Position numbers and translations under genes: made by a program
Notes under the pieces: generated by a model
The model's database searches: none
What the model was told of the DNA's origin: nothing
What the model saw: the letters and a program-made list of their open reading frames with translations, nothing else
Shown: piece after piece, positions 1 to 64,000 of the stretch
How the letters are laid out: each line of letters opens with the position of its first letter
How positions within the stretch are numbered: the stretch's first letter is position 1
Assembly: GCA_021850485.1 (NCBI GenBank)
Contig: JAJZLY010000007.1
Location: forward strand, 1-64,000
Reading direction: 5' to 3'
Origin: Bacillota bacterium
GTDB lineage: Bacteria > Bacillota > Sulfobacillia > JAJZYS01 > JAJZLH01
Length of the DNA: 64,000 nucleotides

Positions 1-978
1 AGGGAGCCCGGACGGCATGCCCTTGGTAAACAAGGTCACTGTCCCGGCTGTGGTGATCCGCCCGATGGCGCCCGGACCACGGGGCCCTGACTGGGCAGTG
101 AACCACAGGTTTCCATCCGGACCGATAGCGAGCACGCCGACACCGACACCGGCCGGTAGGCTACTGGAGAATGACGTGACCACGCCTGACGGTGTGATCT
201 GTCCGAGAGCGAACCAGATGTTCCCTCCGGGGCCAGCCAACAGAGGGCCCGGTGCGCCGCTGTTGGGGAGACCCTTCGTGAAGATGGTTGCGATGCCCGA
301 GGGCGTCAGCCGCCAGATGGCGCCACGGATCGTGCCATAGGGATTACCGATCGCCCCGCTCAACCAGAGATCTCCCTCCGAGCCCGCTACGATATCACCA
401 GACGATCCCCCGATGGATAAAGGTTTGACGGAGCCCAGGGCACTGGGGAACATGGTGATGGCGCCCGAGGGTGTGATCTGGCCGATCACCCAGGTGCCAT
501 GGGACGCGTTATTGGGAAATGGCAACTCCTCGCTGAACCAAAGGCTTCCGTCGGGACTAGGTGTGATGGCACCAAGACGATAGACGGGGGTCAGGCTCTT
601 GGTGAAAAGGGTAATCTGGCCCTCGACCGTGATCCGTCCAACGAAGCCATGCGTAACGGACGAGTCGGGTGGCGCACTGTTGGTGTCCCAGCTACCCGTG
701 AACCAGACGTTTCCGTCCGGACCTGCAACCAGGTGGTGCACTCCCCACTGCGATGCGCTGGTAGGCAGGCCTTTGGTGAACAGGGTGATGGTCGGGGTGG
801 GCAAATTCTGGTCCGCGGTGACGGAGTTGGTTGTCGAAATCGTGTTCGGCGACTTGGTGGACACCTTCGTGACACTGGGATGCGTCGGCTTGGTGCCGGT
901 GCTAGCCGAGCCACACCCAGTGATCGCCAACAGCACGGCGATCATCAGGCACGTACGGGCCACAGCACTCAGTCGCAG
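1..978 (-). CDS. Streptogramin-lyase-like beta-propeller lipoprotein (copy 1), 3' end cut by the window
   Basis: The frame stays open from about 978 to the left edge, so the C-terminus is missing. The product is an exported lipoprotein with about 45-residue propeller units built on GPDGNLWFT and GRITPSGAIT, as in Vgb-like and SMP-30-type propellers. The family fold is known; the role here is not. The start is unusual. An in-frame CTG at 978 lies 7 bases after GGAGGG and gives RLSAVART, which matches the MRL start of the paralogues and puts the lipobox Cys (ITGC) at residue 22, as in all of them. The alternative is GTG at 963. A conserved promoter lies about 48 bases upstream of the CTG. Nothing supports antibiotic inactivation; a surface or periplasm-like role is inferred from the lipobox. 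Confidence 0.8.
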   Translation of the reverse strand, partial: MRLSAVARTCLMIAVLLAITGCGSASTGTKPTHPSVTKVSTKSPNTISTTNSVTADQNLPTPTITLFTKGLPTSASQWGVHHLVAGPDGNVWFTGSWDTNSAPPDSSVTHGFVGRITVEGQITLFTKSLTPVYRLGAITPSPDGSLWFSEELPFPNNASHGTWVIGQITPSGAITMFPSALGSVKPLSIGGSSGDIVAGSEGDLWLSGAIGNPYGTIRGAIWRLTPSGIATIFTKGLPNSGAPGPLLAGPGGNIWFALGQITPSGVVTSFSSSLPAGVGVGVLAIGPDGNLWFTAQSGPRGPGAIGRITTAGTVTLFTKGMPSGLP

Positions 979-1444
979 CGATTGTCCCTCCCGCCTGGTC
1001 GGTCCGAAGACAGGCACCGTGATCATGAGACCAAGACTGGAGTAATGGTTCCTGAACACTTAGGCGGTGGCCTGCCAACGCGCTTTCCCGGTCAAGCCCT
1101 GCCTCGAAAGCAAGCCCTTCTATGACACCCGCGACTGCTGGGCCATGATGCGGCCGATGGCCCGAGACCGGAAGATCGGAAGGAACTGAGGTAAGGATCA
1201 ACTGGCAACCAGATGTACCCGCATCTGGGCACCAGATGTGCAACATAGGCAACGGCTTTTGCCCTTCAAACCAAGCCTCCACCGGCTCTCTCTCCCAGAT
1301 CATCCCCTTCTCTATGCCCCATCAGCTGTCCAAGGCCGGCGGAGGCCATTCGGCCGGGCGCACGGCCGAGCCGTGGGCAGGATGCTGCCTTCATCTCAGT
1401 TGCTCGCCCCAGATCTGCAGGGCTAGCTGACGCTCACGCCGGGC
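979..1444. other. Intergenic region with promoter element and CCAGATG repeats
   Basis: No convincing gene was seen in these 466 bases. They hold the leader and promoter of the propeller gene on the left. A cluster of CCAGATG motifs follows: CCAGATG at 1209-1215, its inverse CATCTGG at 1222-1228, and another CCAGATG at 1232-1238. A short perfect hairpin, CACGGC-CGA-GCCGTG, lies at 1361-1375, downstream of the oligopeptide-binding protein gene. It has no T-tract, so a terminator role is uncertain. Confidence 0.5.
1027..1052 (-). promoter_or_regulatory. Conserved ECF-like promoter, propeller gene copy 1
   Basis: On the minus strand GGAAC is followed after 16 bases by GTCTC, and the bases between (ATTACTCCAGTCTTG) are nearly identical to those at 6280-6306 and 10683-10709. 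GGAAC with a downstream GTCT-type element resembles promoters of ECF sigma factors. The element ends 48 bases before the proposed CTG start. The sequence conservation is seen directly; the sigma-factor class is inferred. Confidence 0.5.
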
Positions 1445-3295
1445 TTACGGGGGGCCGATGGTCCAATAATTCGGGAAGTTGACGGCTTCGACTTGGTTGT
1501 AGTTGGCGATCGACCCGTGCAGCCACGGCGAGACCTCGGTCGGGGTGGTCAGGTCCGGCAGCCAGAGGACGCCTGGCAGGATCCTGGCGGTGTAGGCCAG
1601 GTAGGCGGTCAGTGAGGCCCTAGCCTGAGCCGCACTCCCCGGGGCGTAAGTGGCCGAGATCAGCCGCTGCAACGTGGGATCCGTGAAGTCCCCCAGGTTT
1701 GCCGCACCAGCCGCCGTGAAGATAGGACCACCAGTCGGGTAATAGTTAGGCTGGTACCACCAGCCGCCGTCATACGAGGCGGCCCAAGTGGCGGTCACCA
1801 AAGGGCCTTGTTGGTCGTTGAAGGCGAACATCGGGTCAACTCGCGAGGGTGTCATCTTGATGCCCTCCTGCGCCCAGTCCTGCGACAGCAGATTGAGGAA
1901 CTTCGTGGTGGCGTGAGAGGCGCCGAGTCCATACGGCAGCGTAAAGGCAAGAGAGACCGGCTTGCCGTCGATGCTCTTGGTCATGACACCGTTTTGTTCA
2001 CTCCAGCCGTTGGCTAGAAGGAGGGCCTTGCCTCTGGCCGGGTTGTAGGTGAGCGGGGCTGGCATGGCCTTGGCGTTGTAGATGGACAGGGCTGGTGTCA
2101 GCGGGATCGGGCCGTACTGCTGCACACCATAGCCAGCACCCATGATGTGGATGTACGCCGCCTGATCGATGCCCAACTGCAAGGCCTGACGGACGGCCAG
2201 CTCTTGGAAGGCAAGGCCGATGCCGTTACCACTGGCGGCCAGCGGGTTGAGGTTCAAGTTGATGTAGAAGGTGCAGAAGGGGGGCGGCCCAGTGCGTAGC
2301 CTATAGCCGGCAATACTGGTCTGGTGCTTGGCCAAAGAGGTGGCAGTCAGGTAGCCGCTAGAGACCTGGCCCCTCTCCAGGGCCGTCTGTTCGGTTGAGC
2401 TGGATGTGTAGTACTGATAGACCAGGGTCTTGATGGCGGGCATGTGGCCGTCGTAGTTCGGGTTGGCGGTAAACTCCCAGTAGTCGTTCGGCACCAGTGT
2501 CTTGAACAGGTAGGGCCCGTCCACGACGGCGAAGGGGGCGGCCGTCGGGTTGTCCATCACGTTGTTGGGGTTCATAGAGCCGCCCATGTAGTTGAGGAGG
2601 GTCTTGATCTCAGCGGCGGTCAAGGAGGTGGCGGGCGTGACAGGGACGCCGGCTGCAGTCTCCCAGACCGACGCTGGCATCGGCAGCAACTGGCCAAGGG
2701 CGTTGTGCTCGAACCAGATCGCGTTGACGGGCCTCGTGACCGTAATGCTGAAGGTGGTAGCACTTGGTGCCTTGACACTCGACCAGCCGATACCATCTGG
2801 CCCGACGGTGCGGAGCGGGTTGACGCCCCCGACGCCGCATCCGCCGTAATTGTACGGCGCGTTGGTGGCACAAGACGCCGCTTCCAGCACCGCCGCAAAG
2901 GCGACGTCGTTGGCCGTCACCGGGCTGCCGTTGGACCAGGTCCACTTCGGGTTCAGGGTGACGGTGAAGGTCTGACTGTTGTTGGAAACGACGACCGACT
3001 GGGCGATTGACCGGCGAAAGTCGATGGCGTCCGTGTTGGTGATGAACACCAGCGGCTTGTACATCAGAAGATTGGTCTGCGAGTTGTAGGAGTTGTAAGC
3101 GATCAGGGGAAGGATCGGGACGAAGGCGTTCAAGGTGACAAAGGGCGGCAGGGCGATGATCGCTCGGTTGGCGCTGGCCCACATCGGCACGGGATGGGGC
3201 GGTGCACCAGGATTCGCGCCACAGCTGACCAGCGCAAGCCCAAGGCTCGAAACGATGAGCACACTGCTGGTTAGTCGGCGCCAGTTTTGGCCCAT
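1445..3295 (-). CDS. Oligopeptide/dipeptide ABC transporter substrate-binding lipoprotein (SBP family 5)
   Basis: This 616-residue protein starts with a lipoprotein signal (lipobox LVSC, Cys25). It then shows the layout of DppA/OppA-type binding proteins: an N-terminal segment with RRSIAQS and WSNGSPVTANDVAFA, a long central domain, and a C-terminal WLPDL/NYWTIG end. Such proteins catch peptides or other small solutes outside the membrane and pass them to an ABC permease. No permease or ATPase gene is nearby, so it is an orphan receptor. GGTGGAGG lies 6 bases before the ATG. It lies 100 bases downstream of the frameshifted propeller gene in the same direction and may share its transcript. The ligand cannot be read from sequence. 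Confidence 0.88.
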   Translation of the reverse strand: MGQNWRRLTSSVLIVSSLGLALVSCGANPGAPPHPVPMWASANRAIIALPPFVTLNAFVPILPLIAYNSYNSQTNLLMYKPLVFITNTDAIDFRRSIAQSVVVSNNSQTFTVTLNPKWTWSNGSPVTANDVAFAAVLEAASCATNAPYNYGGCGVGGVNPLRTVGPDGIGWSSVKAPSATTFSITVTRPVNAIWFEHNALGQLLPMPASVWETAAGVPVTPATSLTAAEIKTLLNYMGGSMNPNNVMDNPTAAPFAVVDGPYLFKTLVPNDYWEFTANPNYDGHMPAIKTLVYQYYTSSSTEQTALERGQVSSGYLTATSLAKHQTSIAGYRLRTGPPPFCTFYINLNLNPLAASGNGIGLAFQELAVRQALQLGIDQAAYIHIMGAGYGVQQYGPIPLTPALSIYNAKAMPAPLTYNPARGKALLLANGWSEQNGVMTKSIDGKPVSLAFTLPYGLGASHATTKFLNLLSQDWAQEGIKMTPSRVDPMFAFNDQQGPLVTATWAASYDGGWWYQPNYYPTGGPIFTAAGAANLGDFTDPTLQRLISATYAPGSAAQARASLTAYLAYTARILPGVLWLPDLTTPTEVSPWLHGSIANYNQVEAVNFPNYWTIGPP

Positions 3296-3395
3296 GATGT
3301 ACCTCCACCGTGGGATGGTGCGGAATGTGATCCCAGATGTGGACCGTGTTCCCGCCTGGGGCGGAGAGTCCTACCAACCTGGACCTGGCCAGCGG

Positions 3396-4665
3396 CTAAG
3401 GGATGATCCGCCCGATCGCACCCGGGCCATTGGCGGACTGGTCAAGGAACCACAGACTTCCGCCCGGCCCGACCATGAGGTTGTCTGGCTCAGAGCCAGG
3501 AGGTAGGCCCTTGGTGAAAAGCGTGATCACTCCGGAGGATGTGACACGGCCGATGGCGGCGAGGCCGTTGCCGGGCCCCATGGCAAGGTTGCCAGATGCC
3601 TCACTGAACCACAGGTTGCCGCCGGGGCCGAGCACGAAGCCAGTTGGGTACCAGAGTGTGGGCAATCCGTGGCTAAACAGCGAGCTGGTGCGCATTGGTG
3701 TGATCCGCTCGATCGCCCCGCTCAGGTTGACCGGATCGTAGCCAATCAGCCAAACGACTCCGCCTGGGCCGAACACGACCCCGGTACCGAAACGCGAGGG
3801 GAATCCCGAGTGGATCAAGGTAATGGCCCCGGCCTCCGTGATCCGTCCCATGATCCAAGTCAGGTTGTTGGTCTGGCCGCTGAACCACAACTCGCCGCCT
3901 GGACCAGGGACGAGAGCAGTCGGGTCGGTTCCGGCCAGCGGGCCTCCGGAAAACATGGTGATCACCCCGGACGGTGTGATGCGGCCGATGCTGCCGGTGC
4001 CTGCACCGCCCTTCGAGTAGTCAGTGAACCAGAGGTCGCCACCAGGCCCCTTGACCAGGTGACCCTGATTGCCTCCCGGCGGCAGCCCCTTCGTGAACAG
4101 GCTGATGGTGCCAGAGGATGTAACGCGCCCGATCGCCCCGCCGACGGCCCCTGGCACCGACGAGTCGGTGAACCACAGGTTTCCATCTGGCCCGGACACA
4201 ATGTCGCTCACCCAGCCACTGGTGGGCAGGCCCCTTGAGAACAGCGTGACGGTGCCGGAGGGTGTGATGCGGCCAATGGCACTCGGCGCCGCCGAGGTGA
4301 ACCAGAGGTCGCCGTCCGGTCCCGCTACCAGGTCTGTCGGGCCACCGGGGCCCTGAAGCCCCTTAGAGAACAGGGTGATAGTGCCAGCCGGGGTGATCCT
4401 GCCGATGGCGCCTGGGCCGTGGCCGGTGCGATTGGTAAATCCGTCGAGGAACCACAAATTGCCGTCGGGCCCCATCACCAGATTACTCAGGTTCCCCGGG
4501 AGCGGGCAGGTTGCGGCTGAACATGCTGATAGTGCCGGCGTTCAGACTGCTGCGTCCACTCGTGGTGGTCGTCGGACTGGGGGCGGTGAGCGCTTGCCCG
4601 CAACCGGCCACTGCCAGCAGCAGGACCACCGCCAGTAGCGTCCGGCTCCGAAGTGTCGCCTTCAA
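3396..4665 (-). pseudogene. Streptogramin-lyase-like beta-propeller lipoprotein (copy 2), frameshifted
   Basis: Two frames together make one paralogue of the genes at 7266-8525 and 1-978. The first part has a lipoprotein signal with VAGC (Cys22 if translation starts at TTG 4665, 9 bases after GGGAGG) and the first strand GTISMFSRNLP. It then reaches TAA just after a run of four C (plus strand 4494-4497). Removing one base of that run restores LPAPGNLSNLVMGPDGNLWF, the expected repeat. The second part (from 4478 down) carries seven more units. With the frame restored there are eight units, as in copy 3. It is a recent pseudogene, a phase-variable gene or a sequencing error. An upstream ATG at 4719 is an alternative start. 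Confidence 0.75.
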
Positions 4666-4729
4666 GCCAGTGGGCACCTCCCTGGGCTCGACCGAGCGCT
4701 GTCCGACCGCGCTTAGCAACCGGAAGGGA

Positions 4730-6232
4730 CTACGGAGTCGCAGAGACGGAGCTGAGAGAGTATCTCTCGACGGTCGCGGCAGCGCCGTTGGCCATGAATG
4801 GACCCTGCATCAGGGCGAACAGGATGCTGCCGACTAGCTGTACCCCAGCCACATTCGGCAGGTTATGCATCAAGCCCGGCAGCCAGGACGGCCGCAGGCG
4901 GGTCCAATTCCTGCCGCCGTCGGTGGTCTGAAACAGGCCGTCCGAGCTGAGAGCGATTCCAGAAAGGGCACTACCGAAGCTCACAAGCGGCTGAGGCGGG
5001 CCGACAGCAGGGGTTCCCGGTACAAAGCCAGCAAACTGCCAGCTTTGACCGCTGTTGGCCGTGGTGTACATGGCATACTGCCAGTCGCCGCTGTTTGGCA
5101 TCAGAGTCATGACCAAACTGCCAGATCGGCCGCCAAAGATGGGCGGTGAGATCGACGTTCCTCCCAGCGAAGACACGGGTATGCCCGGAGGCAACGAGAT
5201 CGAGACCGGTTGCCAAGTCGCGCCGCCATCGACGGTGCGGTAGAGGTCGAGAGGAGTTGGCATCCCATACGGAGCACCCGCCGCAAAGGCAACTGACGGG
5301 CTCAGTGCGACGGTGAGGCCTCCACCTAGCGGGGGGAGGGCATGGGGAGTGGAGGCCGGGAGGCCGCCTGAGGTTCCGAGCGAGTTTCCCACCGAGATCC
5401 TTGACCAAGTTCGTCCGCCGTCTCGAGTCCGGTAAATGGCGACAATGCCCTGTCCCGCAGCGTCGGCGAAGGCCGTGAACCAGCCGTCTGTGACATTGAC
5501 GAAGAGCAGGCCGCCGATGCCACCGAAACCAGAGGCAACCCAAGAAGGTGCCGGCGAGCTAGTGGACGTCCACGTGTGCCCACCGTCTGTCGTCCGATAG
5601 GTGACGATGGTCCCCTGAGTGGTTCCCGTCACTGTCTTATTGGTCTGGATCCATCCATCAGACGGATTGAGGAAGAAGACACCGCTGTACGCCTCGGAGC
5701 GTGGCGGGACGGGCAGGTTGGTCCAATTGTTGCCGCCGTCGCTGGTGGTGGCTATCCACAGGTTGCCGTTTGGCAACTGTCCGTCTTTCCAGCCCCAGGT
5801 ACCGTTCAGCATCTGAAATTGCTGGGTTGTGGTCACAAAAGGCAAAGAGGTGTTCAGACGCTCGGTGACGGTGGTGCCTGGCAGCGGCTTGCCGTTTCGG
5901 ATCAGCATGGCCCGCAACTGATTTTGGCCATCTTCGAGTTGTACGGTGACTGAAAGGGACGTCAGAGCTGGCTGCGGGTTCCCGTCTACGAAGAGTTCGA
6001 TCTGGCCGCTGTCGACAGCATCCCCGGACCTGGCCGAGACTAGGCGGAAATTCGTCAGAGCGAAGCGGACGGTCAGCATTGGCGAGCGAAGGGTTGTGCC
6101 GGTTGGCGGTGCCACAAAGGCCAGGTGGGGTCCAGTATTGGCCGTCACAGCGACTGACGGCTGGCCACAGCCAACCAATGCCAGCAGTAGGACGGCAAGC
6201 AGGGAGCTTCGGGTCGCTGTGGTCAGTCGCAT
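4730..6232 (-). CDS. Asp-box (BNR/Ycf48-like) repeat lipoprotein, copy 1
   Basis: The 500-residue product has a lipoprotein signal (LVGC, Cys22). An Ig-like or cell-wall-type stretch follows, then at least six Asp-box motifs such as TTDGGHTWTS, TRDGGRTWSR and TTDGGRNWTR. Asp-box repeats mark beta-propellers of the sialidase/Ycf48/VPS10 type. The catalytic residues of sialidases are not evident, so a binding or scaffold role outside the membrane is likelier. I chose ATG 6232 because AAGGAG lies 5 bases upstream and the MRL start matches its paralogues; a longer open frame reaches 6349. It is followed by propeller copy 2, repeating the gene pair seen at 10633-7266. Confidence 0.85.
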   Translation of the reverse strand: MRLTTATRSSLLAVLLLALVGCGQPSVAVTANTGPHLAFVAPPTGTTLRSPMLTVRFALTNFRLVSARSGDAVDSGQIELFVDGNPQPALTSLSVTVQLEDGQNQLRAMLIRNGKPLPGTTVTERLNTSLPFVTTTQQFQMLNGTWGWKDGQLPNGNLWIATTSDGGNNWTNLPVPPRSEAYSGVFFLNPSDGWIQTNKTVTGTTQGTIVTYRTTDGGHTWTSTSSPAPSWVASGFGGIGGLLFVNVTDGWFTAFADAAGQGIVAIYRTRDGGRTWSRISVGNSLGTSGGLPASTPHALPPLGGGLTVALSPSVAFAAGAPYGMPTPLDLYRTVDGGATWQPVSISLPPGIPVSSLGGTSISPPIFGGRSGSLVMTLMPNSGDWQYAMYTTANSGQSWQFAGFVPGTPAVGPPQPLVSFGSALSGIALSSDGLFQTTDGGRNWTRLRPSWLPGLMHNLPNVAGVQLVGSILFALMQGPFMANGAAATVERYSLSSVSATP

Positions 6233-6279
6233 GGTATCTCCTTCGCACCCACGGTCCGGTAGGCAGGCACTGTCATCAA

Positions 6280-6306
6280 GAGAGTGCGACTGGAGCAAAT
6301 GGTTCC
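6280..6306 (-). promoter_or_regulatory. Conserved ECF-like promoter, Asp-box gene copy 1
   Basis: GGAAC, a 17-base spacer containing ATTTGCTCCAGTC, then CTCTC, on the minus strand. It ends 47 bases before the ATG at 6232. The spacing and spacer sequence match the elements at 1027-1052 and 10683-10709. The leader just below it (TGATGACAGTGCCTG) is also shared. Confidence 0.5.
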
Positions 6307-6379
6307 CTGGCGCTGAGCTGTCGGCCTGCCATCGTGCCGTCACGGTCACGGCCTGTGCCGGATGACCTGCTGAATCATG

Positions 6380-6682
6380 TCACGGGGTGGCGGAGGGGTT
6401 CTGAGCGTTGGGTACACTAGGCCCGCCGTCGGCTAGCAGCCACTTGGCATCTAGCTCTGTGGCCCAGGAGGTGGTGCTCAACCAGGTGGGGCTGAGGTTA
6501 GCATCTACCGGCTGGCACAGGAGGTAGCTTCGCTCCAAGCCTGGAAGGGACGGTATGCTGGCGGGCGAGCCGAGAGCATTCACGCCCTTCCCGCCTGGAT
6601 TTGGTTGATGCAGCCAGCCGTGGATGGTGCTGATGAAGCTCGGACCTGAAACTGCCCGAAATTTCGGGAGGCAATGAGTCAA
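6380..6682 (-). CDS. Doubtful 100-residue open frame, possible remnant of an Asp-box gene
   Basis: This frame has no recognisable domain. Two weak hints suggest it is not pure noise. HGWLHQP and AKWLLADGG resemble the GWLL strand that precedes Asp boxes, and GGCTGCTAGCCGACGGCGGG is close to the 3' end of the gene at 8588-10633. The frame ends PSATP, near the VSATP and WSASP ends of the two Asp-box genes. Its 5' end overlaps the plus-strand gene at 6674 and no good ribosome-binding site was seen. It may be the eroded tail of a third copy, or chance. Confidence 0.22.
   Translation of the reverse strand: MTHCLPKFRAVSGPSFISTIHGWLHQPNPGGKGVNALGSPASIPSLPGLERSYLLCQPVDANLSPTWLSTTSWATELDAKWLLADGGPSVPNAQNPSATP
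6655..6668. promoter_or_regulatory. Perfect 14-bp palindrome overlapping a ribosome-binding site
   Basis: CCCGAAATTTCGGG is a perfect palindrome. Its right end merges with GGGAGG (6666-6671), the Shine-Dalgarno sequence of the following gene. It could be an operator for a dimeric repressor, or a small hairpin that hides the ribosome-binding site. No regulator gene is adjacent. Confidence 0.4.
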
Positions 6683-7210
6683 GTGCTACGGCCCAGATAT
6701 GTATGGGTTTCAGTGGTTGCAGCAGTCGTCCTAGCTGGGGCTGTCGTCATCGGGTTCTCCCTTGGTGGCAATAGCGGCCAAGTGCTGGCCGGCAAAGGTC
6801 AACCAAATCTAACGACTACTCCAGTCTTGCCAGTGCCGCCCTCGGGAACAGTCGCCGCCCCGGCAAATGTTTGCGGCAGTTGGTCTGCGGCCGATGGCGC
6901 GGTTGGCCAACCGATAGCGGCTCTCTACGGGCAGGTCCGGAATTGTTTCCCTGTAGGGCAAGACTGGATCATAACCACGTTAGGGGGAAATTCCTCCAAC
7001 GGCGTGATTGCCGAGTACTCCTGTGGCAACAACACCGCATGCCAGAGTGGGCAGAATCCACACCCGCTGACAGGATGGGCAATCTACCGTGCCCCAAGTC
7101 CGGGCGAAATCACGCTTCTGTCCGTCTTGAACACACAAGAGATACTCGTCGATGTTGGTGGGCAACAGTTCATCTTCAATGTGACTACCCATGAGTGGCG
7201 GAAGGATTGA
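6674..7210 (+). CDS. Hypothetical membrane-anchored extracytoplasmic protein
   Basis: The 178-residue product has one N-terminal membrane segment (about residues 10-30, VSVVAAVVLAGAVVIGFSL). A Pro/Thr-rich linker follows, then an external domain with four Cys (NVCGSW, RNCFPV, YSCGNNTACQ) that could form disulfides. The family is not recognised. ATG 6674 is only 2 bases from GGGAGG, so the GTG at 6683 (11 bases away) may be the true start. It is the only plus-strand gene in the lipoprotein region and diverges from the Asp-box gene. The perfect palindrome at 6655-6668 covers its translation start region. Confidence 0.6.
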   Translation: MSQVLRPRYVWVSVVAAVVLAGAVVIGFSLGGNSGQVLAGKGQPNLTTTPVLPVPPSGTVAAPANVCGSWSAADGAVGQPIAALYGQVRNCFPVGQDWIITTLGGNSSNGVIAEYSCGNNTACQSGQNPHPLTGWAIYRAPSPGEITLLSVLNTQEILVDVGGQQFIFNVTTHEWRKD

Positions 7211-7265
7211 GATGACGAGGGCCATTTGAGCCCGCAACGAAGTCCCTTCGGGCCGCCCGCGACGG

Positions 7266-8525
7266 TTACGGCGTGATCCGGCCGATGTCTGGACCCATGC
7301 CGCCGCCGGTGAACCATAGCGTCCCATCTGGCCCTGCCACGATAGTCCCAGCGCCGGCAGCGGCGGACGTCGGCCCACCGCCTAGACCGGTGGTGACCAA
7401 GGTGATGACGCCGGTCGCCGCTGTGATGCGTCCAATGATCAGTCCGCCGGCGGTGCCTGGAACCAGGTAGTCAGTGAACCAGAGGCTACCGTCGGGACCA
7501 GCCACGATGCCGCTTGGGTTACCGCCGGAGCGCAGTCCCTTCGTGAACTCGGTGATCACGCCTGACGGTGTGATGCGACCGATGGCGCTGGAAGGCGCGG
7601 TGGAGCCAAAGGAGGGGGCAACGGTGAACCACAGGTTGCCGTCTGGACCGACCACCATGGCATTGGGCTGGCTCTGAGAGCTCAAGCCCTTGGTGAACTC
7701 GGTGATCCCCCCTGTCGGTGAGACCCGACCAATGGCACCACTCAGGTCGGTGAACCACAGGTTCCCGTCTGGACCGACTACGATCTCACTTGGCCGACTC
7801 CCAGAGGGCAGCCCTTTGGTGAACAGCGTGATAACTCCCGCCGGTGTGATCCGTCCGATGGCGCTCGGACTGGGAGGTCCGGGGTAACTGAAGGCGGGGG
7901 CAACGGTGAACCATAGATTCCCATCGGGACCGATCACGATATCGTTGGGCAGGCTCTGCGAGGGCAAGCCCTTGGTGAACATGGTGATGACTCCAGAAGG
8001 TGTGATTCGTCCAATACCTCTCGTGCCAGGGAGGTTGCCAGCATCGGTGAACCAGAGATTGCCGTCGGGACCATAGACGATGTGGCGCAGGAAGTTTCCG
8101 AGAGGGAGCAGTCCCTGGCTGAACAAGGTGACCGTGCCAGATGCTGTGATCCGGCCAATGGCCTGGGGAGCCACCACCGTGAACCAGAGACTGCCCTGCG
8201 GACCGGCGACGAGGCTGGTGATGACATCCCCCGGACTCAGGCCGGTTGGAATCTCGGTGATCGCTCCAGACGGCGTGATCTTTCCAATGAATGCTCCACC
8301 ATCGTTGAACCAAAGGGGGCCGCCTGGAGCTGCCACAAGAGATCCGGGGTAACTTCCGGGGACCAGACCCTTGGTGAAGAGGGTGATGGTTCCGGCCGTG
8401 ATAGCGTGACTGCCCGCCGGGGGTCCGGTCCCAGAGGGTTTGGTGGTGGCAGGCGCACCACAGGCGCAAAGCGCCAGCAGCCATCCGACCAGGGCGCAGA
8501 TGCGGGCTGCCGTACCAAGTCGCAT
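7266..8525 (-). CDS. Streptogramin-lyase-like beta-propeller lipoprotein (copy 3)
   Basis: This intact 419-residue member of the family has a signal ending LCAC (Cys22). Eight propeller units follow, each made of a T-L-F-T-K-G-L strand, a turn, and GPDGNLWFT, ending in IGRITP. The number of units suggests a closed propeller. Vgb-type lyases share the repeat, but export as a lipoprotein and the gene context argue for another, unknown role. GAGGAGA lies just before the ATG. It follows the Asp-box gene at 8588-10633 by 62 bases, probably on one transcript, and its leader resembles those of the other family members. Confidence 0.88.
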   Translation of the reverse strand: MRLGTAARICALVGWLLALCACGAPATTKPSGTGPPAGSHAITAGTITLFTKGLVPGSYPGSLVAAPGGPLWFNDGGAFIGKITPSGAITEIPTGLSPGDVITSLVAGPQGSLWFTVVAPQAIGRITASGTVTLFSQGLLPLGNFLRHIVYGPDGNLWFTDAGNLPGTRGIGRITPSGVITMFTKGLPSQSLPNDIVIGPDGNLWFTVAPAFSYPGPPSPSAIGRITPAGVITLFTKGLPSGSRPSEIVVGPDGNLWFTDLSGAIGRVSPTGGITEFTKGLSSQSQPNAMVVGPDGNLWFTVAPSFGSTAPSSAIGRITPSGVITEFTKGLRSGGNPSGIVAGPDGSLWFTDYLVPGTAGGLIIGRITAATGVITLVTTGLGGGPTSAAAGAGTIVAGPDGTLWFTGGGMGPDIGRITP

Positions 8526-8587
8526 GACTTCTCCTCACCTCCGATGCAGGCAGACCGGCGCCATGGTCAAGGAGCCGATGCCGTGGC

Positions 8588-10633
8588 CTAGGGAGATGCA
8601 CTCCATTGTGCCCCACCGTCGGTGGTCCGCAGCAGCCCGCTGCCGGTCAGCAGCCAGCCGTCTTCAGCGTTGATGAACTGCATGCGCAGGCTCGCCCCGA
8701 AGAGGCTGGCCGCTGTGGTGGAAAGGGTTCCCACCCGGGTCCAGGCCCTGCCGCCAGTGGTCGTAGAGAACAAGGTGGCTGGCCCCGCGTAGGTTCCGAG
8801 CAGGATCTTGCCGTCTTCCGGACTGGAGAAAGCGAGGGCGTACAGCGTCTCAGCCGCCCATGTAGTCACGGGATGCCAGGTCGCTCCGCCATTGGCGGTG
8901 GCATAGAGGGTGCCACCAGTTTGGCCGGGCACATCCCATTGCCCGTAGAATCCGTAGCTGGGCGTAGGGAAGGACAAGATATGCATGGCGGTTCCTGGCC
9001 GTGGCCAGGAGAAACTCCGGGGAATGGCTACGCGGCCGAGTTCTTGAACGACCACCGTGGGAAAGCTGGTCAGTTGGGAGAGGACCTGCCCCGTGGGGAA
9101 GGCGGCGAGGAAGGCGGTGGGAGACGGAGCCGAACCCAGGTTCGCCACCTGAGTCCAGTGTCGTCCGCCGTCCGTCGTGACCAGCACCCCTGAGGTGAGC
9201 GTTGAGACGTAGCCGTGGGTGGCACTGGTGAAGGAGATGGCGACGGGCTGGGGCGGGACCGTGCCCACCCTGGCCCAGGAGGCGCCGCCGTTGGTGGTGT
9301 GCAGCAGGACGCGAGCGTCAGACGGCAGGCCCAGGCCAAAACCCGCAAAGGCAGTGTAGAAGCTCACGTCCCTGACCGGCGCAGGCGTCGGCCAGACCTG
9401 CTGCCAGCTGGCCCCGCCGTCGGTGGTCTTCACAACGAACGGCGGGTCGGCCAAGGGATAGGTGTCGCCCACGGCATAGCCGATAGAGGGGCTGACCAAG
9501 GAAGCGGCTACCATGCTCCAGGGGCGATCGGATGTCTGTCCGACCATGGTCCAGGTCCGGCCGCCGTCGGTCGTCACGTCCAGACCGCTGGCAGACGGCA
9601 TCGCTCCTCCGGCGACCGGTAACCAGCCGACTGAAGGCGAGGTGAAGGTCAGCAAACCGAGCTGTGCGTTTTGGGTGCCCAGGTTGACAGGCTCCTGCTG
9701 CCAGGAAGTGCCGCCGTCGGTGGTGTAGCGAACCAGCCCGTTGTAGCCGCTGTGCTGAGTGACCACCCATCCATCTTGGCTGTTCACGAAGAAGAGGGTG
9801 GAGCCCATCGCCGCCTGGGGGCCAAAGTTTCCTAGATTCGCCATAGCGGTCCAAGATGCCCCGCCATTGGTGGTTCGCAAGATCTTGAGCGGACAGGACT
9901 GAGTGGAGGCACAGGCGAGGGATGCCACCACCCAGCCGTCAGAGGCCGATGTGAAGGAAGCGTCCGCCGGGAGGTATGTGCCCGGTAGCGAGACGGTCTT
10001 CCAGGTCAGACCGCCATTTGCCGAGACGACCAGGTTGCCGAAGGCAAGGGCGTACGTCTGGCCGCCGAAAGAGAAGAACCTGAAGTGGGTCCACTGAGGA
10101 GGCGAGCTGGCGGCCGGCATGCCAGCGGTGGTGTAGACGGTGGACCAGGTCTTGCCACCGTCGGTCGTGCGCTGGATGGCTGACCTCTGACATACGCCGT
10201 TTGCTGGACAGCCCGTCTCCGCCGCCGCCCATCCCAGCAGGGGCGTGGAGAAATGTAGTGCCAGAACCATCTCGTGTGCGAGACTCACCGATGACCAAGA
10301 ACTGCCTCCGTTGGCCGTAGACAGGATCGTCGCCTGAGGGATGTTGTCCAGCGTGCCACTGCCCGCAACCCAGCCGACATCGGCCGTCAGGAAGTCGACG
10401 GTGGTCAGCTGGGCTGGGACGCTGGATAAGGGCGGCGTAACGCGAATGGCCGAGCCGGTGCCAAGTGGCAGCGTGGCAGGTGCGGAGGAGGGCATGTTCC
10501 GACCACGGTTTCCCGAACTGGCCGCAGGCTTTTGAACTGCGGGTGTGGGGTGGCCAGGCGTTGAACCACAGGCAACTACCGTCAACATGAGAGCCACGAC
10601 CAAGGTAGCCCGGGCGGCGATCAGTGAGCGCAT
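8588..10633 (-). CDS. Large Asp-box (BNR/Ycf48-like) repeat lipoprotein, copy 2
   Basis: The 681-residue product has a lipoprotein signal (VVAC, Cys22) and a Ser/Pro-rich linker. About twelve Asp-box motifs follow (for example TTDGGKTWST, TTNGGASWTA, TTDGGRTWTM, TTDGGRHWTQ), enough for two propellers. Strands of the form DGWVV or GWLL precede many boxes, as in Ycf48-like proteins. No sialidase catalytic set is apparent. ATG 10633 follows AAGGAGA by 4 bases. The conserved promoter lies about 50 bases upstream, and propeller copy 3 follows. This pair mirrors the Asp-box/propeller pair at 6232-3396, which points to duplication of a two-gene cassette. Confidence 0.87.
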   Translation of the reverse strand: MRSLIAARATLVVALMLTVVACGSTPGHPTPAVQKPAASSGNRGRNMPSSAPATLPLGTGSAIRVTPPLSSVPAQLTTVDFLTADVGWVAGSGTLDNIPQATILSTANGGSSWSSVSLAHEMVLALHFSTPLLGWAAAETGCPANGVCQRSAIQRTTDGGKTWSTVYTTAGMPAASSPPQWTHFRFFSFGGQTYALAFGNLVVSANGGLTWKTVSLPGTYLPADASFTSASDGWVVASLACASTQSCPLKILRTTNGGASWTAMANLGNFGPQAAMGSTLFFVNSQDGWVVTQHSGYNGLVRYTTDGGTSWQQEPVNLGTQNAQLGLLTFTSPSVGWLPVAGGAMPSASGLDVTTDGGRTWTMVGQTSDRPWSMVAASLVSPSIGYAVGDTYPLADPPFVVKTTDGGASWQQVWPTPAPVRDVSFYTAFAGFGLGLPSDARVLLHTTNGGASWARVGTVPPQPVAISFTSATHGYVSTLTSGVLVTTDGGRHWTQVANLGSAPSPTAFLAAFPTGQVLSQLTSFPTVVVQELGRVAIPRSFSWPRPGTAMHILSFPTPSYGFYGQWDVPGQTGGTLYATANGGATWHPVTTWAAETLYALAFSSPEDGKILLGTYAGPATLFSTTTGGRAWTRVGTLSTTAASLFGASLRMQFINAEDGWLLTGSGLLRTTDGGAQWSASP

Positions 10634-10682
10634 GGCTTCTCCTTACTGGCCCTTTGATCCACAGAGCAGGTTCTGTGATCAA

Positions 10683-10709
10683 GAGACCAAGACTGGAGCA
10701 AATAGTTCC
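10683..10709 (-). promoter_or_regulatory. Conserved ECF-like promoter, Asp-box gene copy 2
   Basis: GGAAC, 17 bases (TATTTGCTCCAGTCTTG), then GTCTC, on the minus strand. It ends 49 bases before ATG 10633. It is the third copy of the element found before the genes at 978 and 6232. Confidence 0.5.
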
Positions 10710-10984
10710 CGGCCACACAGGCGCCGGCCTGCCTACATGCTTGCCCAGTCAATGCCCGTGCCGCAACGATCTCCTTTCGGCGCGCCTGTCAGTCCCCACC
10801 GGGAATGCGGGTTTGCGGGCCGTTTCAAGAGCGGCCCTTTCGGGACAGCCCGCCGTCCACTGCCGCACCGAAGCAAGCGCCTGACAGGTGATGGGCTGAC
10901 GCCTGGGGCCGCCTAAGCCGTCGGGTCAAGACTGATTGAAACTTCCCCCATGGCTGTCAGGGATGAGGCGAGCTCAAACGGGCC

Positions 10985-11013
10985 ACGACCCCTGGAGGTT
11001 ATCCAGAGGTCGT
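10985..11013 (-). terminator. Hairpin downstream of tRNA-Leu, candidate terminator
   Basis: A 12-position stem with one mismatch and a five-base loop (ACGACC..CTGGA / TCCAG..GGTCGT) lies 34 bases past the tRNA-Leu 3' end. No clear T-tract follows, so factor-independent termination is unproven. Confidence 0.35.
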
Positions 11014-11047
11014 GTCTGCGCGGCCTTTTCGCCACTGCATCTGTGTC

Positions 11048-11131
11048 TGGTGCGGGCGGAGAGATTCGAACTCTCACGAGTTTCCTCATGGGATCCTAAG
11101 TCCCACGCGTCTGCCATTTCGCCACGCCCGC
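11048..11131 (-). tRNA. tRNA-Leu (anticodon UAG)
   Basis: Acceptor GCGGGCG pairs with CGCCCGC. The anticodon loop is CTTAGGA with anticodon TAG. A long variable arm (TGAGGAAACTCGTGA) and the T-loop TTCGAAT are present, as expected for a class II tRNA-Leu. CCA is encoded. Confidence 0.95.
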
Positions 11132-11172
11132 TTGGACTCAAGGATACGCCAGCCAGTCAGGCTGCACAGGGT

Positions 11173-12345
11173 CTATTGAAATCCGTTCGGGAACTCCTTC
11201 AGGAAATAGGCGTAGTTGGCCATGATCGACTTCACGTAATTCTGGGTCTGGGCGTACGGCGGGATGCCGCCATAGCGCAAGACACTGCCAGCACCCGCAT
11301 TATAGGCCGCCAGCGCCAACTTAATGTTCCCTCCGAACTCCTTGAGCAGGCCTGCTAGGTCGCGGATACCGCCTTGCAGGTTCTGGATCGGATTGAACGG
11401 GTTGGTCACGCTCAGCCCAGCCGCCGTGGACGGCATCAACTGCATCAGACCGAGGGCGCCGGCGTAACTCTTGGCGTTGGGGTTACCACCGGATTCTTGC
11501 ATAATCACGGCCATCACCAGGTAGGGATCCACACCGTAGGTCTGGGCGATGCCGTAGAGCGCAGTCCACAACTGGGCCTTGGTCAGCTTTCCGGCAGCGT
11601 ACTCGCCTTCCAGGGCCATGATCTTGGCCGTCAGACTGTTCTTCTGCAACAGCAGGGCGTGCTCCAGGGACAGCACAGACGAACGTTTGGATAGCAATGC
11701 GGCCAGCTGAATCCGCCGCTGATTGTTTTGCGCCAGCAACTGGTTCTCGATCCCCGTCGCTGCCTGTTGCGCCGCGGCCAAGGACTGGCGTTCTTGGTTG
11801 ATCAGCGTGATCTCATGGGCCAGCTGCTGCTTTTGGCTGGCCAACTGCTGCGAAGCCTTCAGCTCAAACGACGAGACGTTTGAGATCTCAGCCAGCCGGG
11901 CCGTGAAGGCCTGGAACGTGTTGACCTGCAACAGCACCGCCAAATAGCCGATCGGACCGTTCTCCTCTGTCCAGCGCAACACGGAGCTGAGTGCAGCCCA
12001 GGTTTGGTTGTACGAGGCGACGGTGGCGGTGTACTCCGCCTGGGTGCGGCTGAGCAACTCGGTGGCCACCATCTCCTCGGCCTGAAGCACGAGCAGTTTT
12101 TGCCGGGTGGCGGCGATCTGCTGATCGATCTGGTCCAGCGCCAGCACCGTGGCGTGGGTCTGCGCGTTCAGCGCACCCAAAAAGGCGTTCTCTGCCTGCA
12201 CCTGGCTCTCGACAGTGTTCAGCTGGCTCGTCAACTGGGACACGTTGGTGCCCCCCGAGGCAGACGCCAGTCCGGGGCCTACGGTGAGGGCCCCGATCAA
12301 GATGCCAGCCAGCCACAGCTGGGGCCACCGGTTGGTCCAACGCAT
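11173..12345 (-). CDS. Secreted coiled-coil protein with C-terminal lytic transglycosylase (SLT) domain
   Basis: The 390-residue product has a signal peptide ending near GLASA. A long coiled coil follows (about residues 35-240, many Q, L and A, similar to the hinge of EnvC/PcsB-type proteins), then an SLT domain. ESGGNPNAKSYAGALGLMQL carries the catalytic Glu, and AAYNAGAG is the usual SLT motif. It probably cleaves the glycan strands of peptidoglycan, with the coiled coil placing or controlling it. ATG 12345 is 10 bases after GGAGG; TTG 12348 directly before it could also serve. Its MRWT start resembles that of the secreted protein at 21297-21905. Confidence 0.87.
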   Translation of the reverse strand: MRWTNRWPQLWLAGILIGALTVGPGLASASGGTNVSQLTSQLNTVESQVQAENAFLGALNAQTHATVLALDQIDQQIAATRQKLLVLQAEEMVATELLSRTQAEYTATVASYNQTWAALSSVLRWTEENGPIGYLAVLLQVNTFQAFTARLAEISNVSSFELKASQQLASQKQQLAHEITLINQERQSLAAAQQAATGIENQLLAQNNQRRIQLAALLSKRSSVLSLEHALLLQKNSLTAKIMALEGEYAAGKLTKAQLWTALYGIAQTYGVDPYLVMAVIMQESGGNPNAKSYAGALGLMQLMPSTAAGLSVTNPFNPIQNLQGGIRDLAGLLKEFGGNIKLALAAYNAGAGSVLRYGGIPPYAQTQNYVKSIMANYAYFLKEFPNGFQ

Positions 12346-12484
12346 CAAATGAAAACCTCCACCCTCGCATGATTGGGCATGCGGCGTTATGTCATTCGTT
12401 ATGCCTTCGAACCTTCCTGCTCACCCGTTGCGGGCAATCGAAAATCTTCTGTCTCCTTGGCGCCAAGGCCGCGGCGAACAACAT

Positions 12485-12560
12485 TGGTGGGCCATGCAGG
12501 ACTCGAACCTGCGACACTCCGCTTAAAAGGCGGGCGCTCTACCGACTGAGCTAATGGCCC
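12485..12560 (-). tRNA. tRNA-Lys (anticodon UUU)
   Basis: GGGCCAT/ATGGCCC acceptor, anticodon loop CTTTTAA, T-loop TTCGAGT, encoded CCA. The first anticodon-stem pair (27-43) is a C-A mismatch. Confidence 0.95.
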
Positions 12561-12572
12561 AGAGGCGGGATT

Positions 12573-12647
12573 TGGTTGGGGCGGTAGGACTCGAACCTAC
12601 GATGCGGGATCCAAAGTCCCGTGCCTTACCAGCTTGGCGACGCCCCA
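12573..12647 (-). tRNA. tRNA-Gln (anticodon UUG)
   Basis: TGGGGCG/CGCCCCA acceptor, anticodon loop CTTTGGA, T-loop TTCGAGT, encoded CCA. It is separated from tRNA-Lys by 12 bases. Confidence 0.95.
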
Positions 12648-12652
12648 AAGCT

Positions 12653-12730
12653 TGGGGTGAATGAGGGGACTTGAACCCCCGGCCTCCAGGGCCACAACCT
12701 GGCGCTCTAACCATCTGAGCTACATCCACC
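12653..12730 (-). tRNA. tRNA-His (anticodon GUG)
   Basis: GTGGATG/CATTCAC acceptor with the extra 5' G (G-1) opposite C73, anticodon loop TTGTGGC, T-loop TTCAAGT, encoded CCA. It lies directly upstream of tRNA-Gln, so the Lys, Gln and His genes probably form one transcript. Confidence 0.95.
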
Positions 12731-12886
12731 ACGCCAGGGATCACCGTAGCACCCCCCTCAAAGGTGCGTCAAGGAGCCTCTGTCGCCAGCGGACGCCCAA
12801 GGACAGGCCGGGGCTGTGCCTGGCCCTGTCCGCGGGTACGGCCGCCACAGTCAGCCTCAAGCCGCGGTCCGGTCAGAGCCGAAATC

Positions 12887-13243
12887 CTATCGGCGGTGAT
12901 CGAAGCTGGCAACCAAGCTCCTGGGTGCGGTGCGCCGCCAGGCTTGGATCACCAGATCTTCAAGCTCGGCGCCGCTGACCTGGTCGCGCTTAGCCGTGAT
13001 CCAGCCGTAGCGGCCAACATGGGCGGCGATGGCAAACGCCGCCGGGTCGGCAAGGATTAGCCCGGCCTGCTCTTCGATCGAAGCCTTGATCGTCACGGCC
13101 GAGCCGTCTTCTGAGATGGTCAAAAACACCTTGCCGATCACGCGAAAGGTGGGGTGTCCCCAGGTCTCACGCTCCTCGACCTCGGGCAGCGCCAGGGCCA
13201 GCGCTCTCAGTTGGCGCAGACTCATCGACCGGGTCCGACTCAT
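12887..13243 (-). CDS. MmcQ/YjbR family protein
   Basis: This 118-residue protein has the family signature ALALPEVEERETWGHPTFRV and the later GRYGWITA segment, as in YjbR/MmcQ proteins (CyaY-like fold, proposed DNA-binding). The biochemical role of the family is not settled. Its ATG overlaps the stop codon of the upstream gene (ATGA), so the two are probably translated together. The gene ends at a G+C-rich stretch before the tRNA cluster. Confidence 0.85.
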   Translation of the reverse strand: MSRTRSMSLRQLRALALALPEVEERETWGHPTFRVIGKVFLTISEDGSAVTIKASIEEQAGLILADPAAFAIAAHVGRYGWITAKRDQVSGAELEDLVIQAWRRTAPRSLVASFDHRR

Positions 13244-13602
13244 GCAGATGGGCGGGCTTCGGGCTGATCGAGGAGGCGCAAGCAGGTGCCATCTGCTTGC
13301 CTGCGTACCACCTGAACCCGGGTGCCGGCACCGTCTTTAGCGTATGTCGCGCACAGCGCGATGTTCTCGCTGATCAGGGTTGGCAACGCCTGCTCCAACT
13401 CGAAACGGGGACCCGCCCTAAGGACCTGTTGCCACAGGGCCAAGATGGCTGCGCGGCCGACCGTCTGGCGGCCTGGCGGATAGGCCATCACTGCCTGTTC
13501 CTCATAAAGTGCCGCAATGCCGGCGGCATCACCGGCGTTCGCCCGCTCTACGAAAAGGCGGCTCAGATCTTCGGGTCGACGAGCCGGCTCGTGAACTGGC
13601 AC
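13240..13602 (-). CDS. SnoaL/NTF2-like protein
   Basis: The 120-residue product has the helix-rich start and cone-shaped fold signature of the SnoaL/NTF2 superfamily: FVERANAGDAAGIAALYEEQAVM, then GRAAILALWQQVL. Members bind small molecules and some are isomerases or hydrolases; no substrate can be assigned. It starts with GTG 13602. The ribosome-binding site is odd, since GAGAAGGGATC occurs twice in tandem just upstream. It is translationally coupled to the MmcQ-like gene. Confidence 0.75.
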   Translation of the reverse strand: MPVHEPARRPEDLSRLFVERANAGDAAGIAALYEEQAVMAYPPGRQTVGRAAILALWQQVLRAGPRFELEQALPTLISENIALCATYAKDGAGTRVQVVRRQADGTCLRLLDQPEARPSA

Positions 13603-13922
13603 TCAGATCCCTTCTCTCGATCCCTTCTCCACGATCATAGCATCGACCATCACTGGCCCGTGCGCCCTCGGATCGGGTTCGAGGCAGGTGTGCCCAAGCC
13701 AGGGTCTTCGGCGCAGATCTCTGTGGGACGTTACAGAACTCGGGCCGCTCGGCCGGGTAGGTGCACCGCTGAGGTCGTCGCCAACAGGCAGTCTTTGGCG
13801 CCCATCGACCGAACGCTGGTGGCGATTGACCTCAGGACGGCACACCCGCCTAGGGACAGCAACGTGACCACGCCCGCGCCAGGCGACCGAGCCCTGCCCG
13901 CGCCAGCGCGCAACTGCCCGGG
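13603..13922. other. Intergenic region with tandem duplicated GAGAAGGGATC
   Basis: About 320 bases without a supported gene. Frames here encode Arg/Pro-rich proteins with no start signals. The left edge carries two direct copies of GAGAAGGGATC on the minus strand (plus coordinates 13606-13616 and 13619-13629), period 13, next to the GTG start of the SnoaL-like gene. The right part lies downstream of the SDR gene; no terminator hairpin was recognised. Confidence 0.45.
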
Positions 13923-14585
13923 CTAGAGGCGCCCTCTGAGTGCGATCTCCGCCCCATTCAGATCCGCACCCACATCACCGAGCAAAAAACGGATCAGCTG
14001 GGCGACCCGGCTGGTCTTCACCCAGCGATTCGGCTCTGCGTCTGGCATCGCCTGGCGGTTGGCAGGCGTGTCCAAGGTGGTGGGAAGGAGCGTGATCACG
14101 CTCACGCCATCTCCCTTCACCTCTTCCGCCACAGACTTCATAAAGCTGATCAGGGCGGCCTTGCTGGCGTTGTAGGCGGACTGATTGGCCGAGGACTTCA
14201 GGGCGGCAAACGCTCCCATGGCGATGATCCGTCCCGCCTTCGCCTTGCGCATGTCAGGCAGCACCTGACGCACCATCTCACCGGCCAGCAGGACATTTAA
14301 TCGCATCATGGCCTCCATGTCGGCGGCTGATGTCTCGAGCACCGGTCCGGCCTGATAGCCGCCAGCCAGATGGACCAGGCCGAAGACAGGGCCCCGCTCG
14401 GATCGGGCCACGTCCAAGGCGGCGGTCACCCGGCCAGGGTCGGCGAGGTCGACGGAGAACTCTGTGCCTGAACGGTCCAGTCCGCTCACGGCGGCACCAG
14501 CTGCACTCAGGGCGGCCACCACGTCCTTGCCGAGTGCACCGCCGGCGCCGGTCACCACCACGTGCGATCCCTTCAAATCGTCCAT
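13923..14585 (-). CDS. Short-chain dehydrogenase/reductase (SDR)
   Basis: The 220-residue enzyme has the SDR nucleotide-binding motif TGAGGALG (residues 12-19) and the catalytic pair YNASK (Tyr138, Lys142). It is a classical NAD(P)-dependent oxidoreductase of unknown substrate. I chose ATG 14585, which lies 5 bases after GGAGGCG. The open frame runs about 400 bases further upstream but there only mirrors the opposite-strand kinase gene. It diverges from the PfkB-type kinase, the two starts being about 30 bases apart. Confidence 0.85.
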   Translation of the reverse strand: MDDLKGSHVVVTGAGGALGKDVVAALSAAGAAVSGLDRSGTEFSVDLADPGRVTAALDVARSERGPVFGLVHLAGGYQAGPVLETSAADMEAMMRLNVLLAGEMVRQVLPDMRKAKAGRIIAMGAFAALKSSANQSAYNASKAALISFMKSVAEEVKGDGVSVITLLPTTLDTPANRQAMPDAEPNRWVKTSRVAQLIRFLLGDVGADLNGAEIALRGRL

Positions 14586-14616
14586 GCCATCGCCTCCAGT
14601 CGGGAGTGTGAGATCG

Positions 14617-15456
14617 GTGCAACTAGCCGTACTCGGAATGGCGGTCGAGGAGTCGTCGCATCTGCCCTCCGGCCGGTGGCTTAAGACGGTGGGCGGATCG
14701 GCCGTGAACGTGGCGATCGGCCTGCGGGTGTGGGGACTCGCACCGACCCTAGTGGTGGGCGGTAGCTCTAGAGCTCTCTCTCGCCTCAGACGGAGCGGCC
14801 TGTTCGGCCCCGGCCTGGTTGGGGTGGCCGGCACCGCGGTGACATCGGTGGTTGAAGTCGGTCTTGGCGGTGCCAGTAGGGTAGGATTCTCCGCCGCTGT
14901 CATCCCTCCCTTTGCCCAGTTGCCGGCGGCCGAGCTGGTGATCTTGTCCGGCTTCGACCTCCTGGCCGCTCCGGAGTTGTTCACGCAGACCATGGTGCGC
15001 CTTCACCAGGCCGGTTCTCAGCTGTGGCTGGATGCGGGACCGGCCGCTTTTCAGCCAGCGCTCCTAGTCCCCTGCCTTTCGGCAGTGGACGCTTTGTTCC
15101 TGAACCAAGAGGAGGCCATCGCCTTCACCGGCCTGCGCCAGCCAGGGCGCATCTTGGCCAAGATCCCAGTGCCGGAGGTGCACATCAAGCTGGGCGCCCT
15201 CGGCAGCGTGGCCAGGCGCCAGAACCTGACCGTCAGATCGGCGCCATTTGCGGCGCTGGCGGTTGACTCGACCGGCGCTGGAGACCTTTATCTGGCAGCC
15301 GCAGCCGCCACCCGCCACCTGCCGCTGGCGGCCAGTTTGGCCGCCGCCAACTTCCTGGGCGCCCGCTCCACCGAGGTGTGGGGGGCCGGTCTTCAGCTGG
15401 CAGGGCTGGTTTCGTCCGCCAGCACCGTTAACGGCTCTTCTCGCACCGAGGGCTGA
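14617..15456 (+). CDS. PfkB-family carbohydrate/nucleoside kinase
   Basis: The 279-residue protein is somewhat shorter than usual for the family. It has the N-terminal GG motif (VGGSAVNVA, residues 25-33) and the anion-hole/catalytic motif DSTGAGD (217-223, Asp223 the likely base). PfkB kinases phosphorylate sugars, nucleosides or vitamin precursors; the substrate is unknown. GTG 14617 is placed 10 bases after GGGAG; GTG 14608 is too close to it. Its last 64 bases overlap, tail to tail, the end of the JAMM peptidase gene on the other strand. Confidence 0.8.
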   Translation: MQLAVLGMAVEESSHLPSGRWLKTVGGSAVNVAIGLRVWGLAPTLVVGGSSRALSRLRRSGLFGPGLVGVAGTAVTSVVEVGLGGASRVGFSAAVIPPFAQLPAAELVILSGFDLLAAPELFTQTMVRLHQAGSQLWLDAGPAAFQPALLVPCLSAVDALFLNQEEAIAFTGLRQPGRILAKIPVPEVHIKLGALGSVARRQNLTVRSAPFAALAVDSTGAGDLYLAAAAATRHLPLAASLAAANFLGARSTEVWGAGLQLAGLVSSASTVNGSSRTEG

Positions 15457-15809
15457 TCGATCCAAAATCCACGGATCTCGGGGGTAGACGCGCGCAAAGA
15501 GGCGATCACGTATAGACACTGCGGGTAGAAGGCCTGTCGGATGTCTGTGACAGACGGCTCGGCTACGGTGGCCGGATGCGAGTGGCCAATGCCGACCAAA
15601 CTCTCCCCCAGCCGCTCCATCTCTCGGAGCACAGCCAGGATGCGCCCTGGATCCATCCGATAGGTGAGCGGGCTGTGGTCCATGTTCTCCAGCGGGTAAA
15701 AGGTGTCGATCTGACCCGGCTGCCCGCCGAACAAGCCACATGCCTCGTCTGGCCGCCGCACGAGCGCTTCGGCCAAAAAGGCGTCGACGGCAACTGCCTG
15801 CACGCGCAC
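15393..15809 (-). CDS. mec: JAMM/MPN+ metallopeptidase, Mec-like (CysO-cysteine peptidase)
   Basis: The 138-residue protein has the complete JAMM zinc motif: Glu22, then H76-x-H78-x7-S86-x2-D89 (GHSHPATVAEPSVTD). Mec of mycobacteria uses this fold to release cysteine from the C-terminus of the sulfur carrier CysO. The gene follows cysM by 4 bases, and the operon supplies the carrier and E1-like protein. The same activity is therefore a sound inference here. Because the carrier in this genome is fused to its E1, the peptidase might also cut that fusion. Start is GTG 15809. The 3' end overlaps the PfkB gene. Confidence 0.82.
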   Translation of the reverse strand: MRVQAVAVDAFLAEALVRRPDEACGLFGGQPGQIDTFYPLENMDHSPLTYRMDPGRILAVLREMERLGESLVGIGHSHPATVAEPSVTDIRQAFYPQCLYVIASLRASTPEIRGFWIDQPSVREEPLTVLADETSPAS

Positions 15810-15813
15810 CGCG

Positions 15814-16716
15814 CTACTCGTCCAGGACGCTCAGATAGCGCTCGCCTGAGTCTGGGAAGACGGTCACCACCACGGCTCCATCTGCTAAGTCCAAGGCCGC
15901 GGCACGGGCCGCCCAGGCAGCTGCACCGGCGGAGAGCCCGGCCAAAATCCCTTCTTGCCGGGCGAGCTGGCGGGCGGTGTCGACGGCATCTTGATCCGTG
16001 ACTGTTACCACCTGGTCGATCAGCGACCGGTCCAGCACCGCTGGCTCGAACCCTGCCCCCAGGCCGTCGATGCGGTGCACACCGGGGCGGCCGCCGGAGA
16101 GCACGGCCGAGCGCGCTGGCTCGACCGCCACGATCCGCAGTTTTGGCCGGCGTTGGCGCAAGGTGCGGCCGACCCCGGTCAGGGTCCCGCCGGTGCCCAC
16201 ACCCAGCACCAGGCAGTCGATCTCCCCGGCCGTATCGGTCCAGATCTCCTCGGCTGTGGTGTCCTGGTGGGCTTTGGGATTGGCTGGGTTGTCAAACTGG
16301 CGGACCGAGATCCCCCCGACTGCGACGGCCGTCTGTTGCGCCGCCCAGACGGCACCGCTCATCCCCTCTTTGGCCGGAGTCAGCTGCACCCGGGCGCCCA
16401 GCCAGCGCAAGAGGCGAATCCGTTCCGGCGTCATGTTCTCCGGCATGGTCAGGATCAGTTGATAGCCCAGGGCCGCCGCCGCCACGGCCAGGCCGATGCC
16501 CGTGTTGCCAGAGGTGGCCTCGACGATGGTGGCGCCTTTAGTCAGGGTGCCGTCTGCTTCCGCCTGGCGGATCATGGCCAACGCCGGCCGGTCCTTCACA
16601 CTGCCACCGGGGTTGAAGAATTCCAACTTGGCGTACAGGCGCACCTGCGGCGCCCACCGGGCCAGGCGCACCAACGGCGTGTGTCCGATGGTGTCTAAGA
16701 TGGTACGCTCGATCAT
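15814..16716 (-). CDS. cysM: Cysteine synthase, CysM type (PLP-dependent)
   Basis: This 300-residue fold-type II PLP enzyme has the Schiff-base lysine in NPGGSVKDR (Lys41) and the substrate loop SGNTG (69-73), plus the glycine-rich GVGTGGTLTGVG that binds the PLP phosphate. CysM enzymes replace the acetyl or phosphoryl group of an activated serine with sulfide or carrier-bound thiocarboxylate. In this operon a CysO-type thiocarboxylate is the likely sulfur donor. ATG 16716 overlaps the stop of the preceding gene (ATGA). The open frame continues upstream but only inside that gene. Confidence 0.92.
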   Translation of the reverse strand: MIERTILDTIGHTPLVRLARWAPQVRLYAKLEFFNPGGSVKDRPALAMIRQAEADGTLTKGATIVEATSGNTGIGLAVAAAALGYQLILTMPENMTPERIRLLRWLGARVQLTPAKEGMSGAVWAAQQTAVAVGGISVRQFDNPANPKAHQDTTAEEIWTDTAGEIDCLVLGVGTGGTLTGVGRTLRQRRPKLRIVAVEPARSAVLSGGRPGVHRIDGLGAGFEPAVLDRSLIDQVVTVTDQDAVDTARQLARQEGILAGLSAGAAAWAARAAALDLADGAVVVTVFPDSGERYLSVLDE

Positions 16717-18137
16717 ACCTTGTCCTGCCAGGGCAGATGAGCGTCCTGCCAAGCCAGCAGACCGCCGCGCAGATTGGCCGCCGGAATGCCGCTGTCCACT
16801 GCCACCAAGGCTGCGACCTGTGACTTCTGGCCAATTTCGCAAAAGAACACCACCCGGTCAGCTCGGCGAAGCTCCTCGAGATGGCCGGACAGCTCGTCGA
16901 TCGGCATCGAGATGGCGCCGGGAATGGTGCCAGCGGCGAAGACCGCCCTTGGCCGCACATCCACCCACAACACGCCTGGGCTCCCCAGCCGGGCCTGGGC
17001 GTCCTGCAGGCTGAGCTCTTCGGCACCGGGCGCATCCACGCCCCGGCGGGGCATCACCGAGCCACAGAAGGCGACATAATCAATGAGGCCGGTCTGGCTG
17101 GGATGATCTCCGCACAAGGCGCAGTCCGGCCGCCGCTGCCAGCGAAAGGTGCGGCTGACTCCGGCCAAAGCGTCCACCACCAGCAGCCGGTTGGCCAGGG
17201 TCTCCCCCACCCCCAGCAGCACCTTGATCGCCTCCAAGGCTTGGATCGAACCCATCTGCCCAGCCAATGCGCCCATCACGCCAGCCTCGGCACAAGACGG
17301 CACCGTGCCAGGCTCGGGAGGCGTCGGGAATAGGCAGCGATAGCAGCCCTTCCCCGGCATGAACACGGTGGCCTGACCCTCGAAGCGCAAGATGGAGGCA
17401 TCGATCAGCGGCTTTTTCAGCAGCACGCAGGCATCGTTGACCAGATAGCGGGTGGGAAAGTTGTCCGACCCGTTGACCACCAGGTCATAGGCCCCAATCA
17501 GTTCCAGAGCGTTATCGCGCTCCAGCACAACCGGATGGGCGATCACCGAGACATCCGGATTGAGGGCTGTGACGAACCGCTGAGCCGACGCAACCTTCGA
17601 GCCGCCAACATCTTGTTCGCGATGCAGCGGCTGGCGGTGCAAGTTGGAGCGATCCACCAAGTCGCCGTCCACAATGCCGATGGTGCCCACGCCGGCCGAG
17701 GCCAGGTACATGATCACGGGCGCCCCCAGGCCGCCGGCTCCCACCACCAGCACCCGGGAGGCGAGCAGCTTGCGCTGTCCGGGCATGCCCAGCTCGGGCA
17801 AGATGATCTGGCGCGAGTAGCGCTCCACCTGACTGGGCGACAGCAGGCGCACGCTCTGGCTGCCGCCGGCCATCGCCGGAATCAGCGCCAACTCCTCGCC
17901 GCCGCTCAGCGCGGTGTCCAAGCCGCTCAGGCTATGAATTTCGGTGTCGTCGACGTAGACGTTGAGATAGGCGGCCAACTGGCCCTGGGCATCGAACAGT
18001 TCATTGCCCAGGCCGGGCTGGCGCGCACAAAGGTCAGCCAACGCCTCGCCGACGGTGGCGCCATCGGCTGGCACCGTGGACTGGCCTGCGGTGTGCTTGC
18101 GATACGGGGTGGGGACATAGACGGAGACCTGGGCCAT
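16713..18137 (-). CDS. Fusion of CysO/MoaD-like sulfur carrier, MoeB/ThiF-type E1 enzyme and rhodanese
   Basis: Three domains occur in one 474-residue chain. Residues 1-92 form a ubiquitin-fold carrier ending in AMAGG (Gly91-Gly92). Residues about 105-345 form a MoeB/ThiF adenylyltransferase with the nucleotide loop GAGGLG (133-138), zinc ligands C265xxC268 and C339xxC342, and a candidate catalytic Cys282. Residues about 375-470 form a rhodanese domain with Cys433 (CEIGQKS). In mycobacteria CysO and MoeZ are separate, and the carrier needs a free C-terminal Gly-Gly. Here it is internal, so cleavage or an altered mechanism is needed. ATG 18137 follows GGAGG by 7 bases. It lies upstream of cysM and mec. 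Confidence 0.9.
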   Translation of the reverse strand: MAQVSVYVPTPYRKHTAGQSTVPADGATVGEALADLCARQPGLGNELFDAQGQLAAYLNVYVDDTEIHSLSGLDTALSGGEELALIPAMAGGSQSVRLLSPSQVERYSRQIILPELGMPGQRKLLASRVLVVGAGGLGAPVIMYLASAGVGTIGIVDGDLVDRSNLHRQPLHREQDVGGSKVASAQRFVTALNPDVSVIAHPVVLERDNALELIGAYDLVVNGSDNFPTRYLVNDACVLLKKPLIDASILRFEGQATVFMPGKGCYRCLFPTPPEPGTVPSCAEAGVMGALAGQMGSIQALEAIKVLLGVGETLANRLLVVDALAGVSRTFRWQRRPDCALCGDHPSQTGLIDYVAFCGSVMPRRGVDAPGAEELSLQDAQARLGSPGVLWVDVRPRAVFAAGTIPGAISMPIDELSGHLEELRRADRVVFFCEIGQKSQVAALVAVDSGIPAANLRGGLLAWQDAHLPWQDKV

Positions 18138-18139
18138 GG

Positions 18140-18529
18140 TCAAACCTCCTCGAAATAGGGCCGGATCGGACCGTCGTCAAAACAGCTGCCGGCGGCCAGC
18201 TGCATCTGGGCGAACTTGGGGCTCACCACAGGCATCCACAGGTGTTCCAGCCAGCGCGTCCGCTCGGCATCTGGGAGCTGCGCCAAGGCACTGACGGCGA
18301 TATGAATGGCATCGCCATCCGGCGAGATGCCAAAGTCCAAGCGAAAGCGGCCGGGCGCCACCAGCCGGCCGGCTGAAGCCGTGCGGTAGGCGCTGATCTG
18401 GGGGTCGTCCCGGTAGGCGTCCAAGACCTCGGGGTGAAACCAAATTGGGAACTGATGGTAGCTGTCCGGGCCAGCCGCACGCTTGAGGTAGGCTCTGACG
18501 AAGGGGTCCAGGGCCGGCTGGGTCGCCAT
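18140..18529 (-). CDS. Hypothetical protein in the sulfur-carrier operon
   Basis: This 129-residue soluble protein has no family I recognise. It is rich in aromatic and charged residues (FPIWFHPEVLDAYRDD, RFRLDFGISPDGDAIHI, LEHLWMPVVSPKF), contains a single Cys (in GSCFDDGP), and has no signal or membrane segment. Its ATG at 18529 is 2 bases after the stop of the rhodanese gene, and its stop lies just before the start of the carrier-E1 fusion. Such tight packing suggests a job in sulfur transfer or Cys synthesis. A longer frame to 18589 only overlaps the rhodanese gene. Confidence 0.75.
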   Translation of the reverse strand: MATQPALDPFVRAYLKRAAGPDSYHQFPIWFHPEVLDAYRDDPQISAYRTASAGRLVAPGRFRLDFGISPDGDAIHIAVSALAQLPDAERTRWLEHLWMPVVSPKFAQMQLAAGSCFDDGPIRPYFEEV

Positions 18530-18531
18530 TT

Positions 18532-19380
18532 TCAGCTGTCCAGGCCGCGCCGTACGGGCGTGCCAACCATGCTCCCCCACTCGGTCCAAGACCCGTCGTA
18601 GCTTTTCACGTCCGGGTAGCCGAGCAGTTCACGCAGCACGAACCAGGTGTGGGCAGAGCGCTCGCCAATGCGGCAGTAGGCGACGACCGGCTTATCCGCG
18701 ACGATGCCGCGGCGGCCGTAGATCTCACGCAGGTCGGACTCGGACTTGAATCGCCCGTCCGGCGAAACGGCCTCGGCCCAGGGAATGTTGACCGCGCCCG
18801 GAATATGCCCGCCGCGCTGGGCGGTCTCACTGAGACCGGGCGGCGCCAAGACTTCTCCGGTGAACTCTTTTTCCGAACGGACGTCGACCAGTGCCACCGC
18901 ACCCAGCTTGGCGAGCACCTCAGGCTGCAGGGCGCGCACCGACGGATCTTGCCTCGGCAGCGGGTAGCTAGACTTGGCCATCACTGTTGGCTCGGTGGTG
19001 TACGGCCGGCCGTCCCCTTCCCAGGCCTGGCGGCCTCCGTCCATCAGCGATACCGCCTGATGCCCATAGTAGGTGAGCTGCCAGTAGGCATAGGCGGCAA
19101 ACCAATTGGAGGCATCTCCGTACAACACCACATGGTCGCCGACACCGATGCCGGCCGCCGCCATCAGAGCGGCGAAGTCCTCAGGGCCAAGGACGTCGCG
19201 GCGGACTTGATCTTGCAGATCGGTGGTCCAGTTCCAGCCGACCGCCCCTTTGATGTGTCCTGCCTGATAGAGCGTGGGGTCGACATCGACTTCGACCAGC
19301 CTGACCCCGTCGTCCCAGCCATGCTCCGCTACCCAGGCGGTCGATACCAGAGCCGGGACTGTACCCTTGGCCACTTCCAT
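18532..19380 (-). CDS. sseA: Thiosulfate sulfurtransferase, tandem rhodanese (SseA-like)
   Basis: The 282-residue protein has two rhodanese domains. The N-terminal one (to about residue 130) lacks the active Cys. The C-terminal one carries it in AYCRIGERSAHTWF, the form found in actinobacterial CysA/SseA proteins. It moves sulfane sulfur, here probably feeding the carrier-E1-Cys pathway downstream. ATG 19380 follows AAGGAG by 3 bases. The open frame extends to 19461, but that part holds the promoter. It is the first gene of the operon sseA, unknown, carrier-E1, cysM, mec. Confidence 0.9.
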   Translation of the reverse strand: MEVAKGTVPALVSTAWVAEHGWDDGVRLVEVDVDPTLYQAGHIKGAVGWNWTTDLQDQVRRDVLGPEDFAALMAAAGIGVGDHVVLYGDASNWFAAYAYWQLTYYGHQAVSLMDGGRQAWEGDGRPYTTEPTVMAKSSYPLPRQDPSVRALQPEVLAKLGAVALVDVRSEKEFTGEVLAPPGLSETAQRGGHIPGAVNIPWAEAVSPDGRFKSESDLREIYGRRGIVADKPVVAYCRIGERSAHTWFVLRELLGYPDVKSYDGSWTEWGSMVGTPVRRGLDS

Positions 19381-19387
19381 CGTCTCC

Positions 19388-19416
19388 TTATCACCTATTC
19401 CGATCCGGATAGTCAA
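19388..19416 (-). promoter_or_regulatory. Candidate sigma-A promoter of the sulfur operon
   Basis: TTGACT, a 17-base spacer, then TGATAA, on the minus strand. The spacer includes the palindrome ATCCGGAT. The -10 box touches the ribosome-binding site, which would leave a very short leader, so the assignment is tentative. Confidence 0.35.
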
Positions 19417-19512
19417 TATTAGGCCCGCCCCCTGTCCGTTGGCAATGCCAAATCTTCGCACCTGGACCTCAGCGGCGCCCGGACCGGCGCTGGCCGAGCG
19501 AAGCCAGTCAAC

Positions 19513-19896
19513 TCAGCAGATCGCCGTGGCCTCGATCTCTACCAAGAGCCTGGGGTCGATCAGGGCGCTCACCTGGACCATGGTCGTGACCGGACGGGTC
19601 TTGCCGAAAAATTCTCCATGCGCCCGGCCAATTTGTTGCCAAGCCGAGATGTCGGTCACAAACAGCCTCGTGCGCACCACCTGGCTGCGGTCAGCGCCCA
19701 ATTCCCCAAGCGCCTGTCCGATGATCTCAAGCGCCCGCTGGGTCTGGGCGTAGGGTTCGCCTTCCCCGACCACCCGATCGCCATCCATGGCCGTGGTGCC
19801 GGCGACCTCAATGTGATTGCCAACTCGAATGGCGCGGCTGTAGCCGACGACCGCCTCCCAGGGCGAGCCGCTTGAGACCTTGGTACGTGTGGCCAT
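19513..19896 (-). CDS. RidA/YjgF/UK114 family protein
   Basis: The 127-residue protein shows the RidA pattern: VGYSRAIRVGNHIEVAGTTA near the start, TRLFVTDIS in the middle, and ARxLIDPRLLVEIEATAI-like residues at the end. RidA proteins hydrolyse reactive enamine/imine intermediates made by PLP enzymes. The catalytic Arg of true RidA is replaced in this C-terminal pattern by another arrangement (DPRLLVEIEA), so it may belong to a side branch. GGAGGG precedes the ATG by 7 bases. It lies upstream of the sulfur operon but about 130 bases away. Confidence 0.85.
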   Translation of the reverse strand: MATRTKVSSGSPWEAVVGYSRAIRVGNHIEVAGTTAMDGDRVVGEGEPYAQTQRALEIIGQALGELGADRSQVVRTRLFVTDISAWQQIGRAHGEFFGKTRPVTTMVQVSALIDPRLLVEIEATAIC

Positions 19897-19937
19897 CTGT
19901 GATCCCTCCGCAAGTGAACATGAGGACCTGCGGGCCG

Positions 19938-20237
19938 TCAGAACCGTTCGCTGTCGCGCCGCTTCGCCTTGCGCAGCGCATCCTCGGCCGCCTGGTGCAA
20001 GTCGAGGCCAAGCTGTCCGGCCAACACCGCCAGGACGAAGGCGATGTCACCGATCTCCTCCGCCAAGTCGCCTGGGTGCTCAGTCGGCTTTGGCGTCTTC
20101 GGTCCAAACCGGCCGTTTAGGGCCCGGGCCAATTCTCCAACCTCTTCGCTCAGCCGCGCCAAATTGGCCAGCGGCGGCCAGGCGCCACCGTGTGCTTCGA
20201 CCCATTGGCCGACCCGCGCCTGATAGTCATCGGGCAT
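19938..20237 (-). CDS. MazG-like nucleotide pyrophosphohydrolase
   Basis: The 99-residue all-alpha protein has the MazG/dUTPase metal-binding pattern EEVGELARALN followed by LAEEIGDIAFVL. It is a small single-domain member that removes pyrophosphate from NTPs or dNTPs, probably for nucleotide-pool cleaning. That fits its coupling to mutY, whose 3' end it overlaps by 11 bases. ATG 20237 follows GGAGGA by 7 bases. A longer frame to 20348 lies within mutY. Confidence 0.82.
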   Translation of the reverse strand: MPDDYQARVGQWVEAHGGAWPPLANLARLSEEVGELARALNGRFGPKTPKPTEHPGDLAEEIGDIAFVLAVLAGQLGLDLHQAAEDALRKAKRRDSERF

Positions 20238-21252
20238 CGAAAAATCCTCCTTCCACCAGCATCTGGATCGCCCGCCGGTCCGGACCGGCCAACGCCACGT
20301 CCGGCGCCCTGGGATCGATCCAGCGGCCCTCGCCGTCGCCATCCACAACCGTACACTGCACCTGCCAGCGGCGGTGGGTGAAGCGGTGCGTGAAATGGAC
20401 CGGGGTGGGGGTCACATCGCCCGCTTGCACCCGGTCCGGCAATCCGTGTCCATGCTCTTGGGCCTGGGGCAGCCCCCACAGGCCCTGCAGCAAGCGGGTG
20501 GTCCGCTGGCGGACCAGCAGTCGGCCCGCTCGCCGCACGGCCACCAGGTGGACGAGCTCGTCTCGCACGGCTGGCTTGGCTGGCGGCCGACCATACAAGG
20601 CAAGTTGATCGCGGCCGGCACACGCTTGCGCCACAGGGCAGCTGTCACAGTGCGGGCGGGCGGGGCGGCAGATCAGGGCACCGAGTTCGATCAGGGCCTG
20701 ATTGAGCTCGCCACTGTCTGGCGGCAAGAAGGGCTCCATCGCCGCCCGAATGGCGGCATCGATCTGGGGGGTGTCTCTAAGCGCAAACAGCCGGGACAAA
20801 GTCCGGCGGACATTGACATCGATGGCCAGGGCCCGCCCGCCTTCGGCGAAGGCAATGATGGCGGCTGCCGTATAGGGTCCAACGCCCGGCATCTGCCGCC
20901 AGGCGCTCTCGGTGTGCGGCATTCCATCGGCCACCACGCGCCGGGCTATACGGGACAGATGGCGGGCCCGTTGGTAGTAGCCAAGGCCGGCCCATTCAGC
21001 CACCACCTCGTCCTCGCTGGCGGCAGCCAGGGACCAAAAGTCGGGAAAAGCCTGCAAAAATCGAGGGTAGCGGATCAACGCCGTGGCCACCGTGGTCTGC
21101 TGCAGCATCAATTCGCTGACCACCACCTGATAGGCGGTCGGTGCCTGGCGCCAAGGTAGATCGCGGCCAGCCTGACGGTACCACTCGAGTAGACGGTGCA
21201 CGAACGGTGGTTCTCCAAAAGCCGGCATGCGGAGGGCCTTCGTCCCCCGCAT
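20227..21252 (-). CDS. mutY: A/G-specific adenine DNA glycosylase MutY
   Basis: The 341-residue repair enzyme removes adenine opposite 8-oxoguanine. Catalytic Glu47 sits in SELMLQQT. The helix-hairpin-helix is MPGVGPYTAAAI, and Asp145 follows. The four [4Fe-4S] ligands are Cys195, Cys202, Cys205 and Cys211 with the classic 6-2-5 spacing. A C-terminal NUDIX-like domain (about 230-335) with FTHRFTHRRW senses 8-oxoG. The start at 21252 has a weak site (AGGT); ATG 21228 would also keep all domains. MazG-like follows and overlaps, a sensible oxidative-damage pair. Confidence 0.93.
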   Translation of the reverse strand: MRGTKALRMPAFGEPPFVHRLLEWYRQAGRDLPWRQAPTAYQVVVSELMLQQTTVATALIRYPRFLQAFPDFWSLAAASEDEVVAEWAGLGYYQRARHLSRIARRVVADGMPHTESAWRQMPGVGPYTAAAIIAFAEGGRALAIDVNVRRTLSRLFALRDTPQIDAAIRAAMEPFLPPDSGELNQALIELGALICRPARPHCDSCPVAQACAGRDQLALYGRPPAKPAVRDELVHLVAVRRAGRLLVRQRTTRLLQGLWGLPQAQEHGHGLPDRVQAGDVTPTPVHFTHRFTHRRWQVQCTVVDGDGEGRWIDPRAPDVALAGPDRRAIQMLVEGGFFDAR

Positions 21253-21296
21253 GCCGTTACCTGCGCCGCCTGTCGGGCGGGCTCGCTCGTAGGGTT

Positions 21297-21905
21297 CTAG
21301 CCGGCGCTGGTGGTACTCGGAGTGGTCGTCTGGGTAATCCCGGCCAGGTGGTCGTAGAAGGTGGTGAGGCGCGACTCGACGGTCGTGAGGTTGAGCGTGT
21401 GGCCGTGGCGTTGGGCGTTGGCGACCACGTTGGCGGCCATCTTTGCGATCAGTTGCGGGGCAGTCATGGAGTGAGCTGCGAGCACGCTGTTGATGCCAGC
21501 AGTGAAGACGTCATGCAGCAAGGTCGCTGGCGGCATGCCCAGGGCAGCTGCTGCGCCCTTCAGGAATCCAGACAGGGCGCCCTTTCGGGCAAGTGGTGCT
21601 AGGCAAAGAGCCGAGCCCTTGGCCATGGCGGCCGTCACATCCTGTTGGAACTTGGGCATGCTCAGCCCAGCGGCGGTCACCAGTTGGGCCAGTGTCTGGC
21701 CTGCCTTGTGATCCTGTCTGACGGTTTGCAAGCTCATGCCGAGCACCGATGCGACTGCATGCTGCCTGGCCATCCAGCAGGCTCCGGCCCTGTGGCCGTT
21801 GGTGTGCGCGCTGGCCCCATTATTGGCAGCGAAGGCCGCTGCCGGCACTGCCAGAAGCGCCAGAGACAGGGCACCGATGAGCAGGGGCTTTTTGGTCCAT
21901 CGCAC
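21297..21905 (-). CDS. Secreted protein with two helical repeats
   Basis: The 202-residue product has a clear signal peptide (cleavage near AAFA-AN). Two similar helical units follow: VLGMSLQTVRQDHKAGQTL and ALGMPPATLLHDVFTAG, each followed by a short helix and an AAGLSM or AAHSM turn. A Thr/Ser tail ends the chain. Proteins with LG-[hx]5-DL-...-AGKSLADIA-type repeats are common as secreted proteins of unknown role in Gram-positive bacteria. Two Cys (ACWMA and ALCLA) could form a disulfide. GTG 21905 follows the very strong site AAAGGAGGTGA. Confidence 0.72.
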   Translation of the reverse strand: MRWTKKPLLIGALSLALLAVPAAAFAANNGASAHTNGHRAGACWMARQHAVASVLGMSLQTVRQDHKAGQTLAQLVTAAGLSMPKFQQDVTAAMAKGSALCLAPLARKGALSGFLKGAAAALGMPPATLLHDVFTAGINSVLAAHSMTAPQLIAKMAANVVANAQRHGHTLNLTTVESRLTTFYDHLAGITQTTTPSTTSAG

Positions 21906-21948
21906 GAAGGTTCACCTCCTTTCCTCACTCAGTCTGGAGGGTTGGGCT

Positions 21949-22398
21949 TTAGGCCGACTGGCAGTCGGCTGAGAGTCCGCTGATAGGCGATCGGGTCTCG
22001 CCCTTGCCGAACCGTTCGCGGCCGTCAGCCCCGGAGCCGGTCGCCACACCTGCGGTGACGGCCGCTGCGACGGCCACCAGGGCGGCTGGTAAGAGGAACG
22101 GATCACCAGGAAAGAAGCCGACCCAGATCAGAGCAAGCAATGCCGCCCACGCCCATAGCCGCCAGCGGACGCGGCCACCGAACCAGGGCAGCAGGGCCAC
22201 AGCGAGCGAGACCAAGACGAGGCTTCCCGCCAGCCAATGGTCGGGAAGGCTGCTCCAAGCGGTGTCGGTAAAGCAGCGGCCCGGACGCGGATAGGCATAG
22301 TCGATACAGGTGGTACCGTTTTCCCCGAACCACGCCACTGCCACCGCGCCGACAGCAATACCGCCGCCACGCCTCTCAGCCACGTGGCCAAAGACCAC
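21949..22398 (-). CDS. Small hypothetical membrane protein
   Basis: The 149-residue frame has two clear hydrophobic segments, LAGSLVLVSLAVALLPWF and LWAWAALLALIWVGFF, and a third rich in Ala and Val near residues 105-120. An N-terminal hydrophobic stretch (GIAVGAVAVAWFG) is followed by a Cys-containing loop (TTCIDYAYPRPGRCF) likely outside the membrane. No family is recognised. The start is uncertain and no strong ribosome-binding site was found. The gene lies between the sensor kinase gene and the secreted repeat protein. Confidence 0.5.
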   Translation of the reverse strand: MVFGHVAERRGGGIAVGAVAVAWFGENGTTCIDYAYPRPGRCFTDTAWSSLPDHWLAGSLVLVSLAVALLPWFGGRVRWRLWAWAALLALIWVGFFPGDPFLLPAALVAVAAAVTAGVATGSGADGRERFGKGETRSPISGLSADCQSA

Positions 22399-22449
22399 CT
22401 CAGCACGCCGCTGAGACTCTCATTACAAACGACGCCTTGGTGTCTCGTC

Positions 22450-23754
22450 TCAAGTGGACGCAGCCGGCAGGCGCAGGATGAAACGACTGCCCTGGCCAAG
22501 CTCGCTCTTCACCGTCAGGTCGCCGTCGTGGGCGCGGGCGATGGTGCGGGCAATGGCGAGTCCGAGGCCAATGCCGCCGTCTTGGCGACTGGGGTCCAGG
22601 CGGGAAAAGCGCTCAAAGATGCGCTGGTGCCAATCGGCCGGGATGCCAGGGCCGTTGTCGGAAACTGTGATTTCGCACCAGCTCCCCTCGGTGCCGCAGC
22701 TGACCTCGATCACGCCGTCGGCCCCAGAGGTGTAACGGATGGCGTTATCGATCAACACTTCAAGTGCCCGGCGCAGTTCCTCGGGGTCCCCCAGCACTGT
22801 CGCTGGAGCCTGTGTATCCACCGTTAACTGGCGACCCTGAGCCGCTCCTCTAAACGACTCGACCACCTCTGAGATCAGGGTGCCTGTATCCACTGCCCGC
22901 CGCCGCACGCCGCGCTGTAGTTCGCCTCGGGCCGCCTCCAGCAGGCGGTCGACCAAGCCGGTCATCCGCTGCACGGCGGCTTCAGCCTCGCGCAGAGCCA
23001 GGGAGCGTTCGGCCTCCGTCTGGCCGGGCTTGGCCATCAACTCCAGATTGCCGCGAATCACGGTCAGCGGCGTCTTGATGTCATGACCGGCATCGGCGAC
23101 AAAGGTCTGCTCGCGCTCGCGCGCTGTCTCCAGCTCGCGGAAGGCAACCCCCAGGCGGTCCAGCAGTCCGTTCACCGCCCGCACGAACACGCCGACCTCG
23201 TCGGCGCTCTCGGCACCGGGCAGATGCCCGCTCGGCCTGCCGCTGGTGCCTAGGCGCTGAGCCGCCTGGGCAGCCCGTCGCAGGGCGCCGAGTGCCCGGT
23301 CAGCCAGCGGTCTGGCCAGCAGCAGGGCGGCCAGCAGGACCAGTCCATCGACCAGGGCGATCGCCGCCATCAGCTGCCAAAACGGCCGCACCGCCGCCGC
23401 CGTCGACTCTGCCACCACCAGGCTCACCCCGCGCCGGGAGAGTGCGGTCCAGATGTAGCCCTCGGACACGGTCACACCGCTGGCGCTCAAATGGCTCGGG
23501 GTCGCTGGCAACGGCGACCCGCCCGATTCGCTGAGCGCCAGCGAGACGACGCGCCAGCCTTCACCCGGCGGCAACACCGGCGTCTCGCCCCGGGCCAGGT
23601 CGCGACTGGCGGACAGCAACTCAGCGTGCAGTCTGGCGCCGATGGTGGCCCGATCCGCCCTAAAGGCCGCGACGCCCACCACCAGGCCAGAGAGCAGCAT
23701 GCCGGCCACCAGCGTGCCCAGGGTCAACAGCACGATCCGCCGGCGTAAAGTCAT
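22450..23754 (-). CDS. Two-component sensor histidine kinase
   Basis: The 434-residue protein has two membrane segments (about residues 8-31 and 128-148) around an external sensor of roughly 95 residues. A HAMP linker follows, then the H-box DAGHDIKTPLT (His224, with Asp-Ile-Lys in place of the common Glu-Leu-Arg). The N-box DNAIRYT and G-boxes DNGPGIP and GIGLGLAI complete the kinase domain. It autophosphorylates and passes phosphate to the response regulator just upstream, whose stop codon overlaps its ATG (ATGA). The signal is unknown. Confidence 0.92.
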   Translation of the reverse strand: MTLRRRIVLLTLGTLVAGMLLSGLVVGVAAFRADRATIGARLHAELLSASRDLARGETPVLPPGEGWRVVSLALSESGGSPLPATPSHLSASGVTVSEGYIWTALSRRGVSLVVAESTAAAVRPFWQLMAAIALVDGLVLLAALLLARPLADRALGALRRAAQAAQRLGTSGRPSGHLPGAESADEVGVFVRAVNGLLDRLGVAFRELETAREREQTFVADAGHDIKTPLTVIRGNLELMAKPGQTEAERSLALREAEAAVQRMTGLVDRLLEAARGELQRGVRRRAVDTGTLISEVVESFRGAAQGRQLTVDTQAPATVLGDPEELRRALEVLIDNAIRYTSGADGVIEVSCGTEGSWCEITVSDNGPGIPADWHQRIFERFSRLDPSRQDGGIGLGLAIARTIARAHDGDLTVKSELGQGSRFILRLPAAST

Positions 23755-24419
23755 GAGCGCCTCAGGGCGTAGCCGTAGCCGCGCACGGTCTGGATCAGAC
23801 GCTCCTCCCCGCCCAGTTCGGTCTTTTTCCGCAGATAGCCGACGTACACTTCCAGCACGTTGTCTTCGCCACCGAAGTCGTAACTCCACACCGCTTGCAG
23901 GATTTGCGCCCGAGACAGGGCCTGACGCGGGTGGCGCAAAAAGAAGGCCAGCAGGTTGCGTTCGGTCGGGCTCAGATCGAGCAGCCGACTGCCCCTTCTC
24001 GCCTGCATGGTGGCAGGGTCGAACACCAAGTCCTCATAGACCAATGCCTCACTCGCATCGTCGCCGTTGCGCCGACTCAGGGCGTGCAGCCGGGCCGTCA
24101 ATTCTTCGATGGCAAACGGCTTGCCCAGGTAATCGTCGGCCCCCGCTTCCAGGCCGAGCACCCGATCGGCCACTGCGTCTTTGGCGGTGAGCATCAAGAT
24201 GCCGCGCTCGCCTCTGCGCCGCAACTCCTTGACCAGGGCCAGCCCACTCATCCCTGGCAGCATCTGGTCCACCACATAGAGGTCAAAAGAGGCGCTGTCC
24301 ACGGCGGCCAGGGCTTCTTCAGCAGACGCCGCCAGCACGATCTCAAAGCCGCTGGGGCCAAGGGCCCGTTCCAGCAGCGACCGGATGGCCGCCTGGTCAT
24401 CGATGACCAGCACTCGCAC
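23751..24419 (-). CDS. OmpR/PhoB-family response regulator
   Basis: The 222-residue regulator has a receiver domain with phospho-acceptor Asp51 (VVDQMLPG) and Lys100 (LGKPF). A winged-helix DNA-binding domain follows (LSPTERNLLAFF, then the EVYVGYLRKK and TVRGYGYAL signatures). GTG 24419 follows GAGGGGG by 7 bases. It is transcribed with the sensor kinase and diverges from pckA across about 240 bases, so control of pckA is possible but unsupported. Confidence 0.93.
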   Translation of the reverse strand: MRVLVIDDQAAIRSLLERALGPSGFEIVLAASAEEALAAVDSASFDLYVVDQMLPGMSGLALVKELRRRGERGILMLTAKDAVADRVLGLEAGADDYLGKPFAIEELTARLHALSRRNGDDASEALVYEDLVFDPATMQARRGSRLLDLSPTERNLLAFFLRHPRQALSRAQILQAVWSYDFGGEDNVLEVYVGYLRKKTELGGEERLIQTVRGYGYALRRS

Positions 24420-24660
24420 CCAATTTCCCCCTCGTTTATGCGCATCTGGCTCCCACCATACAGGAGCACTCAGCCGCCGACCATCGGCCAGGCTTGGCCC
24501 AGACGGCGCAGACAGATGGGACCTCCTTATGATACAAAGAAGCGTACGATGCTGGCGGTTTATCCATCGCTGCCACGTCGCAGAGCCAGCTCGCCACCAG
24601 GCGCAGCCTGGGAATCGGGACCATGGCTAAAAACGCAGCGCATCCGAGGAGGCTTCAGCG

Positions 24661-26238
24661 TTGCTGGATGTTCGTCATTTTTCGGAACTGGGCATCGACC
24701 GCACCGGCCCGATGAGCGTTGACATCTCGACCGCCGCTCTGGTCGAGGCGGCAGTACGCCTCGATGAAGGATCGCTCAGCGACGAAGGTGCCCTGGTCAC
24801 CGCCACTGGCGAGTTCACCGGCCGCTCGCCACAAGACCGCTTCATCGTAGACGACCGGGCGGCCCGGCAGGTGGCCTGGGGAGCAGTCAATCAGCGCATG
24901 CCGGAGGCAGCCTTCAAGAGCTTGCACGCTCGCATCGCCGCCCACTTGGCGGCCAGGCCGCATTATGTATTCAACGGTTTCGCCGGCGCCGATCTTCGCC
25001 ACCGCATGCCGGTGCGGGTGGTCACAGAACTGGCTTGGCACAGCCTGTTCGCCCGCCAGTTGCTGATCAGGCCAACCGACGCGGAGCTCGATCAGCACCA
25101 GCCGGCCTTCACCGTGCTGTCGGCACCGACCCTCAAAGCCGACCCCGGTCGTGACCACACCCGGTCGCAGACGGTGATCGCCATCTCCTTCAGTCAGCGG
25201 GTGGTGTTGATCGCCGGTACGGCTTACGCCGGCGAGATCAAAAAGGCGATCTTTTCGGTATTGAACTACCTGCTGCCAGACGCTGGCGTCTTGCCCATGC
25301 ACTGCTCGGCGAACGTCGGCAAAGCTGGTGACGTCGCCCTCTTTTTTGGCTTGTCCGGCACCGGCAAAACGACGCTCTCGGCCGACCCGGAGCGGGCGCT
25401 GATCGGGGACGATGAGCACGGCTGGTCAGACCGTGGCGTGTTCAACCTCGAGGGCGGCTGTTACGCCAAGTGCATCGGGCTGAGTGCCGACAAAGAACCC
25501 CAGATCCATGCCGCCATCCGCTTCGGAACCGTTTTGGAAAACGTGGTGATGGACCCCGAGACCAGAAAGCTGGACTACGCCAGCGAGGCGCTGACGGAAA
25601 ACACCCGGGCCGCCTATCCCTTGGAGTACATTCCCGGTGCGCTGATACCGAGCGTGGCCGGACACCCGCGGGTGATCTTGTTCCTCACCGCCGACGCCAG
25701 TGGCGTCTTGCCGCCGGTGCTGCGCTTGAACGAAGAAGAGGCGATGTACCACTTTTTGTCCGGCTACACGTCCAAACTGGCCGGCACCGAGCGCGGCGTC
25801 ACCCACCCGGAGCCCACTTTCTCCGCCTGCTTCGGCGAACCGTTCATGCCGCGGTCGGCCGAGACCTACGCCCAGATGCTGGGCGAACAGATCCGCGCCC
25901 ATGAGACCGGCGTCTATCTGGTGAACACCGGCTGGACCGGTGGACCTTATGGCGTCGGCCGGCGGATCGATCTGGCGATCACCCGCAAGATCGTGCAGGG
26001 CGCCTTGGCCGGCGATTTGGATCGGGTCTCCGTGCGCCGGCACCCGGTGTTTGGCGGCTCTGTGGTCGAGGATGTCCCCGGCTGTGATCCCGGTCTGCTC
26101 GACGCCCGCAGCACCTGGCAGGACAAAGCGGCCTATGACCGCTCGGCCAGGGAACTGGCCCAGGCCTTTTCTGCCAATTTCGACAAGAAGTTTGCCAATG
26201 CGCCGGCTGCCGTGCGCCAGGCCGGTCCGCGCCCCTAG
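24661..26238 (+). CDS. pckA: Phosphoenolpyruvate carboxykinase (ATP)
   Basis: The 525-residue enzyme converts oxaloacetate and ATP to PEP, CO2 and ADP, the entry step of gluconeogenesis. It has the ATP-type signatures: the substrate loop [10 protein letters not shown], the P-loop GLSGTGKTT (230-238), the metal-binding GDDEHGW (249-255), and the C-terminal [11 protein letters not shown]. Length is normal for the ATP class. TTG 24661 follows GAGGAGG by 7-8 bases. The 3' end overlaps mogA tail to tail by four bases. Confidence 0.95.
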
Positions 26239-26738
26239 CCCTTGGGCTCGGGGTGCGAGTGATCGGTCGGCTGGTCCTGGATGATGGCGGCCACATGCGC
26301 AAGCAGCGGTCCCACCGCGGCCAGGCCATTTTCCACTGCTGCCGGTGAGCCGGCTAGGTTGATCACCAAAGTCTTGCCCCGCACGCCGCAGATGGCCCGC
26401 GAGAGTGCCGCCCGACTCGTCTGTTCCAGGCCCTTCAACCGGATCAATTCAGCCAACCCCGGCACCTGACGCTCGACCACGGCGGCGGTCGCCTCTGGCG
26501 TCAGGTCGCGGGGCGAAAGCCCGGTCCCGCCGGTGGTGATCAGCACATCCAGGTGCAATTCGTCTGCCGCCTGGCAGATGGCATCTTGGATCATGACCTG
26601 GTCGTCTGGCACCAAAAGCCGCCACACCACCTGGTGACTCATTTGCTCGAGCAGCCTCTCACACAGCGCCCCGCTGGAGTCGGGGCGCGCCCCTCTGGCC
26701 CCCAGGGTGCTGATGGTCAGCACGCCGGTGCGCAGCAT
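26235..26738 (-). CDS. mogA: Molybdopterin adenylyltransferase MogA/MoaB family
   Basis: The 167-residue protein has the family signature [17 protein letters not shown] and the following GLAELIR helix, with [11 protein letters not shown] later. It activates molybdopterin with ATP before molybdate insertion. The gene is the last of the molybdenum-hydroxylase operon, starting one base after the large-subunit stop codon, which links cofactor supply to the enzyme made by the operon. Whether it is MogA or the closely related MoaB cannot be told from sequence alone. Confidence 0.9.
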
Positions 26739-26739
26739 A

Positions 26740-29004
26740 TCAGTCCCCGATCAGCTGGTCGGGTCTGATCGGCAAGGAAGTGAGCCGAGGCCCGCCTGCG
26801 TCGCGGATGGCGTTTGCCACCGTGGCCGCACCCGGGATGGCCGGCGGCTCGCCAACACCCTTGGCCCCGAAGGGGCCGACCGGCGAGGGCACCTCCACCA
26901 TCTCCACCCGGATCGGCGGCAGGTCGGATGCCAGCGGCAAATCGTAGTCGGCAAAGCTGGCATCTTGCAGCTGGCCGCCCTGGTAGACCATCTGCTCGAA
27001 CAGGGCGCGGCCGATGCCCTGGGCACTGCCACCGCGCATCTGGCCGGCCACCGCCGCCGGGTTCAGGGCCTTGCCCACGTCTTGCACCGCCAGATAGTCG
27101 ACGATTTTCAGCCAGCCGTGGCGGCGGTCCAGCCGCACCTTGGCAATGTGCACGGCGAAGCCGGGTGCGCTCTTGGTGATGGCGGTGCGCCCTTGGCCTG
27201 TAACCGGCGCCTGTTCGGCGCCAAAGCCGGTGGTCAGGGCAGCCAGTTCAGCGACCGACTTGCCGCCCTGGGGCACACCTTTGACCCGGACCTGTCCGTC
27301 TGCCAGCTCCAGATCCTCGGCCGCTGCCTCCATCTCGGTGGCGGCCAGCTCCAGAATCTGCCGCTTGGCGTCTTCAGCGGCCAAAAGCACGGCCGCTCCC
27401 ACCGTGGATGTGATCTTGCTGCCGCCGGCGAAGCCGGCGTAGGGAGCCTGGTCGGTGTCGCCGGCGACCACCCGGATCCGGCTCGGATCGATGCCAAACG
27501 CCTGTGCCGCAATCAAGGCAAAGGTCGTGTGGGTACCGGTGATATCCACTGAGCCGACCTGTACGGTCAGGCTGCCGTCGCCGTTCACCTTGCACACCGC
27601 CGCCGCCGGTTCAGTGCCGCCAGGCCAGCCGCCGGCGGCCACCCCGATGCCCTCGTCTGCACCCTTCTGCCGCTTACGCCACAGGGGATCTTGAGCCGCC
27701 CGCTCCAGGCACTCGGCCAGTCCGATCCGGGCCCAGGGCCGACCGTTGACCTGTGGGTCTCCTTCGACCGAGGCGTTCTTGCGGCGCAAGGTGAGCGGGT
27801 CCATGTCCAGCGTGCGCGCCAATTCGTCCATCGCCGATTCCAGAGCAAAGTAGGCCTGTGGTGCACCAGGGGCGCGGTAGGCGCCGACCGGGACCTTATG
27901 GGTGACCACCTCAACGCCGCGGATCGCCAGGTGCGGCGCCTGATAGGTACCACCCAGCAACATGCCAGCGATGCCCACCGGGCTGCCCGCAGCGGCGCCG
28001 CTGTCGAACAGCAAGTCGGCGAAGATGCCGGTCAACTTGCCATCGCGAGTGGCGCCAAGGCGCACCGTGATCTCAGCTGCCGGTCCCGGATTGGAGACCA
28101 AGAAATCTTGCAACCGGTCCAAAACCAGCATCACCGGACGTCGGACCACGGTGGCCAAAGCCGCCGCCAGCGGCTCCAGGAGTCCGCCCTTGCCACCGAA
28201 GGCACCGCCTACCGTCATCGGCACGATACGGACTTGATCCTCGCTCAGTCCCAGACACTGGGCGGCGTAGCTGCGACTGTAGAATGCGCCCTGGGTCGAA
28301 GCCCAGATGGTGACCGATCCGTCCGGGTGCGCCTCGGCGGCCGCAGCCTGCGGCTCCAGGTACGCCTGGTGAACGCCCGAGATCTTGTAGCTGCCCTCCA
28401 CCACCTGATCGGCGAGCCGCCAGCCCTGTTCGATGTCGCCGCGGTCGAAGGCGATCTGACGAGTGACGTTGGGCGCATGCTTGCCGCTGGTCTCGCCACC
28501 GACCGCCGCGCCATGGGCGGCCTCCTCATCCTCGCCGCCGTGCAGCTCTTCTTCAGTGCGCACTCGCGGGGCGTCTTGGGCCATGGCCAAGCGCGCATCG
28601 GTGGCAGCAGGCAGCCGCTGGTAGCTGACCTCCACCGCCTCGGCACCATCTTCGGCCGCCGCCGCCGTCTCGGCCAGGACCACGGCCACCGGCTCGCCGG
28701 CAAAAAACACCTCGCGATGGGCCAACAACACGTCCAGCATGCGGTCAGGCGCGCCGGGCGGCTGGTGGCCAAGGCGAGCCAGAGTCAGATCCTGAGCGCT
28801 GAAGGCGGCCACCACTCCAGCCAGGCGCAGGGCCGGGGCCAGATCGACCTTTTCGATCTTGGCGTGGGCGTAGGGGGATAGCACCAACCGGGCATGCAGC
28901 CAGTCGTGGCGCCGGACGTCTGACACGTACTGAGCCTGACCGGTCAGCTTATGGGCGCCTTCACGGCGGGGCACGGACGTACCGATGTAGCTGGCTTCAC
29001 TCAT
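26740..29004 (-). CDS. Molybdenum hydroxylase large (Mo-binding) subunit, xanthine oxidase/CoxL family
   Basis: The 754-residue subunit has the two Mo-binding halves of the xanthine dehydrogenase family: GGAFGGKGG near residue 267 and the GVGEPPA segment, with its catalytic Glu, near the C-terminus. The active-site loop reads AYRAPGAPQ (375-383). Form I CO dehydrogenases carry a Cys in an AYxCSFR loop, which is absent here, so this is a form II-like or other aldehyde/heterocycle hydroxylase. It works with the FAD and FeS subunits encoded upstream. The gene overlaps xdhC by 8 bases and is followed by mogA. Confidence 0.9.
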   Translation of the reverse strand: MSEASYIGTSVPRREGAHKLTGQAQYVSDVRRHDWLHARLVLSPYAHAKIEKVDLAPALRLAGVVAAFSAQDLTLARLGHQPPGAPDRMLDVLLAHREVFFAGEPVAVVLAETAAAAEDGAEAVEVSYQRLPAATDARLAMAQDAPRVRTEEELHGGEDEEAAHGAAVGGETSGKHAPNVTRQIAFDRGDIEQGWRLADQVVEGSYKISGVHQAYLEPQAAAAEAHPDGSVTIWASTQGAFYSRSYAAQCLGLSEDQVRIVPMTVGGAFGGKGGLLEPLAAALATVVRRPVMLVLDRLQDFLVSNPGPAAEITVRLGATRDGKLTGIFADLLFDSGAAAGSPVGIAGMLLGGTYQAPHLAIRGVEVVTHKVPVGAYRAPGAPQAYFALESAMDELARTLDMDPLTLRRKNASVEGDPQVNGRPWARIGLAECLERAAQDPLWRKRQKGADEGIGVAAGGWPGGTEPAAAVCKVNGDGSLTVQVGSVDITGTHTTFALIAAQAFGIDPSRIRVVAGDTDQAPYAGFAGGSKITSTVGAAVLLAAEDAKRQILELAATEMEAAAEDLELADGQVRVKGVPQGGKSVAELAALTTGFGAEQAPVTGQGRTAITKSAPGFAVHIAKVRLDRRHGWLKIVDYLAVQDVGKALNPAAVAGQMRGGSAQGIGRALFEQMVYQGGQLQDASFADYDLPLASDLPPIRVEMVEVPSPVGPFGAKGVGEPPAIPGAATVANAIRDAGGPRLTSLPIRPDQLIGD

Positions 29005-30118
29005 GGACTCCCACCTCCGTGTGCTCGATCTCTCTGGGTGCGTGGTGCAACGGGCCGCGATGGCCGCTCAACGAGGTGCCGGGGCGTCTTTCCCGGCTGG
29101 CCACGATCTCGGACAAAAGCGATAGCGCAATCTCCTCTGGCGTACGGGCGCCAATGTCCAAGCCGCCAGGCGTGTGGATGCGCCGGCGCACCGTTGCAGA
29201 CACGCTGGTGCCATTCTCGGCCAAAAGCGCCAGTGTGCGGTCGCTGCGTCCGATCGGCCCCAACAGGCCGATGTAGGCCGCCGGCGAGCTCAGGGCCAGG
29301 GCGAGGGCGTGCGCGTCCCACTGCAGGTGATGGTTCATCACCACCACGGCTGCGCCCGGACTGATCAAGCTCGCCGGGCCAGGTGGCCGGCGCAGGTCGA
29401 CGCGGCGCACCCCTGGCAGACGACGGGCTGCCAGCAGATTCGGACGGTGGTCGGCGACAGTGACGCGAAACCCCACCTGGCGGGCCAGTGACACCAGCGG
29501 CAGGGCGTCGTCTCCGGCCCCGAACACAACCAGGCTCTGGGCCGGTGCACAGACGTCGATCAGCACCCAGGCGCCGTCTTTGCCGCGAAAGGCGCGGGCC
29601 AGCGGCCGCTCCTCGGCCAGCACCTGGGCACAGGCAGCTTGCCAAGCGTGCTGCTCGCCCAGCCACTGCCCTTGGTCATTGCCGTAGAGGCGGCCGATCG
29701 CTCCCGAGCCGTCTTCAGCCACCACCGTGGCCAGCACGGCCCTGCGGCCAAGGAGCAGGTCTTGCAAGAAGCGGTGCAACGGGCCGGGGGATCGGCCAGG
29801 CGGGTCTAGGCGCTCAAGCAGGATGCGCACCGTGCCAGGGCAGCCGGCGCCCATGCCGAACAACCCCTCGTCTGCCAGCGCATAGGTAAGGAGGCGGACA
29901 CCGGAGCCTTCAGCCAGGGTGCGCAGGGCGACGTCGCCTTCCAGGCAGCCGCCGGAGATCAAGCCCACCGGCTGGCCGTCGGGCCCGACGATCAGTTTGG
30001 CCCCCTCGTGGCGATAGGCCGAGCCGTCGACCGCCAAGACGGTCGCCAGCCAGCTGCTCTCGCCCCGCTGCCAGAGCGCACTCAGGGTGCGGGCGAACAG
30101 GTCGTCGATCGTCTTCAC
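28997..30118 (-). CDS. xdhC: XdhC/CoxI-family Mo-cofactor sulfuration/insertion protein
   Basis: The 373-residue protein has the N-terminal XdhC domain (SGGCLE at 55-60 and GMGAGCPG at 88-95) and a C-terminal Rossmann domain (VVFGAGDDA near 200). XdhC proteins bind Mo cofactor, promote its sulfuration and deliver it to the large subunit. GTG 30118 follows AAGGAGG by 8 bases and overlaps the VWA gene stop (GTGA). The frame continues far upstream but there only shadows that gene. It directly precedes the large-subunit gene. Confidence 0.9.
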   Translation of the reverse strand: MKTIDDLFARTLSALWQRGESSWLATVLAVDGSAYRHEGAKLIVGPDGQPVGLISGGCLEGDVALRTLAEGSGVRLLTYALADEGLFGMGAGCPGTVRILLERLDPPGRSPGPLHRFLQDLLLGRRAVLATVVAEDGSGAIGRLYGNDQGQWLGEQHAWQAACAQVLAEERPLARAFRGKDGAWVLIDVCAPAQSLVVFGAGDDALPLVSLARQVGFRVTVADHRPNLLAARRLPGVRRVDLRRPPGPASLISPGAAVVVMNHHLQWDAHALALALSSPAAYIGLLGPIGRSDRTLALLAENGTSVSATVRRRIHTPGGLDIGARTPEEIALSLLSEIVASRERRPGTSLSGHRGPLHHAPREIEHTEVGVHE

Positions 30119-31167
30119 GGGCGCTTCCTCCTTGCACGTTGGGTCAAGGCGGCCAGTCCCTGATAGCGGTCGGCCGCCTGGAAGGCACACTGTGCGGCCC
30201 GGGTCAGCGGTTTGTAGCCAGCGCTGTCGGCCAATGGATTGACCCAGGTGATCACCGCCGACCGCCGGCGCAAGGCGGCCAGAGCCTGTGCCAACTGGGC
30301 GGTCGGTCCAGCCTCCAAGGCGTCGCTGACGATCAGGGTGCTGAGATGTTGACGCCGGGGCAGGTGCGGCCCATGCAACACCGCGGCGATGGCGTCTGCG
30401 ATGCGGGTGCCGCTGCCCCAACTGGCGGCCGGCAGGCTCAATTCCGGCTGGAACAGGCGGTCGCTGAGCCGGCTGGTGTCGGCGGAAAAGGCGTACACCT
30501 CGGTGTCCGGCCGGCGCCGGCGCAACAAACGGCCGACGGCCACCAGCTGCTCGGCCCACTGCTGCATGGATCGGCTGGCATCGAGCAGCACCAGTGACTG
30601 GCGGCGGACCGGGCGTTTCTTCCAGATCAGGTGCACGGGTTCTCCGGCGGTGGTCAAGCTGCGCTGCAGCGTGCGCCGCAGGTCGAGGCGGCGGCCGACC
30701 GTAGCCTCCAGGCCGCCCACCCGATCCGCCCAGGACAAAAAGGGTGCGGCCCAGCCCTGAGCCAGATCACTCCCCTGGCGCGCTCCGGGCACAGCCTGGC
30801 GGCCGGTACCGCCCGCCGGGCTGGCCGCCGGGATGGACACCCGCTCAGCCGGAGCGTCGGTGTCGGCACCAGCGCCCAAAGCCGTGCCAGCGGCCGCAGC
30901 GGCCGCCTGGGCGGCCAAGGCAGTGGACTTGTCGACCTCTGCCCCGGCACCGAACAACCAGGGAAAGAGCTGGTCGAAGATGGCCAAGGCCCGGCGGTCG
31001 CGTGCCAACGTCGCCCGCAGGGCCAGCCGCTGAGGCTCGCGGTCTGCCGCGACCAGGGTGATCGCCACCAAGGCATCGGCCAACTCGGCGGGACCGATGG
31101 CGCAGCCGGCCTGGCGCATCGCAGCGGCCAGGGCGCGCACCCGAGTCACCTGCTGGGTCAGATCCAT
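30115..31167 (-). CDS. VWA-domain protein, CoxE-like
   Basis: The 350-residue protein has an N-terminal helical half with an Ala/Gly/Pro-rich linker (about 85-130). A C-terminal von Willebrand A domain follows, with the metal site DASRS (Asp196 to Ser200). CoxE pairs with the MoxR-type ATPase CoxD to insert or remodel the Mo-Cu site in CO dehydrogenase. Here the pair probably matures the Mo hydroxylase made by the same operon. ATG 31167 follows GAGGAG by 7 bases, just after the ATPase stop codon. Confidence 0.87.
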   Translation of the reverse strand: MDLTQQVTRVRALAAAMRQAGCAIGPAELADALVAITLVAADREPQRLALRATLARDRRALAIFDQLFPWLFGAGAEVDKSTALAAQAAAAAAGTALGAGADTDAPAERVSIPAASPAGGTGRQAVPGARQGSDLAQGWAAPFLSWADRVGGLEATVGRRLDLRRTLQRSLTTAGEPVHLIWKKRPVRRQSLVLLDASRSMQQWAEQLVAVGRLLRRRRPDTEVYAFSADTSRLSDRLFQPELSLPAASWGSGTRIADAIAAVLHGPHLPRRQHLSTLIVSDALEAGPTAQLAQALAALRRRSAVITWVNPLADSAGYKPLTRAAQCAFQAADRYQGLAALTQRARRKRP

Positions 31168-31168
31168 C

Positions 31169-32065
31169 TCAGGACTCCTCAGCCTCGGCCAAGGCCTGGG
31201 CCAACTGCTGGCCGTCAGCTGCGAGCAGGCGCTGGCGGTCTTGTGCCGACTTGACGATCGTGCCGAGCGCCTGTGCCACGACATCTTGGTCCAGATGATC
31301 CGATCCGAGCTGGGCCGCCGCCGCCGCCAGATCGAGTGCCTCGGCCACACCCGGCGGCTTGTCCAGCTCCATGCGGCGCAAGGCCGCCATCAGCCGCGCC
31401 ACCTCTGCGGCCAAGTGCGGCGTTGTCTTGGGCAAGTGGGCGGCCAAGATGGCACTCTCGCGTTGCACGGTGGGGAAATCGATCCAGGCGTACAGACAAC
31501 GCCGGCGCAAAGCGTCTGAGAGTTCACGGGTCCGGTTGGAGGTGATCACCACATGCGGCATCGCCTTCGCCTTGAGGGTGCCGAGTTCAGGTATGGTCAC
31601 CTGGCCCTCGCCCAGGAGTTCCAGCAACAGCGCTTCCAGCGCCTCGTCGGCGCGGTCGATCTCGTCGATCAGCAACACCACTGGGCCGTCTTCGGCGAGC
31701 AGCGCCGACAGCAGCGGCCGGTGCAGCAAGAAGCGCTCCGAGAACAAGTCAGCGTCATCCACACCACCGTCGGCCTGGCGCAGCGCCAACAGCTGGCGGG
31801 GGTAATCCCACTCGTACAGCGCCTGGCTGAAATCCAGCCCCTCGAAGCACTGCAAGCGGACCAGCCGCCTACCCAGCGTGGACGACAGTGCGGTGGCAAG
31901 CGCGGTCTTGCCCACGCCGGCCGGGCCCTCGACCAAGAGTGGCCGGGGCAGGGTCAGAGCAAGGTGGACGGCCGTCGCCAGGTCCGCCCCGGCCACGTAG
32001 CCAGCACCGGCCAGGCCTTGCAAGATGGCCCCCACGGGATCGCCACCAGAGGCGCTTGGTCTCAT
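31169..32065 (-). CDS. MoxR-family AAA+ ATPase, CoxD-like
   Basis: The 298-residue AAA+ protein has Walker A GPAGVGKT (47-54), Walker B VVLLIDEIDRAD, sensor 1 ITSNRTRELSDALRRR, and the MoxR-type lid. CoxD-like ATPases act as chaperones for maturing molybdenum hydroxylases, together with a VWA partner that here follows 1 base later. ATG 32065 overlaps the small-subunit stop (ATGA), with GGAG 5 bases upstream. Confidence 0.9.
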   Translation of the reverse strand: MRPSASGGDPVGAILQGLAGAGYVAGADLATAVHLALTLPRPLLVEGPAGVGKTALATALSSTLGRRLVRLQCFEGLDFSQALYEWDYPRQLLALRQADGGVDDADLFSERFLLHRPLLSALLAEDGPVVLLIDEIDRADEALEALLLELLGEGQVTIPELGTLKAKAMPHVVITSNRTRELSDALRRRCLYAWIDFPTVQRESAILAAHLPKTTPHLAAEVARLMAALRRMELDKPPGVAEALDLAAAAAQLGSDHLDQDVVAQALGTIVKSAQDRQRLLAADGQQLAQALAEAEES

Positions 32066-32550
32066 CGGGGCTCCGAGTCTGCTGCGGCCAAGATGCTGTC
32101 CACGATATCGGTGTAGCCCGTGCAGCGACAGATCACGCCAGAGATGGCGGACGTCACTTGCTCGCGGCTGGGATGAGGGGTCCTCTCCAACAGGTTGGTG
32201 GCTGCGATCAGCATGCCTGGCGTGCAAAAGCCGCACTGCAATCCATGGTGGTCCAAAAATGCCTGTTGCAGCCGGCTGAGCTGTCCGCCCTCGGCACCGA
32301 TCCCTTCCACCGTGGTTACCTGACAGCCCTCGACCTGGGCGGCGAGCAGCAAACAAGAGCGCACCACCTGGCCATCGACCAGGACATTGCAGGCGCCGCA
32401 CACCCCCTGTTCGCAGCCGAGGTGCGTCGCAGTCAGGGACAGCTGATCGCGCAGACAATCGGCCAGGGAGAGTCTGGGCTCAACGTCCAGGTCGACCGGC
32501 CGGCCGTTGACGAAAAAGTGAACAGCCACGGTGCTTGGCGCCTCAGGCAC
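32062..32550 (-). CDS. Molybdenum hydroxylase small [2Fe-2S] subunit, CoxS-like
   Basis: The 162-residue electron-transfer subunit has two [2Fe-2S] clusters. The plant-type cluster uses Cys46, Cys51, Cys54 and Cys66 (GCEQGVCGAC). The second uses Cys106, Cys109, Cys141 and Cys143 (QCGFCTPG, ICRCTGY). I chose GTG 32550, 8 bases after AAAGGAGG; the frame reaches 32592 inside the FAD-subunit gene. It overlaps that gene by 8 bases and the ATPase gene by 4. Confidence 0.92.
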   Translation of the reverse strand: MPEAPSTVAVHFFVNGRPVDLDVEPRLSLADCLRDQLSLTATHLGCEQGVCGACNVLVDGQVVRSCLLLAAQVEGCQVTTVEGIGAEGGQLSRLQQAFLDHHGLQCGFCTPGMLIAATNLLERTPHPSREQVTSAISGVICRCTGYTDIVDSILAAADSEPR

Positions 32551-33430
32551 GGGACACGCCTCCTTTAGGGTTGCGACTGATCGACTCGCCAAGCGCCTCG
32601 ACGATCAACCGAGAGGCGAGCTTGAGCCGATAACTGGCGGTTGCCCGCAGGTCGTCTGCGGGCTCGGCCTGACTCAAAACGGCATCGGCGAATTCGCGCA
32701 ACACCGCGGGCGACGGCACCTGTCCCACCAACTGCGCCTGCGCCGTTTCATTGGTGACGGGTGCTGGCCCCATCCCCGCCACGGCCAAGCGCACCTCGGC
32801 CACCCGGCCGTCTGGGCTCGTGACCAGACTCGCCGCCACCGCTGCCAGCGCAAAGTCGCCTTCCCGCAGGGCGAACTCGGTGAATGCACTGGCTCTGGCA
32901 ACCGCACCCAGGGGCAGGAGGCAAGAGACCAACATCTCACCTTCGGCCAGCGCCGTCTGGAACAGGCCCAAAAAGAATTCACCCGCCGGCACGATTCGCT
33001 CCCCAGCCTGACTGTGACAGATCATCTGCGCACCGAGCGCCACGGCCAGAGCCGGCAGTTCAGCGGCCGGATCGGCGTGGGCCAGGCTGCCCAACACAGT
33101 GCCACGGTTGCGGATCTCAAGGTGGCCAATCCAGCCGGCCGCCTCAGCCAGAGCCGGTACCTCGGTGCGGACCAGGGCGGACTCGACCACCTGCTGATGG
33201 CGGACCAAGGGTCCGATCTCCAGCTGGCCATCTCTGGCCGCCAACCGGTCGGCGCCCTCAAGTCCGCCCAGGTCGATCACCAGTTCCGGTCTGACCAAAC
33301 GCAGTGCCAGCATCGGCATCAAACTCTGGCCACCGGCCAATACCTTGGCCTGTGCGCCGTGGCGGGCCAGCAGGTCCAAAACGGCCGCCTGTGTGGTGGG
33401 ACGCTGATAGGCAAACGGGGCTGGTTTCAC
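32543..33430 (-). CDS. Molybdenum hydroxylase medium (FAD-binding) subunit, CoxM-like
   Basis: The 295-residue FAD subunit has the two FAD-binding motifs AGGQSLMPML and RNRGTVLGSLAHADPAAELP. It carries electrons from the FeS clusters to an acceptor, probably the quinone pool. The usual GGS of the second motif reads GSL with the extra Leu (VLGS rather than IGGS), a small deviation. Its GTG start overlaps the CoxG-like gene stop codon (GTGA). Confidence 0.92.
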   Translation of the reverse strand: MKPAPFAYQRPTTQAAVLDLLARHGAQAKVLAGGQSLMPMLALRLVRPELVIDLGGLEGADRLAARDGQLEIGPLVRHQQVVESALVRTEVPALAEAAGWIGHLEIRNRGTVLGSLAHADPAAELPALAVALGAQMICHSQAGERIVPAGEFFLGLFQTALAEGEMLVSCLLPLGAVARASAFTEFALREGDFALAAVAASLVTSPDGRVAEVRLAVAGMGPAPVTNETAQAQLVGQVPSPAVLREFADAVLSQAEPADDLRATASYRLKLASRLIVEALGESISRNPKGGVSRA

Positions 33431-33900
33431 GACGTCGTCCTCCCTTGTTCCAAACCACCGACATGGTCCGCCACTTCCTGGGCCAAGCGGTTCATGAACT
33501 GACGTTCGAGCATCTTGGCCACGCCGTCCAGCATGCGTTGGCCGATGCCGGCCAGCTTGCCGCCGATTTCGCTCACACCGTGGTAGGTGACCCGGGTGCC
33601 AGTGTCTTCCGGCTCCAGACTCACCAAAATGGTGGCTGACACCGACCCTGGGCCACCGGTCAACTCCAGTTGCAGGCGCATGGAGTGCGGCGGCTGGGGG
33701 TCGATCACGGCCAACGTCCCCTGATAGCGCCCTCCCACCCCGGCCACACCCAGTTCAGCAGTCAGCTGGTAGCGGCCAGCGGCCTGCTGCTGAAAGGACT
33801 TACATCCGGGGATGGCCCGTGCCAGCACGTCCGGATCGAGCAATGCCCCAAAGGCCTGGGGCGGATCGGCTGCCAGCCGCATCTCTCCTGCCAGTTCCAT
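33427..33900 (-). CDS. CoxG-like SRPBCC (START-fold) protein
   Basis: The 157-residue protein begins MELAGEMRLAADPPQAFGALLDPDVLARAIPGCKSF, shown here only as its pattern: a hydrophobic strand, then the DPxVLxxAIPGC signature of CoxG. CoxG recruits CO dehydrogenase to the membrane in Oligotropha and can bind menaquinone in other species. A similar role at the quinone pool is plausible, since this window also carries the men operon. GGGAGG lies 7 bases before the ATG. Confidence 0.88.
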   Translation of the reverse strand: MELAGEMRLAADPPQAFGALLDPDVLARAIPGCKSFQQQAAGRYQLTAELGVAGVGGRYQGTLAVIDPQPPHSMRLQLELTGGPGSVSATILVSLEPEDTGTRVTYHGVSEIGGKLAGIGQRMLDGVAKMLERQFMNRLAQEVADHVGGLEQGRTTS

Positions 33901-33903
33901 CGG

Positions 33904-34995
33904 CTAGCCTCCCTGAGCGGAAAGCGGCTGGTCGGTGCCTGGATCGAGGTGGCCCGCCCACCCGACCTCCGCCACCACCTCTTCTACCATCAGATTCGCC
34001 CCTTGATCTGATGTGTCCTCGGCCAGATCGACGGTCAGCTCAGCCAGCACCATGTCCCCGACCTCGAACCAAGCGGTGGCATGCCCCTCGAAGGTGGCGA
34101 GCGCCCCCTCCGTGCTGGCAAGACCATCCGCCCGGACGATCAAGCCGCCCGTCGCCGCCAGGTCGTCGCCAGCGGCCAGAGCCTGCACCAGCGCGCGGTC
34201 GTGACCGGAGAGCAGGCTGATCAGTACGCTCGCCCCGGGCTCACGCCACAGGGCACCGACCGGGCTTGAGGCGGCTGCCGCCACCACCAGCCGGGCCGGC
34301 CGATGAGAGGCCTGCATGCCCCAGCCGCTGACCATCAGGTGGCTGCGGCCAGCCGCCACCGTGCTGGCCAGATAGAGTCCCCAGTGCCGCCGGCCGAAGA
34401 CATCCAAAAACGCCTGGTCGCTAAGGGCGAAGGCAGCGCAGGGGGCCGCATCCAGGGCCCTTGGGTTATATGCAAAGGCCGCAAACGGCAGCACGGTCTC
34501 CTCAGCGCCGCGTGGATCAGCCACCGCCACAATGGCATTGACCGTGATGTTGTCAGCCGCGGCCTGCAGCAGGCTGCCGCCACATGCCTCACCGACCACC
34601 AGCAAAAAGTCGCCGAGGTCGACCGCATGCAGCAGGGAGAAGTCGACATAACCGACTGCCGCCCGCGGCACCGGGGCACCGGCCGGGGAGCGGACAAACA
34701 GCTTGGGGTCTTGCACCACCGACCAGTCACCGTGGTAAAACCGCCCTTGCCAAGCCTGATCGTCTACCGAGCTCACGCTGACGGTGAAGCGGCCGAGCGC
34801 TTGGATCATCGCGGCGGCGGCAAACTCCTTGGGGATGGCCGCCATCAGCCGGGCTGGGCTGAGGCCGCAGATGGCCAGCCAACAGCCGCCGTGCAGGTGG
34901 CAATGCTGGCCGTCGGCAACGGAGATCATCAGGGCACCGCGGATTCGGCGATCGTAGATCAGTTCCACCGGGTCAAGGAGCGACTGGCTATCCAT
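33904..34995 (-). CDS. Tandem flavin-reductase-like (FMN split-barrel) protein
   Basis: The 363-residue protein seems to contain two flavin-reductase-like split-barrel domains. The first (about 20-170) has a pattern of the ALMISVADGQ...LAICGLSPARLMAAIPK kind. The second (about 200-340) repeats it as HLMVSGWGMQASHRPARLVVAA. Such domains bind FMN or heme and reduce flavins or small molecules. I know of no standard place for a two-domain version in Mo-hydroxylase operons. It starts 15 bases after the deacetylase stop and ends 3 bases before the CoxG-like gene, so it is surely part of the operon. Function is unknown. Confidence 0.7.
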   Translation of the reverse strand: MDSQSLLDPVELIYDRRIRGALMISVADGQHCHLHGGCWLAICGLSPARLMAAIPKEFAAAAMIQALGRFTVSVSSVDDQAWQGRFYHGDWSVVQDPKLFVRSPAGAPVPRAAVGYVDFSLLHAVDLGDFLLVVGEACGGSLLQAAADNITVNAIVAVADPRGAEETVLPFAAFAYNPRALDAAPCAAFALSDQAFLDVFGRRHWGLYLASTVAAGRSHLMVSGWGMQASHRPARLVVAAAASSPVGALWREPGASVLISLLSGHDRALVQALAAGDDLAATGGLIVRADGLASTEGALATFEGHATAWFEVGDMVLAELTVDLAEDTSDQGANLMVEEVVAEVGWAGHLDPGTDQPLSAQGG

Positions 34996-35010
34996 CGGCT
35001 CATCACCCTC

Positions 35011-36468
35011 TCAGTGTGCGTCCAGGCAATGATCGGCGAATTCGGCCTCAGCCGGTTTCAGGCACCAGCAGACGGCCTCGGCCCGCTGGCGCAGGGCCGG
35101 TGCGCTAAAGCCAGGTGCGAAGATCGGCCAGTCCCAGTGTAGCGCCTGGGCGGGCTTGACGAAGCGGCGGGTCAGAAGCTTCACCTCAGGCAGCGGCACC
35201 CGCTCCGGACGCTGGCCACTGCCGAGCAGTTCCAGCCCCATGCGGGCGCCGGCCGCCGCCACCGCCAGCGGCGACCAGGCGGCTTTATCCGCCCAGACCC
35301 GAGCCGGCACCTGCCCGTCTTGACTAGACCGGCTCAGAGCACGCAGGGCTTCAGCCAGCACGGGCGCCGCCATCTGGCCTGCCTGGCGGCCGACATCTGT
35401 GGCGTCTTCGTCCCACGGTGGAGCCTGCACAGGCACGGTCAGCGGCCGTGGAAACTGTCCGTGCTCGATGGCGGCCACGCTCTGCAGGCAGACGGCCAGC
35501 ACCTCAGCCGGGGTCAGGGTTACGGTCCCAATCGCCACCGATCCGAGCTGCCCGGCCGCCACCAGTTTGAGCAGGGTCAACTGGGCGCCGGCGGTCACCT
35601 GCAGCCTGGGTGCTTGGTCGGAAAAGGCGGCCACCAAATCTTCGGCCGTCCAAAAGGCCACGTCTGGGCCCGCCGCCCGAACCGTCGTCAGCCAGTCGGC
35701 GAAAGAGTATAGCGCCTGGCTCACCATCTGGTGCGGCCGCAGCGGCGGCGGCTGCCAGGTGTCCTCGGCGGCGTTCACGCCACCGCCGAACGGATCGGCG
35801 TCCCAAAAGCGGGTGGTGACCAGTTCCGTGGGATGGGTGACGGCGTTGACCAAGCCCAGGCGGCCACCGGCAGATTGCTCTGCGATCGCCCGCCCGATCA
35901 TCCGCAGTGTCTGATCGTGGAGCTGTGGAATCTGGCTGAGCCATGGCTTAGGCACGGACACCGGGGCGGCCCAGTGCAGGACGCCAGCCAGCACCATCGG
36001 CCGGCCGTCGATATCGATGTAGCCGTTCCAAGCTTCCGAGTAAAAACAACGCACACCCCAACCCAAGAGGGCTGGGATCGCTTCTGCCGTCCAATTGCCG
36101 CCGGGTTGGGTGTACACCGTCGGCGCTTCACCGAACACCTCTGCCACCCGCATGAAGCCGGCCTGCTCGCGGGCGCGAAAGGCGTCCACCGCGGCCTGCC
36201 CCGCAAGCGTCGCCAACTGCTCGGCGATGGTTGGGTGGTAGCTGTGCGATGTGGAGTGAAAACCGATCTGGTGCCGGCCCAGAGCGCGCAACACATCTTG
36301 GCGCCCTCTTGCGAGGAGGGCGTCCACCTTCATGGCCGTGATCGGGAAGGTGGCCCGCACACCTTGCCGGCTGAGCAGCTCAGCCAGTGCCAGGGCAGCG
36401 TCGTCGCTCTCCGGGGTCAGGATGTCCTCGGTGTCAAAGCGCAGCAGGACCCGCACCGCATCGCTCAC
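35011..36468 (-). CDS. Polysaccharide-deacetylase-like (NodB-fold) protein with C-terminal extension
   Basis: The 485-residue protein has a NodB-type N-terminal half with the metal site pattern RFDTED (Asp12 or Asp15) and HSTSHSYHP (two His). A second half of about 200 residues is unrecognised. No signal peptide or membrane segment is seen, so it acts in the cytoplasm. There the substrate could be an N-acylated sugar made by the adjacent glycosyltransferase, or a cyclic amide, as in PuuE-type allantoinases. Its ATG overlaps the glycosyltransferase stop codon (ATGA). It is the second gene of the operon. Confidence 0.78.
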   Translation of the reverse strand: MSDAVRVLLRFDTEDILTPESDDAALALAELLSRQGVRATFPITAMKVDALLARGRQDVLRALGRHQIGFHSTSHSYHPTIAEQLATLAGQAAVDAFRAREQAGFMRVAEVFGEAPTVYTQPGGNWTAEAIPALLGWGVRCFYSEAWNGYIDIDGRPMVLAGVLHWAAPVSVPKPWLSQIPQLHDQTLRMIGRAIAEQSAGGRLGLVNAVTHPTELVTTRFWDADPFGGGVNAAEDTWQPPPLRPHQMVSQALYSFADWLTTVRAAGPDVAFWTAEDLVAAFSDQAPRLQVTAGAQLTLLKLVAAGQLGSVAIGTVTLTPAEVLAVCLQSVAAIEHGQFPRPLTVPVQAPPWDEDATDVGRQAGQMAAPVLAEALRALSRSSQDGQVPARVWADKAAWSPLAVAAAGARMGLELLGSGQRPERVPLPEVKLLTRRFVKPAQALHWDWPIFAPGFSAPALRQRAEAVCWCLKPAEAEFADHCLDAH

Positions 36469-37511
36469 CTGGCGGCTTCAGCCTGCACTGGCAGCGAGCC
36501 GGCCAGCACCGTCCGGTACAAGTCGGCGTAAAGGGCGGCCTCCTGATCGACGTTATAGACCGACGTCGCCCGCCGCTTGGCAGCTCGACCCAGCGCTACC
36601 CGCAGCGGCCGGTTCAGCGCCAGCTGGCGAGCCTCGGCCACCGCCTGACCCGGCTCAGAGAAGAGCAACCCGACCGCTTCTTGTCCGGCAACATGGCCGA
36701 GGGCCGCCCTGTTGCCCATGTTGTCCTGGGCCAAGGTGGGCTTGCCGAATGCCATCGCCTCGAGCAGGCTGTTGGCCAGCCCCTCCGCTTCCGAGGTGTT
36801 GAGGACCACGTCCGCGGCCCGGTACAGTCCGCCGACCTGCTCGTAGGGAACAGCACCCAGCCACTGCATCCACGGATGGGCCGCCGCCTTGGCTGCCACC
36901 TCGGCGACTAGAGCCGAGTCCATTTCGGCGCCAGCCACCAGCAGGCGCGCCTGGGGCACAGTGGGGAGCAGCCGCTCCACGATGTCGACGGCCGCCAGTG
37001 GCCTCTTGACGGCTCGCATCCCCGCTGGCAGAAAGAACACGATGTCCTGGGCCGAAAGTCCCAGTCGCCGGCGCCAGCTGGCACCGGGCGGCTTCAGGGC
37101 GCCCGGTGGCACCACCACCACCGGCGTGGTCAGTTCAGGCAGCAGTTGGCCGAGACGGGCGCCTTCAGAACGATCAAAGACCACCACCGCCGCCGCGTCT
37201 GCCAGCACTGGCAGTAGCGTCTGGCGGCCGCTGGGGTCGGCCAGATCCGCGGACAGGTCTGTGCCGGTCAGCGTGATCACGTAGGGGAGTCCATTGGCCT
37301 GTGCCACCTGGCGCACAGCCAGCCCAGTGCGCCGGGCATGCATGCCATGCAAAATCTGGACGCCGCTCAGCCGGTCACCTGTCTCGATGTCTGAGCGCCG
37401 CACTGGCGTTGCCGCCAGCCCCAGTTTGCCGACCGCCCGCGCCATGCGCTGGGCGGTGACGGTGTTGCCGCTTCCCGGCCACAGTTCGTCGGCCACCACA
37501 ATCTGAATCAA
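36465..37511 (-). CDS. GT4-family glycosyltransferase
   Basis: The 348-residue protein has the GT-B fold of family 4: an N-terminal acceptor domain, GMHARRTGLAV, and a C-terminal donor domain with the EX7E motif EAEGLANSLLEAM. It transfers a sugar from a nucleotide or lipid donor to an unknown acceptor. TTG 37511 follows GAAGGAG by 7 bases; a longer frame to 37541 lacks such a site. It is the first gene of the 11-gene molybdenum-hydroxylase operon and is coupled to the deacetylase. Confidence 0.85.
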   Translation of the reverse strand: MIQIVVADELWPGSGNTVTAQRMARAVGKLGLAATPVRRSDIETGDRLSGVQILHGMHARRTGLAVRQVAQANGLPYVITLTGTDLSADLADPSGRQTLLPVLADAAAVVVFDRSEGARLGQLLPELTTPVVVVPPGALKPPGASWRRRLGLSAQDIVFFLPAGMRAVKRPLAAVDIVERLLPTVPQARLLVAGAEMDSALVAEVAAKAAAHPWMQWLGAVPYEQVGGLYRAADVVLNTSEAEGLANSLLEAMAFGKPTLAQDNMGNRAALGHVAGQEAVGLLFSEPGQAVAEARQLALNRPLRVALGRAAKRRATSVYNVDQEAALYADLYRTVLAGSLPVQAEAAR

Positions 37512-37680
37512 GTTGATGCTCCTTCTCGGACTCTGAGCCAAGACAAGGCACTGGCGGGGTCCCTAAACTCCCCGGTGCAAACCTTCGACTGGAGTTAGTG
37601 TACCAGAGCCGGGCCGACCGTGCTACATAAAACATAGTAGCGGGTGGCGACTTGGGCCGGTGCCACGGCGCCGCCTCACG

Positions 37681-38538
37681 TCAACGCCCGATCAGGATGC
37701 CCAGGGCCAAGACACCGCCGACGATTAGGTCGATGCGCGCGGCCGAAGGCAGCAGCCGAGTCGACTCTGTCTCCCGGTACAGCCCGCCGACCAGCGGCAG
37801 AGCCAGCAGGCTCAGTGCGGACCAAGGCGGCAGGGCGCCCAGCAACATCCACAATGCCGGCAACACCACCCCGGTCGCCGCCAGTATTATGAGCAGGACT
37901 TTCCCCCGCCGCTCGCCGAGGCGGCCGACTAGGGTGCGCCGGCCCTTGGCCAAATCCTGAGTGCGGTCGCGCAGGTGATTGGCCACCAAGATCGCCGCCG
38001 TAAGCAGCCCCACCGCCACCCCGGCCAGCAAGCCGCCGACGGTGACCTGACCGCTGGCGGCCAGTTGCACGGCGATGACCTCCAAAGGACCCATCAGCCA
38101 GAACACCCAGGCCTCGCCCACGACGCTGGCCGAAAGCGGCCTCGGACCCAAGCTGTACAGTCCGTTGCCAGCCGCTGCCAACAGGCCCATGGCCAATAGC
38201 GGCCAGCCTCTGGCGGCCACCAGCACCAGCCCGCCGCCCAGAGCCAGCAGGAAGATCAATACCGCCAGTTGGGCGACCCGGCCGGCGGAAAGTTCGCCGC
38301 TGACCAGCACGCCGGCGATACCAGCAGATTCCCGGCTGTCCAGTCCGTGATGGAAGTCCGCATATTCGTTGATCACATTAGCCCCGATCTGGAGCAACAC
38401 CGCCACTGCCACCATCACCAGCCACAGCGGCCAGGAGAACTGCCGGCCGGCGGCCAGCGCACCGCCCACCAGCACGGGCGCCGCCGTGGCGGCCAAGGTG
38501 GGTAGGCGGGTCAACCGCAGTAGCTGACGCCAGCTCAC
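37681..38538 (-). CDS. menA: 1,4-dihydroxy-2-naphthoate polyprenyltransferase
   Basis: The 285-residue membrane protein has eight or nine hydrophobic segments and the two Asp-rich motifs of the UbiA family: NVINEYADFHHGLD and NHLRDRTQD. It attaches the isoprenoid chain to dihydroxynaphthoate, the last but one step of menaquinone synthesis. GTG 38538 overlaps the menE stop (GTGA). It is the last gene of the men operon. Confidence 0.94.
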   Translation of the reverse strand: MSWRQLLRLTRLPTLAATAAPVLVGGALAAGRQFSWPLWLVMVAVAVLLQIGANVINEYADFHHGLDSRESAGIAGVLVSGELSAGRVAQLAVLIFLLALGGGLVLVAARGWPLLAMGLLAAAGNGLYSLGPRPLSASVVGEAWVFWLMGPLEVIAVQLAASGQVTVGGLLAGVAVGLLTAAILVANHLRDRTQDLAKGRRTLVGRLGERRGKVLLIILAATGVVLPALWMLLGALPPWSALSLLALPLVGGLYRETESTRLLPSAARIDLIVGGVLALGILIGR

Positions 38539-39947
38539 GGCCGTACCTCGGCCTGTTCAGCCAGCGCCGCCAACTCGCCGTGCAACACCTTGCCCAGGGG
38601 GCCTTTGGGCAGTTGTGAGACGAAGCGGATCTCCTTCGGGACCTGGTACGGCGCCAAGAAGCTGCGACAGTGGGCGAGCAGCGACTGTGCGCCGATGCGG
38701 CGATCGGGCACCACCACCAGCGCCCACGGCACTTGGCCCCAAGTTGCGTCCAGGTGGCCAAACACGGCGGCGTCGAGCACAACTGGATGGCTCCTCAACA
38801 CCAACTCCACCTCATAGGGCGTCACCTTCTCGCCGCCGGAGATGATCAGGTCTTGAGCTCTGCCCCCGACCCAAAGTTCCCCCTGGTCTCCCAATCTGCC
38901 CACATCGCCCGTATGCAGCCAGCCACCCTGGAGCACCTGGCGGCTGGCCGTTTCATCTTGCCAGTAGCCTGAGAACAGGGTCGGCCCTGCGATCAAGATT
39001 TCTCCCTCAGCCTCGGTCCCATCGATGCGGATCTGGCTGGAAGATAGCGGCCAGCCGGCGCTGGCGGTCAGGGCTGCCGGCGATCCAGGCGGCAACACTG
39101 CCACCTGGGAAGCGGTCTCGGTCAGACCGTAGGTGGTCGCCACCGGCAGGCCACGCCCGATGGCCTCTTCCAGCATCTCGCGCGGCGCTGGCCCGCCGCC
39201 GATCATCGCCAGGCGCAGGCCAGATGGCAGGGCGTGGCGGAGCGCCAACAGGCGCTGCAAGGTGGTGGCGACCAGGGAGAGGTGCGTCAGCTGATGGCGG
39301 TCAATGGCGTCTGCCATGGCCTCTGCCGAAAAGTCCTCGGCCAGGGCAACGGGTATCTGTGCCAGCGCCGAGCGCACCAGGATGCCAAGGCCGCCCACAT
39401 GAAACAGCGGCAATGAGGCCAGCCAGCGGTCAGTGGGCTGGACGCCGATCAGGTCGAGATGCTGGCGGGCGCTGGCGATCAGCGCGCCCTGGCTGAGGAT
39501 GGCGCCCTTGGCCGTACCGGTGGTCCCGGAAGTAAAAATGATCAGGGCCGGCGTGTCGGCGTGCCGTGGCGCCCTCACCACGGTCTCACTGGCGACAGGC
39601 AGCTCCTCGGCAGTCGGCTGCTCGGCAGTGAGGGTGCAGGTGGCTTCCACCAAGGCGATACGTCGGTCCCGCTCGGCACTCGGCAGCCGGGGGTCCAGCG
39701 GCACAGCTACCGCCGCCAGGCTCCAGATCGCCCACAGCGCCTCCACCATCTGCCGCCCGTGCGGCAAGACTAGGGCCACCCGATCGCCAGGGCCCACCCC
39801 CTGGGCGACCAGCGAGTTGGCGACGCGCTGCACCTGCTCGTCGAGCTGCCGCCAGGTCAGGGCAAAGCTGGCGTCCAGCAGCGCCGACTCATCTGGGCGC
39901 TGACTGGCCGCCAGGCGGATCAACTGGCCCAAGGCGGGCTGCGCCAT
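38535..39947 (-). CDS. menE: O-succinylbenzoate-CoA ligase
   Basis: The 470-residue adenylate-forming enzyme has the AMP-binding signature TSGTTGTAKGA, the later TYGLTE and HTGDVG motifs, and a catalytic Lys region near the end (KGPLGKVL). It activates o-succinylbenzoate with ATP and CoA. It lies between menB and menA with 3-base and overlapping junctions. Confidence 0.94.
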   Translation of the reverse strand: MAQPALGQLIRLAASQRPDESALLDASFALTWRQLDEQVQRVANSLVAQGVGPGDRVALVLPHGRQMVEALWAIWSLAAVAVPLDPRLPSAERDRRIALVEATCTLTAEQPTAEELPVASETVVRAPRHADTPALIIFTSGTTGTAKGAILSQGALIASARQHLDLIGVQPTDRWLASLPLFHVGGLGILVRSALAQIPVALAEDFSAEAMADAIDRHQLTHLSLVATTLQRLLALRHALPSGLRLAMIGGGPAPREMLEEAIGRGLPVATTYGLTETASQVAVLPPGSPAALTASAGWPLSSSQIRIDGTEAEGEILIAGPTLFSGYWQDETASRQVLQGGWLHTGDVGRLGDQGELWVGGRAQDLIISGGEKVTPYEVELVLRSHPVVLDAAVFGHLDATWGQVPWALVVVPDRRIGAQSLLAHCRSFLAPYQVPKEIRFVSQLPKGPLGKVLHGELAALAEQAEVRP

Positions 39948-39950
39948 CGT

Positions 39951-40787
39951 CTAGGGCAGGCGCGGGAACTTCTTGAAGTCGGGAGCGCGTTTTTCCAAAT
40001 AGGCGTTGCGTCCCTCTTGGCCCTCGGCCGACATGTAATAGAGCATGGTGGCATCTCCCGCCAGTTGCTGGATTCCAGCCAGGCCGTCGGTGTCGGCGTT
40101 GAAGGCAGCCTTGAGGAAGCGCAGGGCGATCGGGCTCTTTTGCAACATCTCGCGGGCCCACTCGACGGTCTCCGCCTCCAGCTCGGCCAGCGGCACGACC
40201 TGATTGACCAACCCCATCTGCAACGCCTCTTGGGCATCGTACTGGCGGCATAGATACCAGATCTCCCGGGCCCGCTTGTGCCCGACCATGCGGGCCAGCA
40301 TGGTGGCACCGTAGCCGGCGTCGAAGCTGCCGACTTTGGGTCCAGTCTGACCAAAGCGGGCGTTATCGGCGGCAATGGTGAGATCGCACACGACGTGCAA
40401 AACATGGCCGCCGCCGATGGCGTAGCCTGCCACCATGGCGATCACCGGCTTGGGCAAAAGCCGGATCTGCCGCTGCAGGGCCAGCACGTTGAGTCTGGGC
40501 ACACCGTCTTTGCCCACATACCCGGCGTCTCCGCGAATCCGCTGGTCGCCGCCCGAGCAAAACGCCTGGTCTCCCTGACCGGTGAGGATCACCACCCCCA
40601 CCTCGGGGTCCTCGTGCGCTCGGGTGAAGGCCTGAGCGAGCTCATCCACCGTCTCCGGACGAAACGCATTGCGCACCTCGGGGCGGTTGATCGTGATCTT
40701 GGCCATGCCCTCAGCCGCTTCATAGATCACGTCTTGGTAGCTGCCTTGGCGCTGCCAGTTGGGGATCTTGCGCATCTGTTCAGCCAC
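39951..40787 (-). CDS. menB: 1,4-dihydroxy-2-naphthoyl-CoA synthase
   Basis: The 278-residue crotonase-fold enzyme has the MenB features [17 protein letters not shown], and [24 protein letters not shown]-type residues, with the C-terminal [14 protein letters not shown] pattern. It closes the second ring of the naphthoquinone. GTG 40787 follows GGAGGG by 7 bases and touches the menH stop codon. Confidence 0.95.
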
Positions 40788-41632
40788 TAGCGGACCCTCC
40801 TTTGATCGGACACGCGGATCTGATCGTCCGGTCTGGGCGTCATCACCTGGCGCAAAAACGTCCAGATGGCTTCGGCTGCCTCGGCTGGTGCCTCCAGGTG
40901 GAGATTGTGCCCGGCGCCGGATACCACCGCTCCCTCAGCCTTGGGGATGGCCGCCACCAGCCGCTCCAATTGGCTTACATAGGTCTGGTCCTCGCGGCCA
41001 GCCAGCACCAATGTCGGCACCGCCAGTCCGGCCAGCTGCTCTGTGCTGAGGCCGGTACGGGCCTGGCCACCACCGGCCAGCGCCTCAGCTAGCCCGATCG
41101 GGTCTTGGCCCATGCGGATGCGCCGTTGGGCGGCCAGGCGGCTGGCTGGCAGACGGCGCTGGCTGGCAAATACGCTCTGGGTCTCCCAGCGAGCCACGAA
41201 CGCGGAAATCGAGTCTCGGGACATCTGGGCGGCAAGGGCGAGGTCGGCGGCCAGTCTGTCTTGGCGCTGAGAGTCGGGCAGGGCCAGGCTCATGCTTTCC
41301 AACACCAGCGCCCACCACCGCCGCGGCTGGTCAAGGGCCGCCCGGGCCGCCAGGCGGGCGCCAAAGGAATATCCGACCAGCGCCGCCTGGGCAACCTCAA
41401 GCCGGTCCAACAGCTCACTCAGCGCAGCGAGCGTCTCCTCAACGTACGAGGCGGCCGCTATGCCCAGGCTCCGGCCGTGGCCGGGCAGATCGACCGCCAC
41501 CGTTCGAAAGCCGGCGCAAAGTCGATCTTGGAGGTCAGCCATCGACCGGCCGTCTTGGGCAAAGCCGTGCAACAAGACGACCGTCGGCCCTGAGCCACGC
41601 ACGGTCGTGGCCAGCGGCGTGAGCTTAGACAC
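40787..41632 (-). CDS. menH: SHCHC synthase, alpha/beta hydrolase
   Basis: The 281-residue alpha/beta-hydrolase has the oxyanion motif LLHGFAQDG, the nucleophile elbow GYSFGA, and the C-terminal catalytic His in [11 protein letters not shown]. By position between menD and menB it is MenH, which removes pyruvate from the MenD product. GTG 41632 follows GGGGAGG by 9 bases. The frame continues upstream inside menD. Confidence 0.9.
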
Positions 41633-43355
41633 GACTGCGCACCTCCCCGATCGCAGCCAGGGCCCGGCCCCCCGCTTCTTGCCACAACGCTTGATGACCA
41701 AGGAGGTTCGCTCTCCGCTCGCTAGGCACCTCGATCACATCAACGCCGCGGGAAGCTGCAGGTCGGGACAGAGCCTGGCGCAAGCCAGGGCGCGTAGCGA
41801 CCCGCTGCCAGCTGCCGCCCCAGGCCAAGACCAGTTCTTGGAACGACTGGCCGTGCGGCGTTCCAAACACCGTCTCGAACTCGGGCGCCGCCACCTGTGG
41901 CAGCATGGAAAAAATACCGCCGCCGTCGTTGTGAATCAGCACCACCCGGAGCGAAAGACCCAGCCGTCTGGCGGTGAGCAGGGCGGATTGGTCGTGCAAA
42001 AAAGACAGATCCCCGATCAGTAAGGTGGGGTGGGTGCCGCTGCTGGCCACTCCCAGCGCCGTCGACGTGACGCCGTCGATGCCGCTGGCACCGCGGTTGG
42101 CGAAGATCTCCACCAGTCTGCCGCCCACCGGCCAGGTGGCGTCCAGATCGCGAATCGGCATGGAATTTCCGACCACCAGCGGCCGACCTGCACCAAGCGC
42201 AGTTCGCAGGGTCAAGACGGTGGAGAGTTCGCTCAGTGGCCCTTGACTCGCCCCGAGCACCTCCTGCCACGCCGCCTGGTCGGCCATCTGCCAGCGTTCG
42301 CTCCAGATCCTGTCGGGTCGTTGCCGAATGCGCCCGGCCAGAGCTGCGGCGGCCAGGCCCAGTTGGCCAGGGACCACCAGGCCCTCGCCAAGGGCGGGGT
42401 CTGGCCACGTCGCCGTATCCGCCAGCCAGACCCGGGGAACGTCTTGCCATTCGCTCAGGGTACGCAGCAGGGCCGCCGAAATGGGTGCCTGACCCGCCAT
42501 CAGCAAGACCTCGGGGCGAAGCTGCTGGCGGACCTCTTGGTCACGCAGGAAGAGATCGTAGTGTGCGATCCGCGCCGCTCCTTGGCCGGGACCGGTCCGT
42601 AGCTGGGACAAGGGATCGACTAGGATCGGCCAGCCCAGCGTCTTAGCCAGGTGCAAGAGCGGCCGGCCATGGACGTGTGCGGGAAGAGGCCCAGCCACCA
42701 CCAGGCCACGTCTGCCAGCCAGACGAGCCTCAGCCGCGCCCACGGTGGGGCGGGTCGGCGCCGTCGTCGCCGTCCCCCATAGGAGCTGGGGCGAAGTCTG
42801 GGCACTGACTTTGGCGGTCGCAAACAGCGGCTCGCGCAGGGGCAGATTGATGTGCACCGGCCCCATCGGCGCGCCCTGGGCGACTGCCAGGGCCCGGGCT
42901 GTGATGTAGGCCGGGAACAGACTTTGGGTGGCATCGGCCAAGGCGTCGGCGAAGATCTCCCAGGCACCCAACACCTGGTCGCCAAACAAGCGGGTCTGAG
43001 AAATCGTCTGCGGTGCACCGACTCCTTGCGCTTCTGGCGGTCGGTCGGCGGTCAGCACGATCAGGGGCACCTGGCCGTGGGCAGCCTCCACCACCGCCGG
43101 CATCAGATTGGCGGCCGCTGTCCCCGAGGTGGTGAGGATCGCAACCGGTGCACGACTGGCTTTCGCCCGCCCCAAGGCGAAGAAGCCCATCGACCGTTCG
43201 TCGAGGTGGACGGTGACCTCGAGGCCGCTATGGCGGCTAAGAGCCAACGCCAGCGGCCCCGAGCGCGACCCTGGTGCCAAGCAGACCGTCTCAACACCGC
43301 CAGCGACTAGCGCATCGGCCAGTGCAGTTAGGGCTGGATGGTCAGCGCCAGCCAT
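41625..43355 (-). CDS. menD: 2-succinyl-5-enolpyruvyl-6-hydroxy-3-cyclohexene-1-carboxylate synthase
   Basis: The 576-residue ThDP-dependent enzyme has the MenD signatures: APGSRSGPLALAL near the start, HLDERSMGFFALG, TSGTAAANL and the C-terminal ThDP-binding LIGDLSFLHD...HNDGGGIF pattern. It joins 2-oxoglutarate to isochorismate. ATG 43355 follows GGTGGAG; the gene overlaps menF by 14 bases and menH by 8. Confidence 0.95.
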   Translation of the reverse strand: MAGADHPALTALADALVAGGVETVCLAPGSRSGPLALALSRHSGLEVTVHLDERSMGFFALGRAKASRAPVAILTTSGTAAANLMPAVVEAAHGQVPLIVLTADRPPEAQGVGAPQTISQTRLFGDQVLGAWEIFADALADATQSLFPAYITARALAVAQGAPMGPVHINLPLREPLFATAKVSAQTSPQLLWGTATTAPTRPTVGAAEARLAGRRGLVVAGPLPAHVHGRPLLHLAKTLGWPILVDPLSQLRTGPGQGAARIAHYDLFLRDQEVRQQLRPEVLLMAGQAPISAALLRTLSEWQDVPRVWLADTATWPDPALGEGLVVPGQLGLAAAALAGRIRQRPDRIWSERWQMADQAAWQEVLGASQGPLSELSTVLTLRTALGAGRPLVVGNSMPIRDLDATWPVGGRLVEIFANRGASGIDGVTSTALGVASSGTHPTLLIGDLSFLHDQSALLTARRLGLSLRVVLIHNDGGGIFSMLPQVAAPEFETVFGTPHGQSFQELVLAWGGSWQRVATRPGLRQALSRPAASRGVDVIEVPSERRANLLGHQALWQEAGGRALAAIGEVRSRV

Positions 43356-44544
43356 CGGCTCCACCCCTCTCCAAAGCGCCTTGTACCACCCGCAATTTCG
43401 CCCCAGTCTCCTGCCACTCGGCGTCCGGCTCAGATCCCCGCACCAGACCGCCACCGGCGAACAGGTGTGCCTTTGGCCCACTCAGCAGCGCACAGCGGAT
43501 GGCGACCACCGCATGAGCTTCCCCCGTGGCCTCAGCCCAGCCCACCACACCTCCGTAGTAGCCGCGGCCAAACGGCTCCTGGCGGCGAATCCACTGCAGC
43601 GCCTCGCTGCGTGGCTCACCGGCCAGGGCGGGTGTCGGGTGGAGCAAGGTGAGCAGGGCGTAAAAGGAACTGGCGGAGTCCGCCTTTGCCTCGACCGTGG
43701 CCGTCAGATGGCGAAAGGAGCCCTGGTGCACCTCACTGAGTGCACTGTGGACCGGAGTCAGTCCCAGAGTCCGAAACGCGCGGTCGACATAACTCTCGAC
43801 AACGGCCTGCTCCCGTCTCTCCTTATCCCGCCAGGCACCACCATCACCAACGGCGCCATCGATCAGCGTCCCAGCCAGGCAGGCCGTCTGCAGCCTGCCC
43901 TGGCGGTAGGACACCAATAACTCAGGGCTGGCGCCCACAAAGTCCTGCCCGCCCACCCGCCACGACCAGACGGTAGCCGCCTGGTTGCCGCGGACCAGTT
44001 CCGCCACCGTGCCCGGTACATCGATCGGATGATCGTAGGTCAAATCCAAGCGCCGGGCCAAGACCACCTTGTCGATCTGCCCGGCCGAAATCGCCGCAGT
44101 GGTGCGCCGTACCCGATCCGCCCAGTCCGCATGCTCGGGTCTGAGCCGGCTGCGCAGCGGTCGCCAGGCGGCCATCTCCGGGCCCGATTGCTGCGGCCAC
44201 TCCCCAGGCGCCGGAACCCACTGCCCCGGAACCAGGACCAGACCCGGCGGCAGGCCGCGCCACAGGCCGCGGCAGCTATCTGGCTGAAAGGCCATGAGAA
44301 AGGCCACCCGCTCGCCCTCGGCCCGCTCCAGGGCTGCTCCCGTCACCGCCTCAAGGTCCTGCGTTCGCTCTAGGCGAGTGCACTGGCGCACGCCGAAGCT
44401 GAGCCCACCTCGTCCTCCGGCTGGTTTGAGGAAGACTGCGACAGAGGCTGTCTGGTACGCACGCCAGACCGCCTGCCAGCTGAGTCGATGGCTGGTGGCA
44501 GGCGACGCTGAATCGGCGGGGATCACGGGTGAATGACCATTCAC
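43342..44544 (-). CDS. menF: Isochorismate synthase
   Basis: The 400-residue chorismate-binding enzyme has KVVLARRLDL, FVGASPELLV and the C-terminal FGRGYYGGVVGW and AGGGLVRGS motifs. It converts chorismate to isochorismate, the first committed step towards menaquinone. It is the first gene of the compact men operon (menF-D-H-B-E-A). GTG 44544 lies inside a perfect inverted repeat, GTGAATG-GT-CATTCAC. Confidence 0.93.
   Translation of the reverse strand: MNGHSPVIPADSASPATSHRLSWQAVWRAYQTASVAVFLKPAGGRGGLSFGVRQCTRLERTQDLEAVTGAALERAEGERVAFLMAFQPDSCRGLWRGLPPGLVLVPGQWVPAPGEWPQQSGPEMAAWRPLRSRLRPEHADWADRVRRTTAAISAGQIDKVVLARRLDLTYDHPIDVPGTVAELVRGNQAATVWSWRVGGQDFVGASPELLVSYRQGRLQTACLAGTLIDGAVGDGGAWRDKERREQAVVESYVDRAFRTLGLTPVHSALSEVHQGSFRHLTATVEAKADSASSFYALLTLLHPTPALAGEPRSEALQWIRRQEPFGRGYYGGVVGWAEATGEAHAVVAIRCALLSGPKAHLFAGGGLVRGSEPDAEWQETGAKLRVVQGALERGGADGWR
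44529..44544. promoter_or_regulatory. Inverted repeat over the menF start codon
   Basis: GTGAATG, two bases, CATTCAC is a perfect 7-base inverted repeat. The menF GTG is its first three bases on the minus strand. It could be an operator or an RNA hairpin that limits translation; chance cannot be excluded. Confidence 0.35.
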
Positions 44545-44591
44545 GCACTCATCCTAACGTCTCGCAGGGCGCGTCGCAATCGACTCCCGAT

Positions 44592-45182
44592 CTAAAAGAT
44601 AAAGTTGGCCATGATGAAGATGATCACCAGCTGCATCAGGCCTTGAACCGCCGTGAACGCCAGGTACCGGCGCATCGTCCGGCCCACCCGGCCCAGGTCC
44701 GGCTGGGCCTTTTGGATCTCTAAAAAGACCTGGAGATTGGTTGGCAAGAGGATGCCGATCCCTTGCACGAACAAGATCAGGGCCACCACGCCAGCCGCCA
44801 CGAACCAGCCGTGCAACGGTCCGGGTTGGGAGAAGCCGAGGCGCGTCGCCAGGTAGTAGCCGGAGGTGGTGGCGACGGCGGCCAGGATCGGCAAGAACAC
44901 CAAGGTACGCGGCATCAACTGGCTGACCACCGCCCGTCGCCCCTCCAGTGACAGCCGGCGCAGCACCGGTCCCAGGATGAAGCCGAGGAACAGGTCGATC
45001 CCGGTCCAGGCACCTCCGGTCAGCACATGCACATAGTCAAGGGCCAGCAGGTTACCAGAACCGAGCGCTGCGATCAGGGCAACCACCAGCGCCCAGGCCC
45101 ACCAGGATAGGCGCAGGGCACGGCCGAGAAGTTGCCAGCCTGTCTCCACCCGAACCTGTGCCTCGCTCACCGCTGACGCCAT
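44592..45182 (-). CDS. Integral membrane protein, CopD/DUF2269-like
   Basis: The 196-residue protein has four or five membrane helices. The segment DYVHVLTGGAWTGIDLFLGFILGP has the His-containing helix typical of CopD/DUF2269-like membrane proteins, some of which bind heme or copper. I give only that pattern; function is unknown. GGAGGG precedes the ATG by 7 bases. It lies 47 bases before menF and may be on the same transcript, which would fit a quinone-linked role. Confidence 0.68.
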   Translation of the reverse strand: MASAVSEAQVRVETGWQLLGRALRLSWWAWALVVALIAALGSGNLLALDYVHVLTGGAWTGIDLFLGFILGPVLRRLSLEGRRAVVSQLMPRTLVFLPILAAVATTSGYYLATRLGFSQPGPLHGWFVAAGVVALILFVQGIGILLPTNLQVFLEIQKAQPDLGRVGRTMRRYLAFTAVQGLMQLVIIFIMANFIF

Positions 45183-45239
45183 CGGTCATCCCTCCATAGG
45201 TCACCGCTCACGGCCAGCCAGAGCCGAGTCGGCCGCGCC

Positions 45240-46076
45240 TTAACCCTCGGCACCCTGGTCCCTGAGACCATCCAGCCAGGTGCCGACGATTTGGTTGAAC
45301 TCACTTGCCCGCTCCAGCGACGGCAGGTGGGCGCAGTGCCGGATGGTGACACGGTGTGCCCCCGGGATCTGCTCCGCCATCATGGCGGCCTGCAGCTCGA
45401 TCTCCGGGACGTCCTCATCGCCAATTAGGACCAAGGTCGGTGCCGAGATTTCGCCCAGCCGATCCAGGTCGAAAGATAGGTTGTCCGTGGGCACCGCATC
45501 CGGATTCCAGGCCCGCAGGTAATGATCTCGGTTCATCTCCCGGTACAGGTCCAGCAGATCTGGCGGCACGGCGCTGAGTGGCCGCCCGAGACCAGCCAAC
45601 CACACTTGCGCCTCCAATTCGATCAGACGCTCCCACTCGCCGGCTGCTTCCGCCTGCTCGCACGCTCGATAGATGTCAGGGCCCTCCAGCTCGCCTGTAA
45701 ATCCATGCACGCCACTGCCCACCAGCACCAGACTACGCACCCGGTCCGGTGTGGTGAGGGCAACGCGAATCGCCGCCGCGCCGCCCATTGAGCAACCGAC
45801 CAGGTCGGCTCGATCAATCTCAAGTGCGTCCATCAGATCCACAATGGCCTGAGCGTCAGAAAACTCTCCAGGCGCCAGGATGCTCTTGCCAAAGCCGGGT
45901 GCGTCCCAAGCCACCACCCGGTGCTGTGCGGCCAGCGGGCCGATCTGGAACTGCCACATGCGGTGGTCAGCGACGCCGGCATGCAGGAGCAAGATGGCCG
46001 GGCCCTGGCCGGACTCCTGATACCAAACGTCTGTGCCGTGGACCGGCACGGTTCCCTCGCGCACAGGATGGATCAC
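45240..46076 (-). CDS. Alpha/beta-hydrolase
   Basis: The 278-residue hydrolase has the oxyanion loop LLHAGVADHRMW, the nucleophile elbow GCSMGGAA, an Asp in LVLIGDEDVPE, and the C-terminal catalytic His (IRHCAHLPSLE). The substrate is unknown. GTG 46076 follows AAGGAGG by 7 bases and overlaps the acetyltransferase stop codon. Confidence 0.87.
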   Translation of the reverse strand: MIHPVREGTVPVHGTDVWYQESGQGPAILLLHAGVADHRMWQFQIGPLAAQHRVVAWDAPGFGKSILAPGEFSDAQAIVDLMDALEIDRADLVGCSMGGAAAIRVALTTPDRVRSLVLVGSGVHGFTGELEGPDIYRACEQAEAAGEWERLIELEAQVWLAGLGRPLSAVPPDLLDLYREMNRDHYLRAWNPDAVPTDNLSFDLDRLGEISAPTLVLIGDEDVPEIELQAAMMAEQIPGAHRVTIRHCAHLPSLERASEFNQIVGTWLDGLRDQGAEG

Positions 46077-46945
46077 GCTGTGGCCTCCTTGGATCGGGCG
46101 GTGAAGACGAGCTGTGCGGCGTCGCCGACGGGGCGGTAGCCGATCGCCTGATAGATCTTATTTGAGGTCGGATTGGCCAGGTCGGTGAACAGGAAAATGC
46201 GCCGGTAGCCCTGGTTCAGACGAGTCTGACTGACCTGGGCGGTGAGCCAGCTGGCGTAGCCGTGCTTGCGCTCGGCCGGCGGCGTGTAGACTGGTCCGAC
46301 CCGGATGCCGGTACCGGTCGGTGCGGCCGACCCCACCACCGACACCGGGTGCGGGTTTTGCCACAGCCAAAAGGCGGCCGTGGCATCACCGAACACCCGG
46401 TCCAGGCCACGCCTGGCCGCCTCGGCAGGCGGCCAGGGGGCAGTGGCGATCGTGGTGTGAAAGTCCGTAAACCAAGCCAGCAGGAGGTCCCAGTCCGCCT
46501 CAGTGGCAAGGCGCAGACTGCCTGCGGGCTCCGGCGGCCAGTGCACCGACGTCAACTCGTAAATCCGCTCGGCGACTTGGAGCCTGGTGTCGACCGCGTG
46601 ATGTGCCTGCCAGATCTCGGCAAACCGGTAGGTCAGCTCGCTGGGCCCGGTGACACCGGGCAAGTCAGGGGATGCCACCGACAGATCGGCGGCGAGACAC
46701 GTCAGGGCGTCCTCTCGATCGGACATGGACAGCACCACATTAAACGGGGGGGTCCGCAGTGCGACCAAGACCACTTGGTCCGCCTCGAGCACAGCCGCAA
46801 AGTAGGCTTCTGGGTAATGACGAGGGTGGGTGGAAAAGGTCGAGAGGATACCCAGGGGCAAATTGTTCAGGGCCTCCTTCGCCGTGAGGAAATCGCCTGC
46901 CACTGCCATTAGCGCCGAAACCGTCTCGAATCGATGCACCTGCAC
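46073..46945 (-). CDS. GNAT-family N-acetyltransferase
   Basis: The 290-residue protein carries a C-terminal GNAT fold: the acetyl-CoA loop reads VGPVYTPPAERKHGYAS, followed by LFTDLANPTSNKIYQAIGY, the usual motif B. The N-terminal half (1-130) is a degenerate GNAT-like or separate domain. Such two-part proteins resemble FR47-like acetyltransferases. The substrate is not known. It is coupled to the hydrolase gene by an ATGA-type overlap. Confidence 0.82.
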   Translation of the reverse strand: MQVHRFETVSALMAVAGDFLTAKEALNNLPLGILSTFSTHPRHYPEAYFAAVLEADQVVLVALRTPPFNVVLSMSDREDALTCLAADLSVASPDLPGVTGPSELTYRFAEIWQAHHAVDTRLQVAERIYELTSVHWPPEPAGSLRLATEADWDLLLAWFTDFHTTIATAPWPPAEAARRGLDRVFGDATAAFWLWQNPHPVSVVGSAAPTGTGIRVGPVYTPPAERKHGYASWLTAQVSQTRLNQGYRRIFLFTDLANPTSNKIYQAIGYRPVGDAAQLVFTARSKEATA

Positions 46946-47044
46946 CCCACTCGTCCTCCCTCACGCGCCCGATGCCAGACGGCACCTGATTGTCATGGGC
47001 CATGGCTCGGGGCCAGGATTCGTGCCGCCAACTGCGGAAGTCAC

Positions 47045-47065
47045 TGGCCGATTTCCATTCGGCCA
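47045..47065. promoter_or_regulatory. Inverted repeat upstream of the VOC gene
   Basis: TGGCCGA, seven bases, TCGGCCA is a perfect inverted repeat in the 146-base gap between the divergent acetyltransferase and VOC genes. It could be an operator for either gene. Confidence 0.3.
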
Positions 47066-47091
47066 CGCTGGGTTGACCAACTGGAGGGTTT

Positions 47092-47451
47092 GTGACGGAA
47101 GAGCTTTTAGGCGTGTGTGAAGTGACATTTTTCTTATCCGACCTTGAGGCAGGGCGGACGTGGCTCTGTGACTTGCTGGACAGTGAACCCACTTTCGATC
47201 ATCCCGAGTTCAAAACCTTTCAGGCCGGCGCCACCACCATTGGCCTACACCCCGCCGATCCAAAGGCCGCTGCCGGCAGCGGCGGACAGGTTGCCTACTG
47301 GCTGGTGCGTGACCTTGAGCGCACGCTTGTTCATTTTGAAGCCCACGGTTGCGCCCGATTTCGCGGCCCCATCCGCGGTGTCGATGGCGCCCGCATCTGC
47401 CAAGTCCAAGACCCCTTTGGTAATCTGTGGGGACTGCTCGAGCGAGGTTGA
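47092..47451 (+). CDS. VOC (glyoxalase/bleomycin-resistance fold) protein
   Basis: The 119-residue protein has the paired beta-alpha-beta-beta-beta pattern of the VOC superfamily: EVTFFLSDLEAGRTWLCDLL at the start and VQDPFGNLWGLLE at the end, the typical last strand with a metal-ligand Glu. Members are lyases, dioxygenases or resistance proteins. No specific role is apparent. GTG 47092 is close to GGAGGG. Confidence 0.8.
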   Translation: MTEELLGVCEVTFFLSDLEAGRTWLCDLLDSEPTFDHPEFKTFQAGATTIGLHPADPKAAAGSGGQVAYWLVRDLERTLVHFEAHGCARFRGPIRGVDGARICQVQDPFGNLWGLLERG

Positions 47452-47493
47452 TCCACTTTCAGCCTAGCCGCTGAACCGGAGGGAAGCAGCACC

Positions 47494-48114
47494 GTGAATT
47501 CATTAGTCATTGGCTTGGGATGGGGGTTTTTGGTCGCAGCCCAGGTCGGCCCGATCTGGTTACTGTGCGCCAGGAGCGTGCTGCGCGGTACCCTGCGGAT
47601 CGGCTTGGCCATCGGTCTGGGTGCGGCTCTGATGGACATGGCATACGCTGCAGCGGGTGCTGTGGGTGCGAGTGCCATTTTGCAGGTCACAGCGCTACGG
47701 CTCTCGCTCGGCTTGGCCGGCGCAGCTGTCATCTTGTGGCTGGGCCTTCGCCACTTGGCGACGGCCCTACGCGTGCGCAGCGGCACGGAGTTGCCGGCAG
47801 AGGTGCTCTCTCCGGCGTCGGCCTTTCGCACTTCGCTCCTCGCCACGGCCGCTAACCCGCTGACGATTGCCTCCTGGGGAGCCATCTTTGCCACGACGGC
47901 GAGTGCGCACCTCATGGCGGGAACCATCGACCTGCCGCTGATGCTTCTTGGCGTGGGCATCGGTTCATGGGCTTGGTTCAGCCTGTTATCCGTCGGCGTC
48001 AGCGCCTTGCGGCGGGCATCCAGCGGAGTCAGCGTACGCGCCATGGACCTGGCGTCTTCGCTGGCCCTGGTCGGCTTCGGCGGCCTGATGGCTTGGCGGA
48101 CCCTTCGCCTGTGA
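47494..48114 (+). CDS. LysE/RhtB-family transporter
   Basis: The 206-residue membrane protein has six hydrophobic segments and the LysE-family start GFLVAAQVGPIWLLCARSVLRG. It probably exports an amino acid or related small molecule. GTG 47494 has GGAGGG about 10 bases upstream. Its stop overlaps the start of the next gene (GTGA). Confidence 0.87.
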   Translation: MNSLVIGLGWGFLVAAQVGPIWLLCARSVLRGTLRIGLAIGLGAALMDMAYAAAGAVGASAILQVTALRLSLGLAGAAVILWLGLRHLATALRVRSGTELPAEVLSPASAFRTSLLATAANPLTIASWGAIFATTASAHLMAGTIDLPLMLLGVGIGSWAWFSLLSVGVSALRRASSGVSVRAMDLASSLALVGFGGLMAWRTLRL

Positions 48115-49862
48115 GGGCACGGCCGGCGAATCGACAACGCCCCTCGAGGCTTCGCCAACCGTCTCGTGCCTTGGCGCTCAGGATCCTGCCGGGGCTCATC
48201 TTCCTGTGTATTTCCTTGATCTACTTTGGCAGGCCCGTGATCTTACATCTCACCACCCGCTATATTGGCGCCGGTCCCGACCCCACCAATATGTTCATGT
48301 GGTCCTTGGCCTGGTGGCCGTTCGCTCTTACGCACGGAGTTAATCCATTTCTCAGTGGCTACATCTGGTCGCCACTGGGATTCAACATCACCTGGCTGAC
48401 CTCCATCCCCTTTCTGAGCCTTCTGATGTGGCCAGTCACCTGGTTGTTCGGCCTCGTCGCCTCCTACAACGTCCTGATGATCCTGACACCGGCACTCAGC
48501 GCCTTCACTGCCTTCTTGCTGGTGCGAAGGCTGTCTGGCCGGTGGTGGATCGGGTTGTGGGGCGGGTACATGTTCGGCTTTTCTTCCTATGAGTTCAGTC
48601 AGATGCTCGGCCACAGCAACCTGGCGTTTACGGCCCTGGTGCCACTTTTAATTTACATAATTATCTGTCTCTACGAGCGGCGGAACGCCCTTTCCCGGTG
48701 GACGCCCGCAGTGCTGATCGGACTGATTCTCGCCGCGCAATACGCCATCTCGTCCGAGATCCTCGCCACGCTCTCCCTGTTTGGTCTGTGCTTCTTGGGC
48801 ATCGCTTGGCTGGTGGTACCCAAAGAGCGCACCGCTCTCGCTTGGGTCCTGCGCAGCCTGCTGTGGGGATACGCGGTGGCCTTCTTGCTGGCCAGCCCGC
48901 TGCTCGTCTATCTCTTTCGCGATGTGCCGTTTAGCCGGGTTCTGGTCACCCCGGCGTTTTACTCCACCGATCTGCTGAACTTGGTGATCCCGACACCGGT
49001 CAGCCTGCTCGGTCCGCAACTCAGTCATATCTCGTCCTCGTTTACAGGCAATGTCTCGGAACAAGGTGCCTACCTCGGCATCCCGTTCCTGGCTCTGGTG
49101 CTTGCAGCCGCTTGGGCGACTTGGAAAAACCCATGGATCCGGACCGCCACCTGGACCATGGCGGTGGTGCTGGTGGCCTCGCTCGGCCCCATCTTACATG
49201 TGGCCGGCCACACGCTGGGTCCCTTAGTTCACATCGGCCAGCACACGTTTGGCGTCATGCCCGGTGCGCTACTCACACGCCTACCGCTGCTCGGCCATGC
49301 CCTGCCCAGCCGGTTCATGCTCTACGTCGTGCTCCTGGCTGTGATCGTGGCCAGTTCCTATTTGCGCACCGTCAACTGGCGACTGGCCCTGTCGGTCGCC
49401 TTGTTGTCGGTGGCCGTTGTCCTGCCAAACCTGGGTGCCGGCGAGGGCTTGTGGTGGAGTCGCCTGTCTGTACCACGCTTCATTGCCAGCGGACAATTCC
49501 ATGGTGTCATCCCAGCTGGGACAACGGTCCTGGCCTTTCCGGCGGGCAACACCGGCAACTGGATGTTCGACCAGGCCTGGGCTGGGTTCCCCTTTCGCCT
49601 GGAGGAGTCTTATCCTTATGAGCCGTTAGCCTGGGCCAGGCTACCAATCGCCGCCCAGCTCTTTTCCGGACGCATTGCTGTCGGTCCGGTGGCGGTATCC
49701 GAGTTTCAGGGAATGCTCGCCTTTGGCCGGGTGCGGGCGGTGGTCAGCCTGGACCCGGTCCCGGCAGCGCTTGGCAGGCTGGTACGCGAAGCGGGCCTCT
49801 TGCCCTTAGGGACCCACGGCGGCGTCACGGAGTGGCAGGTGCCTTCTGCAATTAGCCCGTAG
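48111..49862 (+). CDS. Multi-pass membrane protein, GT-C glycosyltransferase-like
   Basis: The 583-residue protein has about eleven hydrophobic segments. The first external loop contains GAGPDPTNMFMWSLAWWPFAL and GVNPFLSGYIWSPLG, a pattern found in bacterial membrane proteins of the GT-C/ArnT-like type (DUF6311-like), with Asp as the candidate catalytic residue. A C-terminal soluble part (about 480-583) follows. A lipid-linked sugar donor is inferred. GTG 48111 overlaps the LysE stop. A longer frame to 47967 only shadows that gene. Confidence 0.72.
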   Translation: MRARPANRQRPSRLRQPSRALALRILPGLIFLCISLIYFGRPVILHLTTRYIGAGPDPTNMFMWSLAWWPFALTHGVNPFLSGYIWSPLGFNITWLTSIPFLSLLMWPVTWLFGLVASYNVLMILTPALSAFTAFLLVRRLSGRWWIGLWGGYMFGFSSYEFSQMLGHSNLAFTALVPLLIYIIICLYERRNALSRWTPAVLIGLILAAQYAISSEILATLSLFGLCFLGIAWLVVPKERTALAWVLRSLLWGYAVAFLLASPLLVYLFRDVPFSRVLVTPAFYSTDLLNLVIPTPVSLLGPQLSHISSSFTGNVSEQGAYLGIPFLALVLAAAWATWKNPWIRTATWTMAVVLVASLGPILHVAGHTLGPLVHIGQHTFGVMPGALLTRLPLLGHALPSRFMLYVVLLAVIVASSYLRTVNWRLALSVALLSVAVVLPNLGAGEGLWWSRLSVPRFIASGQFHGVIPAGTTVLAFPAGNTGNWMFDQAWAGFPFRLEESYPYEPLAWARLPIAAQLFSGRIAVGPVAVSEFQGMLAFGRVRAVVSLDPVPAALGRLVREAGLLPLGTHGGVTEWQVPSAISP

Positions 49863-49920
49863 TCAGCGGACCGGCCACACTGCGAGCCAGCATTCGGCTA
49901 AGCGGCTAGACTGTGAGATC

Positions 49921-49997
<77 letters not shown>

Positions 49998-50219
49998 GTG
50001 ATACCGGCAGACGGAAAACTCCGCCTCTCGTAATCAGCCTAGATGCGGGCCAGTCGGACTGTCAAGGCAGGCCGGACCACGGCGGCGGGCGGATGTCGCC
50101 AGCATCGGCGACCAGTTAGAGGAGCAGGTGGCACCCCCTTGGCGTGCACTGTGCTACACCTATCTCAGGATGTCCTACAGGACCAGCCTGTGATCCATGA
50201 GATCGGGGGGGTGAACTGC

Positions 50220-51029
50220 ATGGGTGCTTGGGCCATCGTTGCGGCCGTAGTGGTAGTGGTATTGGCCCTGTCGATCCGGGTCGTGCAGCAGTACGAAAGT
50301 GGCGTCTTGTTCCGGCTCGGCCGAGTGATCAGGGTGCGCGAACCTGGGCTCACGATGATCATCCCTATCGTCGATGTGCTGCGCCGCATCTCTCTGCGCA
50401 TCAAGACCATGCCCATTCAGTCTCAGGGCATCATCACCAAGGACAACGTGAGCCTCGACATCTCTGCGGTTGCCTACTACCGGGTCGTCGACGCCGTCAA
50501 AGCGGTGGTCGCCATCGAAAACGTCGACCAGGCCATCAACCAGATCGCGCAAACCACCCTGCGCAAGGTCGTGGGCCAGCATATGCTGGACGACATCTTG
50601 GCCGAGACCGAGCGGATCAACGCCCTGATCCCTCAGATTTTGGACCCGCTCACTCAAGGCTGGGGTGTGATCGTCAGCATCGTGGAGTTGAAGGACATCC
50701 AGTTGCCGGAAGAGATGAAGCGGGCGATGGCCAGGCAGGCCGAGGCAGAACGCGAGAAGCGGGCCAAGATCATCGCCGCCGAAGGAGAGCTACTGGCCGT
50801 CGGTGCACTCAGTCAAGCGGCGGACATCATGCAGGCGCACCCGATCACCCTGCAGCTGCGCACCTTGCAAACCTTGGCCGAGATCGCGGTGGACAAAAAT
50901 TCCACAGTCGTGTTCCCGGCTCCCCTGATGAGCACTATTCAGGAGCTGGGCAGCTTCCTGGCCGCAGAGCGCCAGGCGGCCACCAGCCCGCCGGTCGTGC
51001 CTGCCACGGGCGCCGACGCCACCGAGTAG
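50220..51029 (+). CDS. SPFH/band 7 (stomatin-like) membrane protein
   Basis: The 269-residue protein has one N-terminal membrane segment (AIVAAVVVVVLALSI). The band 7 domain follows: QQYESGVLFRLGRV, GLTMIIPIVD, and VQSQGIITKDNVSLDI-like residues. A C-terminal coiled coil is AEREKRAKIIAAEGELLA. Stomatin-like proteins form membrane scaffolds, often with an NfeD partner or a protease. No NfeD gene is adjacent. ATG 50220 is 5-10 bases after a G-rich run; GTG 50211 is an alternative. Confidence 0.92.
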   Translation: MGAWAIVAAVVVVVLALSIRVVQQYESGVLFRLGRVIRVREPGLTMIIPIVDVLRRISLRIKTMPIQSQGIITKDNVSLDISAVAYYRVVDAVKAVVAIENVDQAINQIAQTTLRKVVGQHMLDDILAETERINALIPQILDPLTQGWGVIVSIVELKDIQLPEEMKRAMARQAEAEREKRAKIIAAEGELLAVGALSQAADIMQAHPITLQLRTLQTLAEIAVDKNSTVVFPAPLMSTIQELGSFLAAERQAATSPPVVPATGADATE

Positions 51030-51111
51030 GCTAGAGACCGAGACCCTTAGGCAACCCCTGCTCACCAGGCTGCGAGATCGAGCTGGTCTGCCGTTCCAGA
51101 TAGGTAGGAAG

Positions 51112-51185
51112 TGGAGCGGGTGGCGGGAATCGAACCCGCGCTATCAGCTTGGAAGGCTGAAGTTCTACCATTGAACTACACCCGC
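51112..51185 (-). tRNA. tRNA-Gly (anticodon UCC)
   Basis: GCGGGTG/CACCCGC acceptor, anticodon loop CTTCCAA, T-loop TTCGATT, encoded CCA. The long open frame on the other strand across this gene is not coding. Confidence 0.96.
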
Positions 51186-51308
51186 GCTGGTCGATCCTAT
51201 CATAATGGACGCCCGCCACCATGGGCTGGCCGTTACTCCATGCAGGAGACTCATCGCGCGCTCCCTAAATGCATAGTTGCGCCCCGACCCTCGGGGAGGA
51301 GGGTTCTT

Positions 51309-52862
51309 GTGCCATCTGCCCCCGTTGCCGAACCGATCAGTGCCGACTTCTTACAGGCGTTTCGTTTGGCTGCAGATCTCTCTCAACGGCTGTTCGGGGC
51401 CGAGTTTGTCGCAGTAGCGTTGCCGGTGGCACATGAGACCTTGCGCTTTGTCGTCTCCGTCGGATTTCCCGAAGAACTTTCCGAGTCACAATGGGGCCAA
51501 GGTTTTTCTATTAACGACGGCGTGGCTGGCTTCGTGTATCGGACCGGTAAGCCCCACTTCACCTCTGGACGCGGCCGGGTGCGCCCGTTGCCTCTGTTCC
51601 AGGCGATCCACGGTCAGAGCATGCTCAGCGTGCCGATCCGGATCGGCGCCGAGGTCCAGGGTGTGCTCAACGTCGGATGGAAACGACAAGTTCGGCGGCC
51701 AACTCCGGCCAGGATTCATCTCCTGGAACTGATCGCCGACCAGATCGCCCTCACCCGCAAGCTCCACGACATGCATCGCGACCTGGAGGAGAGCGAGCGG
51801 CGCGCCCAGCGGCTGATGACCCTAAACGGCATCTTATCTCGCATCAACCTGAGTATCGTCGGTGCCCGTAACCGCCAGAACCTGTTGGCCAGGATGTGCG
51901 AGACCATCACCGCCGACGGGCATTTTGCCCTGGCCTGGATCGGTATCGCCGACCCCGGCGGCGGCGAGGTGCGGGTCGAGGCGGCATCGGGTGAGGCCAC
52001 TGAGTACTTAGCCCATCTCAGGGTCAGCATCGATCCGGAGAGCCCTTACGGACAAGGGCCCACCGGACGCGCCCTGCGCGCAGAAGGTACGCAGATTATT
52101 TCAGACTTGTGGCACAGCACCACCTTCGCGCCCTGGGTGGAGTACGCCCAGCCACTAGGCCTGCGCTCGTGCATCGCCGCCAGATTTCAAGACACGGACG
52201 GCACGGCGGGGGCGCTTTCGGTGTACTCCACGGAATTCAACGCCTTCGATCATCCGGAGATCCAAGAACTGATGGCGGAGATGGTTTCCAGCATCACCTT
52301 TGCCCTCGCCCATCTCGCCCTGGTCAACCAGGAGGCCACCGCCGAACAAAAAGTCCGCTACCTAGCCTATCACGATCCCTTGACCGGCCTGCCCAACCGC
52401 CTGTTGTTAGAAGATCGCCTGCACCAGCTTCTAGAGGCCGGCCGTCGCTACCACCGCTCGTTCGCGGTGTGTGTGATCGATCTGGATGAATTCAAGACGA
52501 TCAACGACAGCCACGGCCATCACCTGGGTGACCGGGTGTTGCGCCAGGTGACAGAGCGCCTGTCCGCCTCGCTGCGCGCAGTGGACACCATGGCCCGCTT
52601 TGGTGGAGATGAGTTCGTGGTGCTGGTGGATGCCGTTGGCGACGAGGTGCACCTGACGGTTACCCTGACTCGCCTGATCGAACTGACGCAGCAGCCGATC
52701 ACCGTCGACGATCAACAGTTCCACCTGAGCGCAAGTATCGGCGCCGCGCTCTTCCCGTCGGACGGCCAAGAACCAGAGCTCTTGGTCAGCCGTGCCGACC
52801 GGGCGATGTACGCGGCAAAGGCGGCCGGCGGCGGCTGTTACCGCCTGGCAGGGAGAGTCTGA
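51309..52862 (+). CDS. GAF-GAF-GGDEF diguanylate cyclase
   Basis: The 517-residue protein has two GAF sensor domains (about 10-160 and 180-340) and a C-terminal diguanylate cyclase domain. That domain has an intact active site, RFGGDEF (GGDEF at 432-436), and the product-inhibition I-site RAVD (423-426), five residues upstream. It makes cyclic di-GMP in response to a ligand or redox signal. GTG 51309 follows GGGGAGGAGGG by 5 bases; the frame extends upstream across tRNA-Gly and is not used. No EAL domain is present. Confidence 0.93.
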   Translation: MPSAPVAEPISADFLQAFRLAADLSQRLFGAEFVAVALPVAHETLRFVVSVGFPEELSESQWGQGFSINDGVAGFVYRTGKPHFTSGRGRVRPLPLFQAIHGQSMLSVPIRIGAEVQGVLNVGWKRQVRRPTPARIHLLELIADQIALTRKLHDMHRDLEESERRAQRLMTLNGILSRINLSIVGARNRQNLLARMCETITADGHFALAWIGIADPGGGEVRVEAASGEATEYLAHLRVSIDPESPYGQGPTGRALRAEGTQIISDLWHSTTFAPWVEYAQPLGLRSCIAARFQDTDGTAGALSVYSTEFNAFDHPEIQELMAEMVSSITFALAHLALVNQEATAEQKVRYLAYHDPLTGLPNRLLLEDRLHQLLEAGRRYHRSFAVCVIDLDEFKTINDSHGHHLGDRVLRQVTERLSASLRAVDTMARFGGDEFVVLVDAVGDEVHLTVTLTRLIELTQQPITVDDQQFHLSASIGAALFPSDGQEPELLVSRADRAMYAAKAAGGGCYRLAGRV

Positions 52863-52931
52863 CGGCAGATCACTGGGCCCGTGTCACGCGCTGGTGCGGC
52901 TCGTCCATCGCTCGCTGAGCTTTCGTCTGAC

Positions 52932-53008
<77 letters not shown>

Positions 53009-53025
53009 ACACTGTCCCGTTCATT

Positions 53026-53637
53026 CTATCTGGCATCGGGCCTAGGGTCAAAGCGGCCAGATCGCTGCAGCTCGGCCATCAGCCGTCTGGCAGCCCGGCC
53101 CCGGTGAGACACGGCCGCTTTGGCCGACTCCGTCGCCTCGGCGAAGGTGATGCCCAGCTCATCCGAGATGAACAGCGGATCATAGCCAAAGCCACCCACC
53201 CCGCGTTCCGCCTCGGCGATGGTGCCACTGCAGCTGCCCGTGGCGGCCAGGGCGCCGTGGCCGACGCGCAGCAACACCAACACCGCAACGAATGTGGCTA
53301 GGCGGCTGGCGCCTGGCAGGGCGCCCAACTCAGCCAGCAGCTTGGTGCGATTTTCCAGATCACCGGCCGCCGCCCCGGCATAGCGGGCACTGTGGATCCC
53401 GGGCTGGCCGCCAAGTGCCGCCACTTCCAGGCCGGAATCATCGGCCAGCACCCAGTCCAGGGTCTGACCGCGCACGACCTGGGCCTTGGCCATGGCGTTT
53501 TCCAGATAGCTCGCCCCGGTCTCCTCGGCGAGTTGTTCCCCTGGCCAGGCTCTTAGATCAAATGAGGCGCCCAACAGGTGCTGCAATTCCGCCACCTTGC
53601 CCGCATTGCGGCTGGCCACCCAGACCCGCACGCTCAC
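53026..53637 (-). CDS. rdgB: RdgB/HAM1 non-canonical purine NTP pyrophosphatase
   Basis: The 203-residue enzyme has the HAM1 signatures: [11 protein letters not shown] near the start, [22 protein letters not shown] and GGFGYDPLF, with SHRGRA at the end. It clears ITP, dITP and XTP from the nucleotide pool. GTG 53637 overlaps the RNase PH stop (GTGA), the usual rph-rdgB coupling in Gram-positive bacteria. Confidence 0.95.
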
Positions 53638-54359
53638 GGCTTATGCGCCGCGGCGATGGCTGTTTCTTGCACCACCAACAGCTCTGCGATGCCTTTTTTC
53701 GCCAGTGCCAGCAGTCGGTTCAAGGTTGGCTCCGCAAAGGGCGCGCGCTCGGCGGTTGCCTGCACCTCCACGAACTGTCCGCCAGCGGTGAGCACCACGT
53801 TCATATCCACCTCGGCACGCACGTCTTCTTGGTACTCCAGGTCGAGCAGCGCCTCGCCGTCGACCACACCCACCGACACCGCCGCCAGGGGCTGGCGAAT
53901 CGGCGATTTGGCGACAACGCCGGAGCGGACCAGACCCGAGACGGCAAGCGCCATCGCCACATAGCAACCGGTCACCGCCGCCGTGCGGGTGCCTCCATCT
54001 GCCTCCAAGACGTCAGCATCTAGCCACAAAGACCGCTCTCCCAGTTGGTCCAGGTCGACCACGGCCCGCAGCGACCGGCCGATCAGCCGCTGGATCTCGT
54101 GGGTGCGCCCGCCAGGGGCGCCTCTGACCACCTCTCTTGGCGTGCGGGTGAGCGTGGATCTAGGCAACAGCGCGTATTCAGCGGTCACCCAGCCGCCACC
54201 AGATCCCCGTCGAAAGGGCGGCACCTTGTCCTCCACGGAACAGGCGCACAGCACCCGCGTTGCACCGAACGAGACCAGCGCCGAGCCCTCGGCGTGGCTG
54301 AGCCAGTTTGGCTCGATGGTGACCACTCGCATCTGGTCTACAGCGCGACCCTGACGCAT
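53634..54359 (-). CDS. rph: Ribonuclease PH
   Basis: The 241-residue phosphorolytic 3'-exonuclease begins [11 protein letters not shown], a variant of the usual MRxDGRxxDQLR start. Then come [16 protein letters not shown], the [15 protein letters not shown] phosphate-binding region, and [18 protein letters not shown]. It trims tRNA 3' ends. ATG 54359 follows GGGGAG by 4 bases; the frame runs on to 55112 but only shadows the permease gene. Confidence 0.94.
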
Positions 54360-54406
54360 CCAACTCCCCCTTTGCCTCCAGACGATGGTAACCGATGGAC
54401 CATGGC

Positions 54407-54435
54407 AAAGGGGCCGGCAAAGCGCCGGCCCCTTT
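54407..54435. terminator. Strong hairpin between the permease and rph genes
   Basis: A perfect 12-base stem (AAAGGGGCCGGC / GCCGGCCCCTTT) with a five-base loop starts 14 bases past the permease stop codon. It is likely the terminator of the permease transcript; the following T-run is short on both strands. Confidence 0.65.
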
Positions 54436-54448
54436 GGTGGTTTCGGTC

Positions 54449-55855
54449 CTACTTGCCGGCCGTCTCCATGGCTGCCGGCCGCTCCTGGGCGACGCCCTTG
54501 GCCCGGCTGTACACCAGATAGCCGATGCCGGCCAGCAGGAAGCTGACGTAGTAGGTGATGTCTCCGAGTTGCGGCACGGCGTTTGCGATCGGACCGATGA
54601 AGTTCAGTTGCGGACTGACGTATTGGTTCATGAACAGCACCGAGACCGCCACCGAGCCGATCCAGAACCAGAACCCAGGCTTCACGCCCCGGCTCTTGTC
54701 GTAAAAGATGGCGGTGCGGTACTCGCCCTTTTGGATCAAGAAATAGTCGACCAACACGATCGCCACCCAGGGAGCGATCCAGTATCCGAGGAGGAACAAG
54801 AAGAACTCGAAGTTCACCAGGAAGTTTCCCTGGCCGGCGGTCCAGGCCACCACCGCGCCGAGCACGCCAACCACGATCGCTGACTGCCAGCGCTTGATCG
54901 GAACGTTCACGACCAGGGCGGACAGAGCGCCAGAGTAGATGTTGAGCACATTGGCGGTGATGGTGCCGATGATGACCGCCACCATCGCCATCACGGCAAT
55001 GGCGTGTGGTACCAACCCGGTGACCAAGTCCGTCGGTGCGAAGATCGGCTTGACCGTGGACAGCAGCAGCCCGACCAGTTCCAGCCAGGCGCAGGAGATG
55101 AGCGCCGACCAAAATACGTTGTGGAACACGGTCTTGGGTTTGGTCGACTTCGGCAAATAACGGGAGTAGTCAGACGAAAAGGCCATCCAGCCGAGCAGGT
55201 AGGAAAACGCCACCGAGAAGGTGAGGATGAAGGCGCCGCTTGGACCTGCCGCCCCGGCCACCTTCGGGTTGAAGCCAATCGTCATGTTCGCCTTGGTGAT
55301 GGCGTAGTAGCTGACGATCAGGAATACGACGGTGAGCAGGATCGACATGTACCGCTCAAACGAGTGGATCATGTTGTAGCCCAAGATTGCGATCAGCACC
55401 TGCACCACCAGCATCACGATCAACGCCGTGGCGAAGGTGATCCCGATCAGGTACTGCAGCGCCTCGACGCCGAGAACGGTGTTCACGGCGAACCAGGCGA
55501 AGCCGGCCACGAAGTTCAAAACACCGGGCAGATAGTTGCCGTAGTAGCCGAAGGCCTTGCGCGACTGAATCAGCTGAGGTACGCCCAGCCGTGGTCCGTA
55601 CAGAGACAGCAGAGCCAGCAGAGCCGCACCAAGGACGTTTGCGAGAACCAGGGCCACCACGGCCTGACCAAAGCCCAGACCGAAGACCACGATCGGCAGG
55701 GCGCCGACCGCCAGCGTCGCAAACTCGACGTTTGCCCCCCACCACAGCGTGAACAGACTCGATGGCCTGCCATGACGCTCCTCGTCGCGGACCGGCTCGA
55801 CACCTTTCGGCTCAACCTTCAAGACCTCGTCCCTGTACTCCGACCTGACGGCCAC
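54449..55855 (-). CDS. NCS1-family nucleobase/cytosine permease
   Basis: The 468-residue transporter has twelve hydrophobic segments and the NCS1 start [18 protein letters not shown], with the later [10 protein letters not shown] and [13 protein letters not shown] motifs. It likely imports a purine, pyrimidine or hydantoin with Na+ or H+. The PurR-type box pair just upstream points to control by purine level. GTG 55855 follows GGGAGGG. It is transcribed alone, with a hairpin downstream. Confidence 0.9.
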
Positions 55856-55869
55856 GCCCCCGCCCTCCC

Positions 55870-55913
55870 ATATCCGAACATTAAGACACTCGTAGCGTAA
55901 TATGTTCGGATAA
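55870..55913. promoter_or_regulatory. Inverted pair of PurR-type boxes upstream of the permease gene
   Basis: ATATCCGAACATT (55870-55882) matches every position of the Bacillus PurR box consensus AWWWCCGAACWWT as I recall it. The inverted partner TATGTTCGGATAA (55901-55913) matches 11 of 13. The two 11-base arms TATCCGAACAT and ATGTTCGGATA are perfect inverted repeats. The 18-base gap is close to that of known sites. A PurR-like repressor would block the permease promoter here. No purR gene is in the window. Confidence 0.7.
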
Positions 55914-55919
55914 TGTTGT

Positions 55920-56843
55920 CTAGAGGTCTGAAAAAATTCCCATCGCCTGCTCGGCCAGGACGATCATCGAGCTTAATGTGCTGTTCACCGGACACCAGAT
56001 GCCGGCTGCCTCGCCGTAGCGGGCCACCGCTCCATTCAAGGCCCGGATCTCGGTGCGCCGACCCCGCCTGAGGTCTTGCAGCATCGAACACTGATTGGCG
56101 CGCGTGCCTGCCAACACCGCCTGTATGGCCGGCCAGTCAGTGGCCAGCGACGCCCCGCGTGTAGCGGCCACCGATGCCACCTCGGCCAGCACCTGGTGGG
56201 CGAGGGCCTCCGTTCCTGCCAACTCGAGCAGCTGGCCGTTGGTACAGCCGAGCAGCGCCGCAACCGGATTGATCACGGCGTTGATGGCGAGCTTGTTCCA
56301 GATCAGCGGCCACGGATCGGAGACGGCTCTGGCGGCCAGGCCCGCACCGTCGAGAAGGGCCGCAGTTTGCACAGCCAGGTCGGCGTCGGCCGGCTGCAGC
56401 GCGGCCAGCTCGGTCAGTCCACGGCCAGCCACCACCACCTCGCCTGCAGAGGCCGTGCGGGAGCCTTGGGTCGTCGTACCGGCCAACAGATGACAGCCGG
56501 GTAGCGTCGCCAAGATGGCCTCCACATTTCCCAGCCCATTTTGCAAGGTGAGCACTGCCGTATCGGGGCCGACGGCAGGCACGGCGGTCCGGCAGGCCGC
56601 TGCCGTGTCGTCCGCTTTGACCATGATTACGACCAAGTCCGCCGCGCCTGGGCCGGCCTCGCTGCGCACTGCGAGCGGGAGTACTGCTTGGTCCGCTCCT
56701 TCGGTCAAAATCAGGCCACGCCCGGCGATCGCTTCTCCGGTGGCTCGATTTCGGCTGACCAGGGTTACCTCGTGGCCGGCCTGGAACAGGCGGCCACCGA
56801 TCAGGCCGCCCATGGCGCCGGCGCCGATCACGGTCACCCGCAC
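55920..56843 (-). CDS. panE: 2-dehydropantoate 2-reductase (PanE/ApbA)
   Basis: The 307-residue NADPH-dependent enzyme has the Rossmann loop GAGAMGGLIGGRL, the VKADDT motif, the catalytic Lys in NKLAINAVINP, and NQCSMLQDLRRGRRTE near the end. It makes pantoate for coenzyme A. A close family member could act on another 2-keto acid. GTG 56843 follows GGAGGG. It begins 39 bases after the tmRNA gene. Confidence 0.92.
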   Translation of the reverse strand: MRVTVIGAGAMGGLIGGRLFQAGHEVTLVSRNRATGEAIAGRGLILTEGADQAVLPLAVRSEAGPGAADLVVIMVKADDTAAACRTAVPAVGPDTAVLTLQNGLGNVEAILATLPGCHLLAGTTTQGSRTASAGEVVVAGRGLTELAALQPADADLAVQTAALLDGAGLAARAVSDPWPLIWNKLAINAVINPVAALLGCTNGQLLELAGTEALAHQVLAEVASVAATRGASLATDWPAIQAVLAGTRANQCSMLQDLRRGRRTEIRALNGAVARYGEAAGIWCPVNSTLSSMIVLAEQAMGIFSDL

Positions 56844-56882
56844 GGCCTGCCCTCCTCTCTGCGGAACACCGGGTCAAATGAT

Positions 56883-57238
56883 TGGTGGAGGCGCGGGGGA
56901 ACTGCCCCCCCGGTCCGTACAACCGCTTCACGTGGGCTCTACGAGTGTGTCTCCAGGATCTTGTCTCGCCTCAGAGCCGTCCCCGGAGCCGGACATTGGC
57001 CCTGCTGCCAGCCGCTGCATGTCTTAGCCGAAAAGCCAGAGGCGCACTTTACGGAGCACCCCGCCTCATTCGTCGTGCATCGGCCGGCAGGGGCACCGAT
57101 GCTGACGTCACTGCCTTATTTAGGCAGCGAGAGCGTAACTGTTATTGGCAGTTGTCTTTGTTCCCGCTGTTTTACGAGGCACGGGACCTCGGCTCGCTCC
57201 CCCATGCATCAGCCGTACGTCGAACCTAATTCGCCCCC
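56883..57238 (-). ncRNA. ssrA: Transfer-messenger RNA (tmRNA)
   Basis: The two ends pair as a tRNA acceptor: GGGGGCG with CGCCTCC, including the G3-U70 pair that marks tmRNA for alanine, then an encoded ACCA. The 5' side reads GGCGAATTAGGTTCGAC, the usual tmRNA start. The tag reading frame is at 57149-57120 (minus strand) and encodes ANNSYALAA (first Ala the resume codon), then TAA, then the hairpin CTGCC..GGCAG. SmpB, its partner, is encoded 20 bases upstream. The T-arm is odd: GGGGG-GGCAGTT-CCCCC lacks the normal TTCRANY loop. Confidence 0.93.
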
Positions 57239-57258
57239 AAACCTCCTTCACCAGCACC

Positions 57259-57723
57259 CTACCTCGGGCGCTTCATCGCCCGCTGGATCGAACGCTCGGC
57301 GTCGCGCTCGGCGATCGCCCTGCGCTTATCATAAGCCTTCTTGCCCTGGCCGAGAGCGATCTCCAACTTGGCCAGCCCGAACCGGTTGAAGTACAGCCGG
57401 ATCGGCACCAGGGTCATACCCTGGCGGCCCACTGCCACCTGCAGGTCGCGCAGTTCGCGCTTATGCAGGAGCAATTTGCGGGTGCGGGTGGGGTCGTGAT
57501 TGAACAACCCAGCCCGCTCATACGGAGCGATGTGCGCCCCCAGCAAAAATGCCTCACCGTCTTTGAGGATGGCGTAGGCCTCTTGCAGTTGCGCCTTGCC
57601 TTGGCGCAGGGATTTCACTTCGCTGCCGGTCAACGCCATGCCGGCCTCGTAGTGCTCACCGAGGTGGTAGTCGAAGCGGGCGCGCCGATTCTCGGCCACC
57701 TGGCCGGACTGCCGCTGCGCCAT
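57259..57723 (-). CDS. smpB: SsrA-binding protein
   Basis: The 154-residue protein has the SmpB core: NRRARFDYHL, ALTGSEVKSLRQGKA, HIAPYE, and HDPTRTRKLLLHKREL, with a basic C-terminal tail (RRAIAERDAERSIQRAMK). It delivers tmRNA to stalled ribosomes. ATG 57723 follows GGGGTGAG. It is preceded by secG and followed by ssrA, a typical order in Bacillota, although rnr is missing between secG and smpB. Confidence 0.96.
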   Translation of the reverse strand: MAQRQSGQVAENRRARFDYHLGEHYEAGMALTGSEVKSLRQGKAQLQEAYAILKDGEAFLLGAHIAPYERAGLFNHDPTRTRKLLLHKRELRDLQVAVGRQGMTLVPIRLYFNRFGLAKLEIALGQGKKAYDKRRAIAERDAERSIQRAMKRPR

Positions 57724-57750
57724 CTGCTCACCCCATCTTCAGGAATTCGG

Positions 57751-57786
57751 ACCAACAAAACGGGGCCCCGGCTGTGCCGGCGCCCC
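57751..57786 (-). terminator. Intrinsic terminator after secG
   Basis: On the minus strand an 11-position stem with one mismatch (GGGGCGCCGGC / GCCGGGGCCCC), loop ACA, is followed by GTTTTGTT. It ends the gap-to-secG transcript before smpB. Confidence 0.7.
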
Positions 57787-57809
57787 CAGGACTCGGCTCA
57801 AGGCGATGC

Positions 57810-58046
57810 CTAGGTCCAGAGGCGGGCCAAAATGTAGGTAAGGGCCACAAACACCACGGCCAGGATACCGGTCAGTCGGCCGAGCGCCTCGTCCAGACCT
57901 TTTTGTTGCCCAAAGAAGAATTCGGCGCCGCCGGCGCCCGCTCCGGTGAATCCCGAAAAACCGGCGCCCCGGCCGGACTGCAACAAAATGGTGATGACCA
58001 CGGCCAAACCGACCACAATCTGAGCTGCTAGCAAAATAGTGTTCAG
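57810..58046 (-). CDS. secG: SecG protein-export subunit
   Basis: The roughly 78-residue protein has two membrane helices (AAQIVVGLAVVITILLQSG and ILAVVFVALTYILARLW) around a Gly-rich loop (GRGAGFSGFTGAGAGGAEFFFG), the SecG pattern. It helps SecYE export proteins. The start is unusual: CTG 58046 lies 4 bases after GGGGGA and gives MNTILLAAQ, while the next candidate TTG 58034 has no site. It sits between eno and smpB, its usual place. Confidence 0.88.
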   Translation of the reverse strand: MNTILLAAQIVVGLAVVITILLQSGRGAGFSGFTGAGAGGAEFFFGQQKGLDEALGRLTGILAVVFVALTYILARLWT

Positions 58047-58085
58047 ACCATCCCCCGCCCTTCGCGGCTGATCGTATCACCAGCC

Positions 58086-59351
58086 CTAGCCGAACACAAG
58101 CCGCCCGGCGTATGCGAGATCAGGTGCCTGCTCAGCGATTCTCAGGAGCCGGTTGTACTTGGCCAGGCGTTCTTGGCGACAAGGGGCGCCGGTTTTGATC
58201 TGTCCAGCGCCGGTGGCCACGGTGAGGTCGGCGATAAACGTGTCCTCGGTGTCCCCGGAACGATGCGAAACCACCGACCGATAACCCAGCTGACGGGCGG
58301 CGGTGATCGTGCTCATCGTTTCGCTGAGCGTGCCCACCTGGTTCGGTTTGATCAAGATGGCATTGGCGATGTGGTCCTGCGCGCCTTGGCGCAGGCGCTC
58401 GGCATTGGTCACGAAGTTGTCGTCGCCAATCAGCTGCAGCTGGGATCCGAGCTCAGCCGTGACCGCCTGCCATCCCAAGGTGTCGTCCTCATCCATCGGG
58501 TCTTCGATCGACACCAAGGGGAAGCGGCGGCTCCAGGTGGCATACTGCCCAATCAGAGCCTTGGCGCTGATCGTCGATCCACTCAGGCGATAGCCGTCGG
58601 CTTGGCGCATCTCGCTGGCCGCCGGATCAAGGGCCAAGGACACCTGGTCACCGGGCTGGAAGCCCGCCCGCTCCACAGCCTGTAACAGCAGCTGCAACGC
58701 TTCCTCGTCATCGGACAGATCCGGCGCAAACCCACCCTCGTCGCCAACGGCGGTGCGCTGGCCAATCAGCATCAGTTCGCGGCGCAACGCCTGGTAGACC
58801 TCCACGCCGGCGGCCAGGGCCTCCTGAAAGCTATCAAAGCCATGGGGGACGATCAGGAATTCTTGGATCTCCAGGCGGTTGTCGGCGTGGCGGCCGCCAT
58901 TGAGCACATTGAGCAGCGGCACCGGCAGCGACATCTCCTGATCGGCTTTGGCCAGATAACGGTGCAACGGCAGGTGGTGGGAGTGGGCGGCCGCCCTGGC
59001 CACGGCCAAACTCGCCCCCAGGACGGCGTTTGCCCCAAGCCGGCTCTTATTCGGGGTCCCGTCCAGCTCGATCAGGCAACGATCGACCGCCTGCTGATCG
59101 TCCGCCTCCAAGTTGCGCAGGGCGGCGCAGATCTCGCCGTCAACATTGGCCAGGGCGTGTCGAACGCCCTTTCCGCCAAAGGCCTTACCACCGTCGCGCA
59201 GTTCTACCGCCTCGTAGCGACCGGTCGAAGCCCCAGAGGGCACGGCGGCTCGGCCGGTGGTCCCGTCTTGCAGCACCACGTCGACCTCAATGGTCGGATT
59301 GCCTCTAGAGTCGTAGATCTGACGGCCGTGAACCTGTTGAATTTTCGCCAC
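58086..59351 (-). CDS. eno: Enolase
   Basis: The 421-residue enzyme begins AKIQQVHGRQIYDSRGNPTIEVDV (DSRGNPT signature). It then has GASTGRYEAVELRD, SIEDPMDEDD, IGDDNFVTN, KPNQVGTLSET and SHRSGDTEDTFIADL, which hold the Mg2+ ligands and catalytic Lys/His. It converts 2-phosphoglycerate to PEP. GTG 59351 follows GAGGAGG by 8 bases. It is the fifth gene of the glycolytic operon. Confidence 0.97.
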   Translation of the reverse strand: MAKIQQVHGRQIYDSRGNPTIEVDVVLQDGTTGRAAVPSGASTGRYEAVELRDGGKAFGGKGVRHALANVDGEICAALRNLEADDQQAVDRCLIELDGTPNKSRLGANAVLGASLAVARAAAHSHHLPLHRYLAKADQEMSLPVPLLNVLNGGRHADNRLEIQEFLIVPHGFDSFQEALAAGVEVYQALRRELMLIGQRTAVGDEGGFAPDLSDDEEALQLLLQAVERAGFQPGDQVSLALDPAASEMRQADGYRLSGSTISAKALIGQYATWSRRFPLVSIEDPMDEDDTLGWQAVTAELGSQLQLIGDDNFVTNAERLRQGAQDHIANAILIKPNQVGTLSETMSTITAARQLGYRSVVSHRSGDTEDTFIADLTVATGAGQIKTGAPCRQERLAKYNRLLRIAEQAPDLAYAGRLVFG

Positions 59352-59364
59352 CGAATCAGCCTCC

Positions 59365-60846
59365 TCAGGAGTTGGGCGAAGAGAGCAGGGAGCGGCCGGT
59401 CATGACGTCTGGCTTGGGCAGGCCCAACAGTTCGAGCACGGTTGGGGCCACATCTTGGAGCTGACCCGGATGCAGCGTCGCCTGGGGCATGCCGATCAAT
59501 ACGGCTGGTACCAAATTGGCCGTGTGCGCTGTGTGTGGGCCACCGGTTTGCGGATCGATCATCATCTCGACATTCCCATGGTCGGCGATCACCAGTGCGA
59601 CGCCTCGTTGCTGTGCGACTGCGGCCAGCAGCCGACCCAGCTCGCGGTCCACCGCCTCCACCGCCAAGATGGCGGCACCAATGTTCCCGGTGTGGCCGAC
59701 CATATCCGGGTTGGCGTAGTTCAGCACCAGCAGGTCCGCTCCTTCCTGGAGTGCCGCGACCCCGGCGTCAGTCACCGCCGGCGCTGACATCTCCGGCTGC
59801 AGATCGTAGGTGCTTACCCTCGGCGATGGCACCACCTGGCGCACTTCGCCCAAGAACGCATCCTCTCGCCCACCGTCCAGAAAGTAGGTGACATGAGCGT
59901 ACTTCTCGGTCTCCGCCACCCTGGCCTGGCGAAGCCCGGCAGCACTGACCTCCTGCCCCAAGGTATGGTCCAGTCCTGGGTTCGAAAAGACCGACGTGGC
60001 TCGCAGCTCCTGCTCCTCATAACGGGTCAGCGTGGTGAGGTCGAAGGTGCCGAGCGGCCGCGAAAAGTGCAAGAACTCGGCGTCGGTGAGGGCATGGCTC
60101 ATCTCTCTGGCCCGGTCTGCCCGGAAATTCACGAACAAGAACTGATCGCCGGGCTTTGCCCCCTGGTATTCTCCGACTGCAACCGGCTCGATGAACTCGT
60201 CGGTCAACCCGGCGCCATAGCTTTCCTCGAGTGCTTCCTGCCAGGTGCTGCGGCGCTCGCCCAGGCCGTCGACGATCGTCCTGTAGGCGCGTTCGATGCG
60301 CGGCCAGCGGTGGTCGCGATCCATGGCGTAATAGCGCCCGCCCAGGGTGGCGACTTGAAAGTCCGGCCAGTTGACGGCCCCCTGCAGATCGGTGGCAGCA
60401 GCGTCTGGGGCCACATCTCGGCCGTCCGTGAACAGGTGGTAAAAGGTCTCACCACGGCCCGCCCGACCCTCGACAATCGCTTGCCAGTGGCGCAGGGTGC
60501 TGTGCACGCCACCGTCTGAGAACAAGCCCATGACATGGAGCCGCGGCGCCCTCAGCACTTCAACTAGCCCCGGCAGGCCCAGAAAGCTGCCGTCAGCGAT
60601 GGCCAAATCGATGCGGCGCACGTCAGACATGATCACCCGGCCAGCACCAATATGCATGTGTCCGACGTTGGAGTTGCCAGCTTGACCAAGCGGCAGCCCC
60701 ACCGCCACACCGGAGGCTTCCAGGGTGGTCCTGGGCATCGTACTGAGGCTGTCCCAGACTGGCAGGTGGGCCAAGGATATGGCGTTTCCCGGGTCAGGCT
60801 CAGCGATGCCCCAGCCGTCTAGCACGATCAGTGCCACCGGTCTCAT
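59365..60846 (-). CDS. gpmI: 2,3-bisphosphoglycerate-independent phosphoglycerate mutase
   Basis: The 493-residue Mn2+-dependent enzyme has IVLDGWGIAEPD near the start and the phospho-serine motif GNSNVGHMHIGAGR (usually GNSEVGH). LFTDGRDVAP and FVNFRADRAREMS follow, with VIADHGNVEMM and THTAHTANLVP-like residues at the end. The Glu-to-Asn change next to the nucleophile Ser is noted. Its ATG overlaps the tpiA stop codon (ATGA). Confidence 0.96.
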   Translation of the reverse strand: MRPVALIVLDGWGIAEPDPGNAISLAHLPVWDSLSTMPRTTLEASGVAVGLPLGQAGNSNVGHMHIGAGRVIMSDVRRIDLAIADGSFLGLPGLVEVLRAPRLHVMGLFSDGGVHSTLRHWQAIVEGRAGRGETFYHLFTDGRDVAPDAAATDLQGAVNWPDFQVATLGGRYYAMDRDHRWPRIERAYRTIVDGLGERRSTWQEALEESYGAGLTDEFIEPVAVGEYQGAKPGDQFLFVNFRADRAREMSHALTDAEFLHFSRPLGTFDLTTLTRYEEQELRATSVFSNPGLDHTLGQEVSAAGLRQARVAETEKYAHVTYFLDGGREDAFLGEVRQVVPSPRVSTYDLQPEMSAPAVTDAGVAALQEGADLLVLNYANPDMVGHTGNIGAAILAVEAVDRELGRLLAAVAQQRGVALVIADHGNVEMMIDPQTGGPHTAHTANLVPAVLIGMPQATLHPGQLQDVAPTVLELLGLPKPDVMTGRSLLSSPNS

Positions 60847-61598
60847 GGTGCCAGCGCCCCTGCCACCTCTGCCATCAGCGTACAGAACACCTCGGCATCG
60901 AGGCTTCCGGAACCGACCAAGACCCCATCCAGGTGGGCCGTGGTCACAAAACCGCTGATGTTCTCTTGAACCACCGAACCTCCGTACACGATCGGCAACT
61001 CGATGCCAGTGCCATACAGCCGATGCACCACCTGGCGGATGATCTCCGCCGCCCGCTCAGCCTCCACCACCGTGGCCGACCGACCGGTGCCAATGGCCCA
61101 CACCGGCTCGTAGGCCATCACGATGCGGGCCACCTGCTCTGCCTCAAGCCCCTTCAGGGCGACACCCATCTGGCGCTGGATGGCGCCGTGATAGTCCGCC
61201 CGCTCGTAGTCCTCGATCTGCTCACCGACACACAGCAGGGGAACCAACCCGGCGTCCAGGGCAGCTCTAAGCCGCATCCCCACCTCGCGGTCGGTTTCGC
61301 CGAAGATCTGGCGCCGCTCGGAATGGCCGACCAGGACGTAGCGGCAGCCTGCGGCGACCAGCATCTGGGGCGAGATTTCGCCGGTATAGGCTCCTGCCGA
61401 CTCGTAGAACAGATTCTGCCCACCCAGTTGAAGCGGCCGGCCGGCAACGGTCTGGCGGACCGCGGTCAGGGCGGTGGCCGGCGGAAAGGCCACCGCTTCG
61501 ATGCCTTGGGGCAGGCGCTGGCACACGGCCTCGGTCCAGGCCACGGCTTCGGCCTCGCCCTTATACATCTTCCAGTTAGCGGCCACCATCGGGGTCAT
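60843..61598 (-). CDS. tpiA: Triosephosphate isomerase
   Basis: The 251-residue TIM-barrel enzyme has NWKMYKG near the start, GHSERRQIFGETD with the catalytic His, YEPVWAIGTG with the catalytic Glu, and YGGSVVQENI. ATG 61598 follows AAAGGTGA by 4 bases; a longer frame lies inside pgk. It is the third gene of the glycolytic operon. Confidence 0.97.
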   Translation of the reverse strand: MTPMVAANWKMYKGEAEAVAWTEAVCQRLPQGIEAVAFPPATALTAVRQTVAGRPLQLGGQNLFYESAGAYTGEISPQMLVAAGCRYVLVGHSERRQIFGETDREVGMRLRAALDAGLVPLLCVGEQIEDYERADYHGAIQRQMGVALKGLEAEQVARIVMAYEPVWAIGTGRSATVVEAERAAEIIRQVVHRLYGTGIELPIVYGGSVVQENISGFVTTAHLDGVLVGSGSLDAEVFCTLMAEVAGALAP

Positions 61599-61602
61599 GA
61601 CG

Positions 61603-62766
61603 TCACCTTTCTTCCAGTGCTTGCAATCCGGGCAAGATCTCGCCCTCCAGATAGGTGAGCGAGGCGCCGCCGCCCGTCGACAGATGGCTGACCGCGCCTT
61701 CCAGGCCCAGCCGTCGGATGGCGGCCAGGGAGTCACCGCCGCCCACCACCGACATGCCCGTCATCTCGCCTATTGTTCGGGCGAGCGTAGCCGTCCCATG
61801 GTCGAACGGAGGGCGCTCGTACAAACCCATCGGGCCGTTCCAAAACAGTCGGCCCAGCCCCAGCACGATTGGCCGCCAGGCCTGGAGCGTTCGCTCTCCC
61901 ACATCCATGATCCTGGCATCTGCCGAAACCTCCGTCACCGCAACCTCATCTACCTGGCCAGCTGCCTCCACCACCACGGTGTCGGGGAGGTGAATCACCT
62001 CTGGCCAAGACTCGAGCAACGCGGCAGCGCTGTCCAACTCAGCAGGCTCGTACAGGCTTGACCCCACGGCCAGGCCGCTGGCGGCTAAGAACGTGTTGGC
62101 CAAGGCGCCGCCGAGGAAGACGGTGTTGACCTCCGGCAGCAGTCGACGCAACAGGGGCAGCTTGTCTTTCATCTTGGCGCCGCCGACGGCCAGTCCAAAG
62201 GGGCGGCGAGGATCGCTCAGAAGCAGATCCAGAGCCCGCACCTCTGCCGCCACCAGCGGGCCAGCGCAAGCAGGCAGCAGGCGCGTGATAGCGACCGTGG
62301 AGGCGTGGGCGCGGTGCAAGGTGCCGAAGGCATCTTGCACGAAGCCGTCGTGGCCAAAGGCCAGGCGAATCGCGAAATCCGGGTCATTGGTCTCCTCGCC
62401 GGGATCAAATCGCAAGTTCTCGGCCAACAAGACGGCACCCGGGTCGGCACTCACCGCCTGGCGGTAGGTCGAGTCACCGGGGACCCCAGGGACGAAGGTG
62501 ACCGGCTGGCCCAGGTGGCGGCTCACGACCTCTGCGAGTGGCTGAAGGCTGAAGGCACCATGGGGCCGCCCGGCGGGCCGGCCCAGGTGAGAGATCAAGG
62601 TGATGCCGACCTTGCGCTCGAGCAGGGCCCGCACGGTCGGGAGGGCCGCCTGGATGCGAAAGTCATCGGCCACCTGGCCATCGGTCAGGGGCACATTGAA
62701 GTCCACTCGCACCAATACCCGGCGCATGGCTGCAGGAAGTTGCTCCAGGCTGGGAAGTTGCCTCAC
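61603..62766 (-). CDS. pgk: Phosphoglycerate kinase
   Basis: The 387-residue kinase has RVLVRVDFNVPL, LISHLGRP, LLAENLRFDPGE, GGAKMKDKLPLL, WNGPMGLYE and GGGDSLAAIRRLG, the substrate- and ATP-binding set. It makes ATP from 1,3-bisphosphoglycerate. GTG 62766 overlaps the gap stop codon (GTGA). The frame reaches 62820 inside gap. Confidence 0.97.
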   Translation of the reverse strand: MRQLPSLEQLPAAMRRVLVRVDFNVPLTDGQVADDFRIQAALPTVRALLERKVGITLISHLGRPAGRPHGAFSLQPLAEVVSRHLGQPVTFVPGVPGDSTYRQAVSADPGAVLLAENLRFDPGEETNDPDFAIRLAFGHDGFVQDAFGTLHRAHASTVAITRLLPACAGPLVAAEVRALDLLLSDPRRPFGLAVGGAKMKDKLPLLRRLLPEVNTVFLGGALANTFLAASGLAVGSSLYEPAELDSAAALLESWPEVIHLPDTVVVEAAGQVDEVAVTEVSADARIMDVGERTLQAWRPIVLGLGRLFWNGPMGLYERPPFDHGTATLARTIGEMTGMSVVGGGDSLAAIRRLGLEGAVSHLSTGGGASLTYLEGEILPGLQALEER

Positions 62767-63770
62767 AGCAGCCCGTCTGCGTGGGCGGCCAGGTCGATCA
62801 GACGCTGGGCGTACGCCCACTCGTTGTCGTACCAGGCGAACACCTTGACCATCGTCCCAACGGTCAGGGTCAAGGCCGAGTCGACCACCGCTGAGTGTGG
62901 GTTTTGCCGAAAATCGATTGATACCAAGGGTTCGTCCTCCACCGCCAACACGCCGGCCAAGTCATCTGCCGCCGCCGACCGGAAAGCGGCATTGATCTCT
63001 GCGGCGGAGACGGCTTGGCGCAGCTCTGCGGTCAGATCGATGATCGACACCGACGGCGTTGGTACCCGCAGGGAAAGGCCGGTCACCCGTCCGGCCAGCT
63101 CCGGCAACACCCGTGCCACCGCCAAGGCCGCACCGGTGGAGGTCGGGATGATGCTCTCCGGAGCCGCCCGCGCTCTGCGTAGGTCGCGGTGGCTGCCATC
63201 GACCAGGGCCTGGTCGCGGGTGTAGCTGTGCACCGTGGTGAGCAGCGCCCGCTCCACGCCGAAGGTGCGGTCCAACACGGCCAACACCGGTACCAGGGCG
63301 TTGGTGGTGCATGACCCGGCAGAGATCACGTGGTGGCTGGCAGGGGTGAACTGGCTGTGATTGACGCCATAGACCACCATCAGATCATCGTCTTTGGCGG
63401 GCGCCGAAATGATCACCAGTTTGGCACCGGCCGCCAGGTGGCCGGCTGCCTCGGCGCGTTTACGAAACTTCGGCGTGCACTCCAAGACGATAGCCACATC
63501 TTCGCTGCGCCAGGGAATGCGACTGGGATCGAGTTCCGAACTGACCGGCACCCGGACGCCGTCGACGACTAGGGCGTGCTCTTCTGCCAGTACACTTCCC
63601 GGGTAGCGGCCATAGGTGGAATCGTGCGCCAGCAGGTGAGCCATCATGGCTGGCGGCTGGGTGTGATTTACCGCCAGGCGCTGGCGCCACTTGGGGTCTT
63701 GCAGGGCGATGCGCAACGCCCGCCTGCCAATGCTTCCAAAGCCGTTGATGCCGAGCCGATGGCTGACCAC
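62763..63770 (-). CDS. gap: Glyceraldehyde-3-phosphate dehydrogenase with altered cofactor-site residues
   Basis: The 335-residue enzyme has INGFGSIGRR near the start and the active-site Cys154 in SAGSCTTNALVPV. RARAAPESIIPTSTGAA and the C-terminal WYDNEWAYAQR follow. Differences from common NAD-type GapA: GFGRIGR is GFGSIGR (Ser13), and the Asp of the AINDLT motif, which favours NAD, is His36 (AVNHTQ). Relaxed or NADP preference is possible. GTG 63770 follows GGGGAGG by 7 bases; ATG 63776 is too close to the site. It is the first gene of the glycolytic operon. Confidence 0.95.
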   Translation of the reverse strand: MVSHRLGINGFGSIGRRALRIALQDPKWRQRLAVNHTQPPAMMAHLLAHDSTYGRYPGSVLAEEHALVVDGVRVPVSSELDPSRIPWRSEDVAIVLECTPKFRKRAEAAGHLAAGAKLVIISAPAKDDDLMVVYGVNHSQFTPASHHVISAGSCTTNALVPVLAVLDRTFGVERALLTTVHSYTRDQALVDGSHRDLRRARAAPESIIPTSTGAALAVARVLPELAGRVTGLSLRVPTPSVSIIDLTAELRQAVSAAEINAAFRSAAADDLAGVLAVEDEPLVSIDFRQNPHSAVVDSALTLTVGTMVKVFAWYDNEWAYAQRLIDLAAHADGLL

Positions 63771-63806
63771 GGGCATGCCTCCCCAGTCTTGCAGGCGGAC
63801 GGCTCT

Positions 63807-63812
63807 ATTATA
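63807..63812 (-). promoter_or_regulatory. Promoter -10 box of the glycolytic operon
   Basis: A consensus TATAAT on the minus strand, about 37 bases before the gap start codon. CACTTG lies 17 bases further upstream as a weak -35. It is in the only short gap before the operon. Confidence 0.55.
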
Positions 63813-63871
63813 GCCAAACGCCCACCGCTCAAGTGCTGGTGGACGAGTGGCCGCAGCGGTATTCGATGGTC

Positions 63872-64000
63872 TTAGATGTCGTAGTACAACTGAAACTCGT
63901 ACGGCGTTGGTCTGAGCCCGACCGGGTGCACCTCGTGGCTCATCTTGTAGTCGATCCAGGCCTCGATCAAGTCGGCGCTGAACACGCCGCCGTGCAAGAG
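63872..64000 (-). CDS. glnA: Glutamine synthetase, 3' end only
   Basis: The last 42 codons of a gene entering from the right edge. The end [21 protein letters not shown]-stop (given here as its pattern) is the conserved C-terminus of GlnA, where the active-site and adenylylation-side regions close with an EFxLYYD motif. The type cannot be judged from so little. The stop codon at 63872-63874 is followed 100 bases later by gap. Confidence 0.85.

Follow-up and report, generated by a model that had tools for sequence, protein, structure and literature searches.

Adenylation requires a free glycine carboxylate at the end of the sulfur carrier, as is established for MoaD, ThiS, and CysO, and in HcyS/HcyD of Wolinella and QbsE/QbsD of Pseudomonas a JAMM peptidase trims residues lying beyond the carrier Gly-Gly. 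In those systems the carrier is masked by one or two residues, in the locus described here by a whole enzyme. Release of fused ThiS or MoaD by JAB proteins was proposed by Iyer et al. in 2006 (PMC1779556); in operon types 4b and 4c of that study, ThiS/MoaD, an E1-rhodanese, a JAB protein, and a cysteine synthase also occur together, but the carrier is separate from the E1. A JAMM peptidase of Deinococcus cuts a MoaD-MoaE fusion (PMC8832034), and MoaX of M. tuberculosis is active only once it has been cut at Gly82 (PMC4326299). The present fusion shares with both of these an internal Gly-Gly, and a cut is required there; it differs in that the partner is the activating enzyme itself, encoded within a cysteine operon.

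The locus occupies 15393-19380 on the minus strand of a 64,000-nucleotide stretch of Bacillota DNA (the window); all features below are on this strand. Five genes, whose positions and order were read from the sequence, follow one another closely, overlapping or separated by only a few bases, in the order given by the initial annotation. A promoter and terminator scan gave counts no different from those of shuffled sequence. The first gene (18532..19380) encodes a tandem-rhodanese sulfurtransferase of 282 aa with two rhodanese stretches (Pfam E 3.9e-32) and the active loop CRIGERS, which scored 123 bits with the mercaptopyruvate sulfurtransferase model, below the cut-off of that model, and is the probable sulfur source. 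It is followed by an orphan protein of 129 aa (18140..18529), which is conserved in several families at an unchanged place in the operon, with H76 and C116 invariant in the alignment; profile searches returned no Pfam or NCBIfam match for it, and a fold search with a modest AlphaFold model (pLDDT 70) returned no match. The third gene (16713..18137) encodes a carrier-E1-rhodanese fusion of 474 aa, the fourth (15814..16716) a cysteine synthase, and the fifth (15393..15809) a JAMM/JAB metallopeptidase (PF14464, Prok-JAB, 73.6 bits). The zinc ligands of the peptidase are complete, as had been claimed (E22, H76, H78, S86, and D89, forming an E-HxH-x7-S-x2-D motif), and were invariant across 16 aligned sequences.

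A CysO-like carrier, an E1-rhodanese, a cysteine synthase, and a JAMM peptidase are likewise the components of the mycobacterial CysO-MoeZR-CysM-Mec pathway (PMC3227635), but here carrier and E1 form one chain, the E1 is MoeBR-type with both CXXC motifs kept, the synthase is CysK-type rather than the O-phosphoserine CysM, and CysE is present. The initial label of CysM for the synthase was abandoned, since the protein scored 392 bits with TIGR01139 (cut-off 351) and 293 with the cysM model (cut-off 394); by these profiles it is CysK-type, and the M. tuberculosis CysM motif (...EPRYGEGVYALRNMDEGF) is absent from it. It is the only cysteine synthase recognised in the genome, where the other PLP-fold genes are an apparently TrpB-like gene and two dehydratases; no separate mycobacterial-type CysM was found among them. 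With a CysK-type synthase and CysE present in the genome, the mycobacterial O-phosphoserine/CysM reaction is not simply transferable, and use of carrier-bound sulfur by this synthase is accordingly unproven.

The fusion reads through without an internal stop codon, and its ThiS (residues 7-92, E 7.4e-11), ThiF (residues 107-339), and rhodanese (residues 377-465) domains all exceed the Pfam cut-offs. The CysO-like carrier domain (residues 1-92; 17862..18137) matched M. tuberculosis CysO (3dwg_C) over residues 4-92 with an E value of 1.1e-15; the E1 (MoeB/ThiF) domain (17103..17843) matched PF00899 with an E value of 7.3e-81, and the C-terminal rhodanese domain (16716..17039), with the loop CEIGQKS, gave an E value of 6.5e-14. 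The same fusion, 81-85% identical, occupies the corresponding operon in two congeners, and an assembly artefact or missed stop was ruled out because the open frame is common to them. The carrier-MoeB-rhodanese fusion is thus confirmed as first described, with Gly91-Gly92 (17862..17867) internal to the chain and followed by the partner enzyme. This pair, the presumed site of cleavage and thiocarboxylation, was invariant in 18 of 18 fusions in one alignment and in 26 of 26 from five phyla in another; its retention was not directly selected for, since the pattern used in the fusion scan ended at PAM, upstream of the Gly-Gly.

The linker after the Gly-Gly is hypervariable in the aligned fusions (about 6 to 60 residues). 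Structure prediction, which the initial annotation had suggested for the carrier-E1 junction, returned a linker predicted to be disordered, with pLDDT below 50 at residues 89-97. Residue 93, directly after Gly92, is Ser, which makes self-cleavage through an N-to-O acyl shift at Gly-Ser conceivable; alternatively, the internal glycine could be attacked by the fused E1 through a novel chemistry. The residue following the Gly-Gly in relatives, however, is S, A, E, Q, G, or T; no nucleophile is therefore conserved and Gly-Ser self-cleavage was rejected, while we know of no precedent for attack of an E1 on a peptide bond. Self-processing of either kind is considered highly improbable. In the E1 portion, Cys265, Cys268, Cys339, Cys342, and Cys282 were invariant among the 26 aligned fusions. 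Both CXXC motifs (CYRC and CALC) were likewise invariant; by the rule of PMC3227635, under which the MoeZR type lacks the second CXXC, the fused E1 is classed from its motifs as MoeBR-type rather than MoeZR-type.

The search for further carrier-MoeB fusions that had been recommended found them in 23 of 154 members of the host's class and in MAGs of Chloroflexota, Methylomirabilota, Acidobacteriota, and Pseudomonadota; the carrier-E1 fusion is real and recurrent. The MoaD-MoeB and MoaD-MoeBR proteins of the archaeal fusion census of 2024 (PMC11237513) have the same domain order, the rhodanese form included. In the portion of that census available to us, the bacterial MoaD-MoeB form is confined to Rokubacteria and NC10 and is given neither a mechanism nor a link to JAMM, whereas the fusion was found here also in Bacillota, Chloroflexota, Acidobacteriota, and Pseudomonadota.

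In a sister family, the fused carrier domain is kept and the Gly-Gly has been lost, so that fusion by itself is no proof of release and the fused domain can be useful without it; this family offers a picture of such a fusion once release is abandoned. It also lends some weight to a reading in which the chain stays uncut, the attached carrier does no more than stabilise the E1 or dock on it, and sulfur rides on another carrier, for which a free protein ending in ..RAVSGG, encoded elsewhere in the genome beside a BNR-like repeat gene, would be available. Iyer et al. (PMC1779556) had similarly given another role to the fused Ub-like domain of Campylobacter-type ThiF, which they called distinct from ThiS. 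The domain attached here is instead of the ThiS family and has a Gly-Gly, and ThiS of this genome is fused to ThiG, unlike the separate solo ThiS that goes with the Campylobacter-type fusion. Pure docking would not need the Gly-Gly that all other fusions retain across five phyla, and ThiS and MoaD are likewise buried in the same genome; a permanently uncut chain is quite unlikely.

Genome searches found the fused E1 domain to be the sole E1, and the operon peptidase the sole JAMM, above cut-off. Of the four carriers in the genome, the free protein is the fourth, and in the others (CysO-E1, ThiS-ThiG, and MoaD-MoaE) the Gly-Gly is buried. With one JAMM and three such carriers, the single JAMM plausibly releases CysO, ThiS, and MoaD from their fusions. 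The initial idea of a self-contained step in cysteine synthesis is not upheld, since the only E1 and only recognised JAMM of the cell must also serve ThiS and MoaD.

A JAMM gene adjoins the fusion in 21 of the 23 class genomes that have it, and a strong JAMM occurs somewhere in 22. The initial annotation had named fusions being as frequent without a JAMM gene as the outcome that would speak against its view, and these counts do not bear that outcome out. Adjacency alone was set aside as proof of cutting; it proves little because a JAMM is already expected in the CysO pathway for cysteine release, and loci with free CysO-like carriers, which usually have 1-31 residues beyond the Gly-Gly, have JAMM too. 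MoaD provides a natural experiment, which agrees with release of buried carriers by JAMM: a strong JAMM was present in 48 of 50 class genomes with fused MoaD-MoaE and in 1 of 38 with separate MoaD (p 3e-21, counting single genomes), and in 20 of 21 against 1 of 5 when counted per family (p 0.0016), the count through which alone shared ancestry is allowed for. Two genomes (G090 and G091) keep a strong JAMM, and the sole carrier found in them is a MoaD-MoaE fusion. It could still be that another protease cuts the fusion after Gly92 and that the JAMM acts solely on a carrier-cysteine adduct, for the work on MoaX did not name the enzyme responsible for its cleavage (PMC4326299) and Mec has its own separate role (PMC3227635). 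JAMM, however, tracks the buried MoaD Gly-Gly even where no CysO-like carrier is recognised in the genome (17 of 18 with MoaD buried against 0 of 36, at a rough threshold), and cutting of MoaD-MoaE by the Deinococcus JAMM has been shown (PMC8832034); a second protease is therefore judged unlikely.

We consider it likely that the fusion is a precursor that the operon JAMM cuts, that the freed E1 charges the carrier, and that this sole pair serves ThiS and MoaD as well. The earlier suggestion of a cut after the Gly-Gly, perhaps by the JAMM, has good support from chemistry, published precedent, and comparative data, from which we infer the cut itself, with the JAMM as its probable agent. Hydrolysis of the Gly92-Ser93 bond would leave the CysO-like carrier ending in an exposed Gly-Gly, and the E1-rhodanese carrying a short stub at its N terminus. 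Once separated, the E1 would adenylate this carrier; the upstream sulfurtransferase would supply sulfane sulfur, which would pass through the rhodanese domain to form the carrier thiocarboxylate, whose sulfur the CysK-type enzyme may take to make cysteine. The same JAMM would then split carrier-cysteine in the manner of Mec, and the ThiS-ThiG and MoaD-MoaE fusions would likewise depend on the pair for release and charging of ThiS and MoaD. A further, tentative extension is that the whole fusion is a zymogen, the attached carrier tail blocking the E1 site in cis and the JAMM acting as a master switch that would turn on sulfur transfer to cysteine, thiamin, and molybdenum cofactor together.

The novelty first supposed is narrower in scope, since cutting was proposed by Iyer et al. 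in 2006 and has been shown for MoaD-MoaE, and MoaD-MoeB fusions are listed in the 2024 census; what is new is that a Gly-Gly-retaining fusion is the sole E1 and is accompanied by a single JAMM, together with the association of JAMM with buried Gly-Gly. Through carriers with a buried Gly-Gly that need a JAMM, the 2006 proposal can be put to the test by comparing genomes and by simple biochemistry. Very probably, this bacterium, whose fused carriers would be made as inactive N-terminal parts of larger enzymes, must cut them free by means of its one ubiquitin-type protease before it can synthesise cysteine, vitamin B1, and molybdenum cofactor. If so, three sulfur-insertion pathways would depend on one E1 together with a single deubiquitinase-like peptidase, and the retention of JAMM in some genomes that have no recognised carrier other than a MoaD-MoaE fusion would be explained. 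The E1 would itself be produced as part of its own substrate, which would make the system a compact bacterial counterpart of ubiquitin precursors.

The operon lies on the minus strand of the window (15393-19380) and comprises five genes, in the place and order described by the initial annotation: a tandem-rhodanese sulfurtransferase, a 129-aa orphan, the carrier-E1-rhodanese fusion, a cysteine synthase, and a JAMM peptidase. One transcript is likely, since the intergenic gaps or overlaps are only a few bases; promoter and terminator scans gave nothing above chance. Pfam places ThiS (residues 7-92), ThiF (107-339), and rhodanese (377-465) domains in the 474-aa fusion, and its carrier part (residues 4-92) matched M. 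tuberculosis CysO (3dwg_C) with an E value of 1.1e-15. Gly91-Gly92 is indeed internal, since the chain continues with SQSVRLLSPSQVERYSRQ, where the E1 begins, and the zinc ligand set attributed to the JAMM peptidase is complete and invariant across 16 aligned sequences. The orphan (18140-18529, between sulfurtransferase and fusion) has invariant Cys116 and His76, occurs at the same operon position in families f1, f11, and f33, and might act as a sulfur relay. On the plus strand (14464-15456), a reading frame that by eye looks like a PfkB-type sugar kinase heads toward the JAMM gene and shares approximately 60 bases with the 3' end of that gene.

The synthase had been labeled CysM; it passes the curated cut-off for CysK and resembles O-acetylserine enzymes, unlike M. 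tuberculosis CysM. A serine acetyltransferase is encoded in the host genome, and the operon CysK appears to be its only cysteine synthase. Three other PLP-fold genes were found, two of them dehydratase-like; the third, judging by its weaker score, is probably TrpB-like. Both CXXC pairs are retained in the E1, which is thus of the MoeBR rather than the MoeZR type (rule given in PMC3227635).

The host assembly (1.61 Mb, 97% complete) encodes four ThiS-family carriers. Besides the window fusion, the Gly-Gly is buried in a MoaD-MoaE fusion (G000:C20:67591-68313, outside the window; PPVSGG/GQLITEQ) and in a ThiS-ThiG fusion (G000:C2:332756-333721, outside the window; TAMAGG/ADQLELAG). One E1 and one JAMM scored over cut-off in the genome, both in the window operon; by gene content, therefore, the sole E1 would have to serve three carriers, each with its end buried in a different protein. 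The two congeners have the same carrier, E1, and JAMM set (2/2). The fourth carrier is free (L004/L148, 3158-3430), ends in RAVSGG, and adjoins a gene for a BNR-like repeat protein, a neighbor seen in all three genus members (also L140 and L141); in L141, eight residues follow the Gly-Gly.

JAMM peptidases cut after the carrier glycine. E1 adenylation requires a free carboxylate, so known chemistry offers no way to charge the fusion before it is cut. On this basis, and by analogy with the Deinococcus JAMM that cleaves MoaD-MoaE (PMC8832034) and with M. tuberculosis MoaX, functional only once cut at Gly82-Ser83 by a protease not named at the time (PMC4326299), we hold that the window JAMM would release the CysO-like carrier and the E1 from the fusion, and also ThiS and MoaD. 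Sulfur would pass from the upstream sulfurtransferase to the rhodanese domain; the weakest step is the last, in which the CysK-type enzyme might take carrier-bound sulfur.

Members of the class were sorted by whether MoaD and MoaE form one protein or two, with ambiguous cases checked in sequence, and a strong JAMM was defined as 40 bits or more, a line set after a gap in scores was seen. A strong JAMM was present in 48/50 genomes with fused MoaD-MoaE (the other two are 81% and 77% complete) versus 1/38 with separate genes (Fisher p 3e-21 by genome); the single exception, G015, has a CysO-E1 fusion. Counted by family, which handles shared ancestry only partly, the figures were 20/21 versus 1/5 (p 0.0016). 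Without the genomes holding a recognized CysO-like carrier, the genome counts were 17/18 versus 0/36. Split MoaD terminated exactly at Gly-Gly in all nine cases inspected. Families f10, f46, and f47 have this split arrangement, with MoaD terminating exactly at Gly-Gly in the cases inspected, and lack a strong JAMM. Two genomes (G090, G091) retain a strong JAMM with a MoaD-MoaE fusion as the only carrier found.

The Gly-Gly was kept in 18/18 and 26/26 aligned fusions, the GTDB scan pattern having ended ahead of it, and the linker that follows varied in both length and sequence; the motif thus conserved is, as read from the alignments, in use. Structure prediction of the junction, proposed initially, gave a low-confidence stretch (AlphaFold, residues 89-97, pLDDT < 50) flanked by confident domains, with Uba4 and MoeB-MoaD as the nearest fold matches. 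In the sister family f4, of the same order as the host, the fusions keep a carrier-like domain and have lost the Gly-Gly (domain end, e.g., VSIGPYPLKAMTPREAERYARQ). They are sister to the host genus in the E1 tree (joint support 100/96, f4 97/95), in which the Gly-Gly fusion label changed at least four times on well-supported branches, an approximate count because the L008 fusion was miscalled free at a contig edge. The f4 loci L009 and L014-L022 have an adjacent JAMM despite the loss, and MoaD-MoaE fusions are still present in these genomes.

A search for other carrier-MoeB fusions, also suggested initially, recovered the Gly-Gly form in 23/154 genomes of the class. A JAMM companion was largely there, a strong match lying within ~3 kb in 21 of the 23. 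In G087 it is on a different contig, the one with the fusion stopping inside the synthase gene; none was found in the G138 genome (77% complete). The GTDB contig scan yielded 39 loci, several Bacillota ones being from the same genomes as the class survey, and extended the fusion to MAGs of Chloroflexota, Methylomirabilota, Acidobacteriota, Pseudomonadota, and Syntrophomonadaceae. Of the fusion genomes inspected for want of a JAMM at the locus, a strong match was still absent from three: those of L118 (locus extending past its contig end), L127 (assembly of 1.3 Mb), and L133, which may be a true exception. In many non-Bacillota loci, the gene order is CysK, a fusion that lacks the rhodanese domain, a second carrier that is free, CysM, and JAMM; the CysM is of the M. 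tuberculosis type in L107, the one locus checked. Free CysO-like carriers of related loci mostly have 1-31 residues after the Gly-Gly. Those of Chloroflexota and Methylomirabilota (L105-L138) mostly end in GGA, GGR, or longer; trimming would therefore be needed there too.

The carrier processing step had been thought new, but this class of operon, as well as fusions of ThiS to ThiG and of MoaD to MoaE, had been reported by Iyer et al. 2006 (PMC1779556), who suggested that a JAB peptidase might cut off fused ThiS or MoaD, freeing the carrier end. The available text of a 2024 census (PMC11237513) records MoaD-MoeB fusions in Thaumarchaeota and, among bacteria, Rokubacteria and NC10, with rhodanese-bearing forms in other archaea, and gives no mechanism. 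What is new here is the spread of the Gly-Gly carrier-E1 fusion, a genome with a single E1, a single JAMM, and three buried carriers, the loss of the Gly-Gly in a sister family, and the association of JAMM with fused MoaD-MoaE.
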